From assembly GCF_019139815.1 (NCBI RefSeq), contig NZ_CP077079.1:1674001-1738000 (forward strand): 64,000 nucleotides of DNA, in the 5' to 3' direction. The notes under the pieces were generated by a model that was not told where the DNA came from, made no database searches, and worked only from the letters and a program-made list of their open reading frames with translations. The first letter of the stretch is position 1. Each line of letters opens with the position of its first letter. This stretch comes from Pseudomonas asgharzadehiana. Lineage in GTDB: Bacteria; Pseudomonadota; Gammaproteobacteria; Pseudomonadales; Pseudomonadaceae. Position numbers and translations under genes: made by a program. Shown one piece after another: positions 1-64,000 of the stretch.

Positions 1-985
1 TCAGGGTCTGGGCCAGGTGCTGGCAGGCATTCCGCTCGTTCTCGCCAAACCCATCGATCATGTTGTTTTGCTGAGTGGCCGTCATGGGCGTCAGCAGCAA
101 GCGTGCGGCCATGGCGTCGGCAGAGGTGCGTCGCGTGTCCTGGGCCTTGTCCTGCAAGTGGGCGTAGAAGCTTTCCTGTTCGCAGCGCCCCACCAGTTCG
201 CGCCACATCCACGCCGGCTCCGGGTACACGCCTTTCTGGTCGTCCCAGGCGAAGGCCTGGCACACGCGCTCGAACAGCGGCACGCTCCACTGGGTATCGT
301 GGAGCAGTTGCAAAATGATGCGTTGCCATTGTTGTTGCAGGTCGAACACCCGCAGCCACGCTTGGTTGTTGTAGTGAGTGAGCTGGCTGATGAACTCGCG
401 CTCGGCCTTTTGCTCCAGCAATTCCTGCAAGGTGCGGCGGTAGTCTTGCAACAGCTCGCCGGTCAGCGCTTCGTGCTGCCAGGGGGTCATGGCGATCTGT
501 TGCCACGGCGTCAGCCAGTCCAGGTGTTGCACCGCCCACTGGGCGATGGCGCTGCGCTCGCCGGGCGTATCGAAGCAATGGCGCAGCAGGCCGGCCTGGA
601 AGGCCTCGGTGCAGTGCTGTTGCTGGGCCTGGGCCCAGCGCGCGTCGAGGTTGTGTGTGGTGAGGCCGCTGAGCAGGGCGTGGGCCGGGTCCGGCGCCGG
701 GGCTTCGTAGGGGGCCGGTTGCAGGGGCCGGATGTCCATCAGCTCGGCCAAATCGTTGAGGTTGGCATAGGTCGGTTCGACCACCGGCACTTCGACGCGT
801 TCTTGTGGCTCGCGGTCAGCTCGCCAGCGTGCCTCGCTCAAGGCTTGCTCGTAGGCTTCGCGCAGGCGCTGGAAGCCTGCGGCGTCGTCGTCCGGACGGC
901 AGCTTTTGAGCAGCCGCGCATAGCTGCGCTTGATGGTGCGCTCGTCGGCATCTTCGGGCAGTTGCAGTACGTTCCAACACTCCAT
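1..985 (-). CDS. J-domain co-chaperone, C-terminus cut by the window edge
   Basis: The reading frame starts at the ATG at 985 (MECWNVLQLPEDADERTIKR) and stays open to the window edge, so at least 328 residues are present and the stop lies outside. Residues 3-55 look like a J-domain: WNVLQLPEDADERTIKRSYA, then LLKSCRPDDD, then FQRLREAYEQAL. Where a canonical J-domain has HPD, this one has RPD. The rest is Trp- and Gln-rich with no recognised domain. The gene lies 11 bases after the stop of the HscC-type Hsp70 gene on the same strand, so the two are probably one operon and the protein probably stimulates that Hsp70. This resembles the hscC/djlB-djlC pairing of enterobacteria. The operon context is firm; the specific partner function is inferred. 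Confidence 0.75.
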   Translation of the reverse strand, partial: MECWNVLQLPEDADERTIKRSYARLLKSCRPDDDAAGFQRLREAYEQALSEARWRADREPQERVEVPVVEPTYANLNDLAELMDIRPLQPAPYEAPAPDPAHALLSGLTTHNLDARWAQAQQQHCTEAFQAGLLRHCFDTPGERSAIAQWAVQHLDWLTPWQQIAMTPWQHEALTGELLQDYRRTLQELLEQKAEREFISQLTHYNNQAWLRVFDLQQQWQRIILQLLHDTQWSVPLFERVCQAFAWDDQKGVYPEPAWMWRELVGRCEQESFYAHLQDKAQDTRRTSADAMAARLLLTPMTATQQNNMIDGFGENERNACQHLAQTL

Positions 986-996
986 CGGGTCCTCCC

Positions 997-2694
997 TCAG
1001 CGCCAGAAGCCGTTGTCCAACTGCTCGAGTTGACGGGTCAGTTCGCTGCGGGCCTCGCGGATGCGGCGTTCGTCCTGGGTATCGAGCACTTGCTGGAACT
1101 GCGCCGCCCAGTGGCCGAGTTGCTCGCGCAGTTCGCCGAGGTTTTCCTGATAGAGCCGCTCAAGGCGCGCGGTAAGCACGGTGTTGACCTGCTGGTCGCG
1201 CGGGTGAACCTTCAACTGCGCCAGGGCTTGCAGGCGTTGCTGGATCTCCTGCGGGCTGAGCACGCCAGGGTTGTTCTCGATCACCAATGAGTGTTGCTCG
1301 CCGGTCAGCGGGATATTCACCTGGGCTTCCAACAGGCCGTTGTTGTCGTAGGTGAAGCGCACGTCCAGCGAGACCTCACCGGCCTTGCGCTTGGGCACGC
1401 TGATGTCCAGTTGGCCCAGTTCGATGTTGTCTTTGACCAGGCGGCTTTCGCCCTGATAGATCTTGAGCAGCACGCGGGTCTGGTCGTCGTACAGGGTGAC
1501 CACGCTCTTGACCCGGCTCACCGGCACGCTGCTGTTGCGTTCGATCAACGGCAGGTAGTGGCCGCTTTCGATATGGCCGCCGTACTGGTTTGAGGTTTCG
1601 ATGCCCAGGGTGTAGGGGCACACGTCGGTCAGCACTACTTCTTCCAGGGCAGCGGAACGCGCCTTGAGCGCGGCCTGGATCGCGGCGCCGTGGGCGACCA
1701 CCTGGTCCGGGTCGAGGCTGATGGAAGGGAAGCGGCCGAACAATCCCGCGGCGAGTTTGCGCACCAGCGGCATGCGCGTGGTGCCGCCTACCAGCAATAT
1801 TTCATCGAGGTCGCCGACGCGAATCCGCGCATCGCGCAGGGCGCGTTCGATCGGCGCGCGCAGGCGCTCCAGCAGCGGCGTGTAGAGTTTGGCCAGCTCT
1901 TGCTGGGTGATGGTCTTGACCCACTGCTGGCCGTCGACACGCAGTGCGAATTCGGCGCTGTCGTCCTGGCCCAGGGCTTTGCGCACGCGCTCGGCCTCCC
2001 GGCGCAGGGCGTGCAGCACGCTGCTGGTGGGTGGGAAGTCGGCGGCGTTGCGTTGGCTGTCGACGAAGTGCTCCAGCAGCAGGGTGTCGAAGTCTTCGCC
2101 ACCGAGGAAGTTGTCGCCGGCGCTGGCGCGTACTTCCATCACGCCGTCGAACAGCTCGATGATCGACACGTCAAAGGTGCCGCCGCCGAGGTCGAAGACC
2201 AGGAATGATGTCTCTTTGTCACGCTGGTGCAGGCCGTAGGCCAGGGCGGCGGCGGTGGGCTCGTTGATCAGTTTTTCAACGTTGAGCCCGGCCAGCTCAC
2301 CGGCGATGCGCGTGGCTTTGCGTTGGCCGTCGCTGAAGTAGGCGGGCACGCTGATCACGGCTTCGGTGACCGTATGGCCGTAGGTGCGCTCGATGTCTTC
2401 CTTGAGGCTTTTGAGCACCAATGCCGAGAGTTCTTCGGGGCGGAACGAGCGGTCGCCCAGGCGTACTTCGGTGGCACTGCCCATGTAGCGCTTGAACAGC
2501 GAAGTGGTCAGGTGCGGGTGGGTATGCAGGCGCTCTTTGGCGGCCTGGCCGACCAGCACACGGCCTTGATCATCCAGCCCGACCACGCTTGGCGTGAGCA
2601 GATGGCCAAGGGCGTTAGGCACCAATTCGGCGGCGTCACCCCGCCAGACAGCGGCGAGACTGTTGGTGGTCCCCAGGTCGATTCCTACGATCAT
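997..2694 (-). CDS. hscC: HscC-type Hsp70 chaperone
   Basis: The protein has 565 residues, starting [19 protein letters not shown]. Hsp70 signatures appear in order: the phosphate-1 loop GIDLGTTNS at the N-terminus, [13 protein letters not shown] near 120, [12 protein letters not shown] near 175, and the adenosine motif LVGGTTRMP near 310. A substrate-binding domain follows. The C-terminal part is short compared with DnaK (about 640 residues) and lacks the EEVD-like tail, which fits the HscC (Hsp62) subfamily. It is an ATP-driven cytoplasmic chaperone. The ATG at 2694 was chosen because it places the GIDLGTT motif at residue 4, as in the family; the longer frame upstream adds unrelated residues. 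It is followed 11 bases later by a J-domain gene, its likely co-chaperone. Confidence 0.9.
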
Positions 2695-2812
2695 TACGAC
2701 AAGCTCCCTCTGTGGTCTGTAAGAATCAGTAACTAATTTTACCCTGAAAGGTTGGCGGAAAAGCAAGGCGGCAGGTTTAGGGCAGCTTGATGCAATTCCA
2801 TGTGGGAGCAAC

Positions 2813-2821
2813 TGTCTTGAT
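2813..2821 (+). repeat. IS110 subterminal inverted repeat, transposase 3' side
   Basis: TGTCTTGAT, 4 bases inside the element end. It is inverted relative to 4038-4046. Confidence 0.75.
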
Positions 2822-2907
2822 GACCCTAACTTTGGCATCGCTTTTTAAGACAGCCAAGCTCCCACAGCTTCAAGCCGTGTGACCTTCAACCACACATCGC
2901 TGCCGAT

Positions 2908-3840
2908 TCAGGCAGCGTGTTCTTTCCATTCGGCTCTATAACGCAGCATCGCGTTCAGCCTGACTAACAAAACACGCATGCATGCAATTAGCGCAACTTT
3001 TGCGCGTTTGCCTTTGTCGCGCAGTGCTTTATAGCGGGCCTGGAATTCAGGCTGTTCCCGGATGACAACCCAGCAGGCCATGTAGAGCGAGCGACGCACG
3101 GAAAACCTTCCGCCGCTAATGTGACGCGCACCTTGGTGTTTCCCACTGTCGTTGTTATACGGAGCGAGGCCCGCTAGCGCCGTGATCGGACGCCTGCCAA
3201 TCTCGCCCAGCTCCGGCAGATATGCCATTAGGCTAGCCGCCGTAATGAGCCCGATGCCCTTAACTGAGCACAGGCGTTCGACCTTTTCGCGGTCTAGCCT
3301 GTTGGCGGTTTCGCGAATCAGCTGCTCTATCGCGTTCACAGCCTTGCTCAAGTAGTCGATATGGCTCTGCAACGCCGGTTTTACTACGTCGCAGGAGGCT
3401 GTTTTCAGGCGCCTTCTGTCATCGTCCCTCTGCTGAACAAAGTTCTCTCGCTGCTGGACTAACGCGCGCAACTCGTCATGTTCCGGGCTGGTGATTCGGC
3501 TGCTTGGTGAGTCGAGAACCGCTGCGAACTGCGCAAGAGACTTTGCGTCTATCGGGTCGGTTTTAGCGTGTTGCCCCATCGCCCTGGAAAAACTCTTGGC
3601 CCGACGGGGATTGACGCAGATGACATTAAGGCCCGCAGCCTGAAGCGCCTTCATGACTTTGCGCTCATAACCGCCAGTAGCCTCCAACACCACGCGTCCG
3701 ACCTGGTGAAGCAATAGCCACCCAATCAACCCAGGGAAATCTTCTTCGGCGTTAGCGCAATTTACCCCAACGTCAACCTGATGAACTCGAGCTTCAAGGC
3801 TGTCCTTGGAAACATCAATGCCTGCTGGATAGGAAAACAT
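2908..3840 (-). CDS. IS110-family transposase (DEDD recombinase)
   Basis: The protein has 310 residues from the ATG at 3840. AGAGGG lies 7 bases upstream as ribosome binding site; an in-frame TTG two codons earlier is less likely. The N-terminal RuvC-like DEDD domain shows GIDVSKDSLEA near 8, VVLEATGGYE near 53 and AKTDPIDAKSLAQFA near 95, which supply the acidic residues. A coiled middle (QQRENFVQQRDDDRRRLK) follows. The C-terminal Tnp-like domain with the catalytic serine region is at SVKGIGLITAASLMAYLPE and ALAGLAPYNNDSGKHQGARH, the Transposase_20 hallmark. It catalyses RNA-guided excision and integration of the surrounding element. The non-coding segment is on the 5' side, which places it in the IS110 rather than the IS1111 subgroup. 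No frameshift is seen. Confidence 0.93.
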   Translation of the reverse strand: MFSYPAGIDVSKDSLEARVHQVDVGVNCANAEEDFPGLIGWLLLHQVGRVVLEATGGYERKVMKALQAAGLNVICVNPRRAKSFSRAMGQHAKTDPIDAKSLAQFAAVLDSPSSRITSPEHDELRALVQQRENFVQQRDDDRRRLKTASCDVVKPALQSHIDYLSKAVNAIEQLIRETANRLDREKVERLCSVKGIGLITAASLMAYLPELGEIGRRPITALAGLAPYNNDSGKHQGARHISGGRFSVRRSLYMACWVVIREQPEFQARYKALRDKGKRAKVALIACMRVLLVRLNAMLRYRAEWKEHAA

Positions 3841-3862
3841 AGCCAAACCCTCTTACACTAAA

Positions 3863-4021
3863 AGTGAGAGCGCTCTGGCTTGGCCCACGCTTGTAACTGT
3901 TCGAGGTGGGCTCGTTCAACTGTTCGGGCTCATGTCCAGAGCGGAGAAGTGAGTGGCAGCATGGGCTCCCACACGTGCTTTAAGCACTTCGGGCATTCAG
4001 CTTGCCACTCACCCTCTCACT
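3863..4021 (-). ncRNA. Candidate IS110 bridge RNA (target- and donor-binding loops)
   Basis: Read on the minus strand, the transposase leader forms two stem-loops. Loop 1: stem 4003-4012/3949-3958 (10 bp), inner hairpin 3975-3987, and TGTGGGAG on its 3' side (3966-3973), complementary to target CTCCCACA with core CT. Its 5' side has AATGCCC, matching 5 of 7 bases of the left target AAGCCCC. Loop 2: stem 3936-3943/3871-3878 (8 bp), inner hairpin 3902-3914, ACAGTTG on its 5' side (3917-3923), identical to the IS end next to the core, and ACAAG on its 3' side (3890-3894), complementary to the other IS end CTTGT. An 8-bp pair, 4014-4021/3863-3870, could close the whole. This is the bridge-RNA layout described for IS621. 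Transcript ends are unknown. Confidence 0.78.
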
Positions 4022-4037
4022 CTCAGCTTAATCCCGT

Positions 4038-4046
4038 ATCAAGACA
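4038..4046 (-). repeat. IS110 subterminal inverted repeat, transposase 5' side
   Basis: ATCAAGACA, the exact reverse complement of 2813-2821. It lies 2 bases inside the AG core at 4049-4050. Confidence 0.75.
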
Positions 4047-4048
4047 CA

Positions 4049-4130
4049 AGGGGGCTTGCTCCCGCTGGCAGTGGGTCAGCTGCAGATGAGCTGACTGACA
4101 GACCGCCATCGGGAGCAAGCCCCCACATTT
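4049..4130. repeat. REP pair interrupted by the IS110 element
   Basis: agggggcttgctccc (4049-4063) and gggagcaagcccccacattt (to 4130) are the two inverted arms, with an inner ctgactgac-type segment as in the other REP pairs of the window. The missing first bases of the left arm (tgtgggag) lie at 2801-2808 on the far side of the IS. Confidence 0.85.
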
Positions 4131-4155
4131 AATCGATGGTGTAAAAAAATGGCAT

Positions 4156-4191
4156 AAAAAAACCGCCTCCTGGTGAGGAGGCGGTTTTTTT
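4156..4191. terminator. Bidirectional rho-independent terminator after emhC
   Basis: A perfect 8-bp stem, CCGCCTCC (4163-4170) with GGAGGCGG (4177-4184), is flanked by seven A on the left and seven T on the right. It therefore works in either direction. It lies 17 bases beyond the emhC stop and ends the efflux operon. Confidence 0.9.
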
Positions 4192-4207
4192 GTTTACAGC
4201 AGCACGA

Positions 4208-5665
4208 TCAGAACAACTTCAGCGCCGGTGCTTCTTCTTTCAACGGCTCGTTCTTCGCGGTCTGCTCGTTCCAGCCGCCACCGAGGGCCTTGTACAGGTT
4301 GACCTCGGCGGTCAGCTGCGCCAGGCGGTCGGTGATCAGCGATTGCTGGGCGCTGAACAGTTGGCGCTGGGCATCAAGGAAGGTCAGGTTGCTGTCGACA
4401 CCAATGCGGTAGCGGCGCTCGGCCAGGCGGTAGTAATCCTGGTTGGCCGCGACGAAGCCGCGCTGGGCGTCCAGTTGCTGCTTGTAGGTCTCACGCGCGG
4501 CGAGGCCGTCGGACACTTCCTGAAAGCCCGTCTGGATGGCCTTCTCGTAGTTGGCCACGTTGATCTCTTTCTGGATCTTCGAGTAGTCCAGGCTGGCGCG
4601 CAGGCTACCGGCGTTGAAGATCGGGATGTTGATCTGCGGCGCGAACGACCAGGTACCCGAACCGCCCTTGAACAGGCCGCCCAGTGTCGGGCTGGCGGTA
4701 CCGGCGCTGGCCGTCAGGCTGATGCTCGGAAAGAACGCGGCACGGGCCGCGCCGATGTTGGCGTTGGCCGCCTTGAGGTTGTACTCGGCCTGCACGATGT
4801 CGGGGCGACGTTGCAACAGGTCCGATGGCAACCCGGCCGGTACTTCGCTGAGCAGGTCATCCGACAGCGGCTTGCTGGCGATATTCGCCGGCAGGCCGGT
4901 GCCCAGCAGCAGGGTCAGGCTGTTTTCGTCCTGGGCCACCTGGCGGGTATAGCGCGCCAGGGCTACCCGGGCGTTTTCCACCGAGGTGCGCGCCTGGCTG
5001 AGGTCGAGGGCCGAAGCCACGCCGACTTCGTTGCTGCGCGAGGTGAGCTTGAAGCTCTGCTCATACGCGCCCAGGGTGTCCTGGGTGAGCTTGAGCAGTT
5101 CCTTGTCGGCCTGCCAGGTCAGATAGGCGTTGGCCACGCTGGCCACCAGGCTGATCTGGGTGCTGCGCCGCGCTTCTTCAGTGGCGAAGTATTTTTGCAG
5201 TGCTTCTTCACTCAGGCTGCGCACGCGGCCGAACAGGTCCAGCTCATAGGAACTGATCCCCAGGCCCGCCGAGTACTGGCTGGCGATGGTCGCCTGACCG
5301 GACTGCGACAGCTTGGCCGGCGTACGCGAACGACTGCCGTTGCCCGTGGCCGAGACGGCCGGGAACAGGTCGGCGCGCTGGATCTGGTACTGCGCGGCAT
5401 AGGCGTCGATGTTCAGGGCCGCGACACGCAGGTCGCGGTTGTTCACCAGCGCGGTCTGGATCAGCTGTTGCAGCGCGGGGTCATGGAAAAACTGCTTCCA
5501 GCCCTGCTCGGCAGCGGCCTGGTTCGGCGCCTGGGCCGACGAATACGCCGGGCCCTGCGGGAACTGTGCCGCCACCGGCGCGTCGGGGCGCTGGTAGTCA
5601 GGTATAAGCGAGCAGCCACTGAGCACGAATGCCGTGACGGCTAAGGAAAGTAGCGACTTGCTCAT
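4208..5665 (-). CDS. emhC: Outer-membrane efflux channel EmhC (OprM/TtgC family)
   Basis: The protein has 485 residues and is the outer-membrane channel of an RND tripartite pump. It starts with a lipoprotein signal ending LSGCSL (Cys17), then [19 protein letters not shown], typical of the OprM/NodT family. Two repeats of the outer-membrane efflux domain follow, with the helical barrel motif [20 protein letters not shown] and the [19 protein letters not shown] signature near 280. Its ATG overlaps the emhB stop (ATGA), so translation is coupled. Gene order emhA-emhB-emhC with the divergent EmhR repressor identifies it as the partner of EmhAB rather than a stray OprM paralogue. TtgC and OprM are the close equivalents in P. 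putida and P. aeruginosa. Confidence 0.9.
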
Positions 5666-8600
5666 TGGCCAGCCTCTTTAGGAGTTTGCTTGGGTTCAGT
5701 CTGTTTGCGTTCGCCTGCGGCGGACACGGTTGCAAAGAACAATGGCACCCAGAAGATCGCCAGGACCGTGGCCGTGATCATACCGCCGATCACACCGGTA
5801 CCGATCGCGTGCTGGCTGCCGGAGCCGGCGCCCGAGGAGATCGCCAGCGGCAACACGCCGAGCACGAATGCCATGGAGGTCATGATGATCGGGCGCAGAC
5901 GCATACGGGATGCTTCGATGGCCGATTCGACAATGCCTTTGCCTTGTTCATGCAGCTCTTTGGCGAACTCGACGATCAGGATGGCGTTTTTCGCCGCCAG
6001 GCCCACCGTCACCAACAAGCCGACCTGGAAGAACACGTCGTTGGACAGGCCGCGCAGGCTGGTGGCGATCAACGCACCCACCACACCCAACGGCACTACC
6101 AGTACCACTGCGATCGGGATCGACCAGCTTTCGTACAACGCCGCGAGGCAGAGGAACACCACCAGTAGCGACAGGGCGTACAACGCCGGTGCCTGCGAGC
6201 CGGACAGCCGTTCTTCGTACGACAGGCCCGTCCAGGCATAGCCTACGCCCGCCGGCAATTGCTTGGCGATGCGTTCGACTTCGGCCATGGCATCACCGGT
6301 ACTGTAGCCCGGTGCCGGCGTACCGAGGATTTCCATTGCCGCAACACCGTTGTAGCGCGAGAGCTTGGGCGAGCCGTAGATCCACTTGCCCGAAGAAATG
6401 GCCGACAGGGGCACCATCTTCCCGGAGTCGCTGCGTACGAACCATTTGTTCAGGTCTTCCGGGGACATCCGGCTGGCGGCGTCGCCCTGCACGTACACCT
6501 TCTTCACACGACCACGGTCGATGAAGTCGTTGACGTAGCTGCCACCCAGGGCAATCGCCAGGGTCTGGTTGATGCTCGACAGCGTAATGCCTTGGGCGCT
6601 GGCCTTCTCGTCGTCGACGGTGAGTTCGTACTGCGGCTCATCGTTCACGCCGTTGGGGCGCACACCGGCCAGGATCTTGCTCTGGGCGGCCATGCCGAGG
6701 AACTGGTTGCGCGCTTGCATCAGCTTTTCGTGGCCGACACCGCCCTGGTCTTGCAGGAACACGTCGAAACCGGTGGCGTTACCCAACTCCAGGACCGAAG
6801 GCGGCACGATGGCGAAAACCATGGCGTCCTTGAAGGCCCCGAAGAAGTAACCCTGGGCACGCTTGGCCACTTCGAATACCGACTGCGAAGCATCGCGTTC
6901 ATCCCATGGCTTGAGCATCACGAACGCGAGGCCCGAGCTTTGGCCACGGCCAGCGAAGTTGAAGCCGTTGACGGTAAAGACCGATTTCACGGCCTTGCCT
7001 TCGCCGGGCTCGCCTTCCTTGTCGTTGAGCAGGAAAGCCCGCATGTCGTCGATGACTTTTTGCGTACGTTCAGCGGATGAGCCGACCGGGGTCTGTACCT
7101 GGGCGAAGATCACACCCTGGTCTTCCTCGGGCAGGAACGCGCTTGGAATGCGGGTGAACAGCCAGATCATGCCGACGAAGATGATCAGGTACACGAAGAA
7201 CGCCGGGTACTTGTGCTTGATCATGTTGCCCACGCCGCGCTCGTAGCTGATAACGCCACGGTCGAAGGTGCGGTTGAACCAGCCGAAGAAACCACGCTTG
7301 GGTTGGCCGTGCTTCTCGGGGTCGATCGGCTTGAGCATGGTGGCGCACAGGGCCGGGGTGAAGATCAGCGCAACCAGTACCGACAGCGCCATGGCCGAAA
7401 CGATGGTGATGGAGAACTGTTTGTAGATCACACCGGTGGAACCGCCGAAGAACGCCATCGGCAGCAATACCGCCGACAGTACCAGGGCGATACCCACCAG
7501 GGCGCCCTGGATCTGGCCCATGGACTTGACCGTCGCTTCTTTGGGCGACAGATGCTCCTCGGCCATCACCCGCTCAACGTTCTCTACCACCACGATGGCA
7601 TCGTCCACCAGCAAGCCGATGGCCAGGATCATGCCGAACATGGTCAGGGTGTTGATGGTGAAACCGAACGCCGCCAGGATCCCGAAGGTACCCAGCAATA
7701 CCACCGGTACGGTCATGGTGGTGATGATGGTGGCGCGGAAGTTCTGCAGGAACAGGAACATCACCAGGAACACCAGCACGATCGCTTCGACCAGGGTGTG
7801 CACCACGCCGGAGATCGATTCGGTTACCACTGGCGTGGTGTCATACGGCACCACTGCCTTCATGCCTGGCGGGAAGAACGGCTCCAGGGACGCCACGGTG
7901 GCACGGATGGCCTTGGCGGTGTCCAGGGCGTTGGCGCCCGAGGCCAGTTTGATCGCCATGCCCGACGCCGGCTTGCCGTTGAACTGCGCACTGATGCTGT
8001 AGTTCTGGCCGCCCAGTTCGATACGCGAGATGTCACGCAGGCGAACCTGCGAGCCGTCGGCGTTGACCTTCATCAGGATCTTGCCGAACTCTTCCGCGGT
8101 TTGCAGGCGGGTCTTGCCGATGATGGTTGCGTTCAGCTGGGTACCGGGCAGGGCGGGCAGGCCGCCCAATTGGCCAGTGGCCACTTGCACGTTCTGCGCG
8201 GAAATGGCGGTGCTGACGTCGACCGGGGTCAACTGGTAGTTGTTCAGCTTGGCCGGGTCCAGCCAGATACGCATGGCGTACTGCGAACCGAACACCTGGA
8301 AGTCACCGACACCCGCGGTACGGGAAATCGGGTCCTGGATGTTGGACACGATGTAGTTGGAGAGGTCGTCCTTGGTCATGCTGCCGTCTTCCGACACCAG
8401 ACCGATCACCATCAGGAAGTTCTTCACCGACTTGGTCACGCGGATACCCTGCTGCTGCACTTCTTGCGGCAGCAATGGGGTCGCCAGGTTCAGCTTGTTC
8501 TGCACCTGAACCTGGGCGATGTCCGGGTTGGTACCCTGGTTGAACGTCGCGGTGATGGTCATGCTGCCGTCGGAGTTACTGTCCGAGGCGACATAACGCA

Positions 8601-8823
8601 GGTTGTCGATACCGTTGAGCTGTTGCTCGATGACCTGCACCACGGTGTCCTGCACGGTTTGTGCGGACGCGCCTGGGTAGGTCACCTGGATATCAATAGC
8701 GGTCGGCGCGATGGCCGGGTACTGGTTGATGGGCAACTTCAGGATCGACAGGGTCCCGACCAGCATGATCACCAGGGCAATTACCCAGGCAAAAATGGGA
8801 CGGTCGATAAAAAATTTCGACAT
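5662..8823 (-). CDS. emhB: RND multidrug efflux transporter EmhB
   Basis: The protein has 1053 residues, the usual size for the HAE1 RND family, starting [20 protein letters not shown]. It is an inner-membrane proton/drug antiporter. Twelve membrane segments in two halves are visible, with porter loops after segments 1 and 7. The proton-relay region [18 protein letters not shown] (near 400) carries the paired Asp residues, and segment 10 contains [17 protein letters not shown] with the relay Lys. It begins 3 bases after the emhA stop and overlaps emhC by 4. Homologues MexB, TtgB and EmhB export hydrophobic antibiotics, solvents and polycyclic aromatics; the substrate of this copy is inferred from them. 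Confidence 0.93.
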
Positions 8824-8826
8824 GGG

Positions 8827-9969
8827 TTACTCCCCTTTGCCAGCAGCGGCAGCAGGAGCGGAACCGGCGGGCTTGGCGTTGTCAGCGTCCTTGACCTGGA
8901 CTTCGATGCCCGGCTTGATGAATTGCAGGCCTTCGGTGATCACGCGGTCACCGGCGTTCAGGCCTTTTTCCACCAGCCAGTAAGCGCCGTCAGTGCGGTT
9001 GGCCACCAGGGTGCGTTGCTCGACCTTGTTGTCCTTGTTCACCACCAGCGCCGTCGGAATGCCCTTGATGTCGCGGGTCACGCCTTGCTGTGGCGCCAGG
9101 ATGGCCTTGCTGTTCACACCGGCTTGCAATTGGGCGTGTACGAACATGCCCGGCAACAGGGTGTGGTCAGGGTTGGGGAACACGGCGCGCAGCGTCACGG
9201 AACCGGTGGTCTGGTCGACCGACACTTCGGAGAACTCCAGCTTGCCTTCCTGGCCGTAGTCGCTGCCGTCTTCCAGGGTCAGCTTGACCTTGGCGGCATT
9301 GGCGCCGGCTTTTTCCAACTGGCCGCTTTCCAGGTCGCGGCGCAGTTTGAGCATTTCAGCCGACGACTGCGTGACGTCGACGTAGATCGGATCCAGTTGC
9401 TGGATCACGGCCATCGCATCGGCCTGGCCATTGCTGACCAGTGCGCCTTCGGTCACCGAAGAACGGCCGATACGCCCAGAGATCGGCGCGAACACTTTGG
9501 TGTAGCGCACGTTGATCTGGGCCGTTTGAACGTTTGCTTCGGCGGTCATGCGGTTGGCGACGGCGGTGTCGTATTCCTGGCGGCTGACGGCTTGTTCATC
9601 GACCAACTGCTTGTAGCGGTCGGTGATGGATTTGGTCTGGGTCAGGGTGGCTTGTGCGCTTTTCAGGGTCGCGTCGTACACCGACGGGTCGATCTGATAG
9701 AGCTGCTGGCCTTCCTTCACGTCTGCGCCTTCCTTGAACAGGCGCTTGAGAATGATGCCGTTGACCTGCGGGCGAACTTCCGCGATGCGGTAGGCGGTGG
9801 TGCGGCCAGGCAGCTCGGATGTCAGGGTATAGGCTTGCGGTTGAATGGTGACCACGCCGACCTGAGGGGTTTGAGCGGGCGGAGCCGCTTCTTCCTTTTT
9901 ACATCCGCTGAGCAGCGATGCCAGGGCGACGGCAGTGACCAGAGCGGTAACAGCTGGCTTAAGTTGCAT
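8827..9969 (-). CDS. emhA: RND efflux periplasmic adaptor EmhA
   Basis: The protein has 380 residues and is the membrane-fusion lipoprotein that links EmhB to EmhC. The start MQLKPAVTALVTAVALASLL was chosen because it gives a clean lipoprotein signal ending LLSGCKK (lipidated Cys23) and has GAGGA 6 bases upstream; a longer frame upstream runs into the promoter. The lipoyl half-motifs are seen at RTTAYRIAEVRPQVNGIILKR and TKVFAPISGRIGRS, separated by an alpha-hairpin rich in Gln and Thr. It is the first gene of emhABC. EmhR would control the promoter in the gap to emhR. Confidence 0.92.
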   Translation of the reverse strand: MQLKPAVTALVTAVALASLLSGCKKEEAAPPAQTPQVGVVTIQPQAYTLTSELPGRTTAYRIAEVRPQVNGIILKRLFKEGADVKEGQQLYQIDPSVYDATLKSAQATLTQTKSITDRYKQLVDEQAVSRQEYDTAVANRMTAEANVQTAQINVRYTKVFAPISGRIGRSSVTEGALVSNGQADAMAVIQQLDPIYVDVTQSSAEMLKLRRDLESGQLEKAGANAAKVKLTLEDGSDYGQEGKLEFSEVSVDQTTGSVTLRAVFPNPDHTLLPGMFVHAQLQAGVNSKAILAPQQGVTRDIKGIPTALVVNKDNKVEQRTLVANRTDGAYWLVEKGLNAGDRVITEGLQFIKPGIEVQVKDADNAKPAGSAPAAAAGKGE

Positions 9970-10058
9970 GAAGATCCTCGGGTCAGGCGCGCAGAGTGCG
10001 CACAAGCAGTGTGGAAGGGTAAAAAACAAACGGTGAGTAGATAAGTAGCTTGCTACGC

Positions 10059-10092
10059 AATATACTTACGTTCATGGTTGTTTGTAAACTCT
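10059..10092. promoter_or_regulatory. EmhR/TtgR-type operator between emhA and emhR
   Basis: The segment reads, on the minus strand, TTTACAAACAACCATGAACG followed by TAAGTATATT. It is nearly identical to the TtgR operator of P. putida, which has the same TTTACAAACAACCATGAA core. It overlaps the expected emhA promoter and would also cover emhR, giving repression of both until a drug binds EmhR. Confidence 0.85.
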
Positions 10093-10255
10093 TGACAGGT
10101 TTCGCGCTTTGTTGACAAAGCAACGCCCGAAACCTCGATTCCATTACGTTCGGCACCCGTGACGGTGTCGTCCCACAAATATTTTGATGATCGTCCGCGT
10201 CTATTAACGTTGCGTTAACGATAGTCTCAAGTGTCTTGATTGAGGTTTTACTGCC

Positions 10256-10888
10256 ATGGTTCGTCGCACCAAAGAGGAAGCTCAGGAAACGCGCAGCCAG
10301 ATTCTCGATGCTGCCGAGCAAGCCTTCTATGAGCGCGGCGTCGCGCGCACCACGTTGGCCGACATCGCCGCGTTGGCCGGTGTGACGCGGGGCGCCATTT
10401 ACTGGCACTTCAGCAATAAATCCGATCTGCTGCGGGCGCTGCTCGATACGTTGCATGAACCGCTGGATGAATTGGCCAGGGCCAGCGAAAGCGAGGATGA
10501 ACTCGACCCACTGGGCTGCATGCGCAAGCTGCTGATTCATCTGTTTCATCAAGTGGCCCTGGACCCGAAAACCCGGCGCATCAACGAGATTTTGTTTCAT
10601 AAGTGCGAATTCACCGATGAAATGTGCGACATGCGCCGCCAGCGCCAAACCCATAGCCTGGAATGCAACTTGCGCATCGGCCTGACACTGCGTAACGCGG
10701 TCCATCGCGGGCAGCTTCCGCAAAACCTCGACACTACCCGGGGCGCTGTTTGCATCCATGCCTACATCAACGGGTTGATTGGCCAGTGGTTGCTGGTGCC
10801 CGACAGCTTTCAGTTACATCAGGAAGCCGAACGCTGGGTGGATGCAGGGCTCGACATGCTGCGCCTGAGCCCTAGCCTGCGCAATTGA
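10256..10888 (+). CDS. emhR: TetR-family efflux repressor EmhR
   Basis: The protein has 210 residues, starting [20 protein letters not shown]. The N-terminal TetR helix-turn-helix is [23 protein letters not shown] (residues 31-53). The ligand-binding part carries [21 protein letters not shown] and [16 protein letters not shown], which are highly similar to P. putida TtgR. It represses emhABC and probably itself by binding the operator at 10059-10092, and is released by antibiotics and plant phenolics in the TtgR paradigm. It is divergent from emhA. Confidence 0.93.
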
Positions 10889-11081
10889 GACAAAATGCGT
10901 AATTGCATCAGGTTGTGTCAACAGTAAAGCCTAAGGACAGTCAATCGTCCTTCTGCCTGATTGGTGGGGTGACTTTATATACGGGCTGGCAGGCGGTTGA
11001 TAGGTAGTCGCCTAAGTATTTTGTAGCGATATTGTTGCCGCTATGTGAAGCAATGTTTCAAAGGTGAAACATACAGTCAAA

Positions 11082-11177
11082 AATGTGGGAGGGGGCTTGC
11101 TCCCGATGGCAGTGGATCAGTCAACACATACAGTGACTGACCCGCCGCCATCGGGAGCAAGCCCCCTCCCACATTTG
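11082..11177. repeat. REP inverted pair
   Basis: Two long inverted arms, aatgtgggagggggcttgct (11082 on) and its complement ending at 11177, enclose a cagtggatcag/ctgacccgccg inner segment. It occupies the 307-base gap between emhR and xenB. The rest of the gap (10889-11081) shows no gene or clear signal. It may act as a terminator for both converging genes. Confidence 0.9.
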
Positions 11178-11195
11178 GTTTTGCGTCTGAGGTGA

Positions 11196-12245
11196 TTACA
11201 GCGTCGGGTAATCGATGTAACCCACCGGGCCCTTGCCGTAGAAGGTTTCCGGATGCGCTTCGTTGAGCGGCGCATCGGCCTTCAGGCGCGCAGGCAGGTC
11301 CGGGTTGGCAATGAACGGCACGCCGAACGCTACGGCGTCCGCTTTACCCTCGGCCAGCCAGGCATTGGCGCTGTCCTTGGTGAAGCGCTCATTGGCGATG
11401 TACACGCCGCCGAAGGCTTTCTTCAGTTGCGGGCCGAGGCTGTCGGCGCCTTCTTTCTCGCGGGAGCAAATAAACGCGATGCCGCGCTTGCCCAGTTCGC
11501 TGGCGACGTAGTTAAAGGTTTGCGCCAGGTTGTCGTCGCCCATGTCGTGAGCATCCGCACGCGGTGCCAGGTGCACGCCCACACGGCCGGCGCCCCAGAC
11601 TTCGATGGCCGCATCGGTCACTTCCAGCAACAGGCGTGCACGGTTTTCCAGGGAGCCGCCATAGTTGTCGGTACGCTGGTTGGTGCTGCTTTGCAGGAAC
11701 TGGTCGAGCAGGTAGCCGTTGGCGCCGTGGATTTCCACGCCGTCAAAGCCGGCCGCCTTGGCGTTTTCGGCACCGGTGCGGTAAGCGTCGACGATCTCGG
11801 CGATTTCCGCGGTTTCCAGGGCGCGCGGCGTCGGGTAGTCGGCCAGCGGGCGCACCAGGCTGACATGGCCTTTGGCCTGGATCGCGCTAGGGGCTACCGG
11901 GGTCTCGCCGTTCAGGTACGACTCATGGGAGATGCGGCCCACGTGCCACAGTTGCAGGAAAATCTTGCCGCCCGCGCCGTGAACGGCCTTGGTCACGTTG
12001 GCCCAGCCGCGTACCTGGTCGTTGGACCAGATGCCCGGCGTGTCCGGGTAGCCCACGCCCAGCGGCGTCACGGACGTGGCTTCGCTGAGGATCAGCCCGG
12101 CTGAGGCGCGTTGCACGTAGTACTCGGCCATCAGCGCGTTGGGCACCCGGCCTTCATCGGCACGGCAACGGGTCAGCGGTGCCATGATGATGCGGTTCGA
12201 CAGTTGCAGGTCGCCCAGTGTGATCGGATCGAAAATAGTCGTCAT
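11196..12245 (-). CDS. xenB: Old yellow enzyme family alkene reductase (XenB-like)
   Basis: The protein has 349 residues, starting MTTIFDPITLGDLQLSNRII. It is an FMN-dependent NAD(P)H:flavin oxidoreductase with a TIM barrel. Seen are the FMN-binding MAPLTRCRA, the substrate-binding HGANGYLLDQFLQSSTNQRTDNYGG split over residues 180-205, and the C-terminal FGVPFIANPDL. The length and motifs closely match XenB of P. fluorescens, which reduces nitroglycerin, TNT and activated alkenes. The ATG at 12245 has AAAGGTG upstream; the longer frame reads into the neighbouring MFS gene. It probably forms an operon with the MFS and ArsR genes upstream (27-base gap), suggesting a response to reactive electrophiles. 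Confidence 0.9.
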   Translation of the reverse strand: MTTIFDPITLGDLQLSNRIIMAPLTRCRADEGRVPNALMAEYYVQRASAGLILSEATSVTPLGVGYPDTPGIWSNDQVRGWANVTKAVHGAGGKIFLQLWHVGRISHESYLNGETPVAPSAIQAKGHVSLVRPLADYPTPRALETAEIAEIVDAYRTGAENAKAAGFDGVEIHGANGYLLDQFLQSSTNQRTDNYGGSLENRARLLLEVTDAAIEVWGAGRVGVHLAPRADAHDMGDDNLAQTFNYVASELGKRGIAFICSREKEGADSLGPQLKKAFGGVYIANERFTKDSANAWLAEGKADAVAFGVPFIANPDLPARLKADAPLNEAHPETFYGKGPVGYIDYPTL

Positions 12246-12271
12246 GAAATAACACCTTTCAAGTGAGTTGA

Positions 12272-13438
12272 TCAGTTGGTCGCAGGGGCCAGGTCGGCGT
12301 TGCCGCTCTGACGGAAAGTAATCAGGGTTACCAGCAGGGCGAGGATCGCCAGCGCCGCCGCCGCCAAAGGCACGCTGGCCAGGCCGAAGCCGTGGGCGAT
12401 CACGCTGCCGCCAACCCAGGCGCCGAGGGCGTTGCCGATGTTGAAGGCGCCGATGTTCAACGTGGACACCAGGTTCGGTGCGGCCTTGCCGAAGGTCACC
12501 ACGTTGATCTGCAACGCGGGCACGGCGGCGAACGAGGCGGTGGCCCACAGGAACAAAGTGATTTCGGTCGGGATCACCGCGACGCTGGTCCAGCTCAACG
12601 CCGTGGACACCACCGCCATGCTGATAAACACGCCGATCAACGTGGCCGCCAGGCGCTTGTCCGCCAGCTTGCCGCCGATGATGTTGCCCACGGTGAGGCC
12701 CAGGCCGATCAGCAGCAGCGTCCAGGTCACGCCTTTGGGCGACACGCCGGTGACATCACCGAGCAGCGGTGCCACATAGGTGAAAAGGGTGAACATGGAG
12801 GCGGCGAACAGTGCGGTCATGCTCAGCGACAACCAGATACCGGCACCCTTGAGGGCCGCCAGTTCGGCGCGCATGTTGAGTTTCTCTTCGTCACGCTTGG
12901 CGGGCAGGAAACGGATCAGGCCGATCAACGCCACCACACCAATCACCGTCACCGCCCAGAACGTCGAGCGCCAGCCGGCTTCCTGGCCCAGCGCGGTACC
13001 CAGCGGTACGCCGAGCACGTTGGCCAGGGTCAGGCCGGTGAACATCAAGGCCACGGCCGATGCGCGTTTGTTGGCCGGCACCAGGTTAGCCGCCACCACC
13101 GAACCGATGCCGAAGAACGCGCCGTGGCACAGCGCGGTGACCACCCGGGCAAACATCAGCACGTTGTAGTCGCTGGCCAGGGCGCAGAGCAGGTTGCCGA
13201 TAATGAAAATACCCATCAACGCTACCAGTGCGGCCTTGCGCGGCAGCTTGGCGGTGGCCAGCGCCATGAACGGTGCGCCGATGGCCACGCCCAGGGCATA
13301 GCCGGTGACCAGCCAACCGGCGCCGGGGATCGATACGCCGAGGTCCGCCGCAACATCGGGCAGCAGGCCCATGATGACGAATTCGGTGGTGCCGATAGCG
13401 AAGGCGCTCAAGGCCAGGATAAGCAGCGAGAGAGGCAT
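12272..13438 (-). CDS. MFS transporter, DHA1 family
   Basis: The protein has 388 residues with 12 predicted membrane segments. It starts MPLSLLILALSAFAIGTTEF, and the GTTEFVIMGLLPDVAADLGVS opening is the mark of the AraJ/YdhP/NepI drug:proton antiporter branch. Loop 2-3 carries the MFS motif region APFMALATAKLPRKAALV, and segment 5 has the antiporter-type GVPLGTALGQEAGWR. It lies between the ArsR regulator (11-base gap) and xenB on the same strand, so it probably exports a compound sensed by that regulator. The substrate cannot be told from sequence. Confidence 0.85.
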   Translation of the reverse strand: MPLSLLILALSAFAIGTTEFVIMGLLPDVAADLGVSIPGAGWLVTGYALGVAIGAPFMALATAKLPRKAALVALMGIFIIGNLLCALASDYNVLMFARVVTALCHGAFFGIGSVVAANLVPANKRASAVALMFTGLTLANVLGVPLGTALGQEAGWRSTFWAVTVIGVVALIGLIRFLPAKRDEEKLNMRAELAALKGAGIWLSLSMTALFAASMFTLFTYVAPLLGDVTGVSPKGVTWTLLLIGLGLTVGNIIGGKLADKRLAATLIGVFISMAVVSTALSWTSVAVIPTEITLFLWATASFAAVPALQINVVTFGKAAPNLVSTLNIGAFNIGNALGAWVGGSVIAHGFGLASVPLAAAALAILALLVTLITFRQSGNADLAPATN

Positions 13439-13449
13439 TTTCGTGTCCT

Positions 13450-13776
13450 TTACAGCGGCGCGCTGAATTCAGCGCTGAGTTCAGTGGTAAGCGCCGCGAG
13501 GAAGGCTTGGATCGTTTCCTCGTTGCGCCGGAAAAAATGCCACTGCCCGGCCTTCTGGCTGCTGATCAATCCCGCCCGTTGCAAGGTGGCCAGGTGGGCC
13601 GACACCGTCGACTGGGACAAGCCGCAGCGTTGGTCGATCTGCCCGGCGCAGATGCCGTATTCGTGGTTGTGCAGTTGCTCGGGGAATTGCACTTTCGGGT
13701 CTTTGAGCCAGGTGAGAATGTCTCGTCGTACTGGGTGCGCCAGGGCTTTTATTATTTCGTCGAGGTCGATGGACAT
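13450..13776 (-). CDS. ArsR-family transcriptional regulator
   Basis: The protein has 108 residues. The winged helix-turn-helix covers KALAHPVRRDILTWLKDP (residues 10-27) and CGLSQSTVSAHLATLQRAGL (residues 51-70). The ArsR metal box ELCVCDL is absent. Two Cys residues occur in CAGQIDQRCGLS, which could support redox or electrophile sensing, though this is inference. It is the first gene of arsR-MFS-xenB. Upstream inverted repeats CCCGATATACC and GGTATATCGGG are its likely operator, implying autoregulation. Confidence 0.85.
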   Translation of the reverse strand: MSIDLDEIIKALAHPVRRDILTWLKDPKVQFPEQLHNHEYGICAGQIDQRCGLSQSTVSAHLATLQRAGLISSQKAGQWHFFRRNEETIQAFLAALTTELSAEFSAPL

Positions 13777-13836
13777 GGCAGTTGCTCGTTTCGGAAAGCG
13801 TTATATCGCGATGAGGCGAACTTTAAATCGCTACAT

Positions 13837-13890
13837 CCCGATATACCAATATGATTTTGATCTGAGACCCTTCTGAATCGGTATATCGGG
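13837..13890. promoter_or_regulatory. Candidate ArsR operator: inverted 11-mers
   Basis: CCCGATATACC (13837-13847) and GGTATATCGGG (13880-13890) are exact reverse complements separated by 32 bases, in the 153-base gap between the arsR gene and the divergent acpH. A further related ATATCGCGAT lies at 13803-13812, just upstream of arsR. Confidence 0.6.
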
Positions 13891-13929
13891 TTATAACGAT
13901 ACGTGGTTGGCAGTGCTAGACTGCGCGCC

Positions 13930-14514
13930 ATGAATTATCTCGCACATCTGCATCTGGGCGGCCAACTTCCGGCACAACTGCTGGGTAGCCTTTATGGCGA
14001 CTTTGTCAAAGGTCGCCTGCAGGGCCAGTTCAGCCTGCCGATCGAATCGGCGATCCAGTTGCATCGTTCCATCGACCGCTTCACCGACAGCCACCCGCTG
14101 GTAGGGGCGGCGTTATCGCGCTTCAGCCTTACGCGCAGGCGCTATGCGGGGATCGTCCTCGATGTGTTTTTCGACCACTGCCTGGCGCGGGATTGGGCGC
14201 TGTATGCCGACCAGCCGCTGGAGCATTTCACTTCGCAGGTGTACCGCGTGCTCGCGGCCGAACCGCAACTGCCGGGGCGGCTGGCGCAGATTGCACCGTA
14301 TATGGCAGCGGACGATTGGCTGGGCTCGTACCGTGAGTTCGCGGTGATGGAGCAGGTGCTGCGCGGGATTTCGCGGCGGTTGACTCAGCCGCAGGCGTTG
14401 GAACATGCGATGCAGGAGTTGCGTGTGTTGTATGAGCCGCTGAGTGAGGACTTCCGGATGTTCTATCCACAATTGCAGGCATTTGCACAAGACCAACTGA
14501 CTACTGAGATCTAG
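13930..14514 (+). CDS. acpH: Acyl carrier protein phosphodiesterase
   Basis: The protein has 194 residues, starting MNYLAHLHLGGQLPAQLLGS. Conserved metal-binding positions of the AcpH/DUF479 family, an HD-like hydrolase fold, are visible: LAHLHLG, LYGDFVKG, LHRSIDRFTDSHP and DVFFDHCLARDW. It removes the 4'-phosphopantetheine arm from holo-ACP, allowing prosthetic-group turnover. The start at 13930 was preferred because it begins with the conserved MNYLAH; earlier in-frame codons fall in the operator region. It is divergent from the arsR operon and followed directly by a REP. Confidence 0.88.
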   Translation: MNYLAHLHLGGQLPAQLLGSLYGDFVKGRLQGQFSLPIESAIQLHRSIDRFTDSHPLVGAALSRFSLTRRRYAGIVLDVFFDHCLARDWALYADQPLEHFTSQVYRVLAAEPQLPGRLAQIAPYMAADDWLGSYREFAVMEQVLRGISRRLTQPQALEHAMQELRVLYEPLSEDFRMFYPQLQAFAQDQLTTEI

Positions 14515-14515
14515 C

Positions 14516-14608
14516 TGTGGGAGGGGGCTTGCCCCCGATGGCGGTGGGTCAGTCACTGTATAGGTTGACTGAACTACTGCTATCGGGAGCAAGCCTCCTC
14601 CCACATTG
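14516..14608. repeat. REP inverted pair
   Basis: tgtgggagggggcttgcccc and the complementary arm gggagcaagcctcctcccac enclose a gtgggtcagtcac inner part. It begins 2 bases after the acpH stop and lies between the converging acpH and olsA genes. Confidence 0.88.
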
Positions 14609-14627
14609 GAACCGTGTTTAGCTCATA

Positions 14628-15419
14628 TCAGGCGGCGAACGCTGGCCGAACAGCCACTTGTTCGGTCTCCGGCAACGGCCCGAATAACGCCTTCTGCACC
14701 GCCTGCTGCGCCTGATACGCCAGCGCCGCGCGTTCCTGCCCGGCGCAGGCAATCGGTTTGAGTACGTGGATTTCCACATCGCCCTGATCGTTGGCAAACA
14801 AGCGCATCAGGTGCGACAGCAAATCGTCATCGCCAATAAACGGCGCCAGCGCATCCACTTGCCCGTCGCGCAGGTAGCGGATCGCCACCGGTTGCAGCGA
14901 TACGTGCGCGTCGATTGCGCTGGCCAGCAAACGCCCGTGGAACGTGCGCAGGCTGCGCCCGTCGGTGGTGGTGCCTTCGGGGAACATCAGCAGCGGGTGC
15001 TGTTGTTCCAAGTGACGGGTCATCTGCTTGCGGATCAGTTGGCTGTCACCCGAACCGCGACGGATAAACAGGCTGCCTGCCTTGGCGGCCAGCCAACCGG
15101 CGACCGGCCAGGTGCGCACTTCCGCCTTGGACAGGAACGACATCGGCGCCACCGCGCCCAGCAGTGGAATATCGGTCCAGGACACGTGGTTGCTCACCCA
15201 CAGCATCGGCTGCGTCGGCAACTCGCCGTGCACCGTCACGCGAAAGGGCAGGGCGTTGGTCAGCCGGGCCATAAAGAACCGCGACCAGCGCTGGCGACGC
15301 ACCATCGAATTGGCCACGCCCAAGCGTTCGAACAGGCCAAATACACTGGCCATGCTCAAGCCCAGCGCCACCACCACCAGCACGCGGGCGATGCGCCCGT
15401 AGATGCGTAGCCGGCTCAT
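14628..15419 (-). CDS. olsA: Lyso-ornithine lipid O-acyltransferase
   Basis: The protein has 263 residues, starting [20 protein letters not shown]. An N-terminal membrane segment anchors a PlsC-type acyltransferase: acceptor motif NHVSWTDIP (residues 76-84), GSLFIRRGSGD and FPEGTTTDGRSL. It adds the second acyl chain to lyso-ornithine lipid, a phosphorus-free membrane lipid. Its ATG overlaps the olsB stop by one base (TGATG), so the two are translationally coupled. PlsC-like acyltransferases are common; the assignment rests on pairing with olsB. Confidence 0.87.
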   Translation of the reverse strand: MSRLRIYGRIARVLVVVALGLSMASVFGLFERLGVANSMVRRQRWSRFFMARLTNALPFRVTVHGELPTQPMLWVSNHVSWTDIPLLGAVAPMSFLSKAEVRTWPVAGWLAAKAGSLFIRRGSGDSQLIRKQMTRHLEQQHPLLMFPEGTTTDGRSLRTFHGRLLASAIDAHVSLQPVAIRYLRDGQVDALAPFIGDDDLLSHLMRLFANDQGDVEIHVLKPIACAGQERAALAYQAQQAVQKALFGPLPETEQVAVRPAFAA

Positions 15420-16174
15420 CACATGGCCGCCTTGAAGTGACGTGCGTAACGCGGGCAGAGCTCGTCGCGCTTGAGCAGGATGAACACGTCGGCGACCTGG
15501 AAGTCTTCGTCCCAGCATGGCTCGCCGCAGATCTTCGCGCCCAGGCGCATATAGGCCTTGAGCAGCGGCGGCATTTCGGCAATTACGTTGGACGGCAAGT
15601 CCAGCGCCGGCAGCGGTTTTTTCGGTTCGGCGCGCAGGTGTTCGTTGCACAGGTAGCGTTCGCGCAGGCGCTGCATGATGGCGTGGGCCTGGATACCGCC
15701 GTCGTGCATCGGAATGCTCGCGCAACCCATCAAATAGCTGTAGCCGCCCTGGTTGAGCACTTCGGCCAACTCGCCCCACAACACCGCGATGGTGCCGCCG
15801 TTGCGGTAAGCCGGGTCGACGCAGGTGCGGCCGATTTCCAGGATCGGCCCTTGCAGGTGCAGCAGGCCATGCAGGCTGAATTCTTCTTCGCTGTAGAACC
15901 GGCCCAGGGTGCTGGCGGCCTGGTGGTCGAGCAAACGGGTGGTGGCGACCAATCGACCGCTGTTCAAATCCCGCACGCCGATGTGGCTGCAGTGAACATC
16001 ATAGTCATCCATGTCCAGGCCATGTTCCGCGCCTTTCAGCTTGGCGTTGAATTCGCCGCTGAACACGTTGAACCGCAGGGCCTGGGCTTCCTGCAAAGCG
16101 TTGGCGCCAACCAGGCGTTCGGCTTGCAGGCGGCGTTCATTGCCGGTGTCGCTGATGCGGGCGATCTGAGTCAT
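15419..16174 (-). CDS. olsB: L-ornithine N-alpha-acyltransferase
   Basis: The protein has 251 residues, starting [24 protein letters not shown]-like fold (acetyltransf_5/hemolysin-type) with [14 protein letters not shown], the acidic [21 protein letters not shown] and [21 protein letters not shown]. It transfers 3-hydroxyacyl chains from ACP to the alpha-amino group of ornithine, the first step of ornithine-lipid synthesis. Pseudomonas olsBA is induced by phosphate limitation; a near-consensus Pho box lies 117 bases upstream (16291-16308), with a separate CTGTCAT half-site oriented toward olsB. An upstream extension of the frame exists but lacks the family start. Confidence 0.88.
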
Positions 16175-16290
16175 GGCGAATCTCCGAGTGCCAGCCACTT
16201 TCGGCCGGTCGACTTGTTTGTCCAAACTCAGGCTATGTAGCCCCGGTGTCATCTCCATGAAGTTATGGTGACGCTTGGATGACAGCCCCT

Positions 16291-16308
16291 CTGTCGTCAA
16301 TCTGTCAT
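16291..16308 (+). promoter_or_regulatory. Candidate Pho box
   Basis: CTGTCGTCAATCTGTCAT matches the PhoB consensus CTGTCAT-N4-CTGTCAT with one mismatch and correct 11-base phasing. A possible -10 (TAGGCT, 16318-16323) follows at suitable spacing for transcription toward the serine hydrolase gene. A single inverted CTGTCAT half-site (16279-16285) points toward olsB. Confidence 0.7.
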
Positions 16309-16357
16309 GCGCCTGGGCTAGGCTCGCGGGCTCGAATGCCCCCTTGAGTCTGCGTCC

Positions 16358-17431
16358 ATGGTCAGAGGCTTGTTGTGTGTTGCCCTGCTGTTCATCACCG
16401 TTACCGCCCGCGCTGAAACCTGGCCCGACACGGACTGGGTCAAGGGCCCGCCACTGTCCGGCCCCGCCGTCGAAGCCCTCGAAACCTACGCATTCCCTGC
16501 GCGTGATGACGCCACCCGCCAAGGCATTCGCACCGACGCGTTGCTGGTGATTCGCGACGGCCAGGTCATTTATGAACGCTACGCCGCGCCCACCACCGCC
16601 AGCACGCCGCACCTGACCTGGTCGATCAGTAAAAGCCTGATGGCCACCGTGCTCGGCGTGGCCTACGGCGATAACCGCTTCAAACTCAGCGACCCCGTGG
16701 CGCGTTTTTACCCGCCAATGAAACAGCACCCGACGGTGACCATGGCCGACCTGCTGCACTGGGCCTCGGGCCTGGACTGGCAGGAAGACTACGAATACGC
16801 GCCGCTGAAATCTTCGGTGGTCGCGATGCTCTACACCCGAGGCCGCAGCGATATGGCCGAGTTCGCCGCCAACTCCGACTCATTCAGCGCCCCCGGTCAG
16901 GCTTTCCGTTACTCCAGTGGCGACAGCAATTTATTGTCCGCCGCGCTCAAGGGCATGCTCGGCCACAAGGCCTACATGAGTTACCCGTGGGATGTGCTGT
17001 TCCAGCCGCTGGGCATTCGCAACGCCACCTGGGAAACCGATGCCGACGAAACCTTCGTCGCCTCGTCCTACGCCTACCTCACCGCCCGCGACCTGGCTCG
17101 CGTAGGGTTGTTGATGGCACGTGACGGGCGTTGGCACCAGCAGCAATTGCTGCCCAAGGAGTGGGTCGCCTTCAACCGCCAGCCGTTCGCTCACTACAAC
17201 ACCGGCCAGGACGAAGCCGTTCCCGGCGGCCACTGGTGGCTTAACCAGGGCACGCCAAAGCCTTGGCCCGACGCCCCCGCCGACACCTTCGCCGCCCTTG
17301 GCCACTGGGGCCAGGCACTGTTCATAATGCCCGCCGAACACGTGGTGATCGTGCGCTACGGCGATGATCGCGACGGTACTTATCGTCACAACGAACTGCT
17401 TAAACGCGTACTCGCAGCGGTGCAGCCATGA
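16358..17431 (+). CDS. Beta-lactamase-related serine hydrolase, exported
   Basis: The protein has 357 residues with a signal peptide [19 protein letters not shown]. It is a class C beta-lactamase/6-aminohexanoate-dimer-hydrolase type serine hydrolase: the SxxK nucleophile motif is SISK (within [15 protein letters not shown], near residue 90), and the Tyr of the second motif is in [19 protein letters not shown] third motif is near [11 protein letters not shown]. It acts in the periplasm on an unknown amide or ester. It overlaps the next gene by 4 bases, and a Pho box lies 50 bases upstream, so phosphate limitation may induce it. Confidence 0.82.
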
Positions 17432-17742
17432 TCCGTCGTCGGCCATTTACCAGCCTGTTCCTGCTGCTGTTGCTCGCCTTGCTCGGCTGGGGGTGGCACG
17501 AGCGCGTCAACCTGCAGGCCTTCCCCGACATCATCGCGGCGTACACCGCTAAGGAATACTGCTCGTGCCGGTACGTGGCGAATAACCCGGCGCAGTATTG
17601 CCTGGGGTATGTAAAGCAATACGTACCCACCAGCGCGTTCAGGGATAACCCGCAGCGCAGCGAGGTAACAGCGACAGGGTTGGGGCGCACGCACACGGCG
17701 CGGTGGTTGGGCGAGCGGCAGGGGTGTCGGTTGACCCCCTGA
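17428..17742 (+). CDS. Small membrane-anchored protein paired with the serine hydrolase
   Basis: The protein has 104 residues. One N-terminal membrane segment (PFTSLFLLLLLALLGWGW) puts the rest in the periplasm. The exported part has four Cys, in EYCSCRYVANNPAQYCLGYV and ERQGCRL, that could form disulphides. No known domain was recognised. The start overlaps the serine hydrolase stop (ATGA), implying co-translation and probably a shared function. The product is a conserved-looking hypothetical; no function is claimed. Confidence 0.75.
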   Translation: MIRRRPFTSLFLLLLLALLGWGWHERVNLQAFPDIIAAYTAKEYCSCRYVANNPAQYCLGYVKQYVPTSAFRDNPQRSEVTATGLGRTHTARWLGERQGCRLTP

Positions 17743-17826
17743 TTCAGCCCTTCTCCCACATTTGGATTTGCGCCGCTCGTGACATGCGCTTAAGGTTCGT
17801 CCAGGTTTTTCGCCCCACGAGTTTTT

Positions 17827-18417
17827 ATGTTCAACGCGTCTGTGTTCAAACCCCTGGCCTTCACCTTGCTGGCCGGTGCCGCCGTGCCCGCCCACGCCGA
17901 CTGGTACCTGGACAACGAGTCCTCACGCCTGTCGTTTGTCACCACCAAAAACACCGAGATCGCCGAAGTGCAGCGCTTTCTGGTGCTGCACGGCAAGGTC
18001 GATGGCAAGGGCGCCGCGCAGTTGGAGGTGGAGTTGGAGTCGGTCAACAGCGGCATCCCGCTGCGTGACGAGCGCATGCGCAATAGCCTGTTCCAGATCA
18101 AGACCTTCCCTGAAGCGCTTATCAACACGCAGATCAACCTGCAACCCATCAACGAACTTGCCCCCGGCGCGCAATTGGAATTGCGTTTGCCGCTGAGCGT
18201 GACCCTGCACGGCAAAACCCAGACCTACAGCGCCGAATTACTCGCCACGCGCCTGGATGACCGGCGCTTCCAAGTGGTCACCCTGGAACCTGTGGTGTTG
18301 CATGCCGAGGATTTCGACCTCGCGCCGGGTGTGGCGGCGTTGCGCAAGGCGGCGGGGCTCAAGTCGATCAGTTTGTCGGTGCCGGTGGGTGCGGTGCTGA
18401 TTTTTACGGCGCGCTGA
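17827..18417 (+). CDS. YceI-family periplasmic protein
   Basis: The protein has 196 residues. Signal peptide ends AAVPAHA, followed by DWYLDNESSRLSFVTTKNTE, the YceI lipocalin-like opening. RMRNSLFQIKTFPEALINTQ is the other family hallmark. YceI proteins bind isoprenoid chains in the periplasm; the ligand here is unknown. A truncated REP (cccttctcccacattt, 17749-17764) precedes it. The downstream PLD gene begins 1 base after the stop, so they may be co-transcribed. Confidence 0.83.
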   Translation: MFNASVFKPLAFTLLAGAAVPAHADWYLDNESSRLSFVTTKNTEIAEVQRFLVLHGKVDGKGAAQLEVELESVNSGIPLRDERMRNSLFQIKTFPEALINTQINLQPINELAPGAQLELRLPLSVTLHGKTQTYSAELLATRLDDRRFQVVTLEPVVLHAEDFDLAPGVAALRKAAGLKSISLSVPVGAVLIFTAR

Positions 18418-18418
18418 A

Positions 18419-19576
18419 GTGAGTGGCGCGGTGTTCCCGTGGCGCAGCGCCAACCGTTTCGAGTTGCTGATCGACGGGCCGCGTTTTTTTCCGCAGATGC
18501 TGGTGGGCATTGCCCGCGCCGAACGTCAGGTTGATCTGGAGTTGTATTTGGTGGAGGCCGGTGCCTGCGCCGAAGCCATGGTGCAGGCGTTGGTGCTGGC
18601 CGCCGAGCGCGGCGTGCGGGTGCGCTGCCTGTTCGATGATTACGGCAGCCTGGCGTTTACCCTCGGGCTGCGTAAGCGCTTGACCGAGGTGGGTGTGGAG
18701 TTGCGTTTTTACAATCGCCTGAATTGGCGGCGTTGGATGCGCAACCTGTATCGCGACCACCGCAAGTTGCTGTTGATTGACCAGAGCATCGCCGTGGTTG
18801 GCGGTACCGGCGTTACCGATGAATTCTGGACGCCAGGGCAGGACACCGCCGACTGGCATGAAGTCATGGTGCAGATCAGCGGCCCGCTGGTACTGGACTG
18901 GCAAGCGCTGTTCGACCGGCAATGGCACGCCAACGTGGCTCGCCGGGAGTGGAAGCCGGCCACCCACTTTGGGTTGCCGCGCCTGCCCAAGCTGCCGGCC
19001 ACCGGGCCTGGGCTGGGTCGCGTCGCGTATGCCGACGCCCGTCAACACCGCGACATTCTGCAATCGTTGATCCGTGCACTTAACAACAGCAAGGCACGCA
19101 TCTGGCTGGCCACGCCTTACTTCCTGCCCACGTGGGGCGTGCGCCGTGCGTTGCGCCGAGCGGCCGGGCGTGGGGTGGATGTGCGTTTGCTGCTCACCGG
19201 CCCGCGTACCGATCACCCCTCCGTGCGTTACGCCGGGCACCGTTATTACCCGCGTTTGCTGCGCTCGGGCGTGCGGATATTTGAATACCAACCGTGTTTT
19301 CTGCACCTGAAGATGGTGCTGGTGGACGACTGGGTCAGCATCGGTTCGTGCAATTTCGACCACTGGAATCTGCGGTTCAATCTGGAAGCCAACCTTGAGG
19401 CGTTGGACCCTGAGTTGACGCAGGCGGTCGCGGGCAGTTTCGAGCGCGATTTTGCGCAAAGCCAGGCGGTGAGCCTGGAGGCCTGGAAAGCACGGCCATT
19501 GTGGCGGCGGGTTAAGCAGCGGGTGTGGGGTTGGATTGATCGGTTAGTGGTCAACCTGTTGGATCGGCGGGGGTAA
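18419..19576 (+). CDS. Phospholipase D-like cardiolipin synthase
   Basis: The protein has 385 residues starting at a GTG 1 base after the yceI-type stop. Two HKD catalytic motifs are present: HRKLLLIDQSIAVVGGTG near 114 and HLKMVLVDDWVSIGSCNFD near 297, each followed by the expected Gly/Ser cluster. It is of the ClsB type: no N-terminal membrane segments. It would condense phosphatidyl groups to make cardiolipin. The C-terminus (LWRRVKQRVWGWIDRLVVNLL) is a basic amphipathic helix suited to membrane contact. ClsB or ClsC cannot be decided from the sequence alone. Confidence 0.83.
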   Translation: MSGAVFPWRSANRFELLIDGPRFFPQMLVGIARAERQVDLELYLVEAGACAEAMVQALVLAAERGVRVRCLFDDYGSLAFTLGLRKRLTEVGVELRFYNRLNWRRWMRNLYRDHRKLLLIDQSIAVVGGTGVTDEFWTPGQDTADWHEVMVQISGPLVLDWQALFDRQWHANVARREWKPATHFGLPRLPKLPATGPGLGRVAYADARQHRDILQSLIRALNNSKARIWLATPYFLPTWGVRRALRRAAGRGVDVRLLLTGPRTDHPSVRYAGHRYYPRLLRSGVRIFEYQPCFLHLKMVLVDDWVSIGSCNFDHWNLRFNLEANLEALDPELTQAVAGSFERDFAQSQAVSLEAWKARPLWRRVKQRVWGWIDRLVVNLLDRRG

Positions 19577-19593
19577 GGCCCCCCGCCGGTGGC

Positions 19594-22500
19594 TTAAAAC
19601 TGCAGCGTGTACTGGGCGGTGAGGCTTTGGTCGCGCGTGCGTTCGCCCCGCTGCCGAGTGAAGCTCAGGTCGATGGCACTCGCGCGGGTCAGGCGCGCGG
19701 TGGCGCCCAACTCCATGCGGGTACTGAGGCGATCCAGCGGCGCACCGCTGACAGTCATCACCCCTGCGCCATCCCAGGCGGCCTGGGTGGAAGGCTGCAG
19801 GTCGCCGCTGGCATGGGTGTAGGCCAGAGCGCCACGCACGCTCAGCCATGATGGGCCGATTTGCGCCTTGCCCAGGTCGAGGTTGAGTCGCACACCGCCG
19901 GTGGTCAGGTTGACGCTTTCTTTCGAACCTTTGCCGCGCAGTGCCGCCATGCCGCCTCGCTCGTTGTAACCCTTGCTGCGCTGCTGCACGTTGGCCAGTT
20001 GCACATAGGGCTGCCAATCCCAGAAGTCATGGATGAACCTGTAGTTGGCTTCGGCAAACGTCTGCACCGTGCGGCTGGCGTAGTGGGCGGACAGGCGGTT
20101 CTCTACGCCGGGGAAGCTGACGCGGCGCTTGGTCTGGATGTCGTGTTGCGCATAGGCGATGCCGCCATAGAGGCCGAACGCGTCCCAGGTGTGCCCGGCG
20201 TGCAGGCCCAACTGGTAGGTGTCGACAGTCGCTTTGCCGCGTGGCCCGGCCTTGATTTCGGTGCTACCGGTGCCGGCCACCAGCCCCATGCGCGTGCCTT
20301 GTTCCAGTTGATGATCGAAACCGACCAGCAGGCCCGTGCTGCTGTGCGACGTGCGTGCGCTGCCGTTATCGCCTGCCAGTTGGCCGGATTGGCGGGGCAG
20401 CAGCACCCAGGCGCCACGGCTCGCCGCATCTGATTCGTCGGCGCGGCTGTCGTGCGCAACGCGTTGACGCTCAAGCACCGCCTGGCGCAGCACACGGCTG
20501 TTTTCGATCAACACCGCCTGGGTGCTGGCATGCAGTTCGCCGCTCAACTGGTCGAGGGCGGACGGCGCCTGGTCCGGAAACAGTGCTGTCAGGCGTTGCA
20601 GCAACGGGGTGGGCGAGGTTTGCGCGTCTGCCGCAGCGGCGACGGCGCGTTGGTTGGCAGTGTCGGCCGCTGACGCCAGGGAGCGCCCACGGCCGAATTC
20701 CACCAGCAAGTCATTGCCCTGCTTGAGCTGCGAAACGCTCAGGAAGGGGGAGAACTCACGATGGTCAATCGAGGCAAACTCGCCGTTCAACGTGCCTTTG
20801 GCCTGCAGGATGTTGTAGCGCTGGCCCAAGGGGTAGCTGTTGGGCGATGCGTTCAGGTACAGCGTGCCGCCGTTGATCGAAGCCTGCCGGCTGACCTGCA
20901 GGTTTGCCGCAGCGGGCTGAGCCACCAGGCCGGTCATCAAGGTTGCGCCGCCGGCTTGCTGATAATCACCCTCTACAGCCAGCGTGCCATTGAGGCGCAG
21001 GACACCGCCGTCGAGTGCGACGTCGCCCTTGAGACGGTTGGTACCGTCCAGTTCCAGAACGCCTTCCTTGAGCGTGGCCCCGGCAAAACTGTTATTACCG
21101 CTCAGGCGCAGCCAGCCGATACCGGTTTTTTCCAGGCGTCCGGGGCCGCTGATATCGTTGCGCCAGTCGTCCCAGGCAGCGCCTTGCCAGACGATGGCGC
21201 CGCCGGCAGGACGGTCCATATTCACCACGGTATCGACGCGCAATTGGCCGGGCCCATCGATGGCTTTTTTCAGGTTCATCAGGCCCCAGCCGTAGACGTC
21301 GTCCACGCCCGGCTCGCCGAGGTCGGTGGCCGTGGTCAGCAGTACGTCGCGGATCTGCGGGTTGCTGAGGTAAGGGAAGCGTTCCATCAGCAACGCCAGC
21401 CCGCCGGTGACGTGGGGGGCGGCCATGGAGGTGCCTGACTGAGTCGAGTAAGCGAGTTCGGGTGTGTCGCCGGTCACTTTGAAACCGTCGACCGCGCCTT
21501 CGTCGTCGTAGTGATTTTCGGTGTTTACCGAGCCTGCCACCCAGGTGGATTGGATGCCCGTTCCCGGTGCGGCCAGGCACCAGTCTTTGCTGAAACCGCA
21601 GCGGTAGGAACGATCGCTCAAGGTCAGCTCTTTATTTAAATTGACCACGCTCAACCAATACGGCTCAAGCTCTGCCATGGCGCGTGGCAGGCTGGCATGA
21701 AGTCCGGGAAAGGGCGCCGTTTGCGGGGACATGTTTTCTACCCGGGTATTGCCCGCTGCCCAGACTTGCAGCATGCCGTATTTGACCGCGCTGTCGGCAA
21801 TGGCCTTGAGCTCTGGGTATTGGAGGTTACTGGTGTTGTTTAACAACGCGTCCAGCGCTGCTTCATCCGCCGGCAATGTCGGGGCGCCCCAACTGTGGTT
21901 GACCACACGCACGCCCTGCCTGTGCAGGTCGGCGTAGGCGAGGTCGACCGCTTCGCGCGTCATATTGGCGACCATGAAGGGTGATTCACCAGGCGTCCCT
22001 TGGTAGGTATTGCTGAACCGGCGCACCGCACTCACGGTGGCGGCGTAGGCAACGCCCTGTGCGCCTTCGCCATTTCGATTGGCCAGCGCGATACCCGCAA
22101 CGTGAGTACCGTGCGGGTCGTATCGGTTGCTCACGTTCTTGAGGTAGTTGTCCAATTCCTCTCTGGTGAGGTCACCATTTTCAATGGCCTCTTCCAGGGC
22201 GAGCAACGCTTCGGGTGGCAGTGCATCCACAACGTTTACGGCACCACGGTCGCCTTCGCTGTAGAAGCAGCCGTCGTACAGCACGGTATCGCTCATGCAC
22301 CCAGGGTCTGCCAGGCGCACGCCATTATTGGGCTTGCCCGCAAACTCGCTATGACGCAGGTCGGTTCCGGAGTCATACACCCCCAGGCGTACACCCGCGC
22401 CGCTCAAACCTCTGGCATAGGCGTAATCGGCACCTACGGCGCCCAGCCCCCAGTTACGTTTGAATTCTTCGCTGCGCCAACTGACCGCGTCGTGCAGCCG

Positions 22501-22641
22501 GCCTTGTTCCACGTAATTTGCAGCATCAACGGGCGTACCCGAGAGGCCGCCAAGGACACAGAGGGCGAACGCATTCCGCTTGAACGATGATGGATCGAAC
22601 GTCTTTCGAGTTGCCGCTCGGGCGTTTTTCGTGGGCGACAT
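19594..22641 (-). CDS. Autotransporter subtilisin-like serine protease
   Basis: The protein has 1015 residues. The passenger is an S8 subtilase with the triad Asp in GVYDSGTDLRHSEF, His in DPHGTHVAGIAL and Ser in QSGTSMAAPHVTGGLALLM (near 425). A beta-helical linker follows (GRLEKTGIGWLRLSGNNSFA, then GTTLKEGVLELDGT-like turns), then a C-terminal autotransporter beta-barrel of about 280 residues ending in TLQF, with terminal Phe. It is secreted to the surface by type V secretion. The ATG at 22641 was chosen; a GTG three codons earlier is possible. The N-terminal signal is long, as in large autotransporters. Confidence 0.9.
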   Translation of the reverse strand: MSPTKNARAATRKTFDPSSFKRNAFALCVLGGLSGTPVDAANYVEQGRLHDAVSWRSEEFKRNWGLGAVGADYAYARGLSGAGVRLGVYDSGTDLRHSEFAGKPNNGVRLADPGCMSDTVLYDGCFYSEGDRGAVNVVDALPPEALLALEEAIENGDLTREELDNYLKNVSNRYDPHGTHVAGIALANRNGEGAQGVAYAATVSAVRRFSNTYQGTPGESPFMVANMTREAVDLAYADLHRQGVRVVNHSWGAPTLPADEAALDALLNNTSNLQYPELKAIADSAVKYGMLQVWAAGNTRVENMSPQTAPFPGLHASLPRAMAELEPYWLSVVNLNKELTLSDRSYRCGFSKDWCLAAPGTGIQSTWVAGSVNTENHYDDEGAVDGFKVTGDTPELAYSTQSGTSMAAPHVTGGLALLMERFPYLSNPQIRDVLLTTATDLGEPGVDDVYGWGLMNLKKAIDGPGQLRVDTVVNMDRPAGGAIVWQGAAWDDWRNDISGPGRLEKTGIGWLRLSGNNSFAGATLKEGVLELDGTNRLKGDVALDGGVLRLNGTLAVEGDYQQAGGATLMTGLVAQPAAANLQVSRQASINGGTLYLNASPNSYPLGQRYNILQAKGTLNGEFASIDHREFSPFLSVSQLKQGNDLLVEFGRGRSLASAADTANQRAVAAAADAQTSPTPLLQRLTALFPDQAPSALDQLSGELHASTQAVLIENSRVLRQAVLERQRVAHDSRADESDAASRGAWVLLPRQSGQLAGDNGSARTSHSSTGLLVGFDHQLEQGTRMGLVAGTGSTEIKAGPRGKATVDTYQLGLHAGHTWDAFGLYGGIAYAQHDIQTKRRVSFPGVENRLSAHYASRTVQTFAEANYRFIHDFWDWQPYVQLANVQQRSKGYNERGGMAALRGKGSKESVNLTTGGVRLNLDLGKAQIGPSWLSVRGALAYTHASGDLQPSTQAAWDGAGVMTVSGAPLDRLSTRMELGATARLTRASAIDLSFTRQRGERTRDQSLTAQYTLQF

Positions 22642-22765
22642 AGTCCACACACCTGCACATGAAATTGGGCGGACAGGGTGTGCGAGTACGCAGGGGGCTT
22701 GATGTAGGACTTGGCTTGGAGAGGTGAGCGAAAGTTAACTTAGCGCGGCTCGACACGGGCGAGCA

Positions 22766-22799
22766 CGCGGCCCCCTCTTTTGCTGAAGAGGGGGCCGCG
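22766..22799. terminator. Strong hairpin between bglX and the autotransporter gene
   Basis: CGCGGCCCCCTCTT pairs with AAGAGGGGGCCGCG over 14 bp with a 6-base loop, 4 bases past the bglX stop. There is no T tract, so it may be a 3' mRNA stabiliser rather than a complete intrinsic terminator. Confidence 0.6.
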
Positions 22800-22803
22800 G
22801 GTA

Positions 22804-25095
22804 TTACAACAATTCGAACGTCTGCTGCTGCACGTCCTGGGAGTCCAACCCGATCTGCACATTGAACTCACCCGGTTCCGCCGCGTACTTGAGCTGGGTG
22901 TTATAGAACTTCAAGTCTTCTTCGGTAATGGTGAAGTGCAGGGTGCGCTCTTCGCCGGCCTTGAGCATGATTTTCTGGAAGTTCTTCAGCTCTTTGATCG
23001 GGCGGATCATCGAGCCGGCCACGTCTTGGATATACAGCTGCACCACGGTCTCGCCGTCGACCTTGCCGGTGTTTTGCACGGTGACGCTGGCGTCGAGCTT
23101 GCCGGTCTTGTTCAGGGTGGTGGACGACAGCGCCATGTCCGACAGGCTGAAGGTGGTGTAGCTCAGGCCGTAGCCGAATGGAAACAGCGGCCCGGTGGTG
23201 TCATCGAAATACTGCGAGGTGTAGTTGCCCGGCTTGCCTGGGGTGAACGGCCGGCCGATGGTCAGGTGGTTGTAGTAGGTCGGAATCTGCCCCACGGAGC
23301 GTGGGAAGGTGATCGGCAGCTTGCCCGACGGGTTGTAGTCACCGAACAGCACATCGGCGATGGCGTTGCCGCCTTCGGTGCCGGCGAACCAGGTTTCCAG
23401 GATGGCGTCGGCCTGTTGGTTCTCTTCGAGGATCGACAATGGACGACCATTCATCAGCACCAATACCAGCGGTTTGCCGGTGGCCTTGAGGGCTTTGATC
23501 AGGTCGCGCTGACTTTGCGGGATGTTCAGGTCGGTGCGGCTCGACGACTCGTGGGACATGCCACGGGACTCGCCAACGGCGGCGACCACTACGTCGGCCT
23601 CCTTGGCGGCCTTGACCGCTTCGTCGATCATTACCTGCGGCGCGCGCTTGTCATCCACCACTTCCGGGGCATCGAAGTTGAGGAAATTGAGGTAGTCGAC
23701 CACCGCCTTGTCGTTGGTGATGTTGGCGCCACGGGCGTAGATGATTTTGCCTTTCTCGCCGATCACCGCGTTCAGGCCGTCAAGCAGGGTCACCGATTGT
23801 TCGGGTTTGCCAGCAGCCGCCCAACTGCCCATCATGTCGATCGGCGCCTTGGCCAGCGGGCCGACCAGGGCGATGGTCGCGGATTTTTTCAGGGGCAGGG
23901 TGTGGTTGTGGTTTTTCAGCAGCACCAGGCTGCGGCGCGCGATATCACGCGCATCGGCGCGGTGCAGGCGGCTTTCGGCGTAGGTGTCGGCCGGGTCGTC
24001 CTCGGCCTTGCCGATACGCAGGTACGGGTCCTTGAACAGGCCCATGTCATATTTGGCGCCGAGCACTTCACGCACGGCGTTGTCGATGTCGCTCTGCTCG
24101 ATCTCGCCGGACTTGAGCAACCCTGGCAGCTCCTTGCCGTACAGCGAGTCGTTCATGCTCATGTCGATGCCGGCCTTGATCGCCAGCTTGGCGGCTTCAC
24201 GCCCGTCCTTGGCCACGCCGTGTTTGATCAGCTCGAAGATCGCGCCATGGTCGCTCACGGCCAGGCCCTTGAAACCCCAGTCCTTGCGCAGCAGGTCGTT
24301 CATCAGCCAGGTGTTGGCGGTGGCGGGCACGCCGTTGATCGAGTTGAGCGCCACCATCACGCCGCCGGCACCGGCCTTGATTGCCGCGTGGTAAGGGGGC
24401 AGGTAGTCCTGGTACATCTTGACCGGGCTCATGTCGACCACGTTGTAGTCGCGCCCGCCTTCCACCGCGCCATACAGGGCGAAGTGCTTGACGCTGGCCA
24501 TGATGCTGTCGGCGTTCGCGGGGCTGGCGCCCTGGAAGGCGCGCACCATCACTTGGGCAATGCGCGAGACCAGGTAGGTGTCTTCACCGAAACCTTCGGA
24601 CGTGCGCCCCCAGCGTGGGTCGCGGGAGATGTCGACCATCGGCGCGAAGGTGATGTCGAGGCTGTCGGCGGCGGCTTCCTGGGCGGCGATGCGCCCGGAG
24701 CGGCCGATGGCGTCCATGTCCCAGCTGGACGCCAGGGCCAGGCTGATCGGGAAAATGGTGCGGTGGCCGTGGATCACGTCATAGGCGAAGAACATCGGGA
24801 TCTTCAGGCGGCTGCGCATGGCCGCGTCCTGCATCGGACGGTTTTCCGGGCGGGTGATGGAGTTGAACGTGCCACCGATGCGGCCGGCGGCGATTTCCTT
24901 GCGGATCAGCTCACGGGGCATTTCGGGGCCGATGCTGATCAGGCGCAATTGGCCGATCTTTTCATCCAGGGTCATCTGCTTGAGCAGGTCGCTGACGAAG
25001 GCGTCCTTGTCTTTAAGCGCAGCAGGCTTTGTTTCTGCCCATACGGGGTGACTGGCCAGAGTGGCAACAAGGCCGAGCAAACACAGCTTTTTCAT
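22804..25095 (-). CDS. bglX: Periplasmic beta-glucosidase, GH3
   Basis: The protein has 763 residues with a Sec signal, MKKLCLLGLVATLASHPVWA. The glycoside hydrolase 3 N-terminal barrel includes GGTFNSITRPENRPMQDAAM, KHFALYGAVEGGRDY and the nucleophile Asp in GLAVSDHGAIFELI. A C-terminal alpha/beta sandwich with MGSWAAAGKPEQSVTLLDGL and a fibronectin-III-like end ending FELL follow. The length matches E. coli BglX (765). It releases glucose from beta-glucosides in the periplasm. The ATG at 25095 was chosen for the signal peptide; the upstream frame extension is non-coding in character. Confidence 0.92.
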   Translation of the reverse strand: MKKLCLLGLVATLASHPVWAETKPAALKDKDAFVSDLLKQMTLDEKIGQLRLISIGPEMPRELIRKEIAAGRIGGTFNSITRPENRPMQDAAMRSRLKIPMFFAYDVIHGHRTIFPISLALASSWDMDAIGRSGRIAAQEAAADSLDITFAPMVDISRDPRWGRTSEGFGEDTYLVSRIAQVMVRAFQGASPANADSIMASVKHFALYGAVEGGRDYNVVDMSPVKMYQDYLPPYHAAIKAGAGGVMVALNSINGVPATANTWLMNDLLRKDWGFKGLAVSDHGAIFELIKHGVAKDGREAAKLAIKAGIDMSMNDSLYGKELPGLLKSGEIEQSDIDNAVREVLGAKYDMGLFKDPYLRIGKAEDDPADTYAESRLHRADARDIARRSLVLLKNHNHTLPLKKSATIALVGPLAKAPIDMMGSWAAAGKPEQSVTLLDGLNAVIGEKGKIIYARGANITNDKAVVDYLNFLNFDAPEVVDDKRAPQVMIDEAVKAAKEADVVVAAVGESRGMSHESSSRTDLNIPQSQRDLIKALKATGKPLVLVLMNGRPLSILEENQQADAILETWFAGTEGGNAIADVLFGDYNPSGKLPITFPRSVGQIPTYYNHLTIGRPFTPGKPGNYTSQYFDDTTGPLFPFGYGLSYTTFSLSDMALSSTTLNKTGKLDASVTVQNTGKVDGETVVQLYIQDVAGSMIRPIKELKNFQKIMLKAGEERTLHFTITEEDLKFYNTQLKYAAEPGEFNVQIGLDSQDVQQQTFELL

Positions 25096-25336
25096 GAATA
25101 TCCTTTTTCGGCTCACTGCACAGCACCATGGGCGCCGTCGGCCAAAATGTGGGGAGCGTCTATTGTTGTTCGGGTGTTGTTCAGATAAATGCAGCACACT
25201 CTGAACTCTTTTTCGCGCTGGGCATCTTTGTAGCTGATTGGCTCGATGCATTCCAGTGGTGGCGGATTATGCCCCAAGCGCGTGGTTTATAGGGTTAGTC
25301 GTCAAATTCCATCAAAGATTGGGCAGGAGATACACC

Positions 25337-25948
25337 ATGCAAGCAGCACACGGTTACCGCTGGGGCTTCAAGGCCGCGGCTTTGCTATTGATCAGCACCG
25401 TGCTGAGCGGTTGCGGCATCAATAACATCCCCACGCTGGATGAGCAGGCCAAAGCCGCCTGGGGCCAGGTGCAGAACCAGTACCAGCGCCGCGCCGACCT
25501 GATCCCCAACCTGGTGGAAGTGGTCAAGGGCTACGCCGCCCACGAGCAGGACACCCTCACTGCCGTGATCGAGGCGCGGGCCAAGGCCACCTCGATCCAA
25601 GTGGACGCCAGCACCCTCGACAACCCGGAAAAACTCAAGCAGTTCCAGCAAGCCCAGGACGGTTTGAGCGGCGCCCTCAGCCGCTTGATGGTGGTGTCCG
25701 AGCGTTACCCGGACCTTAAGGCCAACCAGAACTTCCTGGCCCTGCAATCGCAACTTGAAGGCACCGAAAACCGCATTGCCGTGGCCCGTCGTGATTTCAT
25801 CCAGGCTGTGCAGGCCTACAACACCGAGATCCGCACCTTCCCCGGTCGCCTGTGGCACAGCGTGATGTACAGCGACTTGCCGATCCGCGCCACGTTTGAA
25901 GCCACCAGCGCCGATGCCGATAAAGCACCGCAAGTGAAGTTCAAATAA
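25337..25948 (+). CDS. LemA family protein
   Basis: The protein has 203 residues from the ATG at 25337, with AGGAGA 7 bases upstream. Its N-terminal segment AALLLISTVLSGCGINN looks like a lipobox. The family-defining QVQNQYQRRADLIPNLVEVV and the long coiled helices are clear, and the C-terminus holds YNTEIRTFPGRLWHSVMY. LemA forms an envelope-associated helical bundle; its function is not established. It is followed closely by two TPM-domain genes, a common arrangement. Confidence 0.9.
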   Translation: MQAAHGYRWGFKAAALLLISTVLSGCGINNIPTLDEQAKAAWGQVQNQYQRRADLIPNLVEVVKGYAAHEQDTLTAVIEARAKATSIQVDASTLDNPEKLKQFQQAQDGLSGALSRLMVVSERYPDLKANQNFLALQSQLEGTENRIAVARRDFIQAVQAYNTEIRTFPGRLWHSVMYSDLPIRATFEATSADADKAPQVKFK

Positions 25949-25966
25949 GGCTGCACTGAGGTGTCG

Positions 25967-26692
25967 ATGCGTTTATTACGGATAGGCCTGGCGCTGTGGC
26001 TGTTGGCCTGCGTGGGCGCGGCCCAGGCGGCGTTGACCTTCCCGGCGTTGACCGGGCGGGTGGTGGATAACGCCCAGATGCTCGACCCGGCGACGCGCCA
26101 GCAGCTAACCCAACAGTTGCAGGCGCTGGAGCAAACCTCCGGTGACCAGATCGTGGTGGTTACCGTGCCCGACCTGCAGGGCGTGCCCATTGAAGACTAC
26201 GGTTATCAATTGGGGCGTGCGTGGGGCATTGGCCAGAAGGGCAAGGACAACGGCGCACTGTTGATCGTCGCCCGCGATGAGCGCAAATTGCGCATCGAAG
26301 TGGGTTACGGCCTGGAAGGCGTGCTCACCGACGCGCAGTCCTGGGTGATCGTCAACCAGGTCATTGTTCCCAAATTCAAGGCCGGCAACTTCAGCCAGGG
26401 CATCAGCGACGGCGTGGCCGCGATGATCCAGGTGGTGGGCGGCGAGCCGCTGGCGGTGCCCGCCCATGTGGCGGATGCCAATTTCGCCAAGGATAATCCC
26501 GGGTTTTCCATTGGCCTGTTCGTGCTGCTGATCGGCGTGTTGTGGTTGTGCAACCGCATGGGCCTGCCGGTGGGGGCGATCTTGCTGGCGCTGCTCAGCA
26601 GCGGGCGCGGCGGCGGGGGAGGCGGTGGTGGCGGTGGTTTCCGTGGCGGTGGTGGCGGTTTTGGCGGCGGCGGCGCTTCAGGTGGCTGGTGA
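25967..26692 (+). CDS. TPM-domain membrane protein with Gly-rich tail (YgcG family)
   Basis: The protein has 241 residues from the ATG at 25967 (GAGG 5 bases upstream; a GTG two codons earlier is an alternative). Signal peptide ends GAAQA. The TPM domain begins LTGRVVDNAQMLDPATRQQL and contains GDQIVVVTVPDLQGVPIEDY, GRAWGIGQKGKDNGALL and VGYGLEGVLTDAQSW. One membrane segment follows (FSIGLFVLLIGVLWLCNRMG). The last 35 residues are nearly all Gly with few Arg/Phe, ending GASGGW. The gene lies 18 bases after lemA. Confidence 0.88.
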   Translation: MRLLRIGLALWLLACVGAAQAALTFPALTGRVVDNAQMLDPATRQQLTQQLQALEQTSGDQIVVVTVPDLQGVPIEDYGYQLGRAWGIGQKGKDNGALLIVARDERKLRIEVGYGLEGVLTDAQSWVIVNQVIVPKFKAGNFSQGISDGVAAMIQVVGGEPLAVPAHVADANFAKDNPGFSIGLFVLLIGVLWLCNRMGLPVGAILLALLSSGRGGGGGGGGGGFRGGGGGFGGGGASGGW

Positions 26693-26723
26693 TGACAATA
26701 ACGAGAAAAGAGCATGTACAACC

Positions 26724-27341
26724 ATGGCATTACTGACTGAACACGAGCAACGCCAAGTCGCCGAAGCCATCGCCCGGGTCGAGCAACAGACCGACGCCGA
26801 ACTGGTGACGGTACTGGCCGCGCGTGCCGATGATTACGCCTACATCCCGTTGTTGTGGGCCAGCTTGATCGCGTTGGTGGTGCCAGGTGTGGTGCATTAC
26901 CTGTCGGGCTACCTGACCATGTACACCTTGTTGCTGGCGCAATGGGCGACGTTCATTGTGCTGTGCCTGGTGTTTCGCCTGCCCAAGGTCACCACGCGGC
27001 TTATCCCCCGGTCGGTGCGCCACTGGCGTGCTTCGAACCTGGCACGTCGCCAATTCCTCGAACAGAACCTGCACCACACCCTGGGCAGTACCGGCGTGCT
27101 GATTTTTGTCAGCGAGGCCGAGCGGTATGTGGAGATCCTGGTGGATGAGGGCATTTCCAAGCGCCTGGATAACAGCAGTTGGGATGCCATCGTCAAGACG
27201 TTTACCCAGCAGGTTAAACAGGGCCAGACGCTGGCCGGGTTTATCGCTTGCATTGAAGCCTGTGGCGAGTTGCTCAAGGTGCATGTGCCGGTGACGCAGG
27301 CTCGCAATGAGTTGCCCAATCGCCTGGTGGTGCTCGAATAG
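26724..27341 (+). CDS. Second TPM-domain membrane protein
   Basis: The protein has 205 residues from the ATG at 26724 (MALLTEHEQRQVAEAIARVE). The TPM domain is at EQQTDAELVTVLAARADDYA and continues beyond two central membrane segments (PLLWASLIALVVPGVVHYL and LLLAQWATFIVLCLVFRL) with GVLIFVSEAERYVEILVDEG. The membrane helices interrupt the domain, unlike the preceding paralogue. It lacks a signal peptide. It is the third gene of the lemA operon. A longer upstream frame over the Gly-rich tail is an artefact. Confidence 0.85.
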   Translation: MALLTEHEQRQVAEAIARVEQQTDAELVTVLAARADDYAYIPLLWASLIALVVPGVVHYLSGYLTMYTLLLAQWATFIVLCLVFRLPKVTTRLIPRSVRHWRASNLARRQFLEQNLHHTLGSTGVLIFVSEAERYVEILVDEGISKRLDNSSWDAIVKTFTQQVKQGQTLAGFIACIEACGELLKVHVPVTQARNELPNRLVVLE

Positions 27342-27362
27342 CCCAGCCACCACTGAGCAAAA

Positions 27363-27394
27363 GTGTGGGAGGGGGCTTGCTCCCTCCCACATTG
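27363..27394. repeat. Single compact REP hairpin
   Basis: gtgggagggggcttgctccc directly followed by tcccac forms one short palindrome, unlike the paired forms elsewhere. It lies 20 bases after the last TPM gene and may end that transcript. Confidence 0.8.
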
Positions 27395-27499
27395 GATCTA
27401 CAGTGGCTCAGGAATTTACCACTGATCAAATAACCCCGTGCCCTTAACCCCCATCCCCCCTAAAATGCCTGGTATTCCCTGCCCGAGGCGTTTTTGTTC

Positions 27500-28702
27500 A
27501 TGTCTGTCACCGCTCAACCGGATCATCACGCCCAGTTCATCGAACTGCTGAGCACAAACCTGGCGCAGAACGCCTTTATCAAACTGGTACTGGCCAAGTA
27601 CGTGGGTGACGAAGCCGAACTGCAACGGCTGATCATCAAGCCTGTGACGGTCAAGGAGCAGGCATGCCTGTCCTTCGTTTACCGCTACAAAACTCGCGAC
27701 ATCACCAAGAACTTGCCCTTGGCCGACGGGGTGGCAGCGATTGCCGAACTGCTGCCGGCAGCGTTCAAGAACGCGCATTTGCTGGCGCTGACCGATGAAG
27801 CGCAGTTGGAATACAGCAAGAAGAACAAAAGTTCGCTGTTCAAAAGCAAGCCGCAGCAACTGCGTGAGGCGCCCTCGGCCGAACATAACCGCGAGAAGCA
27901 TCGCTTTCTCGACCTGAGCCGCCCGTTCCTCGCCGACCTGGGCGTGACCGACGCCAAGCAGGCGTTGATCCCGTCGATGTCGCGCAAGTGGAAGCAGATC
28001 AACAAGTTCATCGAAGTGTTCAGCCATGCCCTGACCTCGTCACCGCTGAAGCTTGCGCAACCGGTGCGCGTCGCCGACTTCGGCTCGGGCAAGGGCTACC
28101 TTACGTTCGCGATCCACGACTACCTGCGCAATACCCTCAAGGCCGAAGGCGAAGTCACCGGCGTGGAACTGCGCGAAGACATGGTAACCCTGTGCAACGC
28201 CGCCGCCGCCCGCCTGGAACACCCGGGGCTGGTGTTCAAGTGTGGTGACGTGCGCAGCGTGGCGCCCAGCGAGTTGGACGTGATGATCGCCCTGCATGCC
28301 TGCGACATTGCCACCGACTACGCGATCCACACCGGTATCCGTTCCGGCGCGTCGATCATCATGTGCTCGCCGTGCTGCCACAAACAGATCCGCCTGCAGA
28401 TCCAGAGCCCGGTGTTGCTCAAGCCGATGCTGCAATACGGCCTGCACCTGGGCCAGCAGGCGGAAATGGTCACCGACAGCTTGCGTGCGTTGTTCCTTGA
28501 AGCCTGTGGTTACGAGACCAAGGTGTTCGAGTTCATCTCTTTGGAACACACCAACAAGAACAAGATGATCCTGGCGGTCAAGCGCGCCGAGCCGGTGGAC
28601 AACGCGCAGTTGCTGGAGAAGATTCAAGAGCTCAAGGCGTTCTACCACATCAGCGAACACTGCCTGGAAACCCTGCTGCGCGCGGATGGGTTGCTGGGCT
28701 GA
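27500..28702 (+). CDS. SAM-dependent methyltransferase-like protein
   Basis: The protein has 400 residues from the ATG at 27500. An N-terminal part (about 170 residues, KSKPQQLREAPSAEHNREKH) is followed by a Rossmann methyltransferase domain: motif I VADFGSGKGYLTFAIHDYL near 195 and the acidic post-I GVELREDMVTLCN. CSPCCHKQIR near 293 has paired Cys. It resembles the Methyltransf_32 family (GSTCD-like). RNA or protein targets are unknown. It is a single gene with a REP upstream and a DMT transporter convergent downstream. Confidence 0.8.
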   Translation: MSVTAQPDHHAQFIELLSTNLAQNAFIKLVLAKYVGDEAELQRLIIKPVTVKEQACLSFVYRYKTRDITKNLPLADGVAAIAELLPAAFKNAHLLALTDEAQLEYSKKNKSSLFKSKPQQLREAPSAEHNREKHRFLDLSRPFLADLGVTDAKQALIPSMSRKWKQINKFIEVFSHALTSSPLKLAQPVRVADFGSGKGYLTFAIHDYLRNTLKAEGEVTGVELREDMVTLCNAAAARLEHPGLVFKCGDVRSVAPSELDVMIALHACDIATDYAIHTGIRSGASIIMCSPCCHKQIRLQIQSPVLLKPMLQYGLHLGQQAEMVTDSLRALFLEACGYETKVFEFISLEHTNKNKMILAVKRAEPVDNAQLLEKIQELKAFYHISEHCLETLLRADGLLG

Positions 28703-28718
28703 ACACAGCACCTCACCG

Positions 28719-29618
28719 TTAGACGGTGTGTACCTTGGGAATGGGCGCAGGCTGCACCGCTGTCTTGCGCCCCAACATCACCGTCACGATCACCCCACAC
28801 GCAAACACCCACGTAATCGGTTCGATATGTTCCCCGAAGAACAATGCCGAAAACGCGATGGTGAAGAAGATTTGCAGCAACTGAATCTGGCTGACCCGCG
28901 CAATGCCGCCCATGGCCAACCCGGCGTACCAGGCAAAGAACCCCAGGAACTGCGAGAACAGCGACACATAGCCAAACGCCCACCAGGTGCGTATGGAAAT
29001 CACACCTTGATGCTGCGCCGCCAGGTACCACACCGGGCCGATCAGTACCGGTGTCGACAGCACCAGTGCCCAGCAGATTACCTGCCAGCCGCCCATTTCC
29101 TTGGCCAGGCGGCCGCCTTCGGCATAGCCCAGGCCGCCTACCGCAATGGCGCCGAGCATCAACAGATCGCCCGCCTGGATACTGCCGGCCCCGGTGATCA
29201 ACGCGTAACCGAGCACCAACCCGCTGCCCAACGCCGCGCAAGCCCAGAAGGCTTTGGATGGCCGCTCATGGGACAACCACGCCGCGTACAGCGCCACGCA
29301 GAGCGGTTGCAGGCCATTGACCAGCGCACCATGGGACGCCGGCAAGGTTTGCATGGCCCAGGCCGACAGCACCGGGAAGCCCAGAATCACCCCGGCGATC
29401 ACCAGGCACAGCCCGCGCACCTGGCGCCAGCCAGGCCAGCGCTCGCGGCGCCACAGCAGCAGCGCCGCCGCCGGCACTGCCGCAAACAGCGCACGGCCGA
29501 GGCCGTTGAGCAGCGGGTGGATCTCCTGCACCACGATACGAGTGAAGGGCAGGGTCAGGCTGAAGATGATGACGCCCAACAGGCCGAGGGCCATGCCGGT
29601 GTTTTCGCGCGAGTTCAT
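28719..29618 (-). CDS. EamA-family transporter (DMT superfamily)
   Basis: The protein has 299 residues with ten membrane segments in two EamA repeats. It starts MNSRENTGMALGLLGVIIFS, with GVIIFSLTLPFTRIVVQEIHP in the first repeat and IQLLQIFFTIAFSALFFGEH in the second. It is an inner-membrane metabolite exporter or permease; the substrate is unknown. It converges with the preceding methyltransferase-like gene with a 16-base gap. Confidence 0.85.
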   Translation of the reverse strand: MNSRENTGMALGLLGVIIFSLTLPFTRIVVQEIHPLLNGLGRALFAAVPAAALLLWRRERWPGWRQVRGLCLVIAGVILGFPVLSAWAMQTLPASHGALVNGLQPLCVALYAAWLSHERPSKAFWACAALGSGLVLGYALITGAGSIQAGDLLMLGAIAVGGLGYAEGGRLAKEMGGWQVICWALVLSTPVLIGPVWYLAAQHQGVISIRTWWAFGYVSLFSQFLGFFAWYAGLAMGGIARVSQIQLLQIFFTIAFSALFFGEHIEPITWVFACGVIVTVMLGRKTAVQPAPIPKVHTV

Positions 29619-29717
29619 GGGGTAACCGAAATCCAGAGGGCTTCAAGGGAAGCCCATCTAGCCACAACCCCCGCCGAACGCGGGCCTACAGCTGGGCGCG
29701 GATTTATCCGTACAGTT

Positions 29718-32288
29718 TTAGAAGAAGCGGGTGACGCTGATCTTGGCGTTGCGGCCTTCGCTGTAGACACCTTCGCCGCTGAGCGCAGGTTGGTAGCTGC
29801 GGTTGAACAGGTTGTCTACGGTGAAGTTGAATTCGGTGCCTTTGAGGCCTGCCTGTTGCGGTTTCCAGTTGGCGAACAGGCCCTGGGTGTCGTAGCTGGC
29901 GTTTTCGGTTTGGTCATAGATAAAGTCGCCGATGGTTGAGTTCAAGCCGCCAGAGTAGATGTCGGTGGGTACGCGATCGGTCTTGCGTACGAACTGGCCC
30001 TGCCAGCCCACTTGCGCGTTCCAGCTCGGAATCTTGGTGCCCAATACCACGACCCATTTGGCCGGGGGGATATCCCGTGCCCATACGTGACGGTCGGTAG
30101 CCCAGGGGTTGGTGTAGGGGTTATCGCGTTTACCTGTAGCCCAGGAGTAAGTCAGGGAGCCGAACAGGTACGTCGAGTCGTAGTAGCCCTCCAGTTCGAC
30201 ACCCTTGATAGTCATGCCGCCGACGTTGCGATAGTTGGTTCTGGACGCCGTGTCGGTACACACCGTATCGATATTGCCCGGCACCGTCATTTGCCGTTCG
30301 CAGCCGATGCCGGTGGCCTTCATGATTTCGTCTTCGATACGGTTGTGGAACAGGGTGGTGCGCAGTTGCAGGTTGTCATCGCGGGTAAAGACACCGGAAA
30401 AATGGGTGACGTTGCCCGCTGTGATGGCCGTAATGCGCTCCGGTTCGAGGTTGAGGCTGGTGGCGCTGCGAGTGCTGTTGGCACCTTGGACCTCGTATTG
30501 TTCATCAATGACCGGCGCACGCCACGTGCGGTTCCAGCTGGCGAAGAACGCCACATCCGGGGTCACGTTCCAGAACGCGGCCAGGCGCGGCGACCATCCT
30601 GTATAGGTGCGGTCGCTGTAGTCATGGCCGACACGCGGGTCCGGGTTGCTGTAGTACGGCGCATCATTGGCTTCGCCGCGGTTGCGCACATGGTCGTAAC
30701 GCAGGGACGGGGTGATTGTTACGTCGCCGAGTGTTACGGCGTCCTGCACATAGAAAGCGTTGGTATCGGCCTTGCCGTGAGGCATGAAGTAGGGCTGGAA
30801 ATGCCCATAATTGTATCTAGCGGTGTTGTAGGTTGCCCCCGGCATCCAACTTTCGGTTTCGCGGCTGTGCTTGCGAATCTGCACGCCGGTGGTGACCGCG
30901 TGTTCCAGCGGGCCTGTGGTCAGCAGGCTTATATTGCGTACCTCAAGTATTCGATCGATGTAAGACGTTTCCATCTTGCGTCCACCGGTACTCAGGCCTA
31001 TGACAGCGTTCTCGGCGCGCTCGTCAGTCTGGTCGGTCTGAGAGAATGAGTAGCTGAGTTTCAGGTCGATCAACGGATTGTTCAGCGGCTGGTATTGGTA
31101 TTTGCCCGACCAGGTGGTGTCGACGGTTTCTCGGTCGGCCAGAAGACGTTTCAGCGCGCCTTCGTAGCCATACCGGTTGATGGTCGATTGCGTGGGTGGT
31201 GACGGGTAGCTTTTAGCCGAAAACGGCGCCATGCGTTCGCTTTTGGCGCTGGAGTAGGACAGTCCCATGCTGTGTTCGTCGGTGAAGTGAGCATTGAACT
31301 TCAACAGCTCGCCTTCTACATCCTGTGCACTGTTGGGTAGGCGCTTGGGGTTTATAGGGTATTCATTGCGCGGGTCCGGCGGCGTGCCTGCCAGCTTCAT
31401 GTCTGCGCCGTCGCGCTTGGTCAGGTAGATCAGGCCGTCCATGCGCCCGTCATCGGTGCGACCATACAGCGCGCCGCTGTACACCTGCTCGTGGGTATTG
31501 CTGGAGTAGCCGTACTTGGTCATTGCTCCGGCATTGCGCCCGTCCTGGAGCAGGTCCGGTGCATCTTTTGTGGTCATGTTGACCGTGCCGCCGAAACCGC
31601 CGTTGCCGTTGAATGGCGAGTAGGGGCCTTTCTCTACCTCAATGCTTTTGATCAGCTCCGGCTCGATAAAAACCGTGCCTTGTTGATAGCGTTCGAAGCC
31701 GCTTTTGGTCGCGCCATCCACGGTCATGGGCACATCTTCGGCGTCGCCCATGCCTCGAATGTTGATGGTCTGGCCGCCTGGCTTGGGTGAGCCGCCCATG
31801 AATATCCCAGGTAGGGTCTGCAGCAGCGATGGAATGTTGTCGGGCTGGTATCGATCGATATCCGCCTGGCTCAAGGTGGAACGCCCTACGGTGCTGGAGT
31901 CGACTTCATTGCCGGTGCCGATCACGCTCAGAGCGTCCAGCTGGATCGCGCCGCTGTTGGTGGTCTTGGCCTCTTCGGGCCTTACCACGTAGGTGCTGCC
32001 GACCTTGATCAAGGTGAATTCGCCGTTTTTCAGCAGGGTGCGGATCGCCACTTCCGGCGTGAAGTCACCGCTGAGGGCCGGCGCCTTTACGTTCTTGAGC
32101 AACTCTTCATCGAACAGCAGCTGGATTTTTGCCTGCTGCGCCACTTGGCTCAAGGATGTTGCCAATGGCTGCGCAGGCAGCTGCAGCGTGAGCGAGTCGG
32201 CTTGGGCGCTGAGGCTTAAGGCCAGGCAGGTGGCGATGAGGGTCGGTCGAAGAAACAGGTGCGAAGCATGGCAAGGCGCGCGAAACAT
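29718..32288 (-). CDS. TonB-dependent receptor with STN signalling domain
   Basis: The protein has 856 residues. The start at 32288 has GGGGGA 4 bases upstream. The N-terminal secretin/TonB short domain (STN) covers LTLQLPAQPLATSLSQVAQQ to about residue 110. The plug includes SLLQTLPGIFMGGSPKPGGQ and GGFGGTVNM, and a 22-strand barrel ends VTRFF. It resembles the haemoglobin/transferrin/lactoferrin receptor branch, but the FRAP-NPNL region (WRAPVIDEQYE to LNLEPE) contains no His. An iron-source receptor is therefore better supported than haem. The upstream FecI/FecR pair makes it a surface-signalling receptor. Confidence 0.87.
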   Translation of the reverse strand: MFRAPCHASHLFLRPTLIATCLALSLSAQADSLTLQLPAQPLATSLSQVAQQAKIQLLFDEELLKNVKAPALSGDFTPEVAIRTLLKNGEFTLIKVGSTYVVRPEEAKTTNSGAIQLDALSVIGTGNEVDSSTVGRSTLSQADIDRYQPDNIPSLLQTLPGIFMGGSPKPGGQTINIRGMGDAEDVPMTVDGATKSGFERYQQGTVFIEPELIKSIEVEKGPYSPFNGNGGFGGTVNMTTKDAPDLLQDGRNAGAMTKYGYSSNTHEQVYSGALYGRTDDGRMDGLIYLTKRDGADMKLAGTPPDPRNEYPINPKRLPNSAQDVEGELLKFNAHFTDEHSMGLSYSSAKSERMAPFSAKSYPSPPTQSTINRYGYEGALKRLLADRETVDTTWSGKYQYQPLNNPLIDLKLSYSFSQTDQTDERAENAVIGLSTGGRKMETSYIDRILEVRNISLLTTGPLEHAVTTGVQIRKHSRETESWMPGATYNTARYNYGHFQPYFMPHGKADTNAFYVQDAVTLGDVTITPSLRYDHVRNRGEANDAPYYSNPDPRVGHDYSDRTYTGWSPRLAAFWNVTPDVAFFASWNRTWRAPVIDEQYEVQGANSTRSATSLNLEPERITAITAGNVTHFSGVFTRDDNLQLRTTLFHNRIEDEIMKATGIGCERQMTVPGNIDTVCTDTASRTNYRNVGGMTIKGVELEGYYDSTYLFGSLTYSWATGKRDNPYTNPWATDRHVWARDIPPAKWVVVLGTKIPSWNAQVGWQGQFVRKTDRVPTDIYSGGLNSTIGDFIYDQTENASYDTQGLFANWKPQQAGLKGTEFNFTVDNLFNRSYQPALSGEGVYSEGRNAKISVTRFF

Positions 32289-32362
32289 GAAATCCCCCGG
32301 TGCGGCCAAATGGCCAGAAAGGTGCGCGTATCAAACGCAGACCGGAGGAAGACGGAGCAGGC

Positions 32363-32405
32363 AAAAAAAACCACACCTGCGAATGAAAAATATTCTCATG
32401 TGTGG
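32363..32405 (-). terminator. Intrinsic terminator between fecR and the receptor gene
   Basis: On the minus strand CCACAC (32400-32405 complement) pairs with GTGTGG (32371-32376), with a possible inner pairing, then eight T. It lies 12 bases after the anti-sigma stop and 75 bases before the receptor ATG. Receptor transcription would then depend on read-through or its own sigma-dependent promoter. Confidence 0.7.
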
Positions 32406-32416
32406 CTTTCAGCGAG

Positions 32417-33385
32417 TTATTTGCTCGATTCAATCCGTACGATGCCATCGGCCGAGACCACGGTTTTCACCGGCAGCAGGGCCGGTAATGCGTTGAGCAG
32501 GGCGTCTGGATCGTTCACATCAAGATTGCCCGAGACCTTCAGGTGCGCCACGGCGTTGCTGACCTGCATCGGTGCCTGGGGGCGGTACAGGCTCAGTTCA
32601 TCGATCAGGCCGGCCAGCTCACGGTTGCGAAACGACAAGTGGCCACCGCGCCAGTCGGCGACCTCTTCGCCGGTGAGGGTTTGTTGTTGCACGGTGCCCT
32701 GGGCGTAGCTGTAGTTGGCGCGTTGCCGGGCGCCAAGCAGGGTGGCCGGGCTTTTTGCGTCCGGCTCGAAGGCGACCTCTCCATGGGCGACGCTGACCAC
32801 CAGCTGTTGCGGGCTGCGCCGCACGTCAAACCCGGTGCCCACTACCCGCACGCTGGCCTCGCCGGCTTGCACGAACAGCGGCCGTTCCTTGTCGGCGGCC
32901 ACTTCGATGTACAGCTGGCCTTTGTCCAGATGCACGATGCGTTGGTGCGCGGTGAAATCCACGCGCAGGCGCGTATTGGCATTCACATACAAGGTACTGC
33001 CATCCGGCAGGGGCAAGGTGCGCATGCCCTTGGCATGCGCCGCGACCTGGGTGTGGTAAAGCGTGCGGGGCGCGCCTATCTGGGTGGCCAGTACGGCGCA
33101 CAGCAACCCGGCGGCCACGGCCAGGGCAGGGCGCCACACGGAGGTTTTGCGCGTCGGCAGCGCCACGGGTTTGTTCAGTTGCTGCAATTGGGCCAGGTCG
33201 GCCCACAGTTGTTCGAACTCGGCATAGGCGCGCGCGTGCGCGGGTGTTGCCAGCCAGGCGGCAAAGGCCTTGCGGTCGGCACGGTCGGCGTCGTTGCGAT
33301 GGCGGGCAAACCAACTGGCGGCCTGGGCATCGATGGCGTCGCTGTCTTCGATGTCGAGGGCGTCGGTGTCGCTCAGGCGGTTCAT
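32417..33385 (-). CDS. FecR-type anti-sigma factor / sigma regulator
   Basis: The protein has 322 residues starting MNRLSDTDALDIEDSDAIDA. The N-terminal cytoplasmic DUF4880 part has QAASWFARHRNDADRADRKA. One membrane segment (PALAVAAGLLCAVLATQIG) follows at about 90. The periplasmic FecR domain includes TLPLPDGSTLYVNANTRLRV and QLYIEVAADKERPLFVQAG, and the last 80 residues fold as an STN-like domain to contact the receptor. It passes the ligand signal from the TonB receptor to the sigma factor. Its ATG overlaps the sigma stop by 4 bases. Confidence 0.9.
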   Translation of the reverse strand: MNRLSDTDALDIEDSDAIDAQAASWFARHRNDADRADRKAFAAWLATPAHARAYAEFEQLWADLAQLQQLNKPVALPTRKTSVWRPALAVAAGLLCAVLATQIGAPRTLYHTQVAAHAKGMRTLPLPDGSTLYVNANTRLRVDFTAHQRIVHLDKGQLYIEVAADKERPLFVQAGEASVRVVGTGFDVRRSPQQLVVSVAHGEVAFEPDAKSPATLLGARQRANYSYAQGTVQQQTLTGEEVADWRGGHLSFRNRELAGLIDELSLYRPQAPMQVSNAVAHLKVSGNLDVNDPDALLNALPALLPVKTVVSADGIVRIESSK

Positions 33386-33921
33386 TCTGGCTGCTCCGTG
33401 CCGGGTTCGGTGTGAAGGCGTCGCTTGCAATGCAGCAGGGCAAAGGCGATGTGCTTTTCCACCATGCTGGTCGAAATGCCCATGCGCTCGGCGATCTGCG
33501 CCTGGCTCAGGCCTTCGAAGCGGTGCAGCATAAGGGCTTCTCGCCTGCGGGGCGAGAGTTCGGCGAGGACTTCTTTCAACTGTTCCAGGCGTTGCAGGCG
33601 CAGCGCCGCGGCCATGGGGTCGTTTTGCTCGTCGGTGACAGGTTCCGCGTCTATGTCATCGTGACCCGCATGGACGGTGTGCCGTACCTTCTGTTTGCGC
33701 CAGTGATCACGCAGCAGGTTGCGCGCCATCTGGAACAGAAACGCCCGTGGCTGCTCGACGTTGGCCCGGTCGCGGTAGTTGAGCCATTGCGCAAAGACAT
33801 CCTGGGTCATGTCGGCCGCGTCGTTGACGTTGTCGGTGCGTTTGCGCAGGAAATACAGAATGTCCGTATAAAACCCGCGAAAGGCATCGGCCGACAACGG
33901 GTCGGGCTTGGGACGAGACAT
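33382..33921 (-). CDS. FecI-type ECF sigma factor
   Basis: The protein has 179 residues. Region 2 includes FYTDILYFLRKRTDNVNDAA and DMTQDVFAQWLNYRDRA; region 4 has the helix-turn-helix LSPRRREALMLHRFEGLSQA and ERMGISTSMVEKHIAFAL. It is an iron-starvation sigma factor that would direct transcription of the downstream receptor. It is the first gene of fecI-fecR-receptor, and a Fur-like box is 44 bases upstream. Confidence 0.92.
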   Translation of the reverse strand: MSRPKPDPLSADAFRGFYTDILYFLRKRTDNVNDAADMTQDVFAQWLNYRDRANVEQPRAFLFQMARNLLRDHWRKQKVRHTVHAGHDDIDAEPVTDEQNDPMAAALRLQRLEQLKEVLAELSPRRREALMLHRFEGLSQAQIAERMGISTSMVEKHIAFALLHCKRRLHTEPGTEQPE

Positions 33922-33964
33922 GGATATCCTTCTTGACGAAGCACGGCTTGGAAAGGTCGCGAAT

Positions 33965-33983
33965 GATATCGAGAATTATTGCT
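33965..33983 (-). promoter_or_regulatory. Candidate Fur box upstream of the FecI-type gene
   Basis: The minus strand reads AGCAATAATTCTCGATATC, which matches 11 of 19 positions of the consensus GATAATGATAATCATTATC. It would repress the sigma operon when iron is sufficient. Confidence 0.5.
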
Positions 33984-34038
33984 ATTTGTCTCTATTTAAA
34001 AGGTGGGAAGGGGCCCCCTCCCACACTCGATCGCCGCT

Positions 34039-34911
34039 TCAGCGCAGCAATGTTCTCAGCTGTTCCATTGCCGCTTCGCCCAATGGAAACACCGGCAAGC
34101 GCGGATCGCCCACCTCCAGCCCGGTCAAGCGCAAGCCCGCCTTGATCGTCGCCGGCAACCCACCTTTGAGGATGAAGTCCAGCAACGGTAACTGGCGATA
34201 AAACAAATCCCGCGCCTTGGTCAGGTCGTTGGCCAATACGGCGTCATACAACGCGAGGTTCAGCTGTGGGATCAGGTTAGGCGCCGCCGTGCACCAGCCT
34301 TTGGCGCCCGCCGCGAAGGCTTCCAGCGCCAGCGGGTTGCAGCCGTTGTAGAACGGCACGTCGCTGTGGCGATGCAACTGATGCATGCGTTGAATATCCC
34401 CGGTGCTTTCCTTGACCATCGTGACGTTACTCACCTGCTTGATGATGCGCAGGATCAAATCCACCGACATGTCCGTGCCGCTGGTGGCCGGGTTGTTGTA
34501 CAGCATGATCGGCACGCTGATGCTGTCGCCGATCGCCGCGTAGTGGGCGAGGATTTCCGCCTCGCTGAGTTTCCAGTACGAGGTCGGCAGCACCATCACC
34601 ACATCGGCGCCGTTGGCCTCGGCGTACCGGGCACGGCGCACGGCTTTGGTGGTGGTCAGGTCGGACACGCTGACGATAGTCGGTACGCGCCGGGCGATCT
34701 TTGCCAGGCTGTAGGCGCTGACTTCATCCCACTCGGCATCGCTCAAATACGCGCCTTCGCCGGTGCTGCCCAAGGGGGCGATGGCATGCACGCCGCTGTC
34801 GATCAAACGGTCGATGGAGCGCCCGAGGGCATCCAGGTCGATGCGCTGGCCGTCGGCGCTGAACGCAGTGATGGTGTAGCCGATGATGCCGTGAATAGTT
34901 GGGCTGGACAT
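34039..34911 (-). CDS. DapA-family lyase/aldolase
   Basis: The protein has 290 residues. TIM-barrel of the dihydrodipicolinate synthase family: STGEGAYLSDAEW near 49, catalytic Tyr in IMLYNNPATSG near 136 and Schiff-base Lys in VTMVKESTGDIQRM near 164. It would cleave or condense a 2-oxo acid via pyruvate. It is probably not the housekeeping DapA: it is co-directional with a class II aldolase gene (28-base gap) and opposite an XRE-cupin regulator, which suggests a catabolic role. The substrate is unknown. Confidence 0.83.
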   Translation of the reverse strand: MSSPTIHGIIGYTITAFSADGQRIDLDALGRSIDRLIDSGVHAIAPLGSTGEGAYLSDAEWDEVSAYSLAKIARRVPTIVSVSDLTTTKAVRRARYAEANGADVVMVLPTSYWKLSEAEILAHYAAIGDSISVPIMLYNNPATSGTDMSVDLILRIIKQVSNVTMVKESTGDIQRMHQLHRHSDVPFYNGCNPLALEAFAAGAKGWCTAAPNLIPQLNLALYDAVLANDLTKARDLFYRQLPLLDFILKGGLPATIKAGLRLTGLEVGDPRLPVFPLGEAAMEQLRTLLR

Positions 34912-34939
34912 GGAAAGTCTCCGGTCGAAAAAGGGCAGG

Positions 34940-35722
34940 TCAGTTCAGGCAATCGGCGTGTTGGCGCAGGTTCTGCCGGGCGTAGTAATTGAACGCGGCG
35001 CCATCACGCTTGGGCCGGGAGATCCAGTCGTGGGCTTCGCGCCCAAGCGCCGGCAGGATTGGCTTGATGGTGCCCGCCGCCATTGCCAGCAACTGCAACT
35101 TGGCCGCGCGCTCGATCAACTGCGCGATCACGCAGGCTTGCTCGATGCTCGCGCCGGTGGACAATTGGCCATGGTGCGAGAGCAGAATCGCGCGTTTATC
35201 GCCCAGGGCCGCGGTGATGATTTCGCCTTCTTCATTGCCCACCGGCACCCCTGGCCAGGTTTCCAGGAAGGCGCAGTCTTCGTACAGTGGGCACAGATCC
35301 ATATGCGACACCTGCAACGGTACTTCCAGCATCGACAATGCCGCGATATGCGTCGGGTGCGTGTGAATAATGCAATTCACATCCGGGCGGCCACGGTACA
35401 CCCAACTGTGAAAACGGTTCGCCGGGTTGGGGATGCCATGACCTTCCAGCACTTCGAGGTCTTCGTTCACCAGCAACAGGTTGCTGGCGGTGATCTCGTC
35501 AAAACCCAGGCCCAGTGGTTGAGTGTAATAGGTGCCCGGTTGCGGCCCGCGCGCGGTGATCTGTCCGGCCAGACCGGAGTCGTGGCCGTTCTCGAACAGG
35601 ATGCGGCAAGTGAGCGCCAGCTTTTGCCGGTCGGTCCACGTATTATCCGCCAGGGTGTTTTGCATCTGGACCAGCGCTTGCTTGACCAGTTGGTCTTTGG
35701 GGAGTGCTAATGTCTTGGCCAT
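34940..35722 (-). CDS. Class II aldolase/adducin-domain protein
   Basis: The protein has 260 residues from the ATG at 35722. Class II aldolase domain: DSGLAGQITARGPQPGTYYT near 48, zinc-binding HTHPTHIAALS near 122 and SHHGQLSTGASIEQACVIAQ near 182. The His residues are the metal ligands seen in L-fuculose-1-phosphate aldolase relatives. It is the first gene of a two-gene unit with the DapA-like lyase. A role in breakdown of a 2-oxo or sugar acid is inferred. The upstream operator repeats suggest control by the divergent XRE-cupin protein. Confidence 0.83.
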   Translation of the reverse strand: MAKTLALPKDQLVKQALVQMQNTLADNTWTDRQKLALTCRILFENGHDSGLAGQITARGPQPGTYYTQPLGLGFDEITASNLLLVNEDLEVLEGHGIPNPANRFHSWVYRGRPDVNCIIHTHPTHIAALSMLEVPLQVSHMDLCPLYEDCAFLETWPGVPVGNEEGEIITAALGDKRAILLSHHGQLSTGASIEQACVIAQLIERAAKLQLLAMAAGTIKPILPALGREAHDWISRPKRDGAAFNYYARQNLRQHADCLN

Positions 35723-35801
35723 ATCGGTGTCCTTTGGGTGGTTCAATGGACGTCGGATTTGCTGTTTCCCGCTGCTCGCAAGGTCGTTGGGTGAAGGCAA
35801 A

Positions 35802-35835
35802 TGACACTAATGATGCTATATGACACTTTGTGTCA
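35802..35835. promoter_or_regulatory. Candidate operator for the XRE-cupin regulator
   Basis: A palindrome TGACACTTTGTGTCA (35821-35835) is preceded by a half-site TGACAC (35802-35807) with a 19-base repeat period. It lies in the divergent gap between the aldolase and regulator genes. Confidence 0.65.
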
Positions 35836-35881
35836 TTGGCAAGCGCAGCCTATCGTTTCTTGCATGGATTAACTGCAGCAC

Positions 35882-36409
35882 ATGTCTATCCGTTTGAAAT
35901 TATTGAGAAAAAAACTTGGCGTAACCTTGGAGACCCTGGCCGAAAAATCCGGGATGACCAAGAGCTACTTGTCCAAGGTCGAGCGCGGGCTCAATACGCC
36001 GTCCATCGCCGCCGCGCTAAAACTGGCCAAGGCGTTGAACGTGAACGTCGAAGAACTGTTCAGCGAAGACCGTGTCAGCCTCGACAGCTACAGCCTGGTA
36101 CGCAGCCACGAGCGGCCCGACACCTCACCGGGTTACGCGGTACTTGCCCATCAGGTCAGCGAACGCAGCCTGTTGCCGTTCATCATCTACCCGCCGGCGC
36201 AATTCAGCGACAAGACCTTCAAGGAGCACCTCGGGGAAGAGTTTTTGTTTGTGCATGAAGGTTCGGTCGAGGTGGATTTCATGAATGAGCGAGTGATTCT
36301 GGAGCGCGGTGACGCGCTGCATTTCAACGCGCAAAAGCCCCACCGGATTCGCTCGGTGGGGGAGGTGCAGGCGCAGTTGCTGGTGGTGGTGCACAGCGCC
36401 GAGGAATGA
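35882..36409 (+). CDS. XRE-family regulator with C-terminal cupin
   Basis: The protein has 175 residues. N-terminal helix-turn-helix: LRKKLGVTLETLAEKSGMTK then SYLSKVERGLNTPSIAAALK (residues 8-48). C-terminal cupin: GEEFLFVHEGSVEVDFMNER and LERGDALHFNAQKPHRIRSV. This PuuR-type design binds a small ligand in the cupin and represses or activates a neighbouring catabolic operon. It is divergent from the aldolase/lyase pair, and the TGACAC repeats between them are its likely operator. Confidence 0.88.
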   Translation: MSIRLKLLRKKLGVTLETLAEKSGMTKSYLSKVERGLNTPSIAAALKLAKALNVNVEELFSEDRVSLDSYSLVRSHERPDTSPGYAVLAHQVSERSLLPFIIYPPAQFSDKTFKEHLGEEFLFVHEGSVEVDFMNERVILERGDALHFNAQKPHRIRSVGEVQAQLLVVVHSAEE

Positions 36410-36427
36410 TAGCGATGGGGCTTGAAA

Positions 36428-37444
36428 TCAGCGCTCGACCGGCACCGACAACGCCGGATTACCCAATGCATGGGTGCGCGCCGCAAAAAACTTCAGCTGC
36501 ACGCCGGTGCCGTCAAACAACTCCGAGTAGCGCCGCTTCTGCTGGCGGATAAACCCCTCGCTGCGCCCCGATACCGAGATCGCCAGGGTCGTCAGCCGGG
36601 CCTGGCGAATCGCATCCACCAAGTGTTTGTCCTGCGGCCCCAACTCATGGCCGAAAACGCACAGCGCGCCCTCGTGGTTCAACAATTGCTCATAGCAGAA
36701 CGACAGGTAATCGGAGCTGCGGATGGTTTTGAGCTTCTCTTGCACCTGGCCTTCGCTGACGAACAGCGGCACGTCGTCGAGGGTCTTGATCGTATGGTTG
36801 ATGGCAAAGCTGCTGAGCAAGGTGCTGTCGGTGGAAGGCAATTTGCGCGCGGTGCCGTCGAGGTTGCGCACCAGGTGCAGGCCGCCGTGCAGGTACAGAA
36901 TGCGCGTGGCCTCGCAGTGGGTGTGGCGCAGGTCGAAGCTGGCGTCGGCGCTGCCGAATAGATCGTCGATGCCGGGGGCATGCAGGGTCGCCCAGTAATT
37001 GAGCAGGTCGTAATTGCTGGTGAACACCGTTGAGTAGTGCTTCAACTCGGCGTTGATCGTCGCCAGCGTCGATGGCTGCACCAGACGCCACGGGATGTGC
37101 ACGCTGTGGATGGTATTGATCAAGGCTTCCTTGATTGCGTAGTAGCGATTGCGCGGTGCGGCCGAACTGACCGCCAGGGCCTTGTTGACCCGGCTGGTGG
37201 TTTTCAGCGCCCCCAGGGCCTGCTCGAAGCTACGGGTTTGCAGGGCGTCGAACACGCTGAGTTCGGATTGGCTCAGGGGTTTTTCTTCCACGGTGCGTGC
37301 GTTTTCAAACAGCGAGTCGTAGGCGAAGTCTTCCCAAATCGTGCGGCTTGCGCCGTTGCCGATCAAAATCCCGCTGAAGTGGATGGCGCTGCGCAGTGCG
37401 CTCCAGTCTTCAAGGTGGGCGTCAATAGCTTGGAAGTCCTTCAT
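36428..37444 (-). CDS. DUF4917 family protein, SIR2-like
   Basis: The protein has 338 residues from the ATG at 37444; a TTG six codons earlier is possible and no clear ribosome binding site separates them. Motifs in order: SGILIGNGASRTIWEDFAYD near 24, VFTSNYDLLNYW near 138, ILYLHGGLHL near 182 and CVFGHELGPQDKHLVDAI near 265. These recall the SIR2-like NAD-binding fold (glycine loop, TNYD, HG and the late GxS/D motif), which matches DUF4917. Function is unknown. It is a single gene converging with the XRE regulator. Confidence 0.72.
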   Translation of the reverse strand: MKDFQAIDAHLEDWSALRSAIHFSGILIGNGASRTIWEDFAYDSLFENARTVEEKPLSQSELSVFDALQTRSFEQALGALKTTSRVNKALAVSSAAPRNRYYAIKEALINTIHSVHIPWRLVQPSTLATINAELKHYSTVFTSNYDLLNYWATLHAPGIDDLFGSADASFDLRHTHCEATRILYLHGGLHLVRNLDGTARKLPSTDSTLLSSFAINHTIKTLDDVPLFVSEGQVQEKLKTIRSSDYLSFCYEQLLNHEGALCVFGHELGPQDKHLVDAIRQARLTTLAISVSGRSEGFIRQQKRRYSELFDGTGVQLKFFAARTHALGNPALSVPVER

Positions 37445-37568
37445 TGCGGCGGGTCTACTCAAATCGGCTGGGTGGTGACTTTATCACGAGCCGGCGTTGA
37501 TCCTGATCAAGATGCCGCTGGCGCGCGAGGTCGATGCTGTAGGCATAAACGTTATCCGAGGATTCGCC

Positions 37569-38717
37569 ATGAGCAGCACCTTTTTCATTCCCGCCGTCAA
37601 CATCATGGGCACCGACTGCCTCGACGAAGCCATGAACGCGATTCGCAACTACGGCTTTCGCAAGGCGCTGATTGTCACTGACGCCGGCCTGGCCAAGGCG
37701 GGCGTGGCGAGCATGATCGCCGAGAAACTGGCGATGCAGGACATCGATTCGGTGATTTACGACGGCGCCAAGCCCAACCCCAATGTGGAAAACGTCGAGA
37801 AAGGCCTGGCGCTGCTGCAGCAAAGTGCCTGTGATTTCGTGGTGTCTTTGGGCGGCGGTTCGCCCCATGACTGTGCCAAGGGCATCGCCCTGTGCGCGAC
37901 CAACGGCGGGCACATTGGTGACTATGAAGGTGTCGACCAATCAGCCAAGCCGCAACTGCCCTTGGTGGCCATCAACACCACCGCCGGCACCGCCAGTGAG
38001 ATGACCCGTTTCTGCATCATCACTGACGAAACCCGTCACGTGAAAATGGCCATTGTTGACCGCAACGTCACGCCGCTGCTGTCAGTCAACGACCCCTCGT
38101 TGATGGTCGGCATGCCCAAGGGCCTCACCGCCGCCACCGGTATGGACGCCTTGACCCATGCCATCGAAGCCTACGTGTCCACCGCCGCCACGCCGATCAC
38201 CGATGCGTGCGCCATCAAGGCGATAGAGTTGATCAGCGCCAATCTGCGCCTGGCCGTACGCGACGGCAGTGACAAGGCCGCCCGGGAAAACATGGCGTAC
38301 GCGCAGTTCCTCGCCGGCATGGCCTTCAACAACGCATCCCTGGGGTTCGTGCACGCCATGGCGCACCAACTGGGTGGTTTCTACGACTTGCCCCACGGCG
38401 TGTGCAATGCGGTGCTGCTGCCCCATGTGCAGAGCTTCAACGCCAGCGTCTGCGCCAGACGCCTGAGCGACGTGGGCCGCGCATTGGGCGCTGACACCAG
38501 GGGCATCAGCCATGAAGAGGGCGCCCAAGCGGCCATCGCCGCCATTCGCAGCCTGGCCCAGGATGTTGAAATTCCCGCCGGCCTGCGCGAACTGGGGGCC
38601 AAATTGCAGGATATTCCGCTGCTGGCCGGCAATGCCCTCAAGGATGCGTGTGGGCTCACCAACCCACGACGCGCGGATCAGCGGCAGATCGAGGAGATCT
38701 TTCGCAGCGCGTTTTGA
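37569..38717 (+). CDS. Iron-containing alcohol dehydrogenase
   Basis: The protein has 382 residues starting [20 protein letters not shown]. Group III Fe-ADH fold: NAD-binding [19 protein letters not shown] near 95 and [19 protein letters not shown] near 140, with iron ligands in [14 protein letters not shown] (Asp, His) and [19 protein letters not shown] (two His). It oxidises short alcohols or reduces aldehydes; the motifs resemble the YiaY/AdhB group, but the substrate is unresolved. The start was chosen at the conserved MSSTFFIP; upstream Met residues are non-family. Confidence 0.88.
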
Positions 38718-38802
38718 ATAGGGGCAGCGGCACGCTGCACGCGTTAAGCTACAAGTCGAATGCGTTTAACTTGAGCTTGCGGCGTGCCGCTGAGGTCCCC
38801 TT

Positions 38803-39477
38803 ATGAGAGTTCTGTTATTCGGCGCCACCGGCATGGTTGGCCAGGGCGTCCTGCGTGAATGCCTGTTGGCCGCCGACGTGCAGGAGGTCGTCGCCGTCGG
38901 CCGCACGCCGTTGCCTCAGGAGCACGGCAAGCTGCACCAGGTATTGCACAGCGACATGCTCGATTTCCATCCCCTGGAAAACCTGCTGCAAGGCTTTGAT
39001 GCGTGCTTCTTTTGTCTCGGCGTTTCGTCGGCAGGCATGAATGAAACCCGCTACACCCACCTCACCTATGACCTCACGCTGGTTGCCGCCAGCACCTTGG
39101 CGCGGCTCAATCCTCAGATGACGTTTATCTATGTGTCCGGCGCCGGTACCGACCGTTCCGAAGCGGGCAAGTCGATGTGGGCGCGGGTCAAGGGCAAGAC
39201 CGAAAATGCGTTGCTGCGCTTGCCGTTCAAGGCCGTGTACCTGTTCCGGCCGGGGCTGATCCAGCCACTGCACGGCGTGCGCTCGAAGACGCCGCTGTAT
39301 CAAGGTTTTTATGCCGTCCTGGGCCCGTTGCTGTCGCTGGTGCGCCGTGTCAGGCCGGGCTGGGTGGTGAGTACCGAGACGGTCGGCCGGGCGATGTTGC
39401 AGGCGGTGCGTCAGGGCGCGCCGCAACCGGTGGTGGAGCAGGCCGATCTCCATCGCTTGGCCGGCGAGCGTCACTGA
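38803..39477 (+). CDS. Atypical NAD(P)-dependent SDR (HTATIP2-like)
   Basis: The protein has 224 residues. N-terminal Rossmann motif MRVLLFGATGMVGQGVLREC and the later FFCLGVSSAGMNETRYTHLT and FIYVSGAGTDRSEAGKSMWA match extended short-chain dehydrogenase/epimerase-like proteins of the NAD(P)H-binding domain group. The YxxxK catalytic pair is not clear. It overlaps the LysR gene by 1 base (TGATG), so the two are co-expressed. Substrate unknown. Confidence 0.78.
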   Translation: MRVLLFGATGMVGQGVLRECLLAADVQEVVAVGRTPLPQEHGKLHQVLHSDMLDFHPLENLLQGFDACFFCLGVSSAGMNETRYTHLTYDLTLVAASTLARLNPQMTFIYVSGAGTDRSEAGKSMWARVKGKTENALLRLPFKAVYLFRPGLIQPLHGVRSKTPLYQGFYAVLGPLLSLVRRVRPGWVVSTETVGRAMLQAVRQGAPQPVVEQADLHRLAGERH

Positions 39478-40430
39478 TGTTGCACAAAAGCCTGGTGCGC
39501 CGCCTCGACCTGATCACCTTGCAGTTGTTTGTCTCGGTGTTCGAGGAGGGTACGCTGACCCGCGCCGCCGCCCGCGAAGCCATAGCGGTATCGGCCGCCA
39601 GCAAGCGCCTGATGGATCTGGAGCATGTGTTGGGCGTGAGCCTGTTCGTGCGCCGCGCCAAGGGCATGGACCTGACGGCCGCCGGCGAAACCCTGTTGCA
39701 CCACGCACGGCAGATGCTGTTCAACGTCGAAAAAATGGGCATGGAGCTGGGCGAGCACAGCCACGGTGTGCGCGGTTATGTGCGGATGCTGGCCAATCTC
39801 TCGGCGATCATTCAGTTCCTTCCGGAAGATTTGCGGGATTTTTCCGAGCTGCATCCCGAAGTGAAGACCGACCTGGAAGAACGCCCGAGTACCGGCGTTG
39901 TGCAAGGCGTGCTGGATGGCGTGGCGGACCTGGGCATCTGTTCCTGCGATACCGATACCAAGGGCCTGCTCAGCGTGACCTATCGCCACGACAAACTGAT
40001 GGTACTGATGCCCGCTCATCATCCGCTGGCCGCGCGCGACAGTTTGGCTTTCGCCGAGACGTTGGGCAGTGACTACGTGGGGCTGCATGTTGCCAGTTCC
40101 ATCAATATGCGCACCCATGCCGCCGCGCGCGAGGCCGGCAAGATGTTGCGCCTGCGCATTCATGTGCCGGGCTTTGATGCAATGTGCCGCATGGTCCAGG
40201 CGAATATGGGCATCGGTATCCTGCCGCAGAAGGCCTACGAACTGTTTGGACGTGCGCTGGGCCTGCACGCGGTGCCGCTGACCGACGCCTGGTCGGACCG
40301 CCGATTGATCCTCGTGGCGCGTGACGAGGCGCAGTTGTCGCCGGTGAGCCGTTTGTTGTTCGATTATCTGAGCCTCTCGATGCCTGCCCTTGAGCTGCCT
40401 GTGAGTTCTGTCCTACAGACTATTCGCTGA
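39477..40430 (+). CDS. LysR-family regulator of the CoA-transferase operon
   Basis: The protein has 317 residues starting MLHKSLVRRLDLITLQLFVS. Helix-turn-helix: GTLTRAAAREAIAVSAASKR (residues 26-45), then LEHVLGVSLFVRRAKGMDLT. C-terminal LysR substrate domain with MVQANMGIGILPQKAYELFG. It is overlapped by the SDR gene upstream and lies 102 bases before the caiB-type gene on the same strand. LysR regulators often sit divergently, so its role in the downstream operon is inferred from proximity. Confidence 0.85.
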   Translation: MLHKSLVRRLDLITLQLFVSVFEEGTLTRAAAREAIAVSAASKRLMDLEHVLGVSLFVRRAKGMDLTAAGETLLHHARQMLFNVEKMGMELGEHSHGVRGYVRMLANLSAIIQFLPEDLRDFSELHPEVKTDLEERPSTGVVQGVLDGVADLGICSCDTDTKGLLSVTYRHDKLMVLMPAHHPLAARDSLAFAETLGSDYVGLHVASSINMRTHAAAREAGKMLRLRIHVPGFDAMCRMVQANMGIGILPQKAYELFGRALGLHAVPLTDAWSDRRLILVARDEAQLSPVSRLLFDYLSLSMPALELPVSSVLQTIR

Positions 40431-40532
40431 GCGTTCGCGTTTTGCGAACGAACCTTGCCGACTGACGGTTGGATTTCTCTAATGCCGGTCCTCTAGCCTT
40501 GGTTCACATTCCAAGAATAAGAGGTACACCTC

Positions 40533-41726
40533 ATGACGACTCCCCTGAGCGGCATCAAGGTGATCGAGATCGGCACCCTGATCGCCGCACCGTTTGCCGC
40601 ACGGTTGATGGCCGAGTTTGGCGCCGAAGTGATCAAGATCGAATCCCTGGGCCAGGGCGATCCGCTTCGCAAATGGCGAAAGCTGCATGAAGGCACGTCG
40701 TTGTGGTGGTACCTGCAATCGCGCAACAAGAAGTCGTTGGCCCTGAACCTCAAGTCCAGCGAAGGCCTGGGGCTTATCAAGCAACTGCTCGGCGACGCCG
40801 ACGTCCTCATCGAAAACCTGCGCCCCGGCGGCCTGGAAAAACTCGGCCTGGGCTGGGACGTATTGCACGCTCTAAACCCCAAGCTGACGCTGGTGCGCAT
40901 TTCTGGCTACGGCCAGACCGGTCCCTATCGCGACCGCCCGGGGTTTGGTGCTATCGGAGAGGCCATGGGCGGCATTCGCTACACCACCGGCAGCCCGGAT
41001 TCGCCGCCGGCGCGGGTGGGGGTGAGCCTGGGTGACTCCCTTGCGTCCCTGCACGGTGTGATCGGTGCCTTGATGTCGTTGCTGCGGGTCAAGACCGGCC
41101 AGGGTGATGGGCAGGTGGTCGATGTGTCCCTGGCCGAAAGTGTGTTCAACGTGATGGAAAGCCTGGTGCCCGAATACGACATGCTCGGCCATGTGCGTGA
41201 ACGCAGCGGCGGCGCGTTGCCCGGCATTGCACCGTCCAATACCTACCTGACCGCCGATGGCGCCTACGTGGTGATTGCCGGCAACAGCGACCCGATCTAC
41301 AAGCGCCTGATGACCGCCATCGGCCGCGCCGACCTGGCCGAAGCCGCTGAGTTTGCCCACAACGATGGCCGCGCGGCCAAAAGCGCCGTGCTGGATGCCG
41401 CCATCACCCACTGGACCAGCAGCCTGCCCATCGAACAAGTGCTCAGCGCGCTGGAAGCCGCTGAAGTACCGGCCGGGCGCATTTACTCGGTGGCGGACAT
41501 CGTCAGCGATCCGCACTACCAGGCGCGCGACATGTTGCTCAACGCCCAGTTGCCCGGCGGCGTGTCGGTGAAGATGCCCGGCATCGTGCCCAAGCTCTCC
41601 GAGACACCGGGCGCCGTGAACTGGCAAGGCCCGGCGCTGGGCCAGCACACCGACGACATCCTCAGTGGGCTGGGCCTCGCCGACGCCGATATCCAACGCT
41701 TAAAAAATACGGGGGTGGTGCAATGA
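40533..41726 (+). CDS. CaiB/BaiF-type CoA-transferase
   Basis: The protein has 397 residues. Class III CoA-transferase: GIKVIEIGTLIAAPFAARLM at the start, EFGAEVIKIESLGQGDPLRK, IENLRPGGLEKLGLGWDVLH and the catalytic Asp in VGVSLGDSLASLHGVIGALM. It would activate a carboxylic acid with CoA from a donor such as succinyl-CoA. Its stop overlaps the ATG of the HMG-CoA-lyase-like gene (ATGA), so it supplies the CoA ester cleaved by that enzyme. Confidence 0.88.
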   Translation: MTTPLSGIKVIEIGTLIAAPFAARLMAEFGAEVIKIESLGQGDPLRKWRKLHEGTSLWWYLQSRNKKSLALNLKSSEGLGLIKQLLGDADVLIENLRPGGLEKLGLGWDVLHALNPKLTLVRISGYGQTGPYRDRPGFGAIGEAMGGIRYTTGSPDSPPARVGVSLGDSLASLHGVIGALMSLLRVKTGQGDGQVVDVSLAESVFNVMESLVPEYDMLGHVRERSGGALPGIAPSNTYLTADGAYVVIAGNSDPIYKRLMTAIGRADLAEAAEFAHNDGRAAKSAVLDAAITHWTSSLPIEQVLSALEAAEVPAGRIYSVADIVSDPHYQARDMLLNAQLPGGVSVKMPGIVPKLSETPGAVNWQGPALGQHTDDILSGLGLADADIQRLKNTGVVQ

Positions 41727-42664
41727 TCCAGGATTATTCCGAGCCATTGATCGTGCAGGAAGTCTCGCCGCGCGATGGCCTGCAAATCGAACCGACCTGG
41801 GTCGAGACGGCCGACAAGATCGCGCTGATCGACCAACTCTCTCTCGCCGGGTTTTCACGGATCGAGGCGGGCTCGTTCGTCTCGCCCAAGGCCATCCCGG
41901 CGCTGCGTGACGGCGAGCAAGTGTTCCACGGCATCGAACGCAAAGCGGGTGTGATCTATGTCGCGTTGATCCCCAACCTCAAGGGCGCCCAGCGCGCCAT
42001 CGAGTCCCGCGCCGATGAACTGAACCTGGTGATGTCCGCCAGCCAGACCCACAACCTGGCCAATATGCGCATGCGCTGCGAAGCATCGTTGGCGGCGTTT
42101 GCCGAGGTGGTGAGGTTTGCCGCCGACCATCCGGTGCGCCTCAACGGCAGCATCGCCACCACCTTCGGCTGCCCGTTCGAAGGCAAGGTCGACGAAGACC
42201 GCGTGCTGCAGATCGTGCAGGCCTATCGCGAGCTGGGCATCCAGGGCATCACCCTGGCTGACACCACCGGCATGGCCAACCCGCGTCAGGTGCAGCGTTT
42301 GGTGAAACGCGTGCTGCAACACGTGCCGGCCAGCGACCTGACCCTGCATTTCCACAACACCCGTGGCCTGGGTTTGTGCAATGTGCTGGCCGCCTACGAG
42401 GCCGGCGCACGGCGTTTTGACGCGGCGCTCGGCGGCCTTGGCGGTTGCCCGTTTGCGCCGGGGGCGTCGGGCAATATCTGTACCGAAGACCTGGTCAACC
42501 TGTGTGAGGAAGTGGGGATTCACACCGGTATCGACCTGCCGCATCTGCTGACCCTGTCGCGCCGTTTGCCGGCGCTATTGGGCCATGAGTTACCCGGCCA
42601 GGTGGTCAAGGCCGGGCGCAACAGTGACCTGCATTCACCTGCGGCTTACATCGCCACGTTGTAA
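41723..42664 (+). CDS. Hydroxymethylglutaryl-CoA lyase-like enzyme
   Basis: The protein has 313 residues. HMGL-like TIM barrel: VQEVSPRDGLQIEPTWVETA, catalytic and metal ligands in FHNTRGLGLCNVLAAYEAGA, and the GGLGGCPFAPGASGN signature with the active-site Cys. It would split 3-hydroxy-3-methylglutaryl-CoA into acetoacetate and acetyl-CoA, or a related citramalyl-type CoA ester. It differs from the leucine-pathway mvaB context: there is no liu gene nearby, and it is coupled to a CoA-transferase and an anion-type MFS permease. Confidence 0.87.
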   Translation: MIQDYSEPLIVQEVSPRDGLQIEPTWVETADKIALIDQLSLAGFSRIEAGSFVSPKAIPALRDGEQVFHGIERKAGVIYVALIPNLKGAQRAIESRADELNLVMSASQTHNLANMRMRCEASLAAFAEVVRFAADHPVRLNGSIATTFGCPFEGKVDEDRVLQIVQAYRELGIQGITLADTTGMANPRQVQRLVKRVLQHVPASDLTLHFHNTRGLGLCNVLAAYEAGARRFDAALGGLGGCPFAPGASGNICTEDLVNLCEEVGIHTGIDLPHLLTLSRRLPALLGHELPGQVVKAGRNSDLHSPAAYIATL

Positions 42665-42723
42665 CGCCATACCAGACAACAAAAACAATCGGACGCCCAT
42701 GAGCGGTCCGCTGGAGAAGCACA

Positions 42724-44052
42724 ATGAGCACTGATACGTTAGAGACTGGCGCGCACCCGGTCGGCAAAGACGACGCCATTAAAGCGGTGGTTAAAAAGGT
42801 CGCCTGGCGCCTGATGCCGCTGATCATGGTGTGCTACCTGTTCGCGTTTTTTGACCGGATCAACATCAGTTTCGCCAAGTTTCAATTGCAAGCCGACCTG
42901 GGCTTGAGCAATACCGCGTATGGCCTGGGGGCGGGTCTTTTCGTGGTGGGTTACGTCCTCTTCGAAGTGCCGAGCAACATGATGCTGTACAAGTTCGGTG
43001 CACGGCGCTGGATCGCACGGATCATGGTGTCGTGGGGGCTGGCGACCGCCGCCATGGTGTTCGTCACCGCGGAGTGGCAGTTCTACGCGCTGCGTTTTCT
43101 GATCGGCGCCATGGAGGCCGGTTTTGCCCCTGGCGTGCTGTATTACCTGACGCTTTGGTTCCCGCAGGATTTCCGTGGGCGCATCACGTCAATGCTGTTC
43201 CTGGCTTCGGCGTTTTCCGGGCTGGTGGGCGCGCCGTTTTCCGGGCTGGTGCTGGAACACATGGATGGCGTGCTGCAGATACGCGGCTGGCACTGGTTGT
43301 TCCTGCTGGGTGGCCTTCCGTGCCTGCTGTTGGCGTGGATGGTGCTGACGCAACTCAAGGACCGCATTGAAGATGCACATTGGCTGAGCGCCGACGAAAA
43401 GGCCCTGTTGGCCAGCCGCATCGCGGTGCATGAAGTGCACAAGAAAGGCTCGTTGCTCCAGGCTGTGCGCATCCCGGGTTTCCTGATGCTGGGGCTGATC
43501 TATTTCCTGATCCAGGTGGCGTCCTACGGCCTCAACTTCTGGGCGCCACAGTTGATCCGAAGCGCGGGTATCGAAAGCCCGATGGTGATTGGCTTGTTGA
43601 CCGCCATCCCGTACATCTGCGGGGCCATCACCATGGTCGTGGTGGGGCGTTGGTCGGACGCCACAGGTGAGCGTCGCAAGTTCGTCAGTGGGTTGGTGGT
43701 GTTGGGGGCGATTGGCTTCTTCTGCGCTGGGATCTTTGATAACCACACCACCTTCCTGATCATTGCGCTGGGTTTGCTGGGGGCCGGCATTATTGCCTCG
43801 ATCCCGACGTTCTGGACGTTGCCGCCCAAATTGCTGGCAGGTGCCGGCGCCGGTGCGGCGGGCGGGATCGCGTTGATCAATACCCTGGGGCAACTGGGCG
43901 GTATCGTCAGCCCGGTAATGGTGGGGCGCATCAAGGACATCACCGGCAGCACCACGCCGGCGCTGTATGTCATTGGCGTGTGCGCGTTGGTTGCCGCGGC
44001 GCTGCTGATGTGGGGCCTGCCGCAAAAAATGCGTACCTCCGACAAGCGCTGA
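42724..44052 (+). CDS. MFS transporter, anion:cation symporter family
   Basis: The protein has 442 residues with 12 membrane segments. The opening MPLIMVCYLFAFFDRINISF is the ACS-family mark, as are FDRINISFAKFQLQADLGLS and GFAPGVLYYLTLWFPQDFRG. This family takes up organic acids such as tartrate, phthalate, galactonate or 4-hydroxyphenylacetate. It is the third gene of the CoA-transferase operon (59-base gap), so it probably imports the acid that is then activated with CoA. Confidence 0.87.
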   Translation: MSTDTLETGAHPVGKDDAIKAVVKKVAWRLMPLIMVCYLFAFFDRINISFAKFQLQADLGLSNTAYGLGAGLFVVGYVLFEVPSNMMLYKFGARRWIARIMVSWGLATAAMVFVTAEWQFYALRFLIGAMEAGFAPGVLYYLTLWFPQDFRGRITSMLFLASAFSGLVGAPFSGLVLEHMDGVLQIRGWHWLFLLGGLPCLLLAWMVLTQLKDRIEDAHWLSADEKALLASRIAVHEVHKKGSLLQAVRIPGFLMLGLIYFLIQVASYGLNFWAPQLIRSAGIESPMVIGLLTAIPYICGAITMVVVGRWSDATGERRKFVSGLVVLGAIGFFCAGIFDNHTTFLIIALGLLGAGIIASIPTFWTLPPKLLAGAGAGAAGGIALINTLGQLGGIVSPVMVGRIKDITGSTTPALYVIGVCALVAAALLMWGLPQKMRTSDKR

Positions 44053-44059
44053 CCTCGTT

Positions 44060-44545
44060 TCACGCAGCGGCCAAGGCTTTGGCCGGCGCGTTGGCGAACT
44101 GAATCAACGCCACTGCGGCCATCAACAACAGCGCCCCGACGACACGGGGCGTTGTCAGTTGGCGCTGCGCCAGGCCGAACAGGCCGAAGTGGTCGAGCAG
44201 CAGCGATGCCAGCATCTGCCCGGCCAGGGCCAAGGCAATAAACCCCGATGCCCCCAGCTTGGGCAACAGCATTAACGCCAGGGAAATAAAACACACGCCA
44301 AATGCACCGCCAGCCCACATCCACAAGGGTGCCTGGGTGATAAACGCCAGGCTCGGCAAGGGCAGTCGCAGGGCGATAATCACGGGCAACAACACGATGA
44401 TACTCACCAGCAACGAGGCCAAAGTGGCCCACAACGGGTGGCCGAGCCCGCGCCCGAGGTTGGCGTTAATCGCACTTTGAAACGGCACCACCGCGCCAGC
44501 CATCAGCGCCAGCGCGCCCAAACCTGCCCAATGCCACATCGTCAT
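44060..44545 (-). CDS. DMT transporter, YdcZ/DUF606 family
   Basis: The protein has 161 residues with five membrane segments. MAGAVVPFQSAINANLGRGL and HPLWATLASLLVSIIVLLPV match the short DUF606 drug/metabolite transporters, which work as dimers of five-helix units. Convergent with the MFS gene (7-base gap), divergent from the following LysR gene, which may control it. Substrate unknown. Confidence 0.85.
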   Translation of the reverse strand: MTMWHWAGLGALALMAGAVVPFQSAINANLGRGLGHPLWATLASLLVSIIVLLPVIIALRLPLPSLAFITQAPLWMWAGGAFGVCFISLALMLLPKLGASGFIALALAGQMLASLLLDHFGLFGLAQRQLTTPRVVGALLLMAAVALIQFANAPAKALAAA

Positions 44546-44613
44546 GTCGAAACTCCTAGAGGTTTTGCTGGACTCTAAGTTATTCGTCGCGCAAATTTAA
44601 ATTCAAAGTTTTT

Positions 44614-45528
44614 ATGCTGAGTATGCAGCTGATGAATGACCTGCGCCGTATCGACCTCAACCTGTTGGTGATCCTCGACGTCTTGCTGAGTGAGCAACAT
44701 GTCACCCGCGCCGCCGAACGCCTGCACCTCAGCCAACCGGCGGTCAGCCATGCGCTGGCGCGCTCGCGTGACCTGTTGGGTGACCCGTTGTTGGTGCGCC
44801 AGGGCGGCGCATTGGTGCCGACCGCGCGTGCGCTGGAGCTGGCTGCCCCACTGGCCGAAGCCCTGGCCCAGGTGCAGGCACTGCTGGCGCCGAATCGCTT
44901 CGACCCAGCCTCGGCCAAACGCCGTTTTCGCGTGGCGATGTCGGACTACAGCGCGGCAATTTTCCTACCCAAGTTGATCCGTGTGCTGCGTCGTGAAGCG
45001 CCGGGCATCGACTTGCAGATCATCCAGGCCAGCCGTGAGGGCATGGTGGACGGCGTGCTCAATGGCGATCTCGACCTGGCCGCCGGGGTATTTCCCGACA
45101 TGCCCTGCGAGCTGCGTACTACGCCATTATTCGAAGAGCACTATACCTGCCTGGTGGACCGCAATAGCCTGCCGGAAAACGCCACGCTCGATTTGCCTAC
45201 CTACCTGGCGCGTCCCCACGTGCTGTTGGAAATGCGCGGCAGCGGTACCCCGGAAATCGAACGGGCGCTGACGGCGATTCGCGAGCGGCGCCATGTGGCA
45301 GTCAGCCTGCCGCACTGGGGCGTGGCGCCGCAGTTGATTGAAGGCACGGACTTGATCCTGACGGTGTCGTCGCGGGGGTTGCTGAATATCGATCAGCAGC
45401 ATTTGCTGGCCGTGCCACCGCCGTTTCATATCCCGGCGTTTGCGTTTGAGCTGGCATGGCACGCGCGGCGCGGCGGGGATTCGGGGTTGCAGTGGTTGAT
45501 TGGGCGGGTGCAGGGCGTATTGACGTAA
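44614..45528 (+). CDS. LysR-family transcriptional regulator
   Basis: The protein has 304 residues; three in-frame ATGs (44614, 44623, 44632) are possible. Helix-turn-helix: QHVTRAAERLHLSQPAVSHA then LARSRDLLGDPLLVRQGGAL. The effector domain opens FRVAMSDYSAAIFLPKLIRV and has DLAAGVFPDMP. It resembles the NodD/SyrM-like branch. It is divergent from the DUF606 transporter with a 68-base gap and is its probable regulator. Confidence 0.85.
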   Translation: MLSMQLMNDLRRIDLNLLVILDVLLSEQHVTRAAERLHLSQPAVSHALARSRDLLGDPLLVRQGGALVPTARALELAAPLAEALAQVQALLAPNRFDPASAKRRFRVAMSDYSAAIFLPKLIRVLRREAPGIDLQIIQASREGMVDGVLNGDLDLAAGVFPDMPCELRTTPLFEEHYTCLVDRNSLPENATLDLPTYLARPHVLLEMRGSGTPEIERALTAIRERRHVAVSLPHWGVAPQLIEGTDLILTVSSRGLLNIDQQHLLAVPPPFHIPAFAFELAWHARRGGDSGLQWLIGRVQGVLT

Positions 45529-45603
45529 CCCGCTCGTGGCATTTGCACTCCTTGGCAGAACAGGCAGAATCCCTCCACGTTCAACCTCTCCAGAGTCGCC
45601 GCC

Positions 45604-46245
45604 ATGACCCCATCCCTGCTGCTCGCGGTCCTTGCTTCAGGCTTTATCTATGGCATCACGCCTGGCCCTGGTGTGCTGGCTGTGTTCGGCATCGGCGCCG
45701 CCCGAGGCCGTCGCGCCGGGGCGGGTTTTCTTTGCGGGCATTTGCTGGGGGATGTGGTGTGGTGCAGCACGGCGCTGATCGCGATTGTCGGCGCGCGGGA
45801 AGTGGGCAGCAGTGCGTTTGATGTGCTGGGCGTGCTCAGTGGGCTGTACCTGTTCTGGCTTGGCTGGCGCGCGATTCGCACCCGCCAGCGTAGCGGTGAT
45901 GCGCCACAGGGCGCGGCGCGGCATCCGTTCTGGCACGGCATCGTGTTCGGCTTGACCAACCCCAAGGCTTACCCGGTGGCGGTTGCAACCTTCACTGCGT
46001 TGCTGTCCAGTCGTGCCGAGATGCTGACCTGGGCGATGCTGCCGGGGTTGATTGTTTTGAGCTTTATCGGCGGCCTATTGGCCTATGCGATCCTGGTCGG
46101 CGTGGTCGGCGCGCAGCGCGTGCGCACGGTGTATCAACGTCATGAAATCCTTATCACCAAGCTCTGCGGCGTGATGTTTATCGGTTTCGCCATCAACGCC
46201 TTGGCGCATGCATTACCCGGCCTGTTCGGCAGTAAACCGGCCTGA
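45604..46245 (+). CDS. LysE/RhtB-family amino-acid exporter
   Basis: The protein has 213 residues with six membrane segments. ASGFIYGITPGPGVLAVFGI carries the conserved GPG motif, and FGLTNPKAYPVAVATFTALL the NPKA motif of LysE exporters. Probably exports an amino acid or homoserine lactone-like metabolite. It is 75 bases downstream of the LysR gene in the same direction. Confidence 0.85.
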   Translation: MTPSLLLAVLASGFIYGITPGPGVLAVFGIGAARGRRAGAGFLCGHLLGDVVWCSTALIAIVGAREVGSSAFDVLGVLSGLYLFWLGWRAIRTRQRSGDAPQGAARHPFWHGIVFGLTNPKAYPVAVATFTALLSSRAEMLTWAMLPGLIVLSFIGGLLAYAILVGVVGAQRVRTVYQRHEILITKLCGVMFIGFAINALAHALPGLFGSKPA

Positions 46246-46364
46246 TGCGGCAACGACCGTTCGTCGTGCGGGCAAGTTTTTTCTAAACCTTTACCGTCCT
46301 GAAAATTCGAATTCAGGGCGGGGCGTGTTCCCCCGCACTTATTTTTGCCCTGGAGGAACCCATC

Positions 46365-46892
46365 ATGAGCCGCATGGCTATCCGGTTACGCACCGCCAGT
46401 TTCGCGATGCTGCTGGGCCTCGGCGCCAGCAATGCTTTCGCCCAGTCGCCTGCTGAATTCATCGAGCAGGCATCGGCCAAAGGCATGGCCGATATCGAAA
46501 CCAGTCGCATGGCCCACGCCAAAACCTCGTCCCAGGAAATCAAGGACTACACCATCGAGGTAATCAACGAGCGCACCCTTGCCAACCAGCACCTGGCCGC
46601 CATTGCCAAGAAGCTCGACCTGCCTGTGGCGCCGCGCGAGAAGATCGTCGACAAAGCCGAGACCCTGATGCCTGAACTCAAGGACGGCGACTCCTTTGAT
46701 GCCGCCTACACCGCGCAACAGGTCAAGGAAAATGAAGACGCTATCGCCCTGTTCAAGCAGGGAGGCGCTGCTTCGGATGTCCCGGAAATCAAAGCCCTGG
46801 TGGACGAAACACTGCCTAAGCTGGAAGAGCGTTTGCACAAAGCCCGTGCTTTGGCATCGACCTACGGCAAAGGTCATCAAGGCGACGGTTGA
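46365..46892 (+). CDS. DUF4142 periplasmic protein
   Basis: The protein has 175 residues. Signal peptide ends GASNAFA. FIEQASAKGMADIETSRMAH and YTIEVINERTLANQHLAAIA are the ferritin-like four-helix DUF4142 hallmarks. Function unknown; relatives are often stress-induced. GGAGG precedes the start. A strong terminator follows at 46913-46943. Confidence 0.83.
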   Translation: MSRMAIRLRTASFAMLLGLGASNAFAQSPAEFIEQASAKGMADIETSRMAHAKTSSQEIKDYTIEVINERTLANQHLAAIAKKLDLPVAPREKIVDKAETLMPELKDGDSFDAAYTAQQVKENEDAIALFKQGGAASDVPEIKALVDETLPKLEERLHKARALASTYGKGHQGDG

Positions 46893-46912
46893 GGCCTTGG
46901 GTTGAAATAAAA

Positions 46913-46943
46913 AACGGCGGTTGGATTTGATTCAACCGCCGTT
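46913..46943. terminator. Bidirectional terminator between DUF4142 gene and ogt
   Basis: AACGGCGGTTG (46913-46923) and CAACCGCCGTT (46933-46943) form an 11-bp perfect stem with A and T tracts on either side, between converging genes. Confidence 0.92.
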
Positions 46944-46956
46944 TTTTTTGCCTGGC

Positions 46957-47457
46957 TCAGAATGCCAGAGCCGCCTGGCCTGTGCCTTCCAGCGCGAGCA
47001 AATATTGCTTGGCTTGCAGCCCTCCGGCGAAGCCGGTGAGGCCGCCCGACGCACCGATCACTCGATGGCAGGGGGCAATGATCGAGATCGGGTTACGCCC
47101 GTTGGCGGCGCCGACCGCACGCACGGCTTTGGGGTTGCCGATCTGTCGGGCGATCTGGCTGTAGCTGCGGGTTTCACCGAAGGGGATGGTGAGAAGTGCC
47201 TGCCAGACTTGCTTCTGAAAGTCGGTGCCGGTGAAGTCCAGTTCCAGCTCGAATGTGCTGCGTGTGCCGGCGAAGTACTCCCGCAACTGGCGCTCGGCTT
47301 CCAGCAGCACCCGGCTGTCGTTTGCCTCGCGCAATTCGCCCAGGCGCACTCGGTTGGCGCGCTCGCACTCCCACAAAATGGCGCTGAGTTTGCCATCACG
47401 CGCCACCAGGGTGAGCTGGCCGACGGGGGAGGGCATGAGCTTGTAGTCGTAGGGCAT
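46957..47457 (-). CDS. ogt: Methylated-DNA-protein-cysteine methyltransferase
   Basis: The protein has 166 residues from the ATG at 47457, with GAGGAG 7 bases upstream. The active-site PCHR lies in ISIIAPCHRVIGASGGLTGF near 135, and the DNA-binding helix is in IPFGETRSYSQIARQIGNPK. It repairs O6-methylguanine by transferring the alkyl group to its own Cys. No AraC-type Ada domain is present. The preceding in-frame TTG is less likely. Confidence 0.92.
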   Translation of the reverse strand: MPYDYKLMPSPVGQLTLVARDGKLSAILWECERANRVRLGELREANDSRVLLEAERQLREYFAGTRSTFELELDFTGTDFQKQVWQALLTIPFGETRSYSQIARQIGNPKAVRAVGAANGRNPISIIAPCHRVIGASGGLTGFAGGLQAKQYLLALEGTGQAALAF

Positions 47458-47558
47458 GGATGGGCTCCTCAAAAGGCCGGTTCAAACGGTTACGTCGTGA
47501 CTGTAGTTCTATCAGCCGGGTGGGAAACTACGTTTCTTGCGATCAAATTCTGCAGGGT

Positions 47559-47891
47559 CTAAAAGCTCCAGTACGCCCAGTTTGAATAATGCGGATACGC
47601 GTACAACCAGACGATGTAATACAGGGCTTTGAGCACTGAGGGTGTCGACATTGCCAGAAACGAGACCCCATTGAGCGCGGTGACGATTGCGGCGAACAGG
47701 GCCACGCGTCGACTGGCATGGCGCCTGGCTAACTGTACGCCGTAAAGCGAGGCCGCCAAAACGCCCAGCGAGAGTACCAGCGCCAAGGGAAACGGCAGTT
47801 TTATAAACGAGACCAGCAGGGGCAGTACCAGCACCCAACCGAATACCTGGCGCACTATGAACTTTGGTGTGGGTTGTCCAGGTTCCAGCAT
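47559..47891 (-). CDS. Small membrane protein, unknown
   Basis: The protein has 110 residues with three hydrophobic segments: VFGWVLVLPLLVSFIKLPFP, ALVLSLGVLAASLYGVQLA and VALFAAIVTALNGVSFLAM, then an aromatic C-terminus (YYIVWLYAYPHYSNWAYWSF). No domain was recognised. A second minus-strand frame overlaps it but lacks membrane-like or protein-like composition. Nearest genes are hicB and ogt. Confidence 0.6.
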   Translation of the reverse strand: MLEPGQPTPKFIVRQVFGWVLVLPLLVSFIKLPFPLALVLSLGVLAASLYGVQLARRHASRRVALFAAIVTALNGVSFLAMSTPSVLKALYYIVWLYAYPHYSNWAYWSF

Positions 47892-47974
47892 GGGGTGTTT
47901 CCGCTTTCAGGCCAACAATCCGGCATTGTCGGGGTACTTGCTGTGGGTGGCTGTCAGGCAATGCTGACGTGATG

Positions 47975-48385
47975 CTACCGATCCTGTTGCAGCACCTTCA
48001 GCGCCGCGGATGCGAGAAAACCTGAACGGCTTTTCTCTTCAGGGTGGTGCAGAACGTATTCATCTATGCGGTTAAGCAGATAACCCGGCAAGGTGATGTT
48101 GAGTTTCTGCGCCTTGCCGAGGTACTTGGTGACGTCGATATCCACGACTGCCCATGTGCAGCCGGCGTACTGCGGGTTGGCGGCATGCACGGTGACTTTG
48201 CGCGCGCTGGGAATCGGTGCACCGTCTTCGGCGAGGATCTCGAAGTGCCCTTCGATCGCTTCCCGGGCCATGGCCATGGCGTCGTCCAGGTCGTCGCCGG
48301 CTGAGTAGCAGCCGGGAATATCCGGGACTTCCACACCCCAGGCATGGTCGTTATCGCCCGTTGAAATTGCGATGGGATACAGCAT
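47975..48385 (-). CDS. hicB: HicB antitoxin with RHH C-terminus
   Basis: The protein has 136 residues. The N-terminal partial RNase-H fold (HicB_lk_antitox) shows WGVEVPDIPGCYSAGDDLDD and MAMAREAIEGHFEILAEDG. The C-terminus LNITLPGYLLNRIDEYVLHH is a ribbon-helix-helix DNA-binding segment, so it can repress its own operon. It neutralises HicA. It lies 22 bases downstream of hicA on the same strand. Confidence 0.9.
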   Translation of the reverse strand: MLYPIAISTGDNDHAWGVEVPDIPGCYSAGDDLDDAMAMAREAIEGHFEILAEDGAPIPSARKVTVHAANPQYAGCTWAVVDIDVTKYLGKAQKLNITLPGYLLNRIDEYVLHHPEEKSRSGFLASAALKVLQQDR

Positions 48386-48407
48386 GTGTGTTGTCCTCCA
48401 GGGACGG

Positions 48408-48590
48408 TTAGCTCATTAGAGCTTGTTTCAAAATGCTCTTGGCGGTCTTGTCCAACAGGTCCTTTTTTGGATGGGGAATCGTCACCAGCCCCGGCTTCAC
48501 AGGGTGTTTGAAATGATGATGACTGCCCCTTGTGCGCACCAGATACCAACCGTCCGCAACGATGTGACCTATCAAATATCGGCTATCCAC
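48408..48590 (-). CDS. hicA: HicA mRNA interferase toxin
   Basis: The protein has 60 residues from a GTG at 48590, with AGGAGGT 4 bases upstream, which decides this unusual start. The dsRBD-like HicA fold is recognised by GWYLVRTRGSHHHFKHP, with the catalytic His in HHHF, and TIPHPKKDLLDKTAKSILKQ. It cleaves mRNA during translation unless bound by HicB. It is first in the hicAB pair. Confidence 0.9.
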   Translation of the reverse strand: MDSRYLIGHIVADGWYLVRTRGSHHHFKHPVKPGLVTIPHPKKDLLDKTAKSILKQALMS

Positions 48591-48758
48591 AGCACCTCCT
48601 TGTGGTGTGTGTTGGTGGTGACTATAACCACTGAAAATAAATTATCAATACGCTACCTACCGACAGTCGATGACCGGTATTTCGGTAGGGGGTCAAGGAA
48701 GTGTATGAGTGCGCGCAGAGGGCGCAGGAGAGAGGTATTGCGGGGTTTTTCGATGGTA

Positions 48759-49652
48759 TTACAGCGTGTGTGGTGCCTCTGTGAGGACTGTCAGAAACGC
48801 GTCGATCAATACATTTTTTGTTTCAGCGCGAGTGAGTACGAGCAACTGTGCACACGCCTCCAATTCCATCATCGGCCTGTACGTCACACCTTTGTTCATC
48901 AGGCTTTGCGCACATTCGGGTACCAGCGCCACGCCTTGCCCGGCTGCCACCAGCGCGATGATCGAGGTGATCTGCCGCCCGGTAGGCCCCCGTCGCAAGG
49001 GCCGGTCGTGGAGGCGGTAAAGCGCTTCGATGGATTGGTTCAGCCCCGAGCCGTAGTCCGCCGGAAACAGAATCAGCGGATACGCGCTCAACTGTGCGAG
49101 GCTGATCTGCGCCAGGTTCGCCAGCGGGCTGTCGGTGGACACCGCCGCGACCAAGCGCTCTTCACCCAGCGACAGCGCCTGCACGTCTGTGCGTTGCGGC
49201 AACAGCCGGCTCAGGCCAATATCCAAGCGCCCATCCGCCACCTGTGCGCCCAGGTTGCCGGAGGCGCACTCCACCAAGGTCAACTGCACGTCGGGAAAGC
49301 GTTGGGCGAAGGCCTGGATCGCCTGGCTGAACAGATCCGATAGGGCGATCGAACTGGCATAGCCCAGCGCCAGTTGCCCGGCGGTGCCCGCGGCCAGTTT
49401 ATCCGCCATGACCTGAGCCAGCGCCACCTGTTCCAGCACACCACGTGCGTAGGGCAGGAACGACCGGCCTTGCGCGGTGAGGGCCACTGTGCGGCTGGTG
49501 CGATCGAAGAGCTTGAAGCCCAACGCGGTTTCCAGCGCCGAAATGTGACGTGTCAGCGGCGGCTGGGCCAGGTGCAGGCGAATGGCCGCGCGGCCGAAGT
49601 GCAATTCTTCGGCGACTGTCAGAAAGTAACGCAGCTTGCGTAGGTCGAGCAT
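48759..49652 (-). CDS. LysR-family transcriptional regulator
   Basis: The protein has 297 residues. MLDLRKLRYFLTVAEELHFG and RAAIRLHLAQPPLTRHISAL form the helix-turn-helix of the CatR/CbbR-like LysR branch. Substrate domain includes GQLALGYASSIALSDLFSQA. It is divergent from an MFS gene (95-base gap) and is its probable regulator. Confidence 0.85.
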   Translation of the reverse strand: MLDLRKLRYFLTVAEELHFGRAAIRLHLAQPPLTRHISALETALGFKLFDRTSRTVALTAQGRSFLPYARGVLEQVALAQVMADKLAAGTAGQLALGYASSIALSDLFSQAIQAFAQRFPDVQLTLVECASGNLGAQVADGRLDIGLSRLLPQRTDVQALSLGEERLVAAVSTDSPLANLAQISLAQLSAYPLILFPADYGSGLNQSIEALYRLHDRPLRRGPTGRQITSIIALVAAGQGVALVPECAQSLMNKGVTYRPMMELEACAQLLVLTRAETKNVLIDAFLTVLTEAPHTL

Positions 49653-49747
49653 CCAGGTCCTTGGGTATCAATCGGTCGTCATTCGGTATTGGTGCAAAAC
49701 CTTTCGGCCATTCTATAAAGGCCTTTCAACATAAAACGAGAGGTTTC

Positions 49748-50911
49748 ATGAAACCGCGCCTGCATTGTGCCCGCCTTGCCCTCTTCCTGTGTGGTTGCGC
49801 GGCGTTTCTCAACCTGTACGCCACCCAGAGCATCTTGCAAATCTTTGCCGCGCAGTTTCAGATCAGCGCGAAGGCTGCCGGGTGGAGTATCACCGTGACC
49901 ACGCTGGCGGTGGCGCTCACTGCGCCGTTTGTCAGCCGCCTGACTGGGCGTTTCGAGCAGCGCGCGGTCATCGCCGCGGCCGCGCTGCTGCTGGCGTTGC
50001 CGACGCTCATGACCGCGTATGCCGACAGTTTTGCCGAAGTGCTGGTGTGGCGCTTCGTAGAAGGCATGTTGATACCGGTGGTGTTTGCCACCAGCGTGGC
50101 TTACATCGGCGACCGTTGGAGCGGCGGTACCGTCACTGAAGTCACCAGCCTGTATGTCGCCGGCACGGTGTTGGGCGGGTTTGCCGGGCGTTTTGTCACC
50201 GGCGTGATGACTGAATATGTCGGTTGGCGCGAAGCCTTTGAATTGCTTGCGGCGTTGAGCCTCATGGTTGGCGGGTTTATTCAGTTCCTGCTGCCGGCCA
50301 ATCGTGCGCGAGCAAAGCGGCTCAGTGGGTCCGTTTCAGGTGTTTTTCGTCAACCGTTGTTGGCCGCCTATGCCGTAGGCTTTTGCGTGTTGTTCTCTCA
50401 GGTCGCGACATTCACCTACGCGGGCTTGTACCTTGGCCTACCGCCGTTCAACCTCGGGCCTGCGGCCTTGGGTACGCTGTACATGGTGTTCCTGCTGGCG
50501 CTGGTTGTGATCCCTATCGCAGGGCGCCTCAGTAAAGCCCGCCCGCATGGCCAATTGCTGACGGGTGCTGCGTTGTTTGGCGTAAGTGGGTCGGCCCTGA
50601 CCCTGGTGCCATCTTTGTGGTGCATCGTGACCGGCCTCGCCCTGAGCTCCACCGGCGTATTCCTCGCCCAGGCCGCTGCCAACGCCTTCACCACCGCGAC
50701 CGCTCGCGATAACAAAGCCGCTGCCGTTGGGGTCTACCTCACGTGTTACTACTTGGGTGGCAGTTGCGGCGCTATCGCTCCGGCGTTGATCTGGGAGCAG
50801 TGGGGCTGGGCGGGGTGTGTGGCGCTGATCATGGGTTTTCAGCTGCTGACTCTGGTCATAGCGCTGACCGGGTGGCGGCCAGCGCAGCCTCTACGGGAGC
50901 GAACATCGTGA
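49748..50911 (+). CDS. MFS transporter (YnfM-like)
   Basis: The protein has 387 residues, 12 membrane segments, starting MKPRLHCARLALFLCGCAAF. ALTAPFVSRLTGRFEQRAVI is the loop 2-3 motif, and RFVEGMLIPVVFATSVAYIG, with GRFVTGVMTEYVGWREAF, is YnfM/arabinose-efflux-like. The true start is the ATG at 49748; upstream in-frame sequence reads through the LysR promoter. Substrate unknown; the divergent LysR gene is its likely regulator. Confidence 0.85.
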   Translation: MKPRLHCARLALFLCGCAAFLNLYATQSILQIFAAQFQISAKAAGWSITVTTLAVALTAPFVSRLTGRFEQRAVIAAAALLLALPTLMTAYADSFAEVLVWRFVEGMLIPVVFATSVAYIGDRWSGGTVTEVTSLYVAGTVLGGFAGRFVTGVMTEYVGWREAFELLAALSLMVGGFIQFLLPANRARAKRLSGSVSGVFRQPLLAAYAVGFCVLFSQVATFTYAGLYLGLPPFNLGPAALGTLYMVFLLALVVIPIAGRLSKARPHGQLLTGAALFGVSGSALTLVPSLWCIVTGLALSSTGVFLAQAAANAFTTATARDNKAAAVGVYLTCYYLGGSCGAIAPALIWEQWGWAGCVALIMGFQLLTLVIALTGWRPAQPLRERTS

Positions 50912-50979
50912 CGTTATCCGGCGCCGCTTGCCCCTGAAGGCGCCTATCAAGGGCAGCGCAGCCAAGAGACACCGCGATC

Positions 50980-51285
50980 TTAAAAGGGTGCCGCTAGCGA
51001 AAAAGGAATGCGCAACGCACCGATCGCCCCTTCACGGGTACCGCACATTTCGTCATGTACGCACTGCTGCACCAGCACACACGGGAATGGCGGCACTTGC
51101 TGCAACAGGTCGCGTAAATGCGTGCTCGACCGGATGCGCAAAGTCTTGCCGCTGTCGTCCAGTAACGTCATCTCGAGGTGCGCAAGTTTTATACGCGCAA
51201 TATAGAAACCGCCTTCCAACGACAGTAACTCCAACTCACGTATTTCGCCTTTTTCGGCCAGTGCGGTCAGCCTGCGCAGATTCAT
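50980..51285 (-). CDS. DUF6482 family protein
   Basis: The protein has 101 residues starting MNLRRLTALAEKGEIRELEL. LELLSLEGGFYIARIKLAHL and LRDLLQQVPPFPCVLVQQCV with two central Cys resemble small Pseudomonas proteins assigned to DUF6482. Function unknown. It lies 21 bases downstream of the DUF3833 gene on the same strand, so they may be co-transcribed. Confidence 0.7.
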   Translation of the reverse strand: MNLRRLTALAEKGEIRELELLSLEGGFYIARIKLAHLEMTLLDDSGKTLRIRSSTHLRDLLQQVPPFPCVLVQQCVHDEMCGTREGAIGALRIPFSLAAPF

Positions 51286-51306
51286 GATTCACCTTCGCTG
51301 TGGGTG

Positions 51307-51831
51307 TTATTGGCGTCGAAAGAACAGCGTGACCTGGCCCCACTCCACGCCGAATTTGGACATGCTCGACCGGTTGATCATCGTGTCTTCATCCATCAAG
51401 TACATCCAGTCGTCAAAGCTCACTTCGTACACCGACCCGTCCACGGGCAGGTTGAGGCGGTAGCGCCAACGCAATGCGTTCCCGGCCACTTCGCCGATGG
51501 CCTCACCGACCACATCCCCGGCCCGTCCGCGCCAGCGCCCCGGGCCATCGGGCGTGAGCGTCCATACGCGTTGCTGGCGCGTGCCATCGCTGTACAGGAA
51601 TTTTTCGTCGAGAATAAGGTTGTTGCCCTCGCGATGACTGGCAATATCCACCTCAAAACGCTTGGCGACTTCGCCCGAGCGTTTCTCGAATATTCCCCAG
51701 GCCTTGACGGGTTTACTGAAGAAGCGCTCCAAGTCCAATTGCGGCTTTTGGTCGGCATAGTGCTCGACACCGACGTTACCGCAGCTGCACAGGCTCAATA
51801 GCAGGAACAGTGAAACCAGCAGGCGTTTCAT
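51307..51831 (-). CDS. DUF3833 family lipoprotein
   Basis: The protein has 174 residues. Lipoprotein signal MKRLLVSLFLLLSLCSCGNV with lipobox Cys17. DLERFFSKPVKAWGIFEKRS and DVVGEAIGEVAGNALRWRYR, then DDWMYLMDEDTMINRSSMSK, match DUF3833, a lipocalin-like family found near fatty-acid-modifying genes. Function unknown. It has its own upstream gap (51832-52137) as promoter region. Confidence 0.83.
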   Translation of the reverse strand: MKRLLVSLFLLLSLCSCGNVGVEHYADQKPQLDLERFFSKPVKAWGIFEKRSGEVAKRFEVDIASHREGNNLILDEKFLYSDGTRQQRVWTLTPDGPGRWRGRAGDVVGEAIGEVAGNALRWRYRLNLPVDGSVYEVSFDDWMYLMDEDTMINRSSMSKFGVEWGQVTLFFRRQ

Positions 51832-52137
51832 TGCCTGGCTCCTTGATCGTGCGAGGCGTCATGCCAGCGCTCAAGGTCTTATAGTTGTACAGAATTTTGT
51901 GTTTGTATAGATTTTTGGTCAAGGAACTACTGAGCCCCTTTATCGGCCACGCAGCCTTCTCGGACTTTCAATGGGTCAGGACGGCTGCGAGAAGCTTGGG
52001 GGGGGGTTGTGTCAGCGGCAATCTGGATTTGATGCTGGTTCGAGCAGCGCGTTAGCTAAGTTTCAATGCGCTATAGCTTATGTAAGGCGACTCTAAAGGA
52101 GGGCAGTAGAGTCGCGATGCAGTGGAAAGTCGATTTA
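51832..52137. other. 306-base gap, no gene seen
   Basis: No plausible reading frame. A short inverted pair CGCAGCC/GGCTGCG (near 51953 and 51978) and a run of G near 52000 are present. The AT-rich part next to 51831 is probably the promoter of the DUF3833 gene. Confidence 0.5.
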
Positions 52138-52998
52138 TTATTTATTGGTTGTTTTCGGTAGGTTTATTTTTTTATGAAGCTTTCTCGCTACGTCTTGCCT
52201 AGTGAGCATGACCAGCATGCAAAATACGGAAAATATCGAGATGGCGACAATGCTCAGTAAGATGCCTCGTTGCCCTTTTAGCCCATCGGCGATATGCGTG
52301 CGGTAGTTGTCGAGCAAGAAGAACGAGCAAATAGTATCTAACTGGTCTGTTGTGAATCCAAGTTCGGAGAAGGCTTCAAGCGACTCAGCCGATTGGCATT
52401 CCGTATTTGATAGCGTTGGCTCGGATTTGAAAAAGTAGAATTTTGCATTCTCTTTTGAAAGATAAAATGACGGGGCTTCGGGGGCGTCTTTCAACGAGAC
52501 CATCAGGTAGGGTGAGTTTGTGACAGGTACGATGAAAGAAATGATAATAAAAAAGAATATAAGCAATCCAATGGTGATGTTTTGGGTGAGCTTGGAAAAT
52601 AGCGTTTCTTTAAATGTTAATGTACTGAAGTTATTCCAATTTATGTAGTTTCTTACTTTTGCCACGTCCCTGTGACAAAAGCCATGCTTTTTGATCCACT
52701 CTTCAGCAAGTTTTGTCTCGGTCAGATTTTGCGCGGGTATATTAAATTCGAAACGGTAGTACTCAACCTCGCGCAAGTTTTTTCGAACGAGTTCATATTC
52801 TTCATCTTCGAATTTAGTAGAACCCCCAAAAAAGCGCCACATGAGGTCGCGCAAAAATATTAGTGAACCTGAGCGCTTGTAGATATAAAAAATCAACGCG
52901 CAGATTGCAATTCCACTCAGCATGCTTGCCAGCGTGGCGTAGTTCTGGAAGGTCCAGTCTACGATGTTGGCGTCGATATTTGCATTGGGTTGTGACAC
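52138..52998 (-). CDS. AT-rich membrane protein, DUF6216-like
   Basis: The protein has 286 residues. Two or three membrane segments: LASMLSGIAICALIFYIYKR, ITIGLLIFFFIIISFIVPVT and LLSIVAISIFSVFCMLVMLT. The cytoplasmic stretch GSLIFLRDLMWRFFGGSTKF and VEYYRFEFNIPAQNLTETKL is reminiscent of DUF6216 proteins. Codon use is clearly AT-richer than all neighbours, a sign of horizontal acquisition. It lies 205 bases from tRNA-Gly. No partner gene is visible. Confidence 0.7.
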   Translation of the reverse strand: MSQPNANIDANIVDWTFQNYATLASMLSGIAICALIFYIYKRSGSLIFLRDLMWRFFGGSTKFEDEEYELVRKNLREVEYYRFEFNIPAQNLTETKLAEEWIKKHGFCHRDVAKVRNYINWNNFSTLTFKETLFSKLTQNITIGLLIFFFIIISFIVPVTNSPYLMVSLKDAPEAPSFYLSKENAKFYFFKSEPTLSNTECQSAESLEAFSELGFTTDQLDTICSFFLLDNYRTHIADGLKGQRGILLSIVAISIFSVFCMLVMLTRQDVARKLHKKINLPKTTNK

Positions 52999-53203
52999 AG
53001 CGTCATCCTTGGCTTGATTTTGATAAAAATTAGGGTTTTGGCAATTCTGTTATGAAGGTGTGCATGTCCAACTTATCCCTAAGTTGTGCGGCTAGCGCTA
53101 CGCAATGAGCGTACACGACCGCAGAGAGCGCAGGTTGCCGGGCAGGTCGCTGATGTGGAAACGTAGGGGGGATGATGCGGAAAAACGAGGGGAACGCAAA
53201 AAG

Positions 53204-53277
53204 TGGAGCGGGTAGAGGGAATCGAACCCTCAACTAAAGCTTGGGAAGCTTTCGTTTTGCCACTAAACTATACCCGC
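53204..53277 (-). tRNA. tRNA-Gly (anticodon CCC)
   Basis: 74 nt on the minus strand. The acceptor GCGGGTA pairs with TACCCGC, then T and encoded CCA. The anticodon stem AAAGC/GCTTT encloses the loop TTCCCAA with anticodon CCC. The T-arm is GAGGG-TTCGATT-CCCTC. Confidence 0.95.
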
Positions 53278-53387
53278 TCAGAGCGGCTGACTTTGTACCA
53301 GATGTTCGCCTGGATTTGAAGTTTTTCTTTGGAAATGTGCAAGTTATGACGAGGGAGCGCGCTCCCTCGCCACCGTCAGGTGCCGCC

Positions 53388-54272
53388 TCAAACCGCAAAT
53401 GCATGCTGTGTCTGGCCTTGGCTGTAACGCAACCGGCTGATCGGCCGCTGCGGTTTCAAAAAGCCCACGACCGCGTCCCGACTGTCCCGGCATGCCGCTT
53501 TGTGTTCCATGTCCAGAAAATGTCCTGTCGCCGCAATGGTGCTGAAGCTGCTGTTGACCACATGCTGGCCAAACAGCTTGGCATCCTGGGCGCTGGTGTA
53601 TTCGTCCCATTCACCGTTCAAAAACAACACCGGAATGTCGATGGCCTTGGCTGCCTTGAGGTAGCACAGGCGATCGCTGTTGAGCACTTGGCTGATATGG
53701 AAGTGCATCTGCCCGTATTCGTGTTCGGCCAGGCTGCTGACATGTTTGTAGTTGAAACGTTTGAACAGCGACGGCAGGTGTTTGCCGATGGTGCTGTTGA
53801 CGAGGTGCCCCACGCGATCGCGGTCGAGGTTACCGAGGTAGTCGACGCCGCGTTCCAGGTAGTCGCGCATGGGCGCATTGATGACGGGCGAGAACGAGCT
53901 GATCACCGCTCTTTCCACACGGCGCGGGCGGTGGGCGAGGGCGACCAGGGTGGCGGCGCCGCCCCATGAGAATGACAGCACGTGTTCGGCGGCGAAGTGA
54001 TCGATCAACTCCAGAAGGATCTGGCCTTCGACTTCCTTCGTCAGCATTTGCTCATGGCGGTTATGGATTTTGGAGCGGCCAGCGTAGGGCTGGTCGTACA
54101 AAACCACATTGAATTGCGGGTGCAGGCTTTTCACGGTTTGGGCGAAGGATGCCGTGGTGGCCATGGAGCCGTTGACCAGGATGATGGTCTTTTCAGCAGC
54201 GTCCGCGCGATAGAACTCCGTGTAAACCCGATACTGACCCTGTATATCCAACACAGCGATTTCTGGCCTCAT
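53388..54272 (-). CDS. phaG: (R)-3-hydroxydecanoyl-ACP:CoA transacylase PhaG
   Basis: The protein has 294 residues starting MRPEIAVLDIQGQYRVYTEF, matching P. putida PhaG over this stretch. The alpha/beta-hydrolase fold with the nucleophile-elbow region LSFSWGGAATLVALAHRPRR and late His in AATGHFLDMEHKA are clear; PSLFKRFNYKHVSSLAEHEY is characteristic. It links fatty-acid synthesis to medium-chain polyhydroxyalkanoates by producing 3-hydroxyacyl precursors. RhlA is a relative, but PhaG is favoured by N-terminal identity and absence of rhlB. The longer upstream frame is rejected for lacking similarity. Confidence 0.92.
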   Translation of the reverse strand: MRPEIAVLDIQGQYRVYTEFYRADAAEKTIILVNGSMATTASFAQTVKSLHPQFNVVLYDQPYAGRSKIHNRHEQMLTKEVEGQILLELIDHFAAEHVLSFSWGGAATLVALAHRPRRVERAVISSFSPVINAPMRDYLERGVDYLGNLDRDRVGHLVNSTIGKHLPSLFKRFNYKHVSSLAEHEYGQMHFHISQVLNSDRLCYLKAAKAIDIPVLFLNGEWDEYTSAQDAKLFGQHVVNSSFSTIAATGHFLDMEHKAACRDSRDAVVGFLKPQRPISRLRYSQGQTQHAFAV

Positions 54273-54577
54273 GTCGTAAGACTCCTGGCAAGCGGGTAGG
54301 GCGCGCAGATAACTCTGCACGAGCTTTGTGACAGGTAGGCATACGCCTGGAAAAGGAAGGCCCATGTCGGTCCGATGACGGCTGGCCGGCGGGTGTTGTT
54401 ATGGCGGGCTGTTTGCCTGGAGGGCCCGTAGATCGAGCGCGGGCGATGGCAAGGTAGGTCTTGGAGGTTATAGGCGACTCGCCAGTCATCATTGGGCTGG
54501 TGAATGGGAGTCAAGCACAGACTCGGTATCACGCAAGTGGTTAAAAAGAGATTTGGCTTTCACCGGCCGAACGGTCG
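54273..54577. other. 305-base gap between phaG and rsuA, no gene seen
   Basis: No convincing frame, tRNA or terminator. It should hold the phaG promoter on the minus strand, but no clear sigma site was recognised. Confidence 0.5.
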
Positions 54578-55270
54578 TCAAACCTGATGGATTTCCTCAA
54601 CGGTCAACGCGCGATATTCGCCCGGCGCGAGTGCAGGATCCAGCTCAAGCGGCCCCATGCGTTCGCGATGCAAGCCAATCACTTTGTTGTTGAAGTACCC
54701 GAACATGCGCTTCACCTGGTGGTAACGCCCTTCGATGATGCTCAAGCGCGCCGTCGTCGGCCCCAGCACTGCCAGCTCGGCAGGTTGGGTGGTGAGGTCT
54801 TCAAACGCGAAGTACAGGCCGGCGGCAAACGTCGCCGCGTAATCGGGGCCGATAACGTCTTCAGTTTCTACCCGGTACACCTTGGGCAGTTTGGTCGTCG
54901 GTTGCGTGAGACGCCGCGACCACTGGCCGTCATTGGTGATCAACATCAGCCCGGTGGTATTGAAGTCCAGGCGCCCGGCAATATGCAGCTCGTTTTTATC
55001 CGACTCACGCAGTAAGTCGAGGACCGTGGGGTGTTGCGGGTCCGACGTTGCGCTCACGCACCCCTGGGGCTTGTGCAGCATAAAATAACGCGCCGGTTTG
55101 CCCGCCTGCAGCACTTCAGCATCAAGGCATACGCGGCTGAATTCGCGGACTTCGTAGTGAGGGTCGCTGACCGTCACGCCATCCACGCTGATCCGTCGTT
55201 CAACCAACAACCGTCGCGCTTGCTGGCGATTGAACCGCGGCAAGTTGCTGAGGAAGCGATCAACCCGCAT
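54578..55270 (-). CDS. rsuA: 16S rRNA pseudouridine synthase (RsuA type)
   Basis: The protein has 230 residues. S4-like RNA-binding N-terminus MRVDRFLSNLPRFNRQQARR, then the catalytic Asp in ELHIAGRLDFNTTGLMLITN and the KVYRVETEDVIG and EGRYHQVKRMFGYFNNKV motifs. It isomerises uridine 516 in 16S rRNA, by homology to RsuA. The ATG at 55270 overlaps the stop of the preceding Cys-rich gene by 11 bases. Confidence 0.9.
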   Translation of the reverse strand: MRVDRFLSNLPRFNRQQARRLLVERRISVDGVTVSDPHYEVREFSRVCLDAEVLQAGKPARYFMLHKPQGCVSATSDPQHPTVLDLLRESDKNELHIAGRLDFNTTGLMLITNDGQWSRRLTQPTTKLPKVYRVETEDVIGPDYAATFAAGLYFAFEDLTTQPAELAVLGPTTARLSIIEGRYHQVKRMFGYFNNKVIGLHRERMGPLELDPALAPGEYRALTVEEIHQV

Positions 55271-55472
55271 TGCGGTTGCGCAACTGTTCGTCCACTTGGG
55301 CGCAACGTGGGCACAGGCAAGCCTGGTTGCGCACTTCATCGGGCAGTGCTTGGAGCACCGCAGGGTCGATGGTGACGCTGTAGCACCAGCAGGCCTGGTC
55401 GGCGGTACGCGGGTCGGCCAGGGAGCAGTCGTTGCGGGCGCCGCAGGCGGGACAAAGGGTTGGCGTGGTCAT
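55260..55472 (-). CDS. Cysteine-rich CWC-family protein
   Basis: The protein has 70 residues from the ATG at 55472; an ATG at 55493 adds 7 residues. Cys pairs at LCPACGARNDC, ACWCY and ACLCPRCAQ are the CWC zinc-binding-like pattern. It overlaps rsuA by 11 bases on the same strand, so translation is probably coupled. Function unknown. Confidence 0.8.
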   Translation of the reverse strand: MTTPTLCPACGARNDCSLADPRTADQACWCYSVTIDPAVLQALPDEVRNQACLCPRCAQVDEQLRNRNAG

Positions 55473-55540
55473 GGGGCGGGCTGCATCGGGCATGGTTCGC
55501 TTGGACCTGCACGATACAGCGCCCACCCTCGACCGGCTAC

Positions 55541-55755
55541 TTACAAATGGAACTTGCTGACCAGCCCATTGAACGAAGTGGCCAGGCGCGACAGGGCCTG
55601 GATGTCTGGGTGCGATGGGCCTGTGCTCGCACCTCACCGGCGCGAGCTGCTTCGATTGCCGCGTTGAGCGCCAGCAGCTTGGTCTGGTCGGTAATGCTGC
55701 GGATCACATCATGTATCAAGTTGTTACCGAAACGCACCAGATTCGGTTTTTGATG
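55541..55755 (-). pseudogene. Remnant of a methyl-accepting chemotaxis protein
   Basis: The minus strand reads NLIHDVIRSITDQTKLLALN and AAIEAARAGE, the strictly conserved MCP signalling hairpin, after an in-frame stop. About 10 codons later the frame shifts to ALSRLATSFNGLVSKFHL then a stop, which is a typical MCP C-terminus. The sensor, membrane and most of the signalling domain are lost. Decayed chemoreceptor gene. Confidence 0.85.
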
Positions 55756-55838
55756 TCAGATATTTCGTCATTCAGTGAAAGCTGTATGCCGCCCTTCAGC
55801 GTCGCTGGAGGTGCTCTTTCGCGGTCCAGGAGGCCGCC

Positions 55839-56216
55839 ATGTATCGACGACTGCTGCTCAGCGCTTTACTCGGTCTAACCCTTTGCGCTTGTGTGCCCTA
55901 CTACGATGGAGGCCAAAGCTACTATCGATCCGAGGTCTACACCTCACCGGCGCCGGCGTACTACTACGGTGGTGGCTCCGCGTACCCGTACCGCCGGGAT
56001 TACTACCCGTCGCCACGCTATTACGCGCCTGCACCGCGTTACTACTCTGCGCCACGTTATTACCAGCCTGCACCGCGCTACTATCCGTCGGGACCAAGGG
56101 CCGGTTATCGGCCTTACCCGAACCAGGGCTGGGGCGATCGTTGGGGCAACGGTGGGCGTGGGCGCGGTGAGCATGGACGCGGCGGTCATGGCGGTGACCG
56201 GGGTGGGCACCGTTGA
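55839..56216 (+). CDS. Tyr/Pro-rich lipoprotein with PRYY repeats
   Basis: The protein has 125 residues with AGGAGG 6 bases before the ATG. Lipobox at LTLCACVPYY (Cys18). The exported part has repeated PRYY or RRDYY units (five between residues 52 and 82) and a Gly/Arg/His-rich tail (GEHGRGGHGGDRGGHR). Low complexity; function unknown. Followed by a strong terminator. Confidence 0.75.
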   Translation: MYRRLLLSALLGLTLCACVPYYDGGQSYYRSEVYTSPAPAYYYGGGSAYPYRRDYYPSPRYYAPAPRYYSAPRYYQPAPRYYPSGPRAGYRPYPNQGWGDRWGNGGRGRGEHGRGGHGGDRGGHR

Positions 56217-56231
56217 CAGGTCCCATGACAA

Positions 56232-56256
56232 AGCGGCGCATGAAGCGCCGCTTTTT
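56232..56256 (+). terminator. Rho-independent terminator after the PRYY lipoprotein
   Basis: AGCGGCGC (56232-56239) pairs with GCGCCGCT (56245-56252), followed by T6. It lies between converging genes. Confidence 0.88.
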
Positions 56257-56270
56257 TGTGGGCCGATATC

Positions 56271-57386
56271 TCAATAATCGGACAAGTCGGCCAACGGGTG
56301 GCGACCTTCCCACGCCTTGGTAAAGTGCGCCTGCACTACGGTTTCCGGGATCTTGTCGATGTCCGTCCAATGCCAGTGGGGCTTCTGGTCCTTGTCGATC
56401 AACCGCGCGCGCACGCCTTCGCTGAATTCCGGGTGACGGCAACAATTGAGGCTCAGCGTGTATTCCATCTGGAACACCTGGGCCAGGGACAAATGGCGGG
56501 CGCGCTGGATTTGTTCCCATACCAGGTGGGCGGTCAGTGGGCAGCCTTCGCTCATGGTTTTGCCGGCGCGGCTGAATAATGGGTCGGCGTGATCGCGCAA
56601 TTGGCTGATGGCGCGCCAGGCGCCGTGTACATCCCCCACATCCAGCCACGCGTCGATCTGCGCCCGGCGGGGCAGCCATTGCGCTTCGGGTAGCTGGCCC
56701 ACGGCCTCCTGAGCCAGGGCCTTGAGCAGGCTGTTGAGCTGCATCGCGGTCTGTTCCTGCCAGTTCAGTTGCAGCAAGCCGTCGAGCAGTTCGTCTTGTT
56801 GATCGTCGCGCAGGAAACGGTCGGCCAGCCCCAAATCCAAGGCATCTCTACCGTTGAGATGGGCGCCGGTGAGCCCGAGGAACACCCCCAGTTTCCCCGG
56901 CAGGCGCGACAGAAACCAACTGGCACCCACGTCCGGATACAAGCCGATGCTGATCTCGGGCATGGCCAACCGACTGCTCGGCGTAACGATGCGTATGGCC
57001 GCGCTCTGCAGCAGGCCCATGCCACCGCCCAGCACGTAGCCGTGGCCCCAGCAGATCAGCGGTTTTGGATAGGTATGCAGGCGATAGTCGAGACGGTATT
57101 CCGCAGCAAAGAACTGCGAGGCCAGTGCCGGTACTTCGCCTGGCTGCTCAAGGCAGGCCAGGGCCAGGCTGCGCACTTCGCCACCCGCGCAAAACGCTTT
57201 GGGGCCGTTGCCGCGCACTAACACGCAGACGATTTGCGGGTCTTTGGCCCAGGCATCCAGGCGCTCGCCCAGGGCCAGGATCATCGGCAGGGAGAGGGCA
57301 TTGAGAGACTTTTCAGCATCGAGGCTGGCGATGCCGATACGGGCGCCGGCGCTGCCGGTCAGCTCTTGGAAGTGCAGGTTCATCAT
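56271..57386 (-). CDS. 3-hydroxyisobutyryl-CoA hydrolase-like enoyl-CoA hydratase/isomerase
   Basis: The protein has 371 residues from the first of two adjacent ATGs (57386). Crotonase fold: VRGNGPKAFCAGGEVRSLAL near 56, GHGYVLGGGMGLLQSAAIRI near 114 and MPEISIGLYPDVGASWFLSR near 143. The Glu-Asp pattern in the last motif and the long C-terminal domain (ECH_2) are those of 3-hydroxyisobutyryl-CoA hydrolase, in valine catabolism. Other valine genes are not adjacent, so the pathway role is inferred. Confidence 0.85.
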   Translation of the reverse strand: MMNLHFQELTGSAGARIGIASLDAEKSLNALSLPMILALGERLDAWAKDPQIVCVLVRGNGPKAFCAGGEVRSLALACLEQPGEVPALASQFFAAEYRLDYRLHTYPKPLICWGHGYVLGGGMGLLQSAAIRIVTPSSRLAMPEISIGLYPDVGASWFLSRLPGKLGVFLGLTGAHLNGRDALDLGLADRFLRDDQQDELLDGLLQLNWQEQTAMQLNSLLKALAQEAVGQLPEAQWLPRRAQIDAWLDVGDVHGAWRAISQLRDHADPLFSRAGKTMSEGCPLTAHLVWEQIQRARHLSLAQVFQMEYTLSLNCCRHPEFSEGVRARLIDKDQKPHWHWTDIDKIPETVVQAHFTKAWEGRHPLADLSDY

Positions 57387-57518
57387 GACCTCATTCAAGA
57401 AGGTGAAGGATGAGTATGGTCGCGCCAAGGGAAAGTGCGGGTGGTGTGTTAGATCAATTGACAAGCGGGGTCGGCTTTCCTAGGGTTCGCCCATTCTTTT
57501 TTACACGATGACCTCACG

Positions 57519-58211
57519 ATGACCGAAGGCGACCGCATCAAACTCGAACCCAGCTGGAAACACGCCCTGCGCGATGAATTCGACAAGCCTTACATGACTC
57601 AGTTGCGCGAGTTCCTGCGCCAGGAGCACGCCGCCGGCAAAGAGATCTACCCGCCCGGCCCGCTGATTTTCAATGCGCTTAACTCAACCCCGCTGGACAA
57701 CGTCAAAGTGGTGATCCTCGGGCAAGACCCCTACCACGGCCCTGGCCAGGCCCACGGTTTGTGCTTCTCGGTGCAGCCGGGCGTGCCGGCGCCACCGTCG
57801 TTGGTCAATATCTATAAAGAACTCAAGCGCGACCTGAACATCGACATCCCCAACCACGGCTACCTGCAAAATTGGGCCGACCAAGGGGTGCTGATGCTCA
57901 ACACCACCATGACCGTTGAACGCGCCAACGCCAACGCCCATGCGGGCAAGGGCTGGCAGTTCTTTACCGATCGGATTATCGAAGTGGTCAGCGAGCATCA
58001 GCCGCATCTGGTGTTTTTGCTGTGGGGCGCCCATGCGCAAAGCAAGCAGAAGCTGATCGATGCCACCAAGCACTTGGTGCTGACGTCGGTGCATCCGTCG
58101 CCGTTGTCGGCGTATCGCGGGTTTTTGGGGTGCGGTCATTTCAGCCGCACCAACAAGTTTCTTGAGCAGAACGGCGAAACGCCGATTGAATGGCGGTTGC
58201 CACCGCTCTGA
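57519..58211 (+). CDS. ung: Uracil-DNA glycosylase
   Basis: The protein has 230 residues. Catalytic water-activating loop [20 protein letters not shown] near 64, NTTMTV near 126 and the minor-groove [19 protein letters not shown] near 191 are the family-1 UDG motifs. It removes uracil from DNA in base-excision repair. Divergent from the CoA hydrolase gene. Confidence 0.95.
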
Positions 58212-58215
58212 GGGC

Positions 58216-59253
58216 TCAGGCCTTATCCGGCTGGCGGTTCCAATGCCGGAACAATGGCTCCGCCAAAAACAATACAAACAACAAGCGCATCACTTGCATC
58301 GCCGTGACCAACGGCACAGACAGTTGCAGGGTCTCGGCCGTGAGGCTCATCTCGGCAATGCCGCCCGGCATCATGCCCAGGGTCAGGGAGCGCAGGTCGA
58401 GGTGGGTCAGGGCACTCAAGCCCACCGCCGCCAGTGTCGCCAAGGCCATGGTCAGCGCCGTGCCGATCAGGGTGCGCCCCATGAATGACGGCGCGCTGCG
58501 AAAAAACTGACGGTTGAAGTGGCAACCCAGGCCGCTGCCGATCAGCCATTGGCCAATCTGGCTGCCGCCGTCGGGCAGGCCGATATGCAGGTCCCACTCC
58601 ACGCTGGCGGTGGCGCTGACCAACAACGGTCCGAACAACCACGGGTTTGGCTGATGCAAACGCTGCCAGCCCCACGCCACCAGCGCGCCGACGGGAAACA
58701 GCAACGCCAGCCAGGCCCAGCTGACCGGTGCCGGATGAAACTGCGGCGCGCCGCCTCCCAGCAAATACTTGAAGATCGCCGGTACACACAGCACCACCAC
58801 CAGCACCCGCAAACTCTGACCCGCCGCGACACGGCTGAGCACCGCGCCATTGCGGGCGCCGAGGTTGACCATCTCGCCGGAGCCGCCCGGCATGCTGGAG
58901 AAAAACGCGGTGGCTCGGTCTTCACCACTGCGGCGCATCAGCCACACACCGACCACGCTCGACAGGCTGGTGACCAGCGCGCCGAAGAAGATCAGGCCGA
59001 AGTGGCTCATCACCTGCTCGATCACCAGCGGCGTGAAATGCAGCCCGATGCCGATGCCCACCACCCATTGGCCGCATTTTCGCCCGCCGGGAATTTCGGC
59101 CAATTGCCACGGCGTGAGGCAGCGCACCAGGATGATCGCCAGCAGCGAGCCGACCATGTACGGCAACGGCCAGCCGACGAGGCTGGCCAGGTAACCGCCG
59201 GCCAGGCCGACCAGCGGTGTTGCCCACCATTGTTTAAAGGTGACCTCAGACAT
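58216..59253 (-). CDS. AbrB-family putative transporter
   Basis: The protein has 345 residues with about ten membrane segments. Two repeats of the AbrB 'membrane protein AbrB duplication' type: GGYLASLVGWPLPYMVGSLL and GRTLIGTALTMALATLAAVG with MMPGGIAEMSLTAETLQL and SMPGGSGEMVNLGARNGAVL. PGG(S/I)xEM is the hallmark. The ATG lies inside the tctA end (8-base overlap), so it is co-translated with the tricarboxylate transporter. Its function is unproven; it is not the DNA-binding AbrB of Bacillus. Confidence 0.87.
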   Translation of the reverse strand: MSEVTFKQWWATPLVGLAGGYLASLVGWPLPYMVGSLLAIILVRCLTPWQLAEIPGGRKCGQWVVGIGIGLHFTPLVIEQVMSHFGLIFFGALVTSLSSVVGVWLMRRSGEDRATAFFSSMPGGSGEMVNLGARNGAVLSRVAAGQSLRVLVVVLCVPAIFKYLLGGGAPQFHPAPVSWAWLALLFPVGALVAWGWQRLHQPNPWLFGPLLVSATASVEWDLHIGLPDGGSQIGQWLIGSGLGCHFNRQFFRSAPSFMGRTLIGTALTMALATLAAVGLSALTHLDLRSLTLGMMPGGIAEMSLTAETLQLSVPLVTAMQVMRLLFVLFLAEPLFRHWNRQPDKA

Positions 59254-60760
59254 CGGCCAGTGCACGACGCTGTTGCACACGTTTACGCCAGATACGCAGC
59301 AGCGGTACGAACAGCATGATCGCGGTCAATACCCAGACGCCGAAGGTGATAGGGCTCGACCAGAGGATCTCCAGCGCACCGTTGGAGATCGACAGCGCGC
59401 GCCGCAGGTTCTGCTCCATCAGGCCACCGAGGATAAAGCCCAGCAGCAGCGGCGACAGCGGAAAGTCGAGCTTGCGCAGGATGTAGCCGAAGATGCCGAT
59501 GGCGATCATCAGGAACAGATCGAAGGTGGTGGCATGCACTGCATAGACGCCTATCGCAGTGATAATGGCGATCACCGGCACCAGTGCCCAGTTCGGCACG
59601 GCGAGGATACGCGTAAAGATGCGGATCATCGGGATGTTGAGGATCACCAGCATAATGTTGGCGATAAACAACGACGCGATCAGGCCCCAGACAATGTCCG
59701 GTTGCTGTTGGAACAGCAGCGGGCCCGGCGTGATGTTGTACAGCGACAGGGCACCGATCATCACCGCCGTGGTACCCGAGCCTGGAACGCCGAGGGTCAG
59801 CATCGGCACCATGGCGCCGCAGACTGACGCGCCGATGGCTGTTTCCGGCGCGGCCAGGCCACGCATATCGCCTTGGCCGAATTTGCCGCTGGCACCCGCG
59901 ATACGTTTCTCAGTCATGTAGGCCACGGCCGAAGCCATGGTCGCTCCGGCACCCGGCAACACACCGATGATGAAGCCCGACACGCCGCAACGGATATTCA
60001 CGGTCAACACCGACAAGGCTTCCTTGACGTTGAACATCATGCGTCCGGTGGCTTTCACCGCTTCCTGACCACGGTGGGTTTTTTCCAGGAGCAGCAGAAT
60101 CTCACTGATGGAGAACAGGCCCAGCACCAACACCACGAACTGGATGCCGTCGGTGAGGTGGATGTTGTCGCCGGTAAAACGGTACACGCCACTGTTGGCG
60201 TCGATGCCGACGGCCGAGAGGAACAGGCCAATCAGCGCCGCTACAAAGGTCTTGAGGGGCTTGTCGCCGGCCATGCCGCCCAGGCAGACAATCGCGAACA
60301 CCATGAGTACGAAATATTCCGCCGGACCGAAGGCAATCGCCCATTTGGCCAGCAGCGGGGCAAACAGCACCATGCCGCAGGTGGCGATAAACGCGCCGAT
60401 GAACGAACTCCACGCCGACAACGACAGCGCTACGCCGGCCAGGCCTTTACGGGCCATTGGGTAGCCGTCGAGGGTGGTCATCACGGTGGAGGCTTCACCC
60501 GGAATGTTGAGCAGGATCGAGCTGATACGGCCGCCGTATTCACAGCCCAGGTACACCGCCGCCAACAGGATCAGTGCCGACTCCGGCGGCAGGCCCAGGG
60601 CGAACGCGATGGGGATCAACAGCGCCACGCCGTTGATCGGGCCCAGGCCCGGCAACAGGCCGACCACCGTACCTATCAAGGTGCCGCACAGCGCGGTCAC
60701 CAGGTTATAGGGGCTCAGCGCGATGCCGAAGCCCTGGCCCAAATAGCCAAAAGTATCCAT
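59246..60760 (-). CDS. tctA: Tripartite tricarboxylate transporter, large membrane subunit
   Basis: The protein has 504 residues with about 12 membrane segments. LIGTVVGLLPGLGPINGVAL, YGGRISSILLNIPGEASTVM and FIIGVLPGAGATMASAVAYM with APETAIGASVCGAMVPMLTL GVPGSGTTAVM are TctA hallmarks (the GxPGxG-type motifs). It carries the permease activity for citrate-like acids delivered by TctC. It begins 1 base after tctB and overlaps the abrB-like gene by 8. Confidence 0.93.
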   Translation of the reverse strand: MDTFGYLGQGFGIALSPYNLVTALCGTLIGTVVGLLPGLGPINGVALLIPIAFALGLPPESALILLAAVYLGCEYGGRISSILLNIPGEASTVMTTLDGYPMARKGLAGVALSLSAWSSFIGAFIATCGMVLFAPLLAKWAIAFGPAEYFVLMVFAIVCLGGMAGDKPLKTFVAALIGLFLSAVGIDANSGVYRFTGDNIHLTDGIQFVVLVLGLFSISEILLLLEKTHRGQEAVKATGRMMFNVKEALSVLTVNIRCGVSGFIIGVLPGAGATMASAVAYMTEKRIAGASGKFGQGDMRGLAAPETAIGASVCGAMVPMLTLGVPGSGTTAVMIGALSLYNITPGPLLFQQQPDIVWGLIASLFIANIMLVILNIPMIRIFTRILAVPNWALVPVIAIITAIGVYAVHATTFDLFLMIAIGIFGYILRKLDFPLSPLLLGFILGGLMEQNLRRALSISNGALEILWSSPITFGVWVLTAIMLFVPLLRIWRKRVQQRRALADV

Positions 60761-60761
60761 A

Positions 60762-61220
60762 TCAGTTCTCCAGAACGTCGAGCAGACCGAGGGGGAGCGG
60801 TACGTCCATGGTTTTATCGAACAACAGATAAAGACCGACGCTCATCAAGGTGATGATCACCGCACCGGGCAACCAGCGGCCGCCGTACAGCCGTGCCATC
60901 GGTATACCGATCAGCATGCTGCTGAGGATGAAACCCAGGGATTCGAAAGTGCCGGCAAACACCAGCAACAACACCACACAGATCGCGATCTTGATCAGTG
61001 TCGGTCGGTCCAGCGCGGGTTCGTCGTCGGTGTGTTTGGTCGGTTGCGGGCGAATCAGCATATAAACAAGCGCCAGCCCCATCAGCCCGAGCAGCAGCAA
61101 TGGGAAGGCCCTGGGCCCTACGGGCTCGTAGGAAAAGGCCGCCTGATACGGCCAGGCCATCAGCGCCAAGCCGACACAGGCCAGTAACAGCACGGCCGCG
61201 AAAATGCGTTGTAAGAGCAT
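60762..61220 (-). CDS. tctB: Tripartite tricarboxylate transporter, small membrane subunit
   Basis: The protein has 152 residues with four membrane segments, starting MLLQRIFAAVLLLACVGLAL. SYEPVGPRAFPLLLLGLMGL matches TctB. It partners TctA. The start at 61220 lies 63 bases after tctC. Confidence 0.88.
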   Translation of the reverse strand: MLLQRIFAAVLLLACVGLALMAWPYQAAFSYEPVGPRAFPLLLLGLMGLALVYMLIRPQPTKHTDDEPALDRPTLIKIAICVVLLLVFAGTFESLGFILSSMLIGIPMARLYGGRWLPGAVIITLMSVGLYLLFDKTMDVPLPLGLLDVLEN

Positions 61221-61283
61221 GGGAAACTCCTGGGCCACGTCTGTGCTGCGCAAAGACGTGGCTGCGCGAACAGGGGGGGGCGT

Positions 61284-62267
61284 TTACTGGATCAGGCCAA
61301 ACTCTTTGGCCAACACTTTGTAGTCAGCCACCTGCTTCTTCACGTAGGTGTCCAGCTCCGGGCCGGTCATGGCGAACGGGAACAGCTCGCGTTGGTCACG
61401 CAGCTTGGCGAACTCGTCGGAGGCCAGCAGTTTGTCGAAGGCGTCTTTCCACCAGGCGTACTCGGCATCGCTGACTTTTGGCCCCAGGTAGAAACCGCGT
61501 ACCACCGGCCAGACGATGTCGTAGCCTTGCTCCTTGGCGGTCGGGATGTCTTTCATTTCGGGCTCGTCCAGGCGCTTCTCGGAGAACACCGCCAACAGGC
61601 GCATGTCACCGCTGAGGATGTGCGGCATGGAGTCGGAGATGTCGGTACTGCCGACCTGGATGTGACCCCCGAGCAGAGCGGTGGCGATTTCACCGCCGCC
61701 TTCAAGGGCCACGTAACGCAACTCGCGCGGGTTGATCCCGGCGGCCTTGGCGATCAGGGCGGTTTGCATCCAGTCCTGGCTGCCGACGGTGCCGCCGGAA
61801 CCGATCACTACGCTACCCGGATCTTTCTTCAAGGCTTTTACGAGGTCGTCAAGAGACTTGTAGGGCGAATCGCTTTTCACCGCGATGGCGCCGTAGCTGG
61901 TGCCGACCGCGGCCAACCAGCGCACCGCGCTTTCGTCGAAACGCCCGAACTTGCCCTGGGCCAGGTTCAGCAGCGAACCACTGGACCAGGCCACCAGGGT
62001 GCCGGCGTCGGCAGGGCGCTGGGCGACCACCGCGTTGTAGGCCACCGCGCCCACGCCGCCGGGCATGTAGGTCACGCGCATCGGCTTGCTCAGCAACTTC
62101 TCGTTGACCAGCGCGCTTTGCGCCAGTTTGCACGTCAGGTCAAAACCACCGCCGGGGGAGGCCGGGGCGATGCATTCCGGGCGCTTGGGCTCATCGGCGG
62201 CCAGCAGTTGGCCGGCAAACAGCATGCAGCCGGCGGCGAGGGCCAATTTACGCAGTGAAGGGGTCAT
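61284..62267 (-). CDS. tctC: Tricarboxylate-binding periplasmic protein TctC
   Basis: The protein has 327 residues; signal peptide MTPSLRKLALAAGCMLFAGQ then LLA. CIAPASPGGGFDLTCKLAQS and YMPGGVGAVAYNAVVAQRPA are TctC/BUG binding-site loops, as is IGSGGTVGSQDWMQTALIAK. It delivers tricarboxylates to TctAB. GGAG lies 8 bases before the chosen ATG (62267); an ATG 4 codons earlier has no such site. An AACAACAA motif (62282-62289) lies just upstream, a possible Crc/Hfq target. Confidence 0.92.
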   Translation of the reverse strand: MTPSLRKLALAAGCMLFAGQLLAADEPKRPECIAPASPGGGFDLTCKLAQSALVNEKLLSKPMRVTYMPGGVGAVAYNAVVAQRPADAGTLVAWSSGSLLNLAQGKFGRFDESAVRWLAAVGTSYGAIAVKSDSPYKSLDDLVKALKKDPGSVVIGSGGTVGSQDWMQTALIAKAAGINPRELRYVALEGGGEIATALLGGHIQVGSTDISDSMPHILSGDMRLLAVFSEKRLDEPEMKDIPTAKEQGYDIVWPVVRGFYLGPKVSDAEYAWWKDAFDKLLASDEFAKLRDQRELFPFAMTGPELDTYVKKQVADYKVLAKEFGLIQ

Positions 62268-62281
62268 GGTTATCTCCATCG

Positions 62282-62289
62282 TTGTTGTT
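62282..62289 (-). promoter_or_regulatory. Candidate Crc/Hfq site before tctC
   Basis: The minus strand reads AACAACAA, an AAnAAnAA motif 15 bases before the tctC ATG, within reach of the ribosome binding site. Confidence 0.45.
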
Positions 62290-62301
62290 ATGGGGTTCTA
62301 C

Positions 62302-63594
62302 TTACCAGAGCGCGACGCTGTAGCTCACCAGCACACGCATTTCGTCCGCATCGCGGGCCGAGTAGTTGGAGCGGTACGTGGCATTGCGCAGGCGCACGGC
62401 CACGTCCTTGAACGTACCGGTTTGCACCACGTACTTGATCTCGGTGTTGCGCTCCCATTCTTTGCCGGTGTCGCCGTTCTTGAGTTTGATGTTGTCACCC
62501 GACAGGTAACGGCTCATGAAACTCAGGCCGGGGATGCCCAACTTGGCGAAGTCGTAGTCGTAGCGCGCCTGCCAGGAGCGCTCTTGGGCACCGGCGAAGT
62601 CGTTGATCTGCACAAAGTTGACCAGGTACGGGTCACTGCCGTCCACATACGGGAAGGCGCTGTCGCCGGACATGTGCTGGTAGCCGGCGCTGAGCTTGTG
62701 ACCATTAAGGGCATAGCTGAACAGGCCGTTGAGGGAAGTGTTGTCGATCTTGCCGCCACGGGCTGAACCGGTGTCATCACTGATGGCCAGGCGCAGGTCG
62801 GTGGCGAAGGTGCCGGGGCCCATGGGGCGGGCGGCGACCAGGCCGAGGAAGTGCTGGCGGTAGACGTCGTCGAGCTGGGCGAAGTGGTAGCTGCCGGTGA
62901 TTTTGTCGGCGAACTTGTAGTCCACGCCACCGAAGTTGAAATGCTTGCCGGTGGCGCCGCTGAGGAAGCGGCTGTTCTTGTTGTTGAGGGCGATGTCTTC
63001 GTAGTTGCTGTCGTCGCGGTCTTTGGCTTTATCCAGCCGACCACCGGTGAATACCAGGTTCTTGAATTCCTTGGAGGTCAGCAGGCCACCATTGAAGGTT
63101 TGCGGCAGGATGCGCCCGTCGTTGGGCTTGAGGATCGGCAGTTCAGGCATCAGCGAGCCGATTTTCAACTCGGTGGCGGAAATTTTCACTTTGCCGGTCA
63201 GGCCCAGTTTGGAGTATTCATCGGCGGCGCGGCCATCGTCGTGAGTGGGCAGCAGGCCGGTGCCGGTGCGGTCGGGGCTTGAGTCGAGCTTGACGCCGAG
63301 CATGCCCAGGGCGTCCACGCCAAAACCGACGGTGCCGTCGGTGTAGCCCGATTGCAGGTTGAGCATGAAGCCCTGAGCCCATTCGTCGCGCTTGGATTGC
63401 TGGGCACTGGTGCCGTCGCGGAAGTCGCGGTTGAAGTACATGTTGCGGGTTTCCAGGGTCGCGCTACTGTCTTCGAAGAAGGCAGCCTGGCTAAGCGGCG
63501 AAAAGCCGGCAAGTGCGGCGGCGCTGGCAAGGGCGGTCTGGGTCAGGCGGGAAAAACGAACAGGCGGGCAAGCGTGGGGCTGTGTCGACAGCAT
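62302..63594 (-). CDS. opdH: OprD-family outer-membrane porin (OpdH-like)
   Basis: The protein has 430 residues. Signal peptide ends LSQAA. FFEDSSATLETRNMYFNRDF and QQSKRDEWAQGFMLNLQSGY open the OprD-family barrel, with EWERNTEIKYVVQTGTFKDV near the end and a terminal aromatic residue (ALW). Its position directly before tctCBA and opposite tctD matches opdH of P. aeruginosa, the tricarboxylate-specific porin. An AAGAACAA Crc/Hfq-type motif precedes the start (63612-63619). Confidence 0.9.
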   Translation of the reverse strand: MLSTQPHACPPVRFSRLTQTALASAAALAGFSPLSQAAFFEDSSATLETRNMYFNRDFRDGTSAQQSKRDEWAQGFMLNLQSGYTDGTVGFGVDALGMLGVKLDSSPDRTGTGLLPTHDDGRAADEYSKLGLTGKVKISATELKIGSLMPELPILKPNDGRILPQTFNGGLLTSKEFKNLVFTGGRLDKAKDRDDSNYEDIALNNKNSRFLSGATGKHFNFGGVDYKFADKITGSYHFAQLDDVYRQHFLGLVAARPMGPGTFATDLRLAISDDTGSARGGKIDNTSLNGLFSYALNGHKLSAGYQHMSGDSAFPYVDGSDPYLVNFVQINDFAGAQERSWQARYDYDFAKLGIPGLSFMSRYLSGDNIKLKNGDTGKEWERNTEIKYVVQTGTFKDVAVRLRNATYRSNYSARDADEMRVLVSYSVALW

Positions 63595-63611
63595 CGTGGT
63601 GCACTCCGTTA

Positions 63612-63619
63612 TTGTTCTT
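63612..63619 (-). promoter_or_regulatory. Candidate Crc/Hfq site before opdH
   Basis: The minus strand reads AAGAACAA, an AAnAAnAA motif 18 bases before the opdH ATG. Confidence 0.45.
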
Positions 63620-63829
63620 ATTTTGGCGAAAACGCTTCGAGGCGTTTTTCGGGCGCTACGGTTGAGGTAGCTGGGCGGGCATGGCCTACCTTGTCTGGAT
63701 GCTAAAGGGCGAAGCTTTCATCAACCTTTCAATCGCCTTTCAATGTTTTCGGGCTTCACAGGGCAGGCGGCGCCTGTAAACTGCCTCGCAAAGCGTGGCA
63801 CTGACCACTTTCGAATAAGGTAGAAATCC

Positions 63830-64000
63830 ATGCGTGTCCTCCTGGTTGAAGACCATTTGCAACTCGCCGAAAGTGTTGCCCAAGCGCTCAAGAGCACGGG
63901 GTTGACCGTCGACGTGCTGCACGATGGAGTGGCCGCGGACCTGGCCTTGAGCAGTGAGGAATACGCGGCGGCGATCCTCGATGTGGGGTTGCCGCGCATG
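63830..64000 (+). CDS. tctD: Response regulator TctD, N-terminus only
   Basis: The 57 residues present, starting MRVLLVEDHLQLAESVAQAL, form the receiver domain: the acidic pocket VEDH and the phospho-acceptor Asp in AAILDVGLPRM. The rest lies beyond the window. Divergent from opdH, it is the expected activator of opdH-tctCBA with the TctE kinase. The 235-base gap holds its promoter and operator. Confidence 0.87.
   Translation, partial: MRVLLVEDHLQLAESVAQALKSTGLTVDVLHDGVAADLALSSEEYAAAILDVGLPRM

Follow-up and report, generated by a model that had tools for sequence, protein, structure and literature searches.

A REP-inserted IS110-family element of the IS621 kind in Pseudomonas asgharzadehiana and its predicted bridge RNA

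Bridge RNAs and seekRNAs entered the literature in 2024 (PMC11208160, PMC11208158, PMC11187229), and targeting of REPs by ISPpu9, ISPpu10, ISPa11 and other elements had been described in 2006 (PMC1525189). As presented in the IS621 reports, the core is part of all four guide pairings of IS621, and some IS621 orthologues have longer right target guides (RTGs) (PMC11208160, PMC11208158); the legend of an extended-data figure places ISPpu10 and ISPa11 among the elements with predicted guides (PMC11208160). Against this background, the novelty that the original prediction, made from the letters of the DNA, had attached to reading the guides of a REP-targeting element was overstated, given the REP targeting published in 2006, the REP targets of IS621 itself and the 2024 prediction of guides for ISPpu10. 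The element considered here lies in a window of 64,000 nucleotides (the whole stretch of DNA analysed) of P. asgharzadehiana.

The element, its insertion site and its transposase

A REP of the window carries an intact IS110-family element, of the same kind as IS621, on the minus strand (Table 1). Two more copies, 100% identical over window positions 2800-4060, are present elsewhere in the genome (6.1 Mb, one contig), and insertion into a REP is seen for all three intact copies. The CT core is present at both ends of the window element and in intact REPs of the host; in the relatives it was required by the search pattern, so that they are no test of the core. The element is flanked by two frames that read, by eye, as an Hsp70-like protein and an efflux outer-membrane protein. 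The inserted REP is apparently one member of an inverted REP pair (window 4049-4130), with the intact partner at about 4110-4129. Three fragments 94-97% identical to the element (loci L004-L006, two of them adjoining and one about 6 kb off) are also found in the host genome at C1:3854052-3860556 and are apparently a decayed older copy.

The 310-residue product matches PF01548 (80.8 bits) and PF02371 (59.7 bits), and exactly two solved sequences match it at E 0.001 or better, namely ISCro4 (9t56, E 1.4e-31) and IS621 (8wt6, E 6e-30). Read by eye, the D, E, D..D and SG segments of the IS621 alignment are kept. Indeed, the product has the DEDD RuvC-like domain and the Tnp domain with catalytic serine (S-G motif) of the IS110/IS621 type, and the non-coding region upstream of the gene folds into two hairpins with internal loops, as in elements of the IS621 type. 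The downstream non-coding region and the subterminal inverted repeats of 11-13 bp of IS1111 elements were not found: the non-coding region is upstream, and the inverted repeat GTCTTGAT/ATCAAGAC is 8 bp long in the window element and, by eye, shorter in several relatives.

Table 1. Observed and predicted features of the element (window coordinates)
Feature	Position	Strand	Support
IS110-family element, 1240 bp between two CT cores	2809..4048	-	ends by comparison of 2 genome copies and relatives
Right target (RT), CCCACA, REP half	2801..2806	-	
CT core, right end	2807..2808	- (plus strand AG)	
Left donor (LD), element right end, ACAGTTG	2809..2815	-	
Transposase/recombinase gene, 310 aa, ATG 3840-3838	2908..3840	-	PF01548 and PF02371; ISCro4 and IS621 matches
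Shine-Dalgarno-like AAGAGGG before transposase ATG	3848..3854	-	
Predicted bridge RNA body, target-binding loop then donor-binding loop	3871..4021	-	held-out covariance model R1, 134.9 bits; stem covariation
Donor-loop stem, 3' arm	3872..3878	-	stem covariation
Predicted right donor guide (RDG), ACAAG	3890..3894	-	5/5 against CTTGT
Predicted left donor guide (LDG), ACAGTTG	3917..3923	-	7/7 against right end
Donor-loop stem, 5' arm	3936..3942	-	2/6 helix pairs changed on both sides
Target-loop stem, 3' arm	3949..3960	-	stem covariation
Predicted RTG, TGTGGGAG; last two letters pair with core	3966..3973	-	8/8 against CTCCCACA
Target-loop inner hairpin, GTGCTTAAAGCAC	3975..3987	-	four pairs unchanged in 23/23 relatives
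Predicted left target guide (LTG), ATGCCCG	3990..3996	-	
Target-loop stem, 5' arm	4000..4012	-	7/13 helix pairs changed on both sides
-10-like TAAGCT	4025..4030	-	TAnnnT invariant in 23/23 leaders
CT core, left end	4049..4050	- (plus strand AG)	
Left target (LT), AAGCCCC, other REP half	4051..4057	-	

A REP-like sequence is also found inside the element: AGCTGTGGGAGCTTGGCTGTCTT, at 2847-2869 on the minus strand and about 40-60 bases before the right end, repeats the RTG word and looks on the plus strand like a degenerate inverted junction of end and target. The pattern AGCYGTGGGAGnnnnGCTGTCT is kept with changes at the same place in relatives L049, L055, L057, L058, L014, L064 and L065, the variants including CGTGGGAG in L058 and L064 and TGTGGGAA in L065. 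Another REP-like stretch lies between the gene and the right end in L107, L122 and L123 (hosts G127, G117 and G142); an intact AAGCCCGCTCCCACA lies within it in L107 and L122, and G127 has only six such sites, this one included. The elements of G288 and G307 carry yet a different REP-like stretch at this place. These internal stretches look like repeated capture of neighbouring REPs.

Fold and guides of the leader RNA

Two stem-loops had been predicted upstream of the transposase, both with an inner hairpin between a left and a right guide, and are present as described. The leader is unusually stable (z = -4.07), and 0/200 shuffles are as stable. Homologues came from 32 of 398 Pseudomonas genomes, matched at E 1e-40 or better; 78 stretches were taken for comparison, and named loci were added to them. 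The 23 distinct leaders align with a mean column identity of 80%. The stems covary as anticipated, with changes on both sides in 12 of 43 consensus pairs as against 3.8 in shuffles (0/500 shuffles reach 12), and the outer target-loop stem alone supplies 7 of the 12. Standard pairs make up 98.9% of 987 cells (0/500 shuffles as high), while further pair types in the 23 leaders do not rise above the shuffles (476/500 as high). When the structure was slid along the alignment, 30-47% of cells paired, a contrast that is partly expected, as this alignment also supplied the structure. The four pairs of the inner hairpin of the target loop are unchanged in 23/23 leaders, so covariation says nothing for or against it.

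Furthermore, a covariance search of the leader, proposed with the prediction, was carried out with a model (R1) built without close relatives, from 14 leaders of elements with transposases sharing no more than 57% identity with that of the window. R1 matches 3871-4021 on the minus strand (134.9 bits, E 7.3e-31), and its second-best match (23.4 bits) is on the opposite strand and overlaps the same stretch. Over the whole host genome R1 finds three places, all of them the three intact copies, and hence no orphan bridge RNA; Rfam gave no family for the leader RNA at gathering score, the window yielding one tRNA.

In the direction of the transposase gene, the guides are ordered LTG, inner hairpin, RTG, LDG and RDG. 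This order, and the complementarity to the target (bottom strand on the left, top strand on the right) and to the donor, are those of the IS621 type. The matches of ACAGTTG, ACAAG, the RTG and the right end all fall where they had been predicted, and the left target guide fits 5 of 7 target bases as foreseen, ATGCCCG differing from LT at positions 2 and 7. The prediction that only the right guide covers the core also holds among relatives: the LTG is followed by CT in 0/70 rows and the LDG by C in 0/71. The ordered trio RTG, LDG and RDG arose in 1 of 20,000 cases when the 201-nt leader was shuffled with its dinucleotides kept; the single words arose in 174 (RTG), 606 (LDG) and 5103 (RDG) of the same shuffles.

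On the donor side, 71 rows were compared, including both L014 and L063. These counts are partly true by construction, since the ends, LDG and RDG were found by the same letters and rows with other ends are uncounted. The LDG equals the right end in 60/71 rows, differs from it in the last letter in 4/71 (ACAGTTA versus ACAGTTG) and is shifted by one in 7/71, in the divergent hosts G363 and G018, which have an extra G at the right end. The RDG ACAAG lies opposite CTTGT in 71/71 rows, but both were located by those letters, which makes this count weak outside the element of the window. By sequence, the joined ends place a -35-like TTG-CT-T 17 nt from a -10-like TAnnnT, and TTG-CT-T and TAAGCT would form a promoter only in the circle. 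In G363 and G018 the left end is, by eye, one base shorter, so that the spacing stays 17 nt.

The homologues support the identity of the RNA, the assignment of its guides and the REP target as predicted, and the locus is almost certainly an IS110 element of the IS621 type with a bridge RNA as its leader RNA. By analogy with IS621, the joined ends of the excised circle could form the promoter from which the bridge RNA and then the transposase would be transcribed. In the complex, the donor loop would pair with the joined ends of the element (ACAGTTG / CT / TGT) and the target loop with the REP, loosely with its left half and strictly with its right half CTCCCACA, and the recombinase would exchange strands at the CT core.

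Guides, targets and host REP types

Guides were compared with targets in 70 rows with a right flank, 63 of them also with a left flank (7 without). The rows dropped were L014, which is the locus of L063; L016-L045, which coincide with other rows; L015 and L108-L120, with 43% identity or less and with ends or guides that the patterns used did not pick up; and L122 and L123, with a leader that is cut or missing. Rows L007-L013, which lie on contigs of P. palleroniana interrupted within the element, were counted as host G158, to which they presumably belong given the same match positions. Right target positions 10-14 pair with the RTG in 349 of 350 cells (70 rows), and position 15 pairs in 57/70 rows, 2 of them by wobble; core positions 8-9 pair by construction, the 3' end of the RTG having been located by those letters. 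Left positions 3-7 pair with the LTG in 309 of 315 cells (63 rows; 276 strictly, without wobble), position 1 in 46/63 rows (19 by wobble) and position 2 in 35/63. The six misses at positions 3-7 are position 4 in L012, L056 and L095 and position 7 in the three copies of the present host. In the clade with C at LTG position 7 (LTG-C), 2/5 left flanks (L012, L056) are one base shorter and fit poorly at positions 1, 2 and 4. Predicted recognition is right-heavy, strict for the right guide and loose for the left, and this characterizes a REP-targeting family.

All 57 rows with TGTGGGAG lie at CTCCCAC; insertion of the same leader at sites lacking the target, named in the original prediction as the outcome that would speak against it, was not seen among them. 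Where the guide differs, the target differs as well: RTG GGTAGGAG (L100, L101) is paired with target CTCCTACA, AGTAGGAG (L107) is also at CTCCTACA, and TTAGGAAG (L094) is at CTTCCTAC. On the left, LTG ..ATTCG is at target ..ATTCG in L102-L106, and its host G018 has 97 GAATTCGCTCCCAC sites, five AAGCCCCCTCCCACA sites and no AAGCCCGCTCCCACA; C at LTG position 7 goes with C in the target in L010, L012, L013, L055 and L056. When targets were exchanged among 23 hosts, 0/100,000 permutations reached the observed score (left 3-7, right 10-14), a count that overstates independence because hosts and elements are related; among seven guide types, with one host each picked by the analyst, 6/5040 reached it. 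As the rows are related, weight is placed on the separate guide changes, about five, and not on the permutation count. Judged from these alignments, the predicted guides and their targets change together across relatives. A plasmid search gave two short 79% matches, both in Rhizobium, and a search of viral contigs gave no relative, so the guide evidence comes from genome assemblies; two additional genome searches brought up no relatives outside the genomes matched before (14/343 and 21/307 genomes). Guides of bridge RNAs can thus be read and cross-checked from sequence alone. As a predictor of target range, which the leader had been claimed to be, the right guide is tight; the left guide predicts only positions 3-7, and its position 7 is off in this genome.

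The host genome holds 319 exact AAGCCC[CG]CTCCCACA sites and 0 sites of the reversed pattern. Position 7, beside the core, is C in 301 and G in 18 of them; the letter in the guide is G. In this host all three copies are at C sites, and they are the only position-7 mismatches among the 63 rows. Because 94% of host sites are C, three insertions out of three at C need no preference; they do show tolerance of a mismatch at this position, and strict recognition of position 7 was rejected on the same three copies. A target-side handshake pairing (C after the RDG with target G7), also considered, is possible only at G-type sites and so does not look required.

The nearest relatives, in G121 and G174, combine a G guide with a G-type host (205 G : 12 C; 376 G : 53 C), and the clade of G158, G308 and G187 combines a C guide with hosts of the C type (481 C : 53 G; 1020 : 6; 1073 : 10). 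The distant L094 also has C at LTG position 7, with C in its target. In the tree, a single change to LTG-C fits within the clade of 68% or more identity (support 100/100), and the branching order among the present element, the G121/G174 pair and the LTG-C clade is left unsettled. The simplest reading is that the element reached a C-type host recently and inserts despite the mismatch beside the core. The three identical copies with this mismatch, together with sister elements that carry the matching guide letter, constitute a natural test of guide tolerance.

Whether the fit of LTG position 7 to the host REP type reflects adaptation is another matter. That it results from inheritance and abundance has about an even chance of being the correct explanation: the single origin of LTG-C in G158, G308 and G187 (support 100/100) fits the tree, and most hosts have nearly one REP type, so that abundance and guide preference are inseparable within hosts. 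Against this, LTG-C is found in C-type hosts in 3/3 cases and LTG-G in G-type hosts in 7/8 within the clade of 68% or more identity, which is suggestive and amounts to one event. A more tentative proposal, which may well be wrong, is that REP types are a moving target followed by the left guide letter, the window element being out of step because it came from G-type hosts. If so, REP drift would be a partial escape that the element tolerates because the long right guide is what its recognition depends on, and host transfers would leave a record in the guide letters. No account of guide letters tracking host REP types was found in the titles and abstract beginnings searched, a scope that left preprints and most subscription journals outside.

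Other roles of the leader and comparison with described systems

The leader could instead be a cis- or antisense-regulatory 5' UTR controlling translation of the transposase, the guide matches being incidental and the protein reading the REP hairpin. The model for this is ISPpu9, also in Pseudomonas REPs, for which two sRNAs and a structured 5' UTR that probably conceals the ribosome site are described (PMC8450116). In line with it, the Shine-Dalgarno sequence is paired in the minimum-energy fold of 14/23 leader ends, and GTGAGAG (4014-4020) could pair with CTCTCAC (3864-3870), the duplex having -10.6 to -24.6 kcal/mol in 23/23 leaders. However, covariation does not back the Shine-Dalgarno hairpin, where it is seen in 1 pair and 134/500 shuffles do equally well (the alignment of two divergent rows is faulty at this place). 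Some cells of the long pairing are broken in the alignment and none of its pairs changes on both sides, and the joint change of guides and targets is left unexplained. A purely regulatory leader is accordingly very improbable; a regulatory role alongside that of bridge RNA is possible. The pairing of GTGAGAG, at the start of the RNA, with CTCTCAC, before the ribosome site of the transposase, competes with the Shine-Dalgarno hairpin, and one may speculate that it is a switch that frees the Shine-Dalgarno sequence and links RNA folding to translation; neither pairing of this switch is backed by covariation, and the R1 structure gives GAGAG another partner. In L064 (host G227), a duplication of about 115 bases, comprising the leader end and the gene start, precedes the transposase. 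Least probable of all is that the leader TGTGGGAG is a captured REP fragment, like the REP-like sequence near the right end of such elements and the same word at 2847-2869, since it occupies the RTG position of a conserved fold and changes along with the target in L094, L100 and L107.

With the leader taken as a bridge RNA, several described systems can be set beside the element. ISPpu9 and ISPpu10 of P. putida KT2440, likened to it here by description and not by sequence, likewise insert into REPs of Pseudomonas and have a two-base repeat, which is AG in ISPpu9 (PMC1525189, PMC8450116); orphan copies of ssr9 are described in KT2440 (PMC8450116), whereas R1 finds no such orphan in the present host. 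IS1111 elements with a seekRNA, e.g. ISPa11, share RNA-guided REP targeting in Pseudomonas, but their non-coding region is described as usually downstream with the target segments reversed, in contrast to the upstream position and IS110 order seen here (PMC11187229).

Also among the closest systems is IS621 of E. coli, which has in common with the window element the recombinase family, the upstream bridge RNA (predicted for the window element), the order LTG-RTG-LDG-RDG, the CT core, the layout of the donor guides and a REP as target; the putative junction promoter of the window element would follow the logic of that of IS621. The differences are that the left guides of the window element are without the core, while all four IS621 guides include it; that its RTG is 8 nt including the core, that of IS621 being 4 and extendable to 7; and that its LTG positions 1-2 are weakly kept and its REP is a different one. 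Presence of the core in all four guides was not taken as defining the IS110 family. In summary, the window element is ordinary in kind and well supported, a further case of the mechanism published in 2024, to which it adds right-heavy recognition and a guide letter that misfits most REPs of its host.
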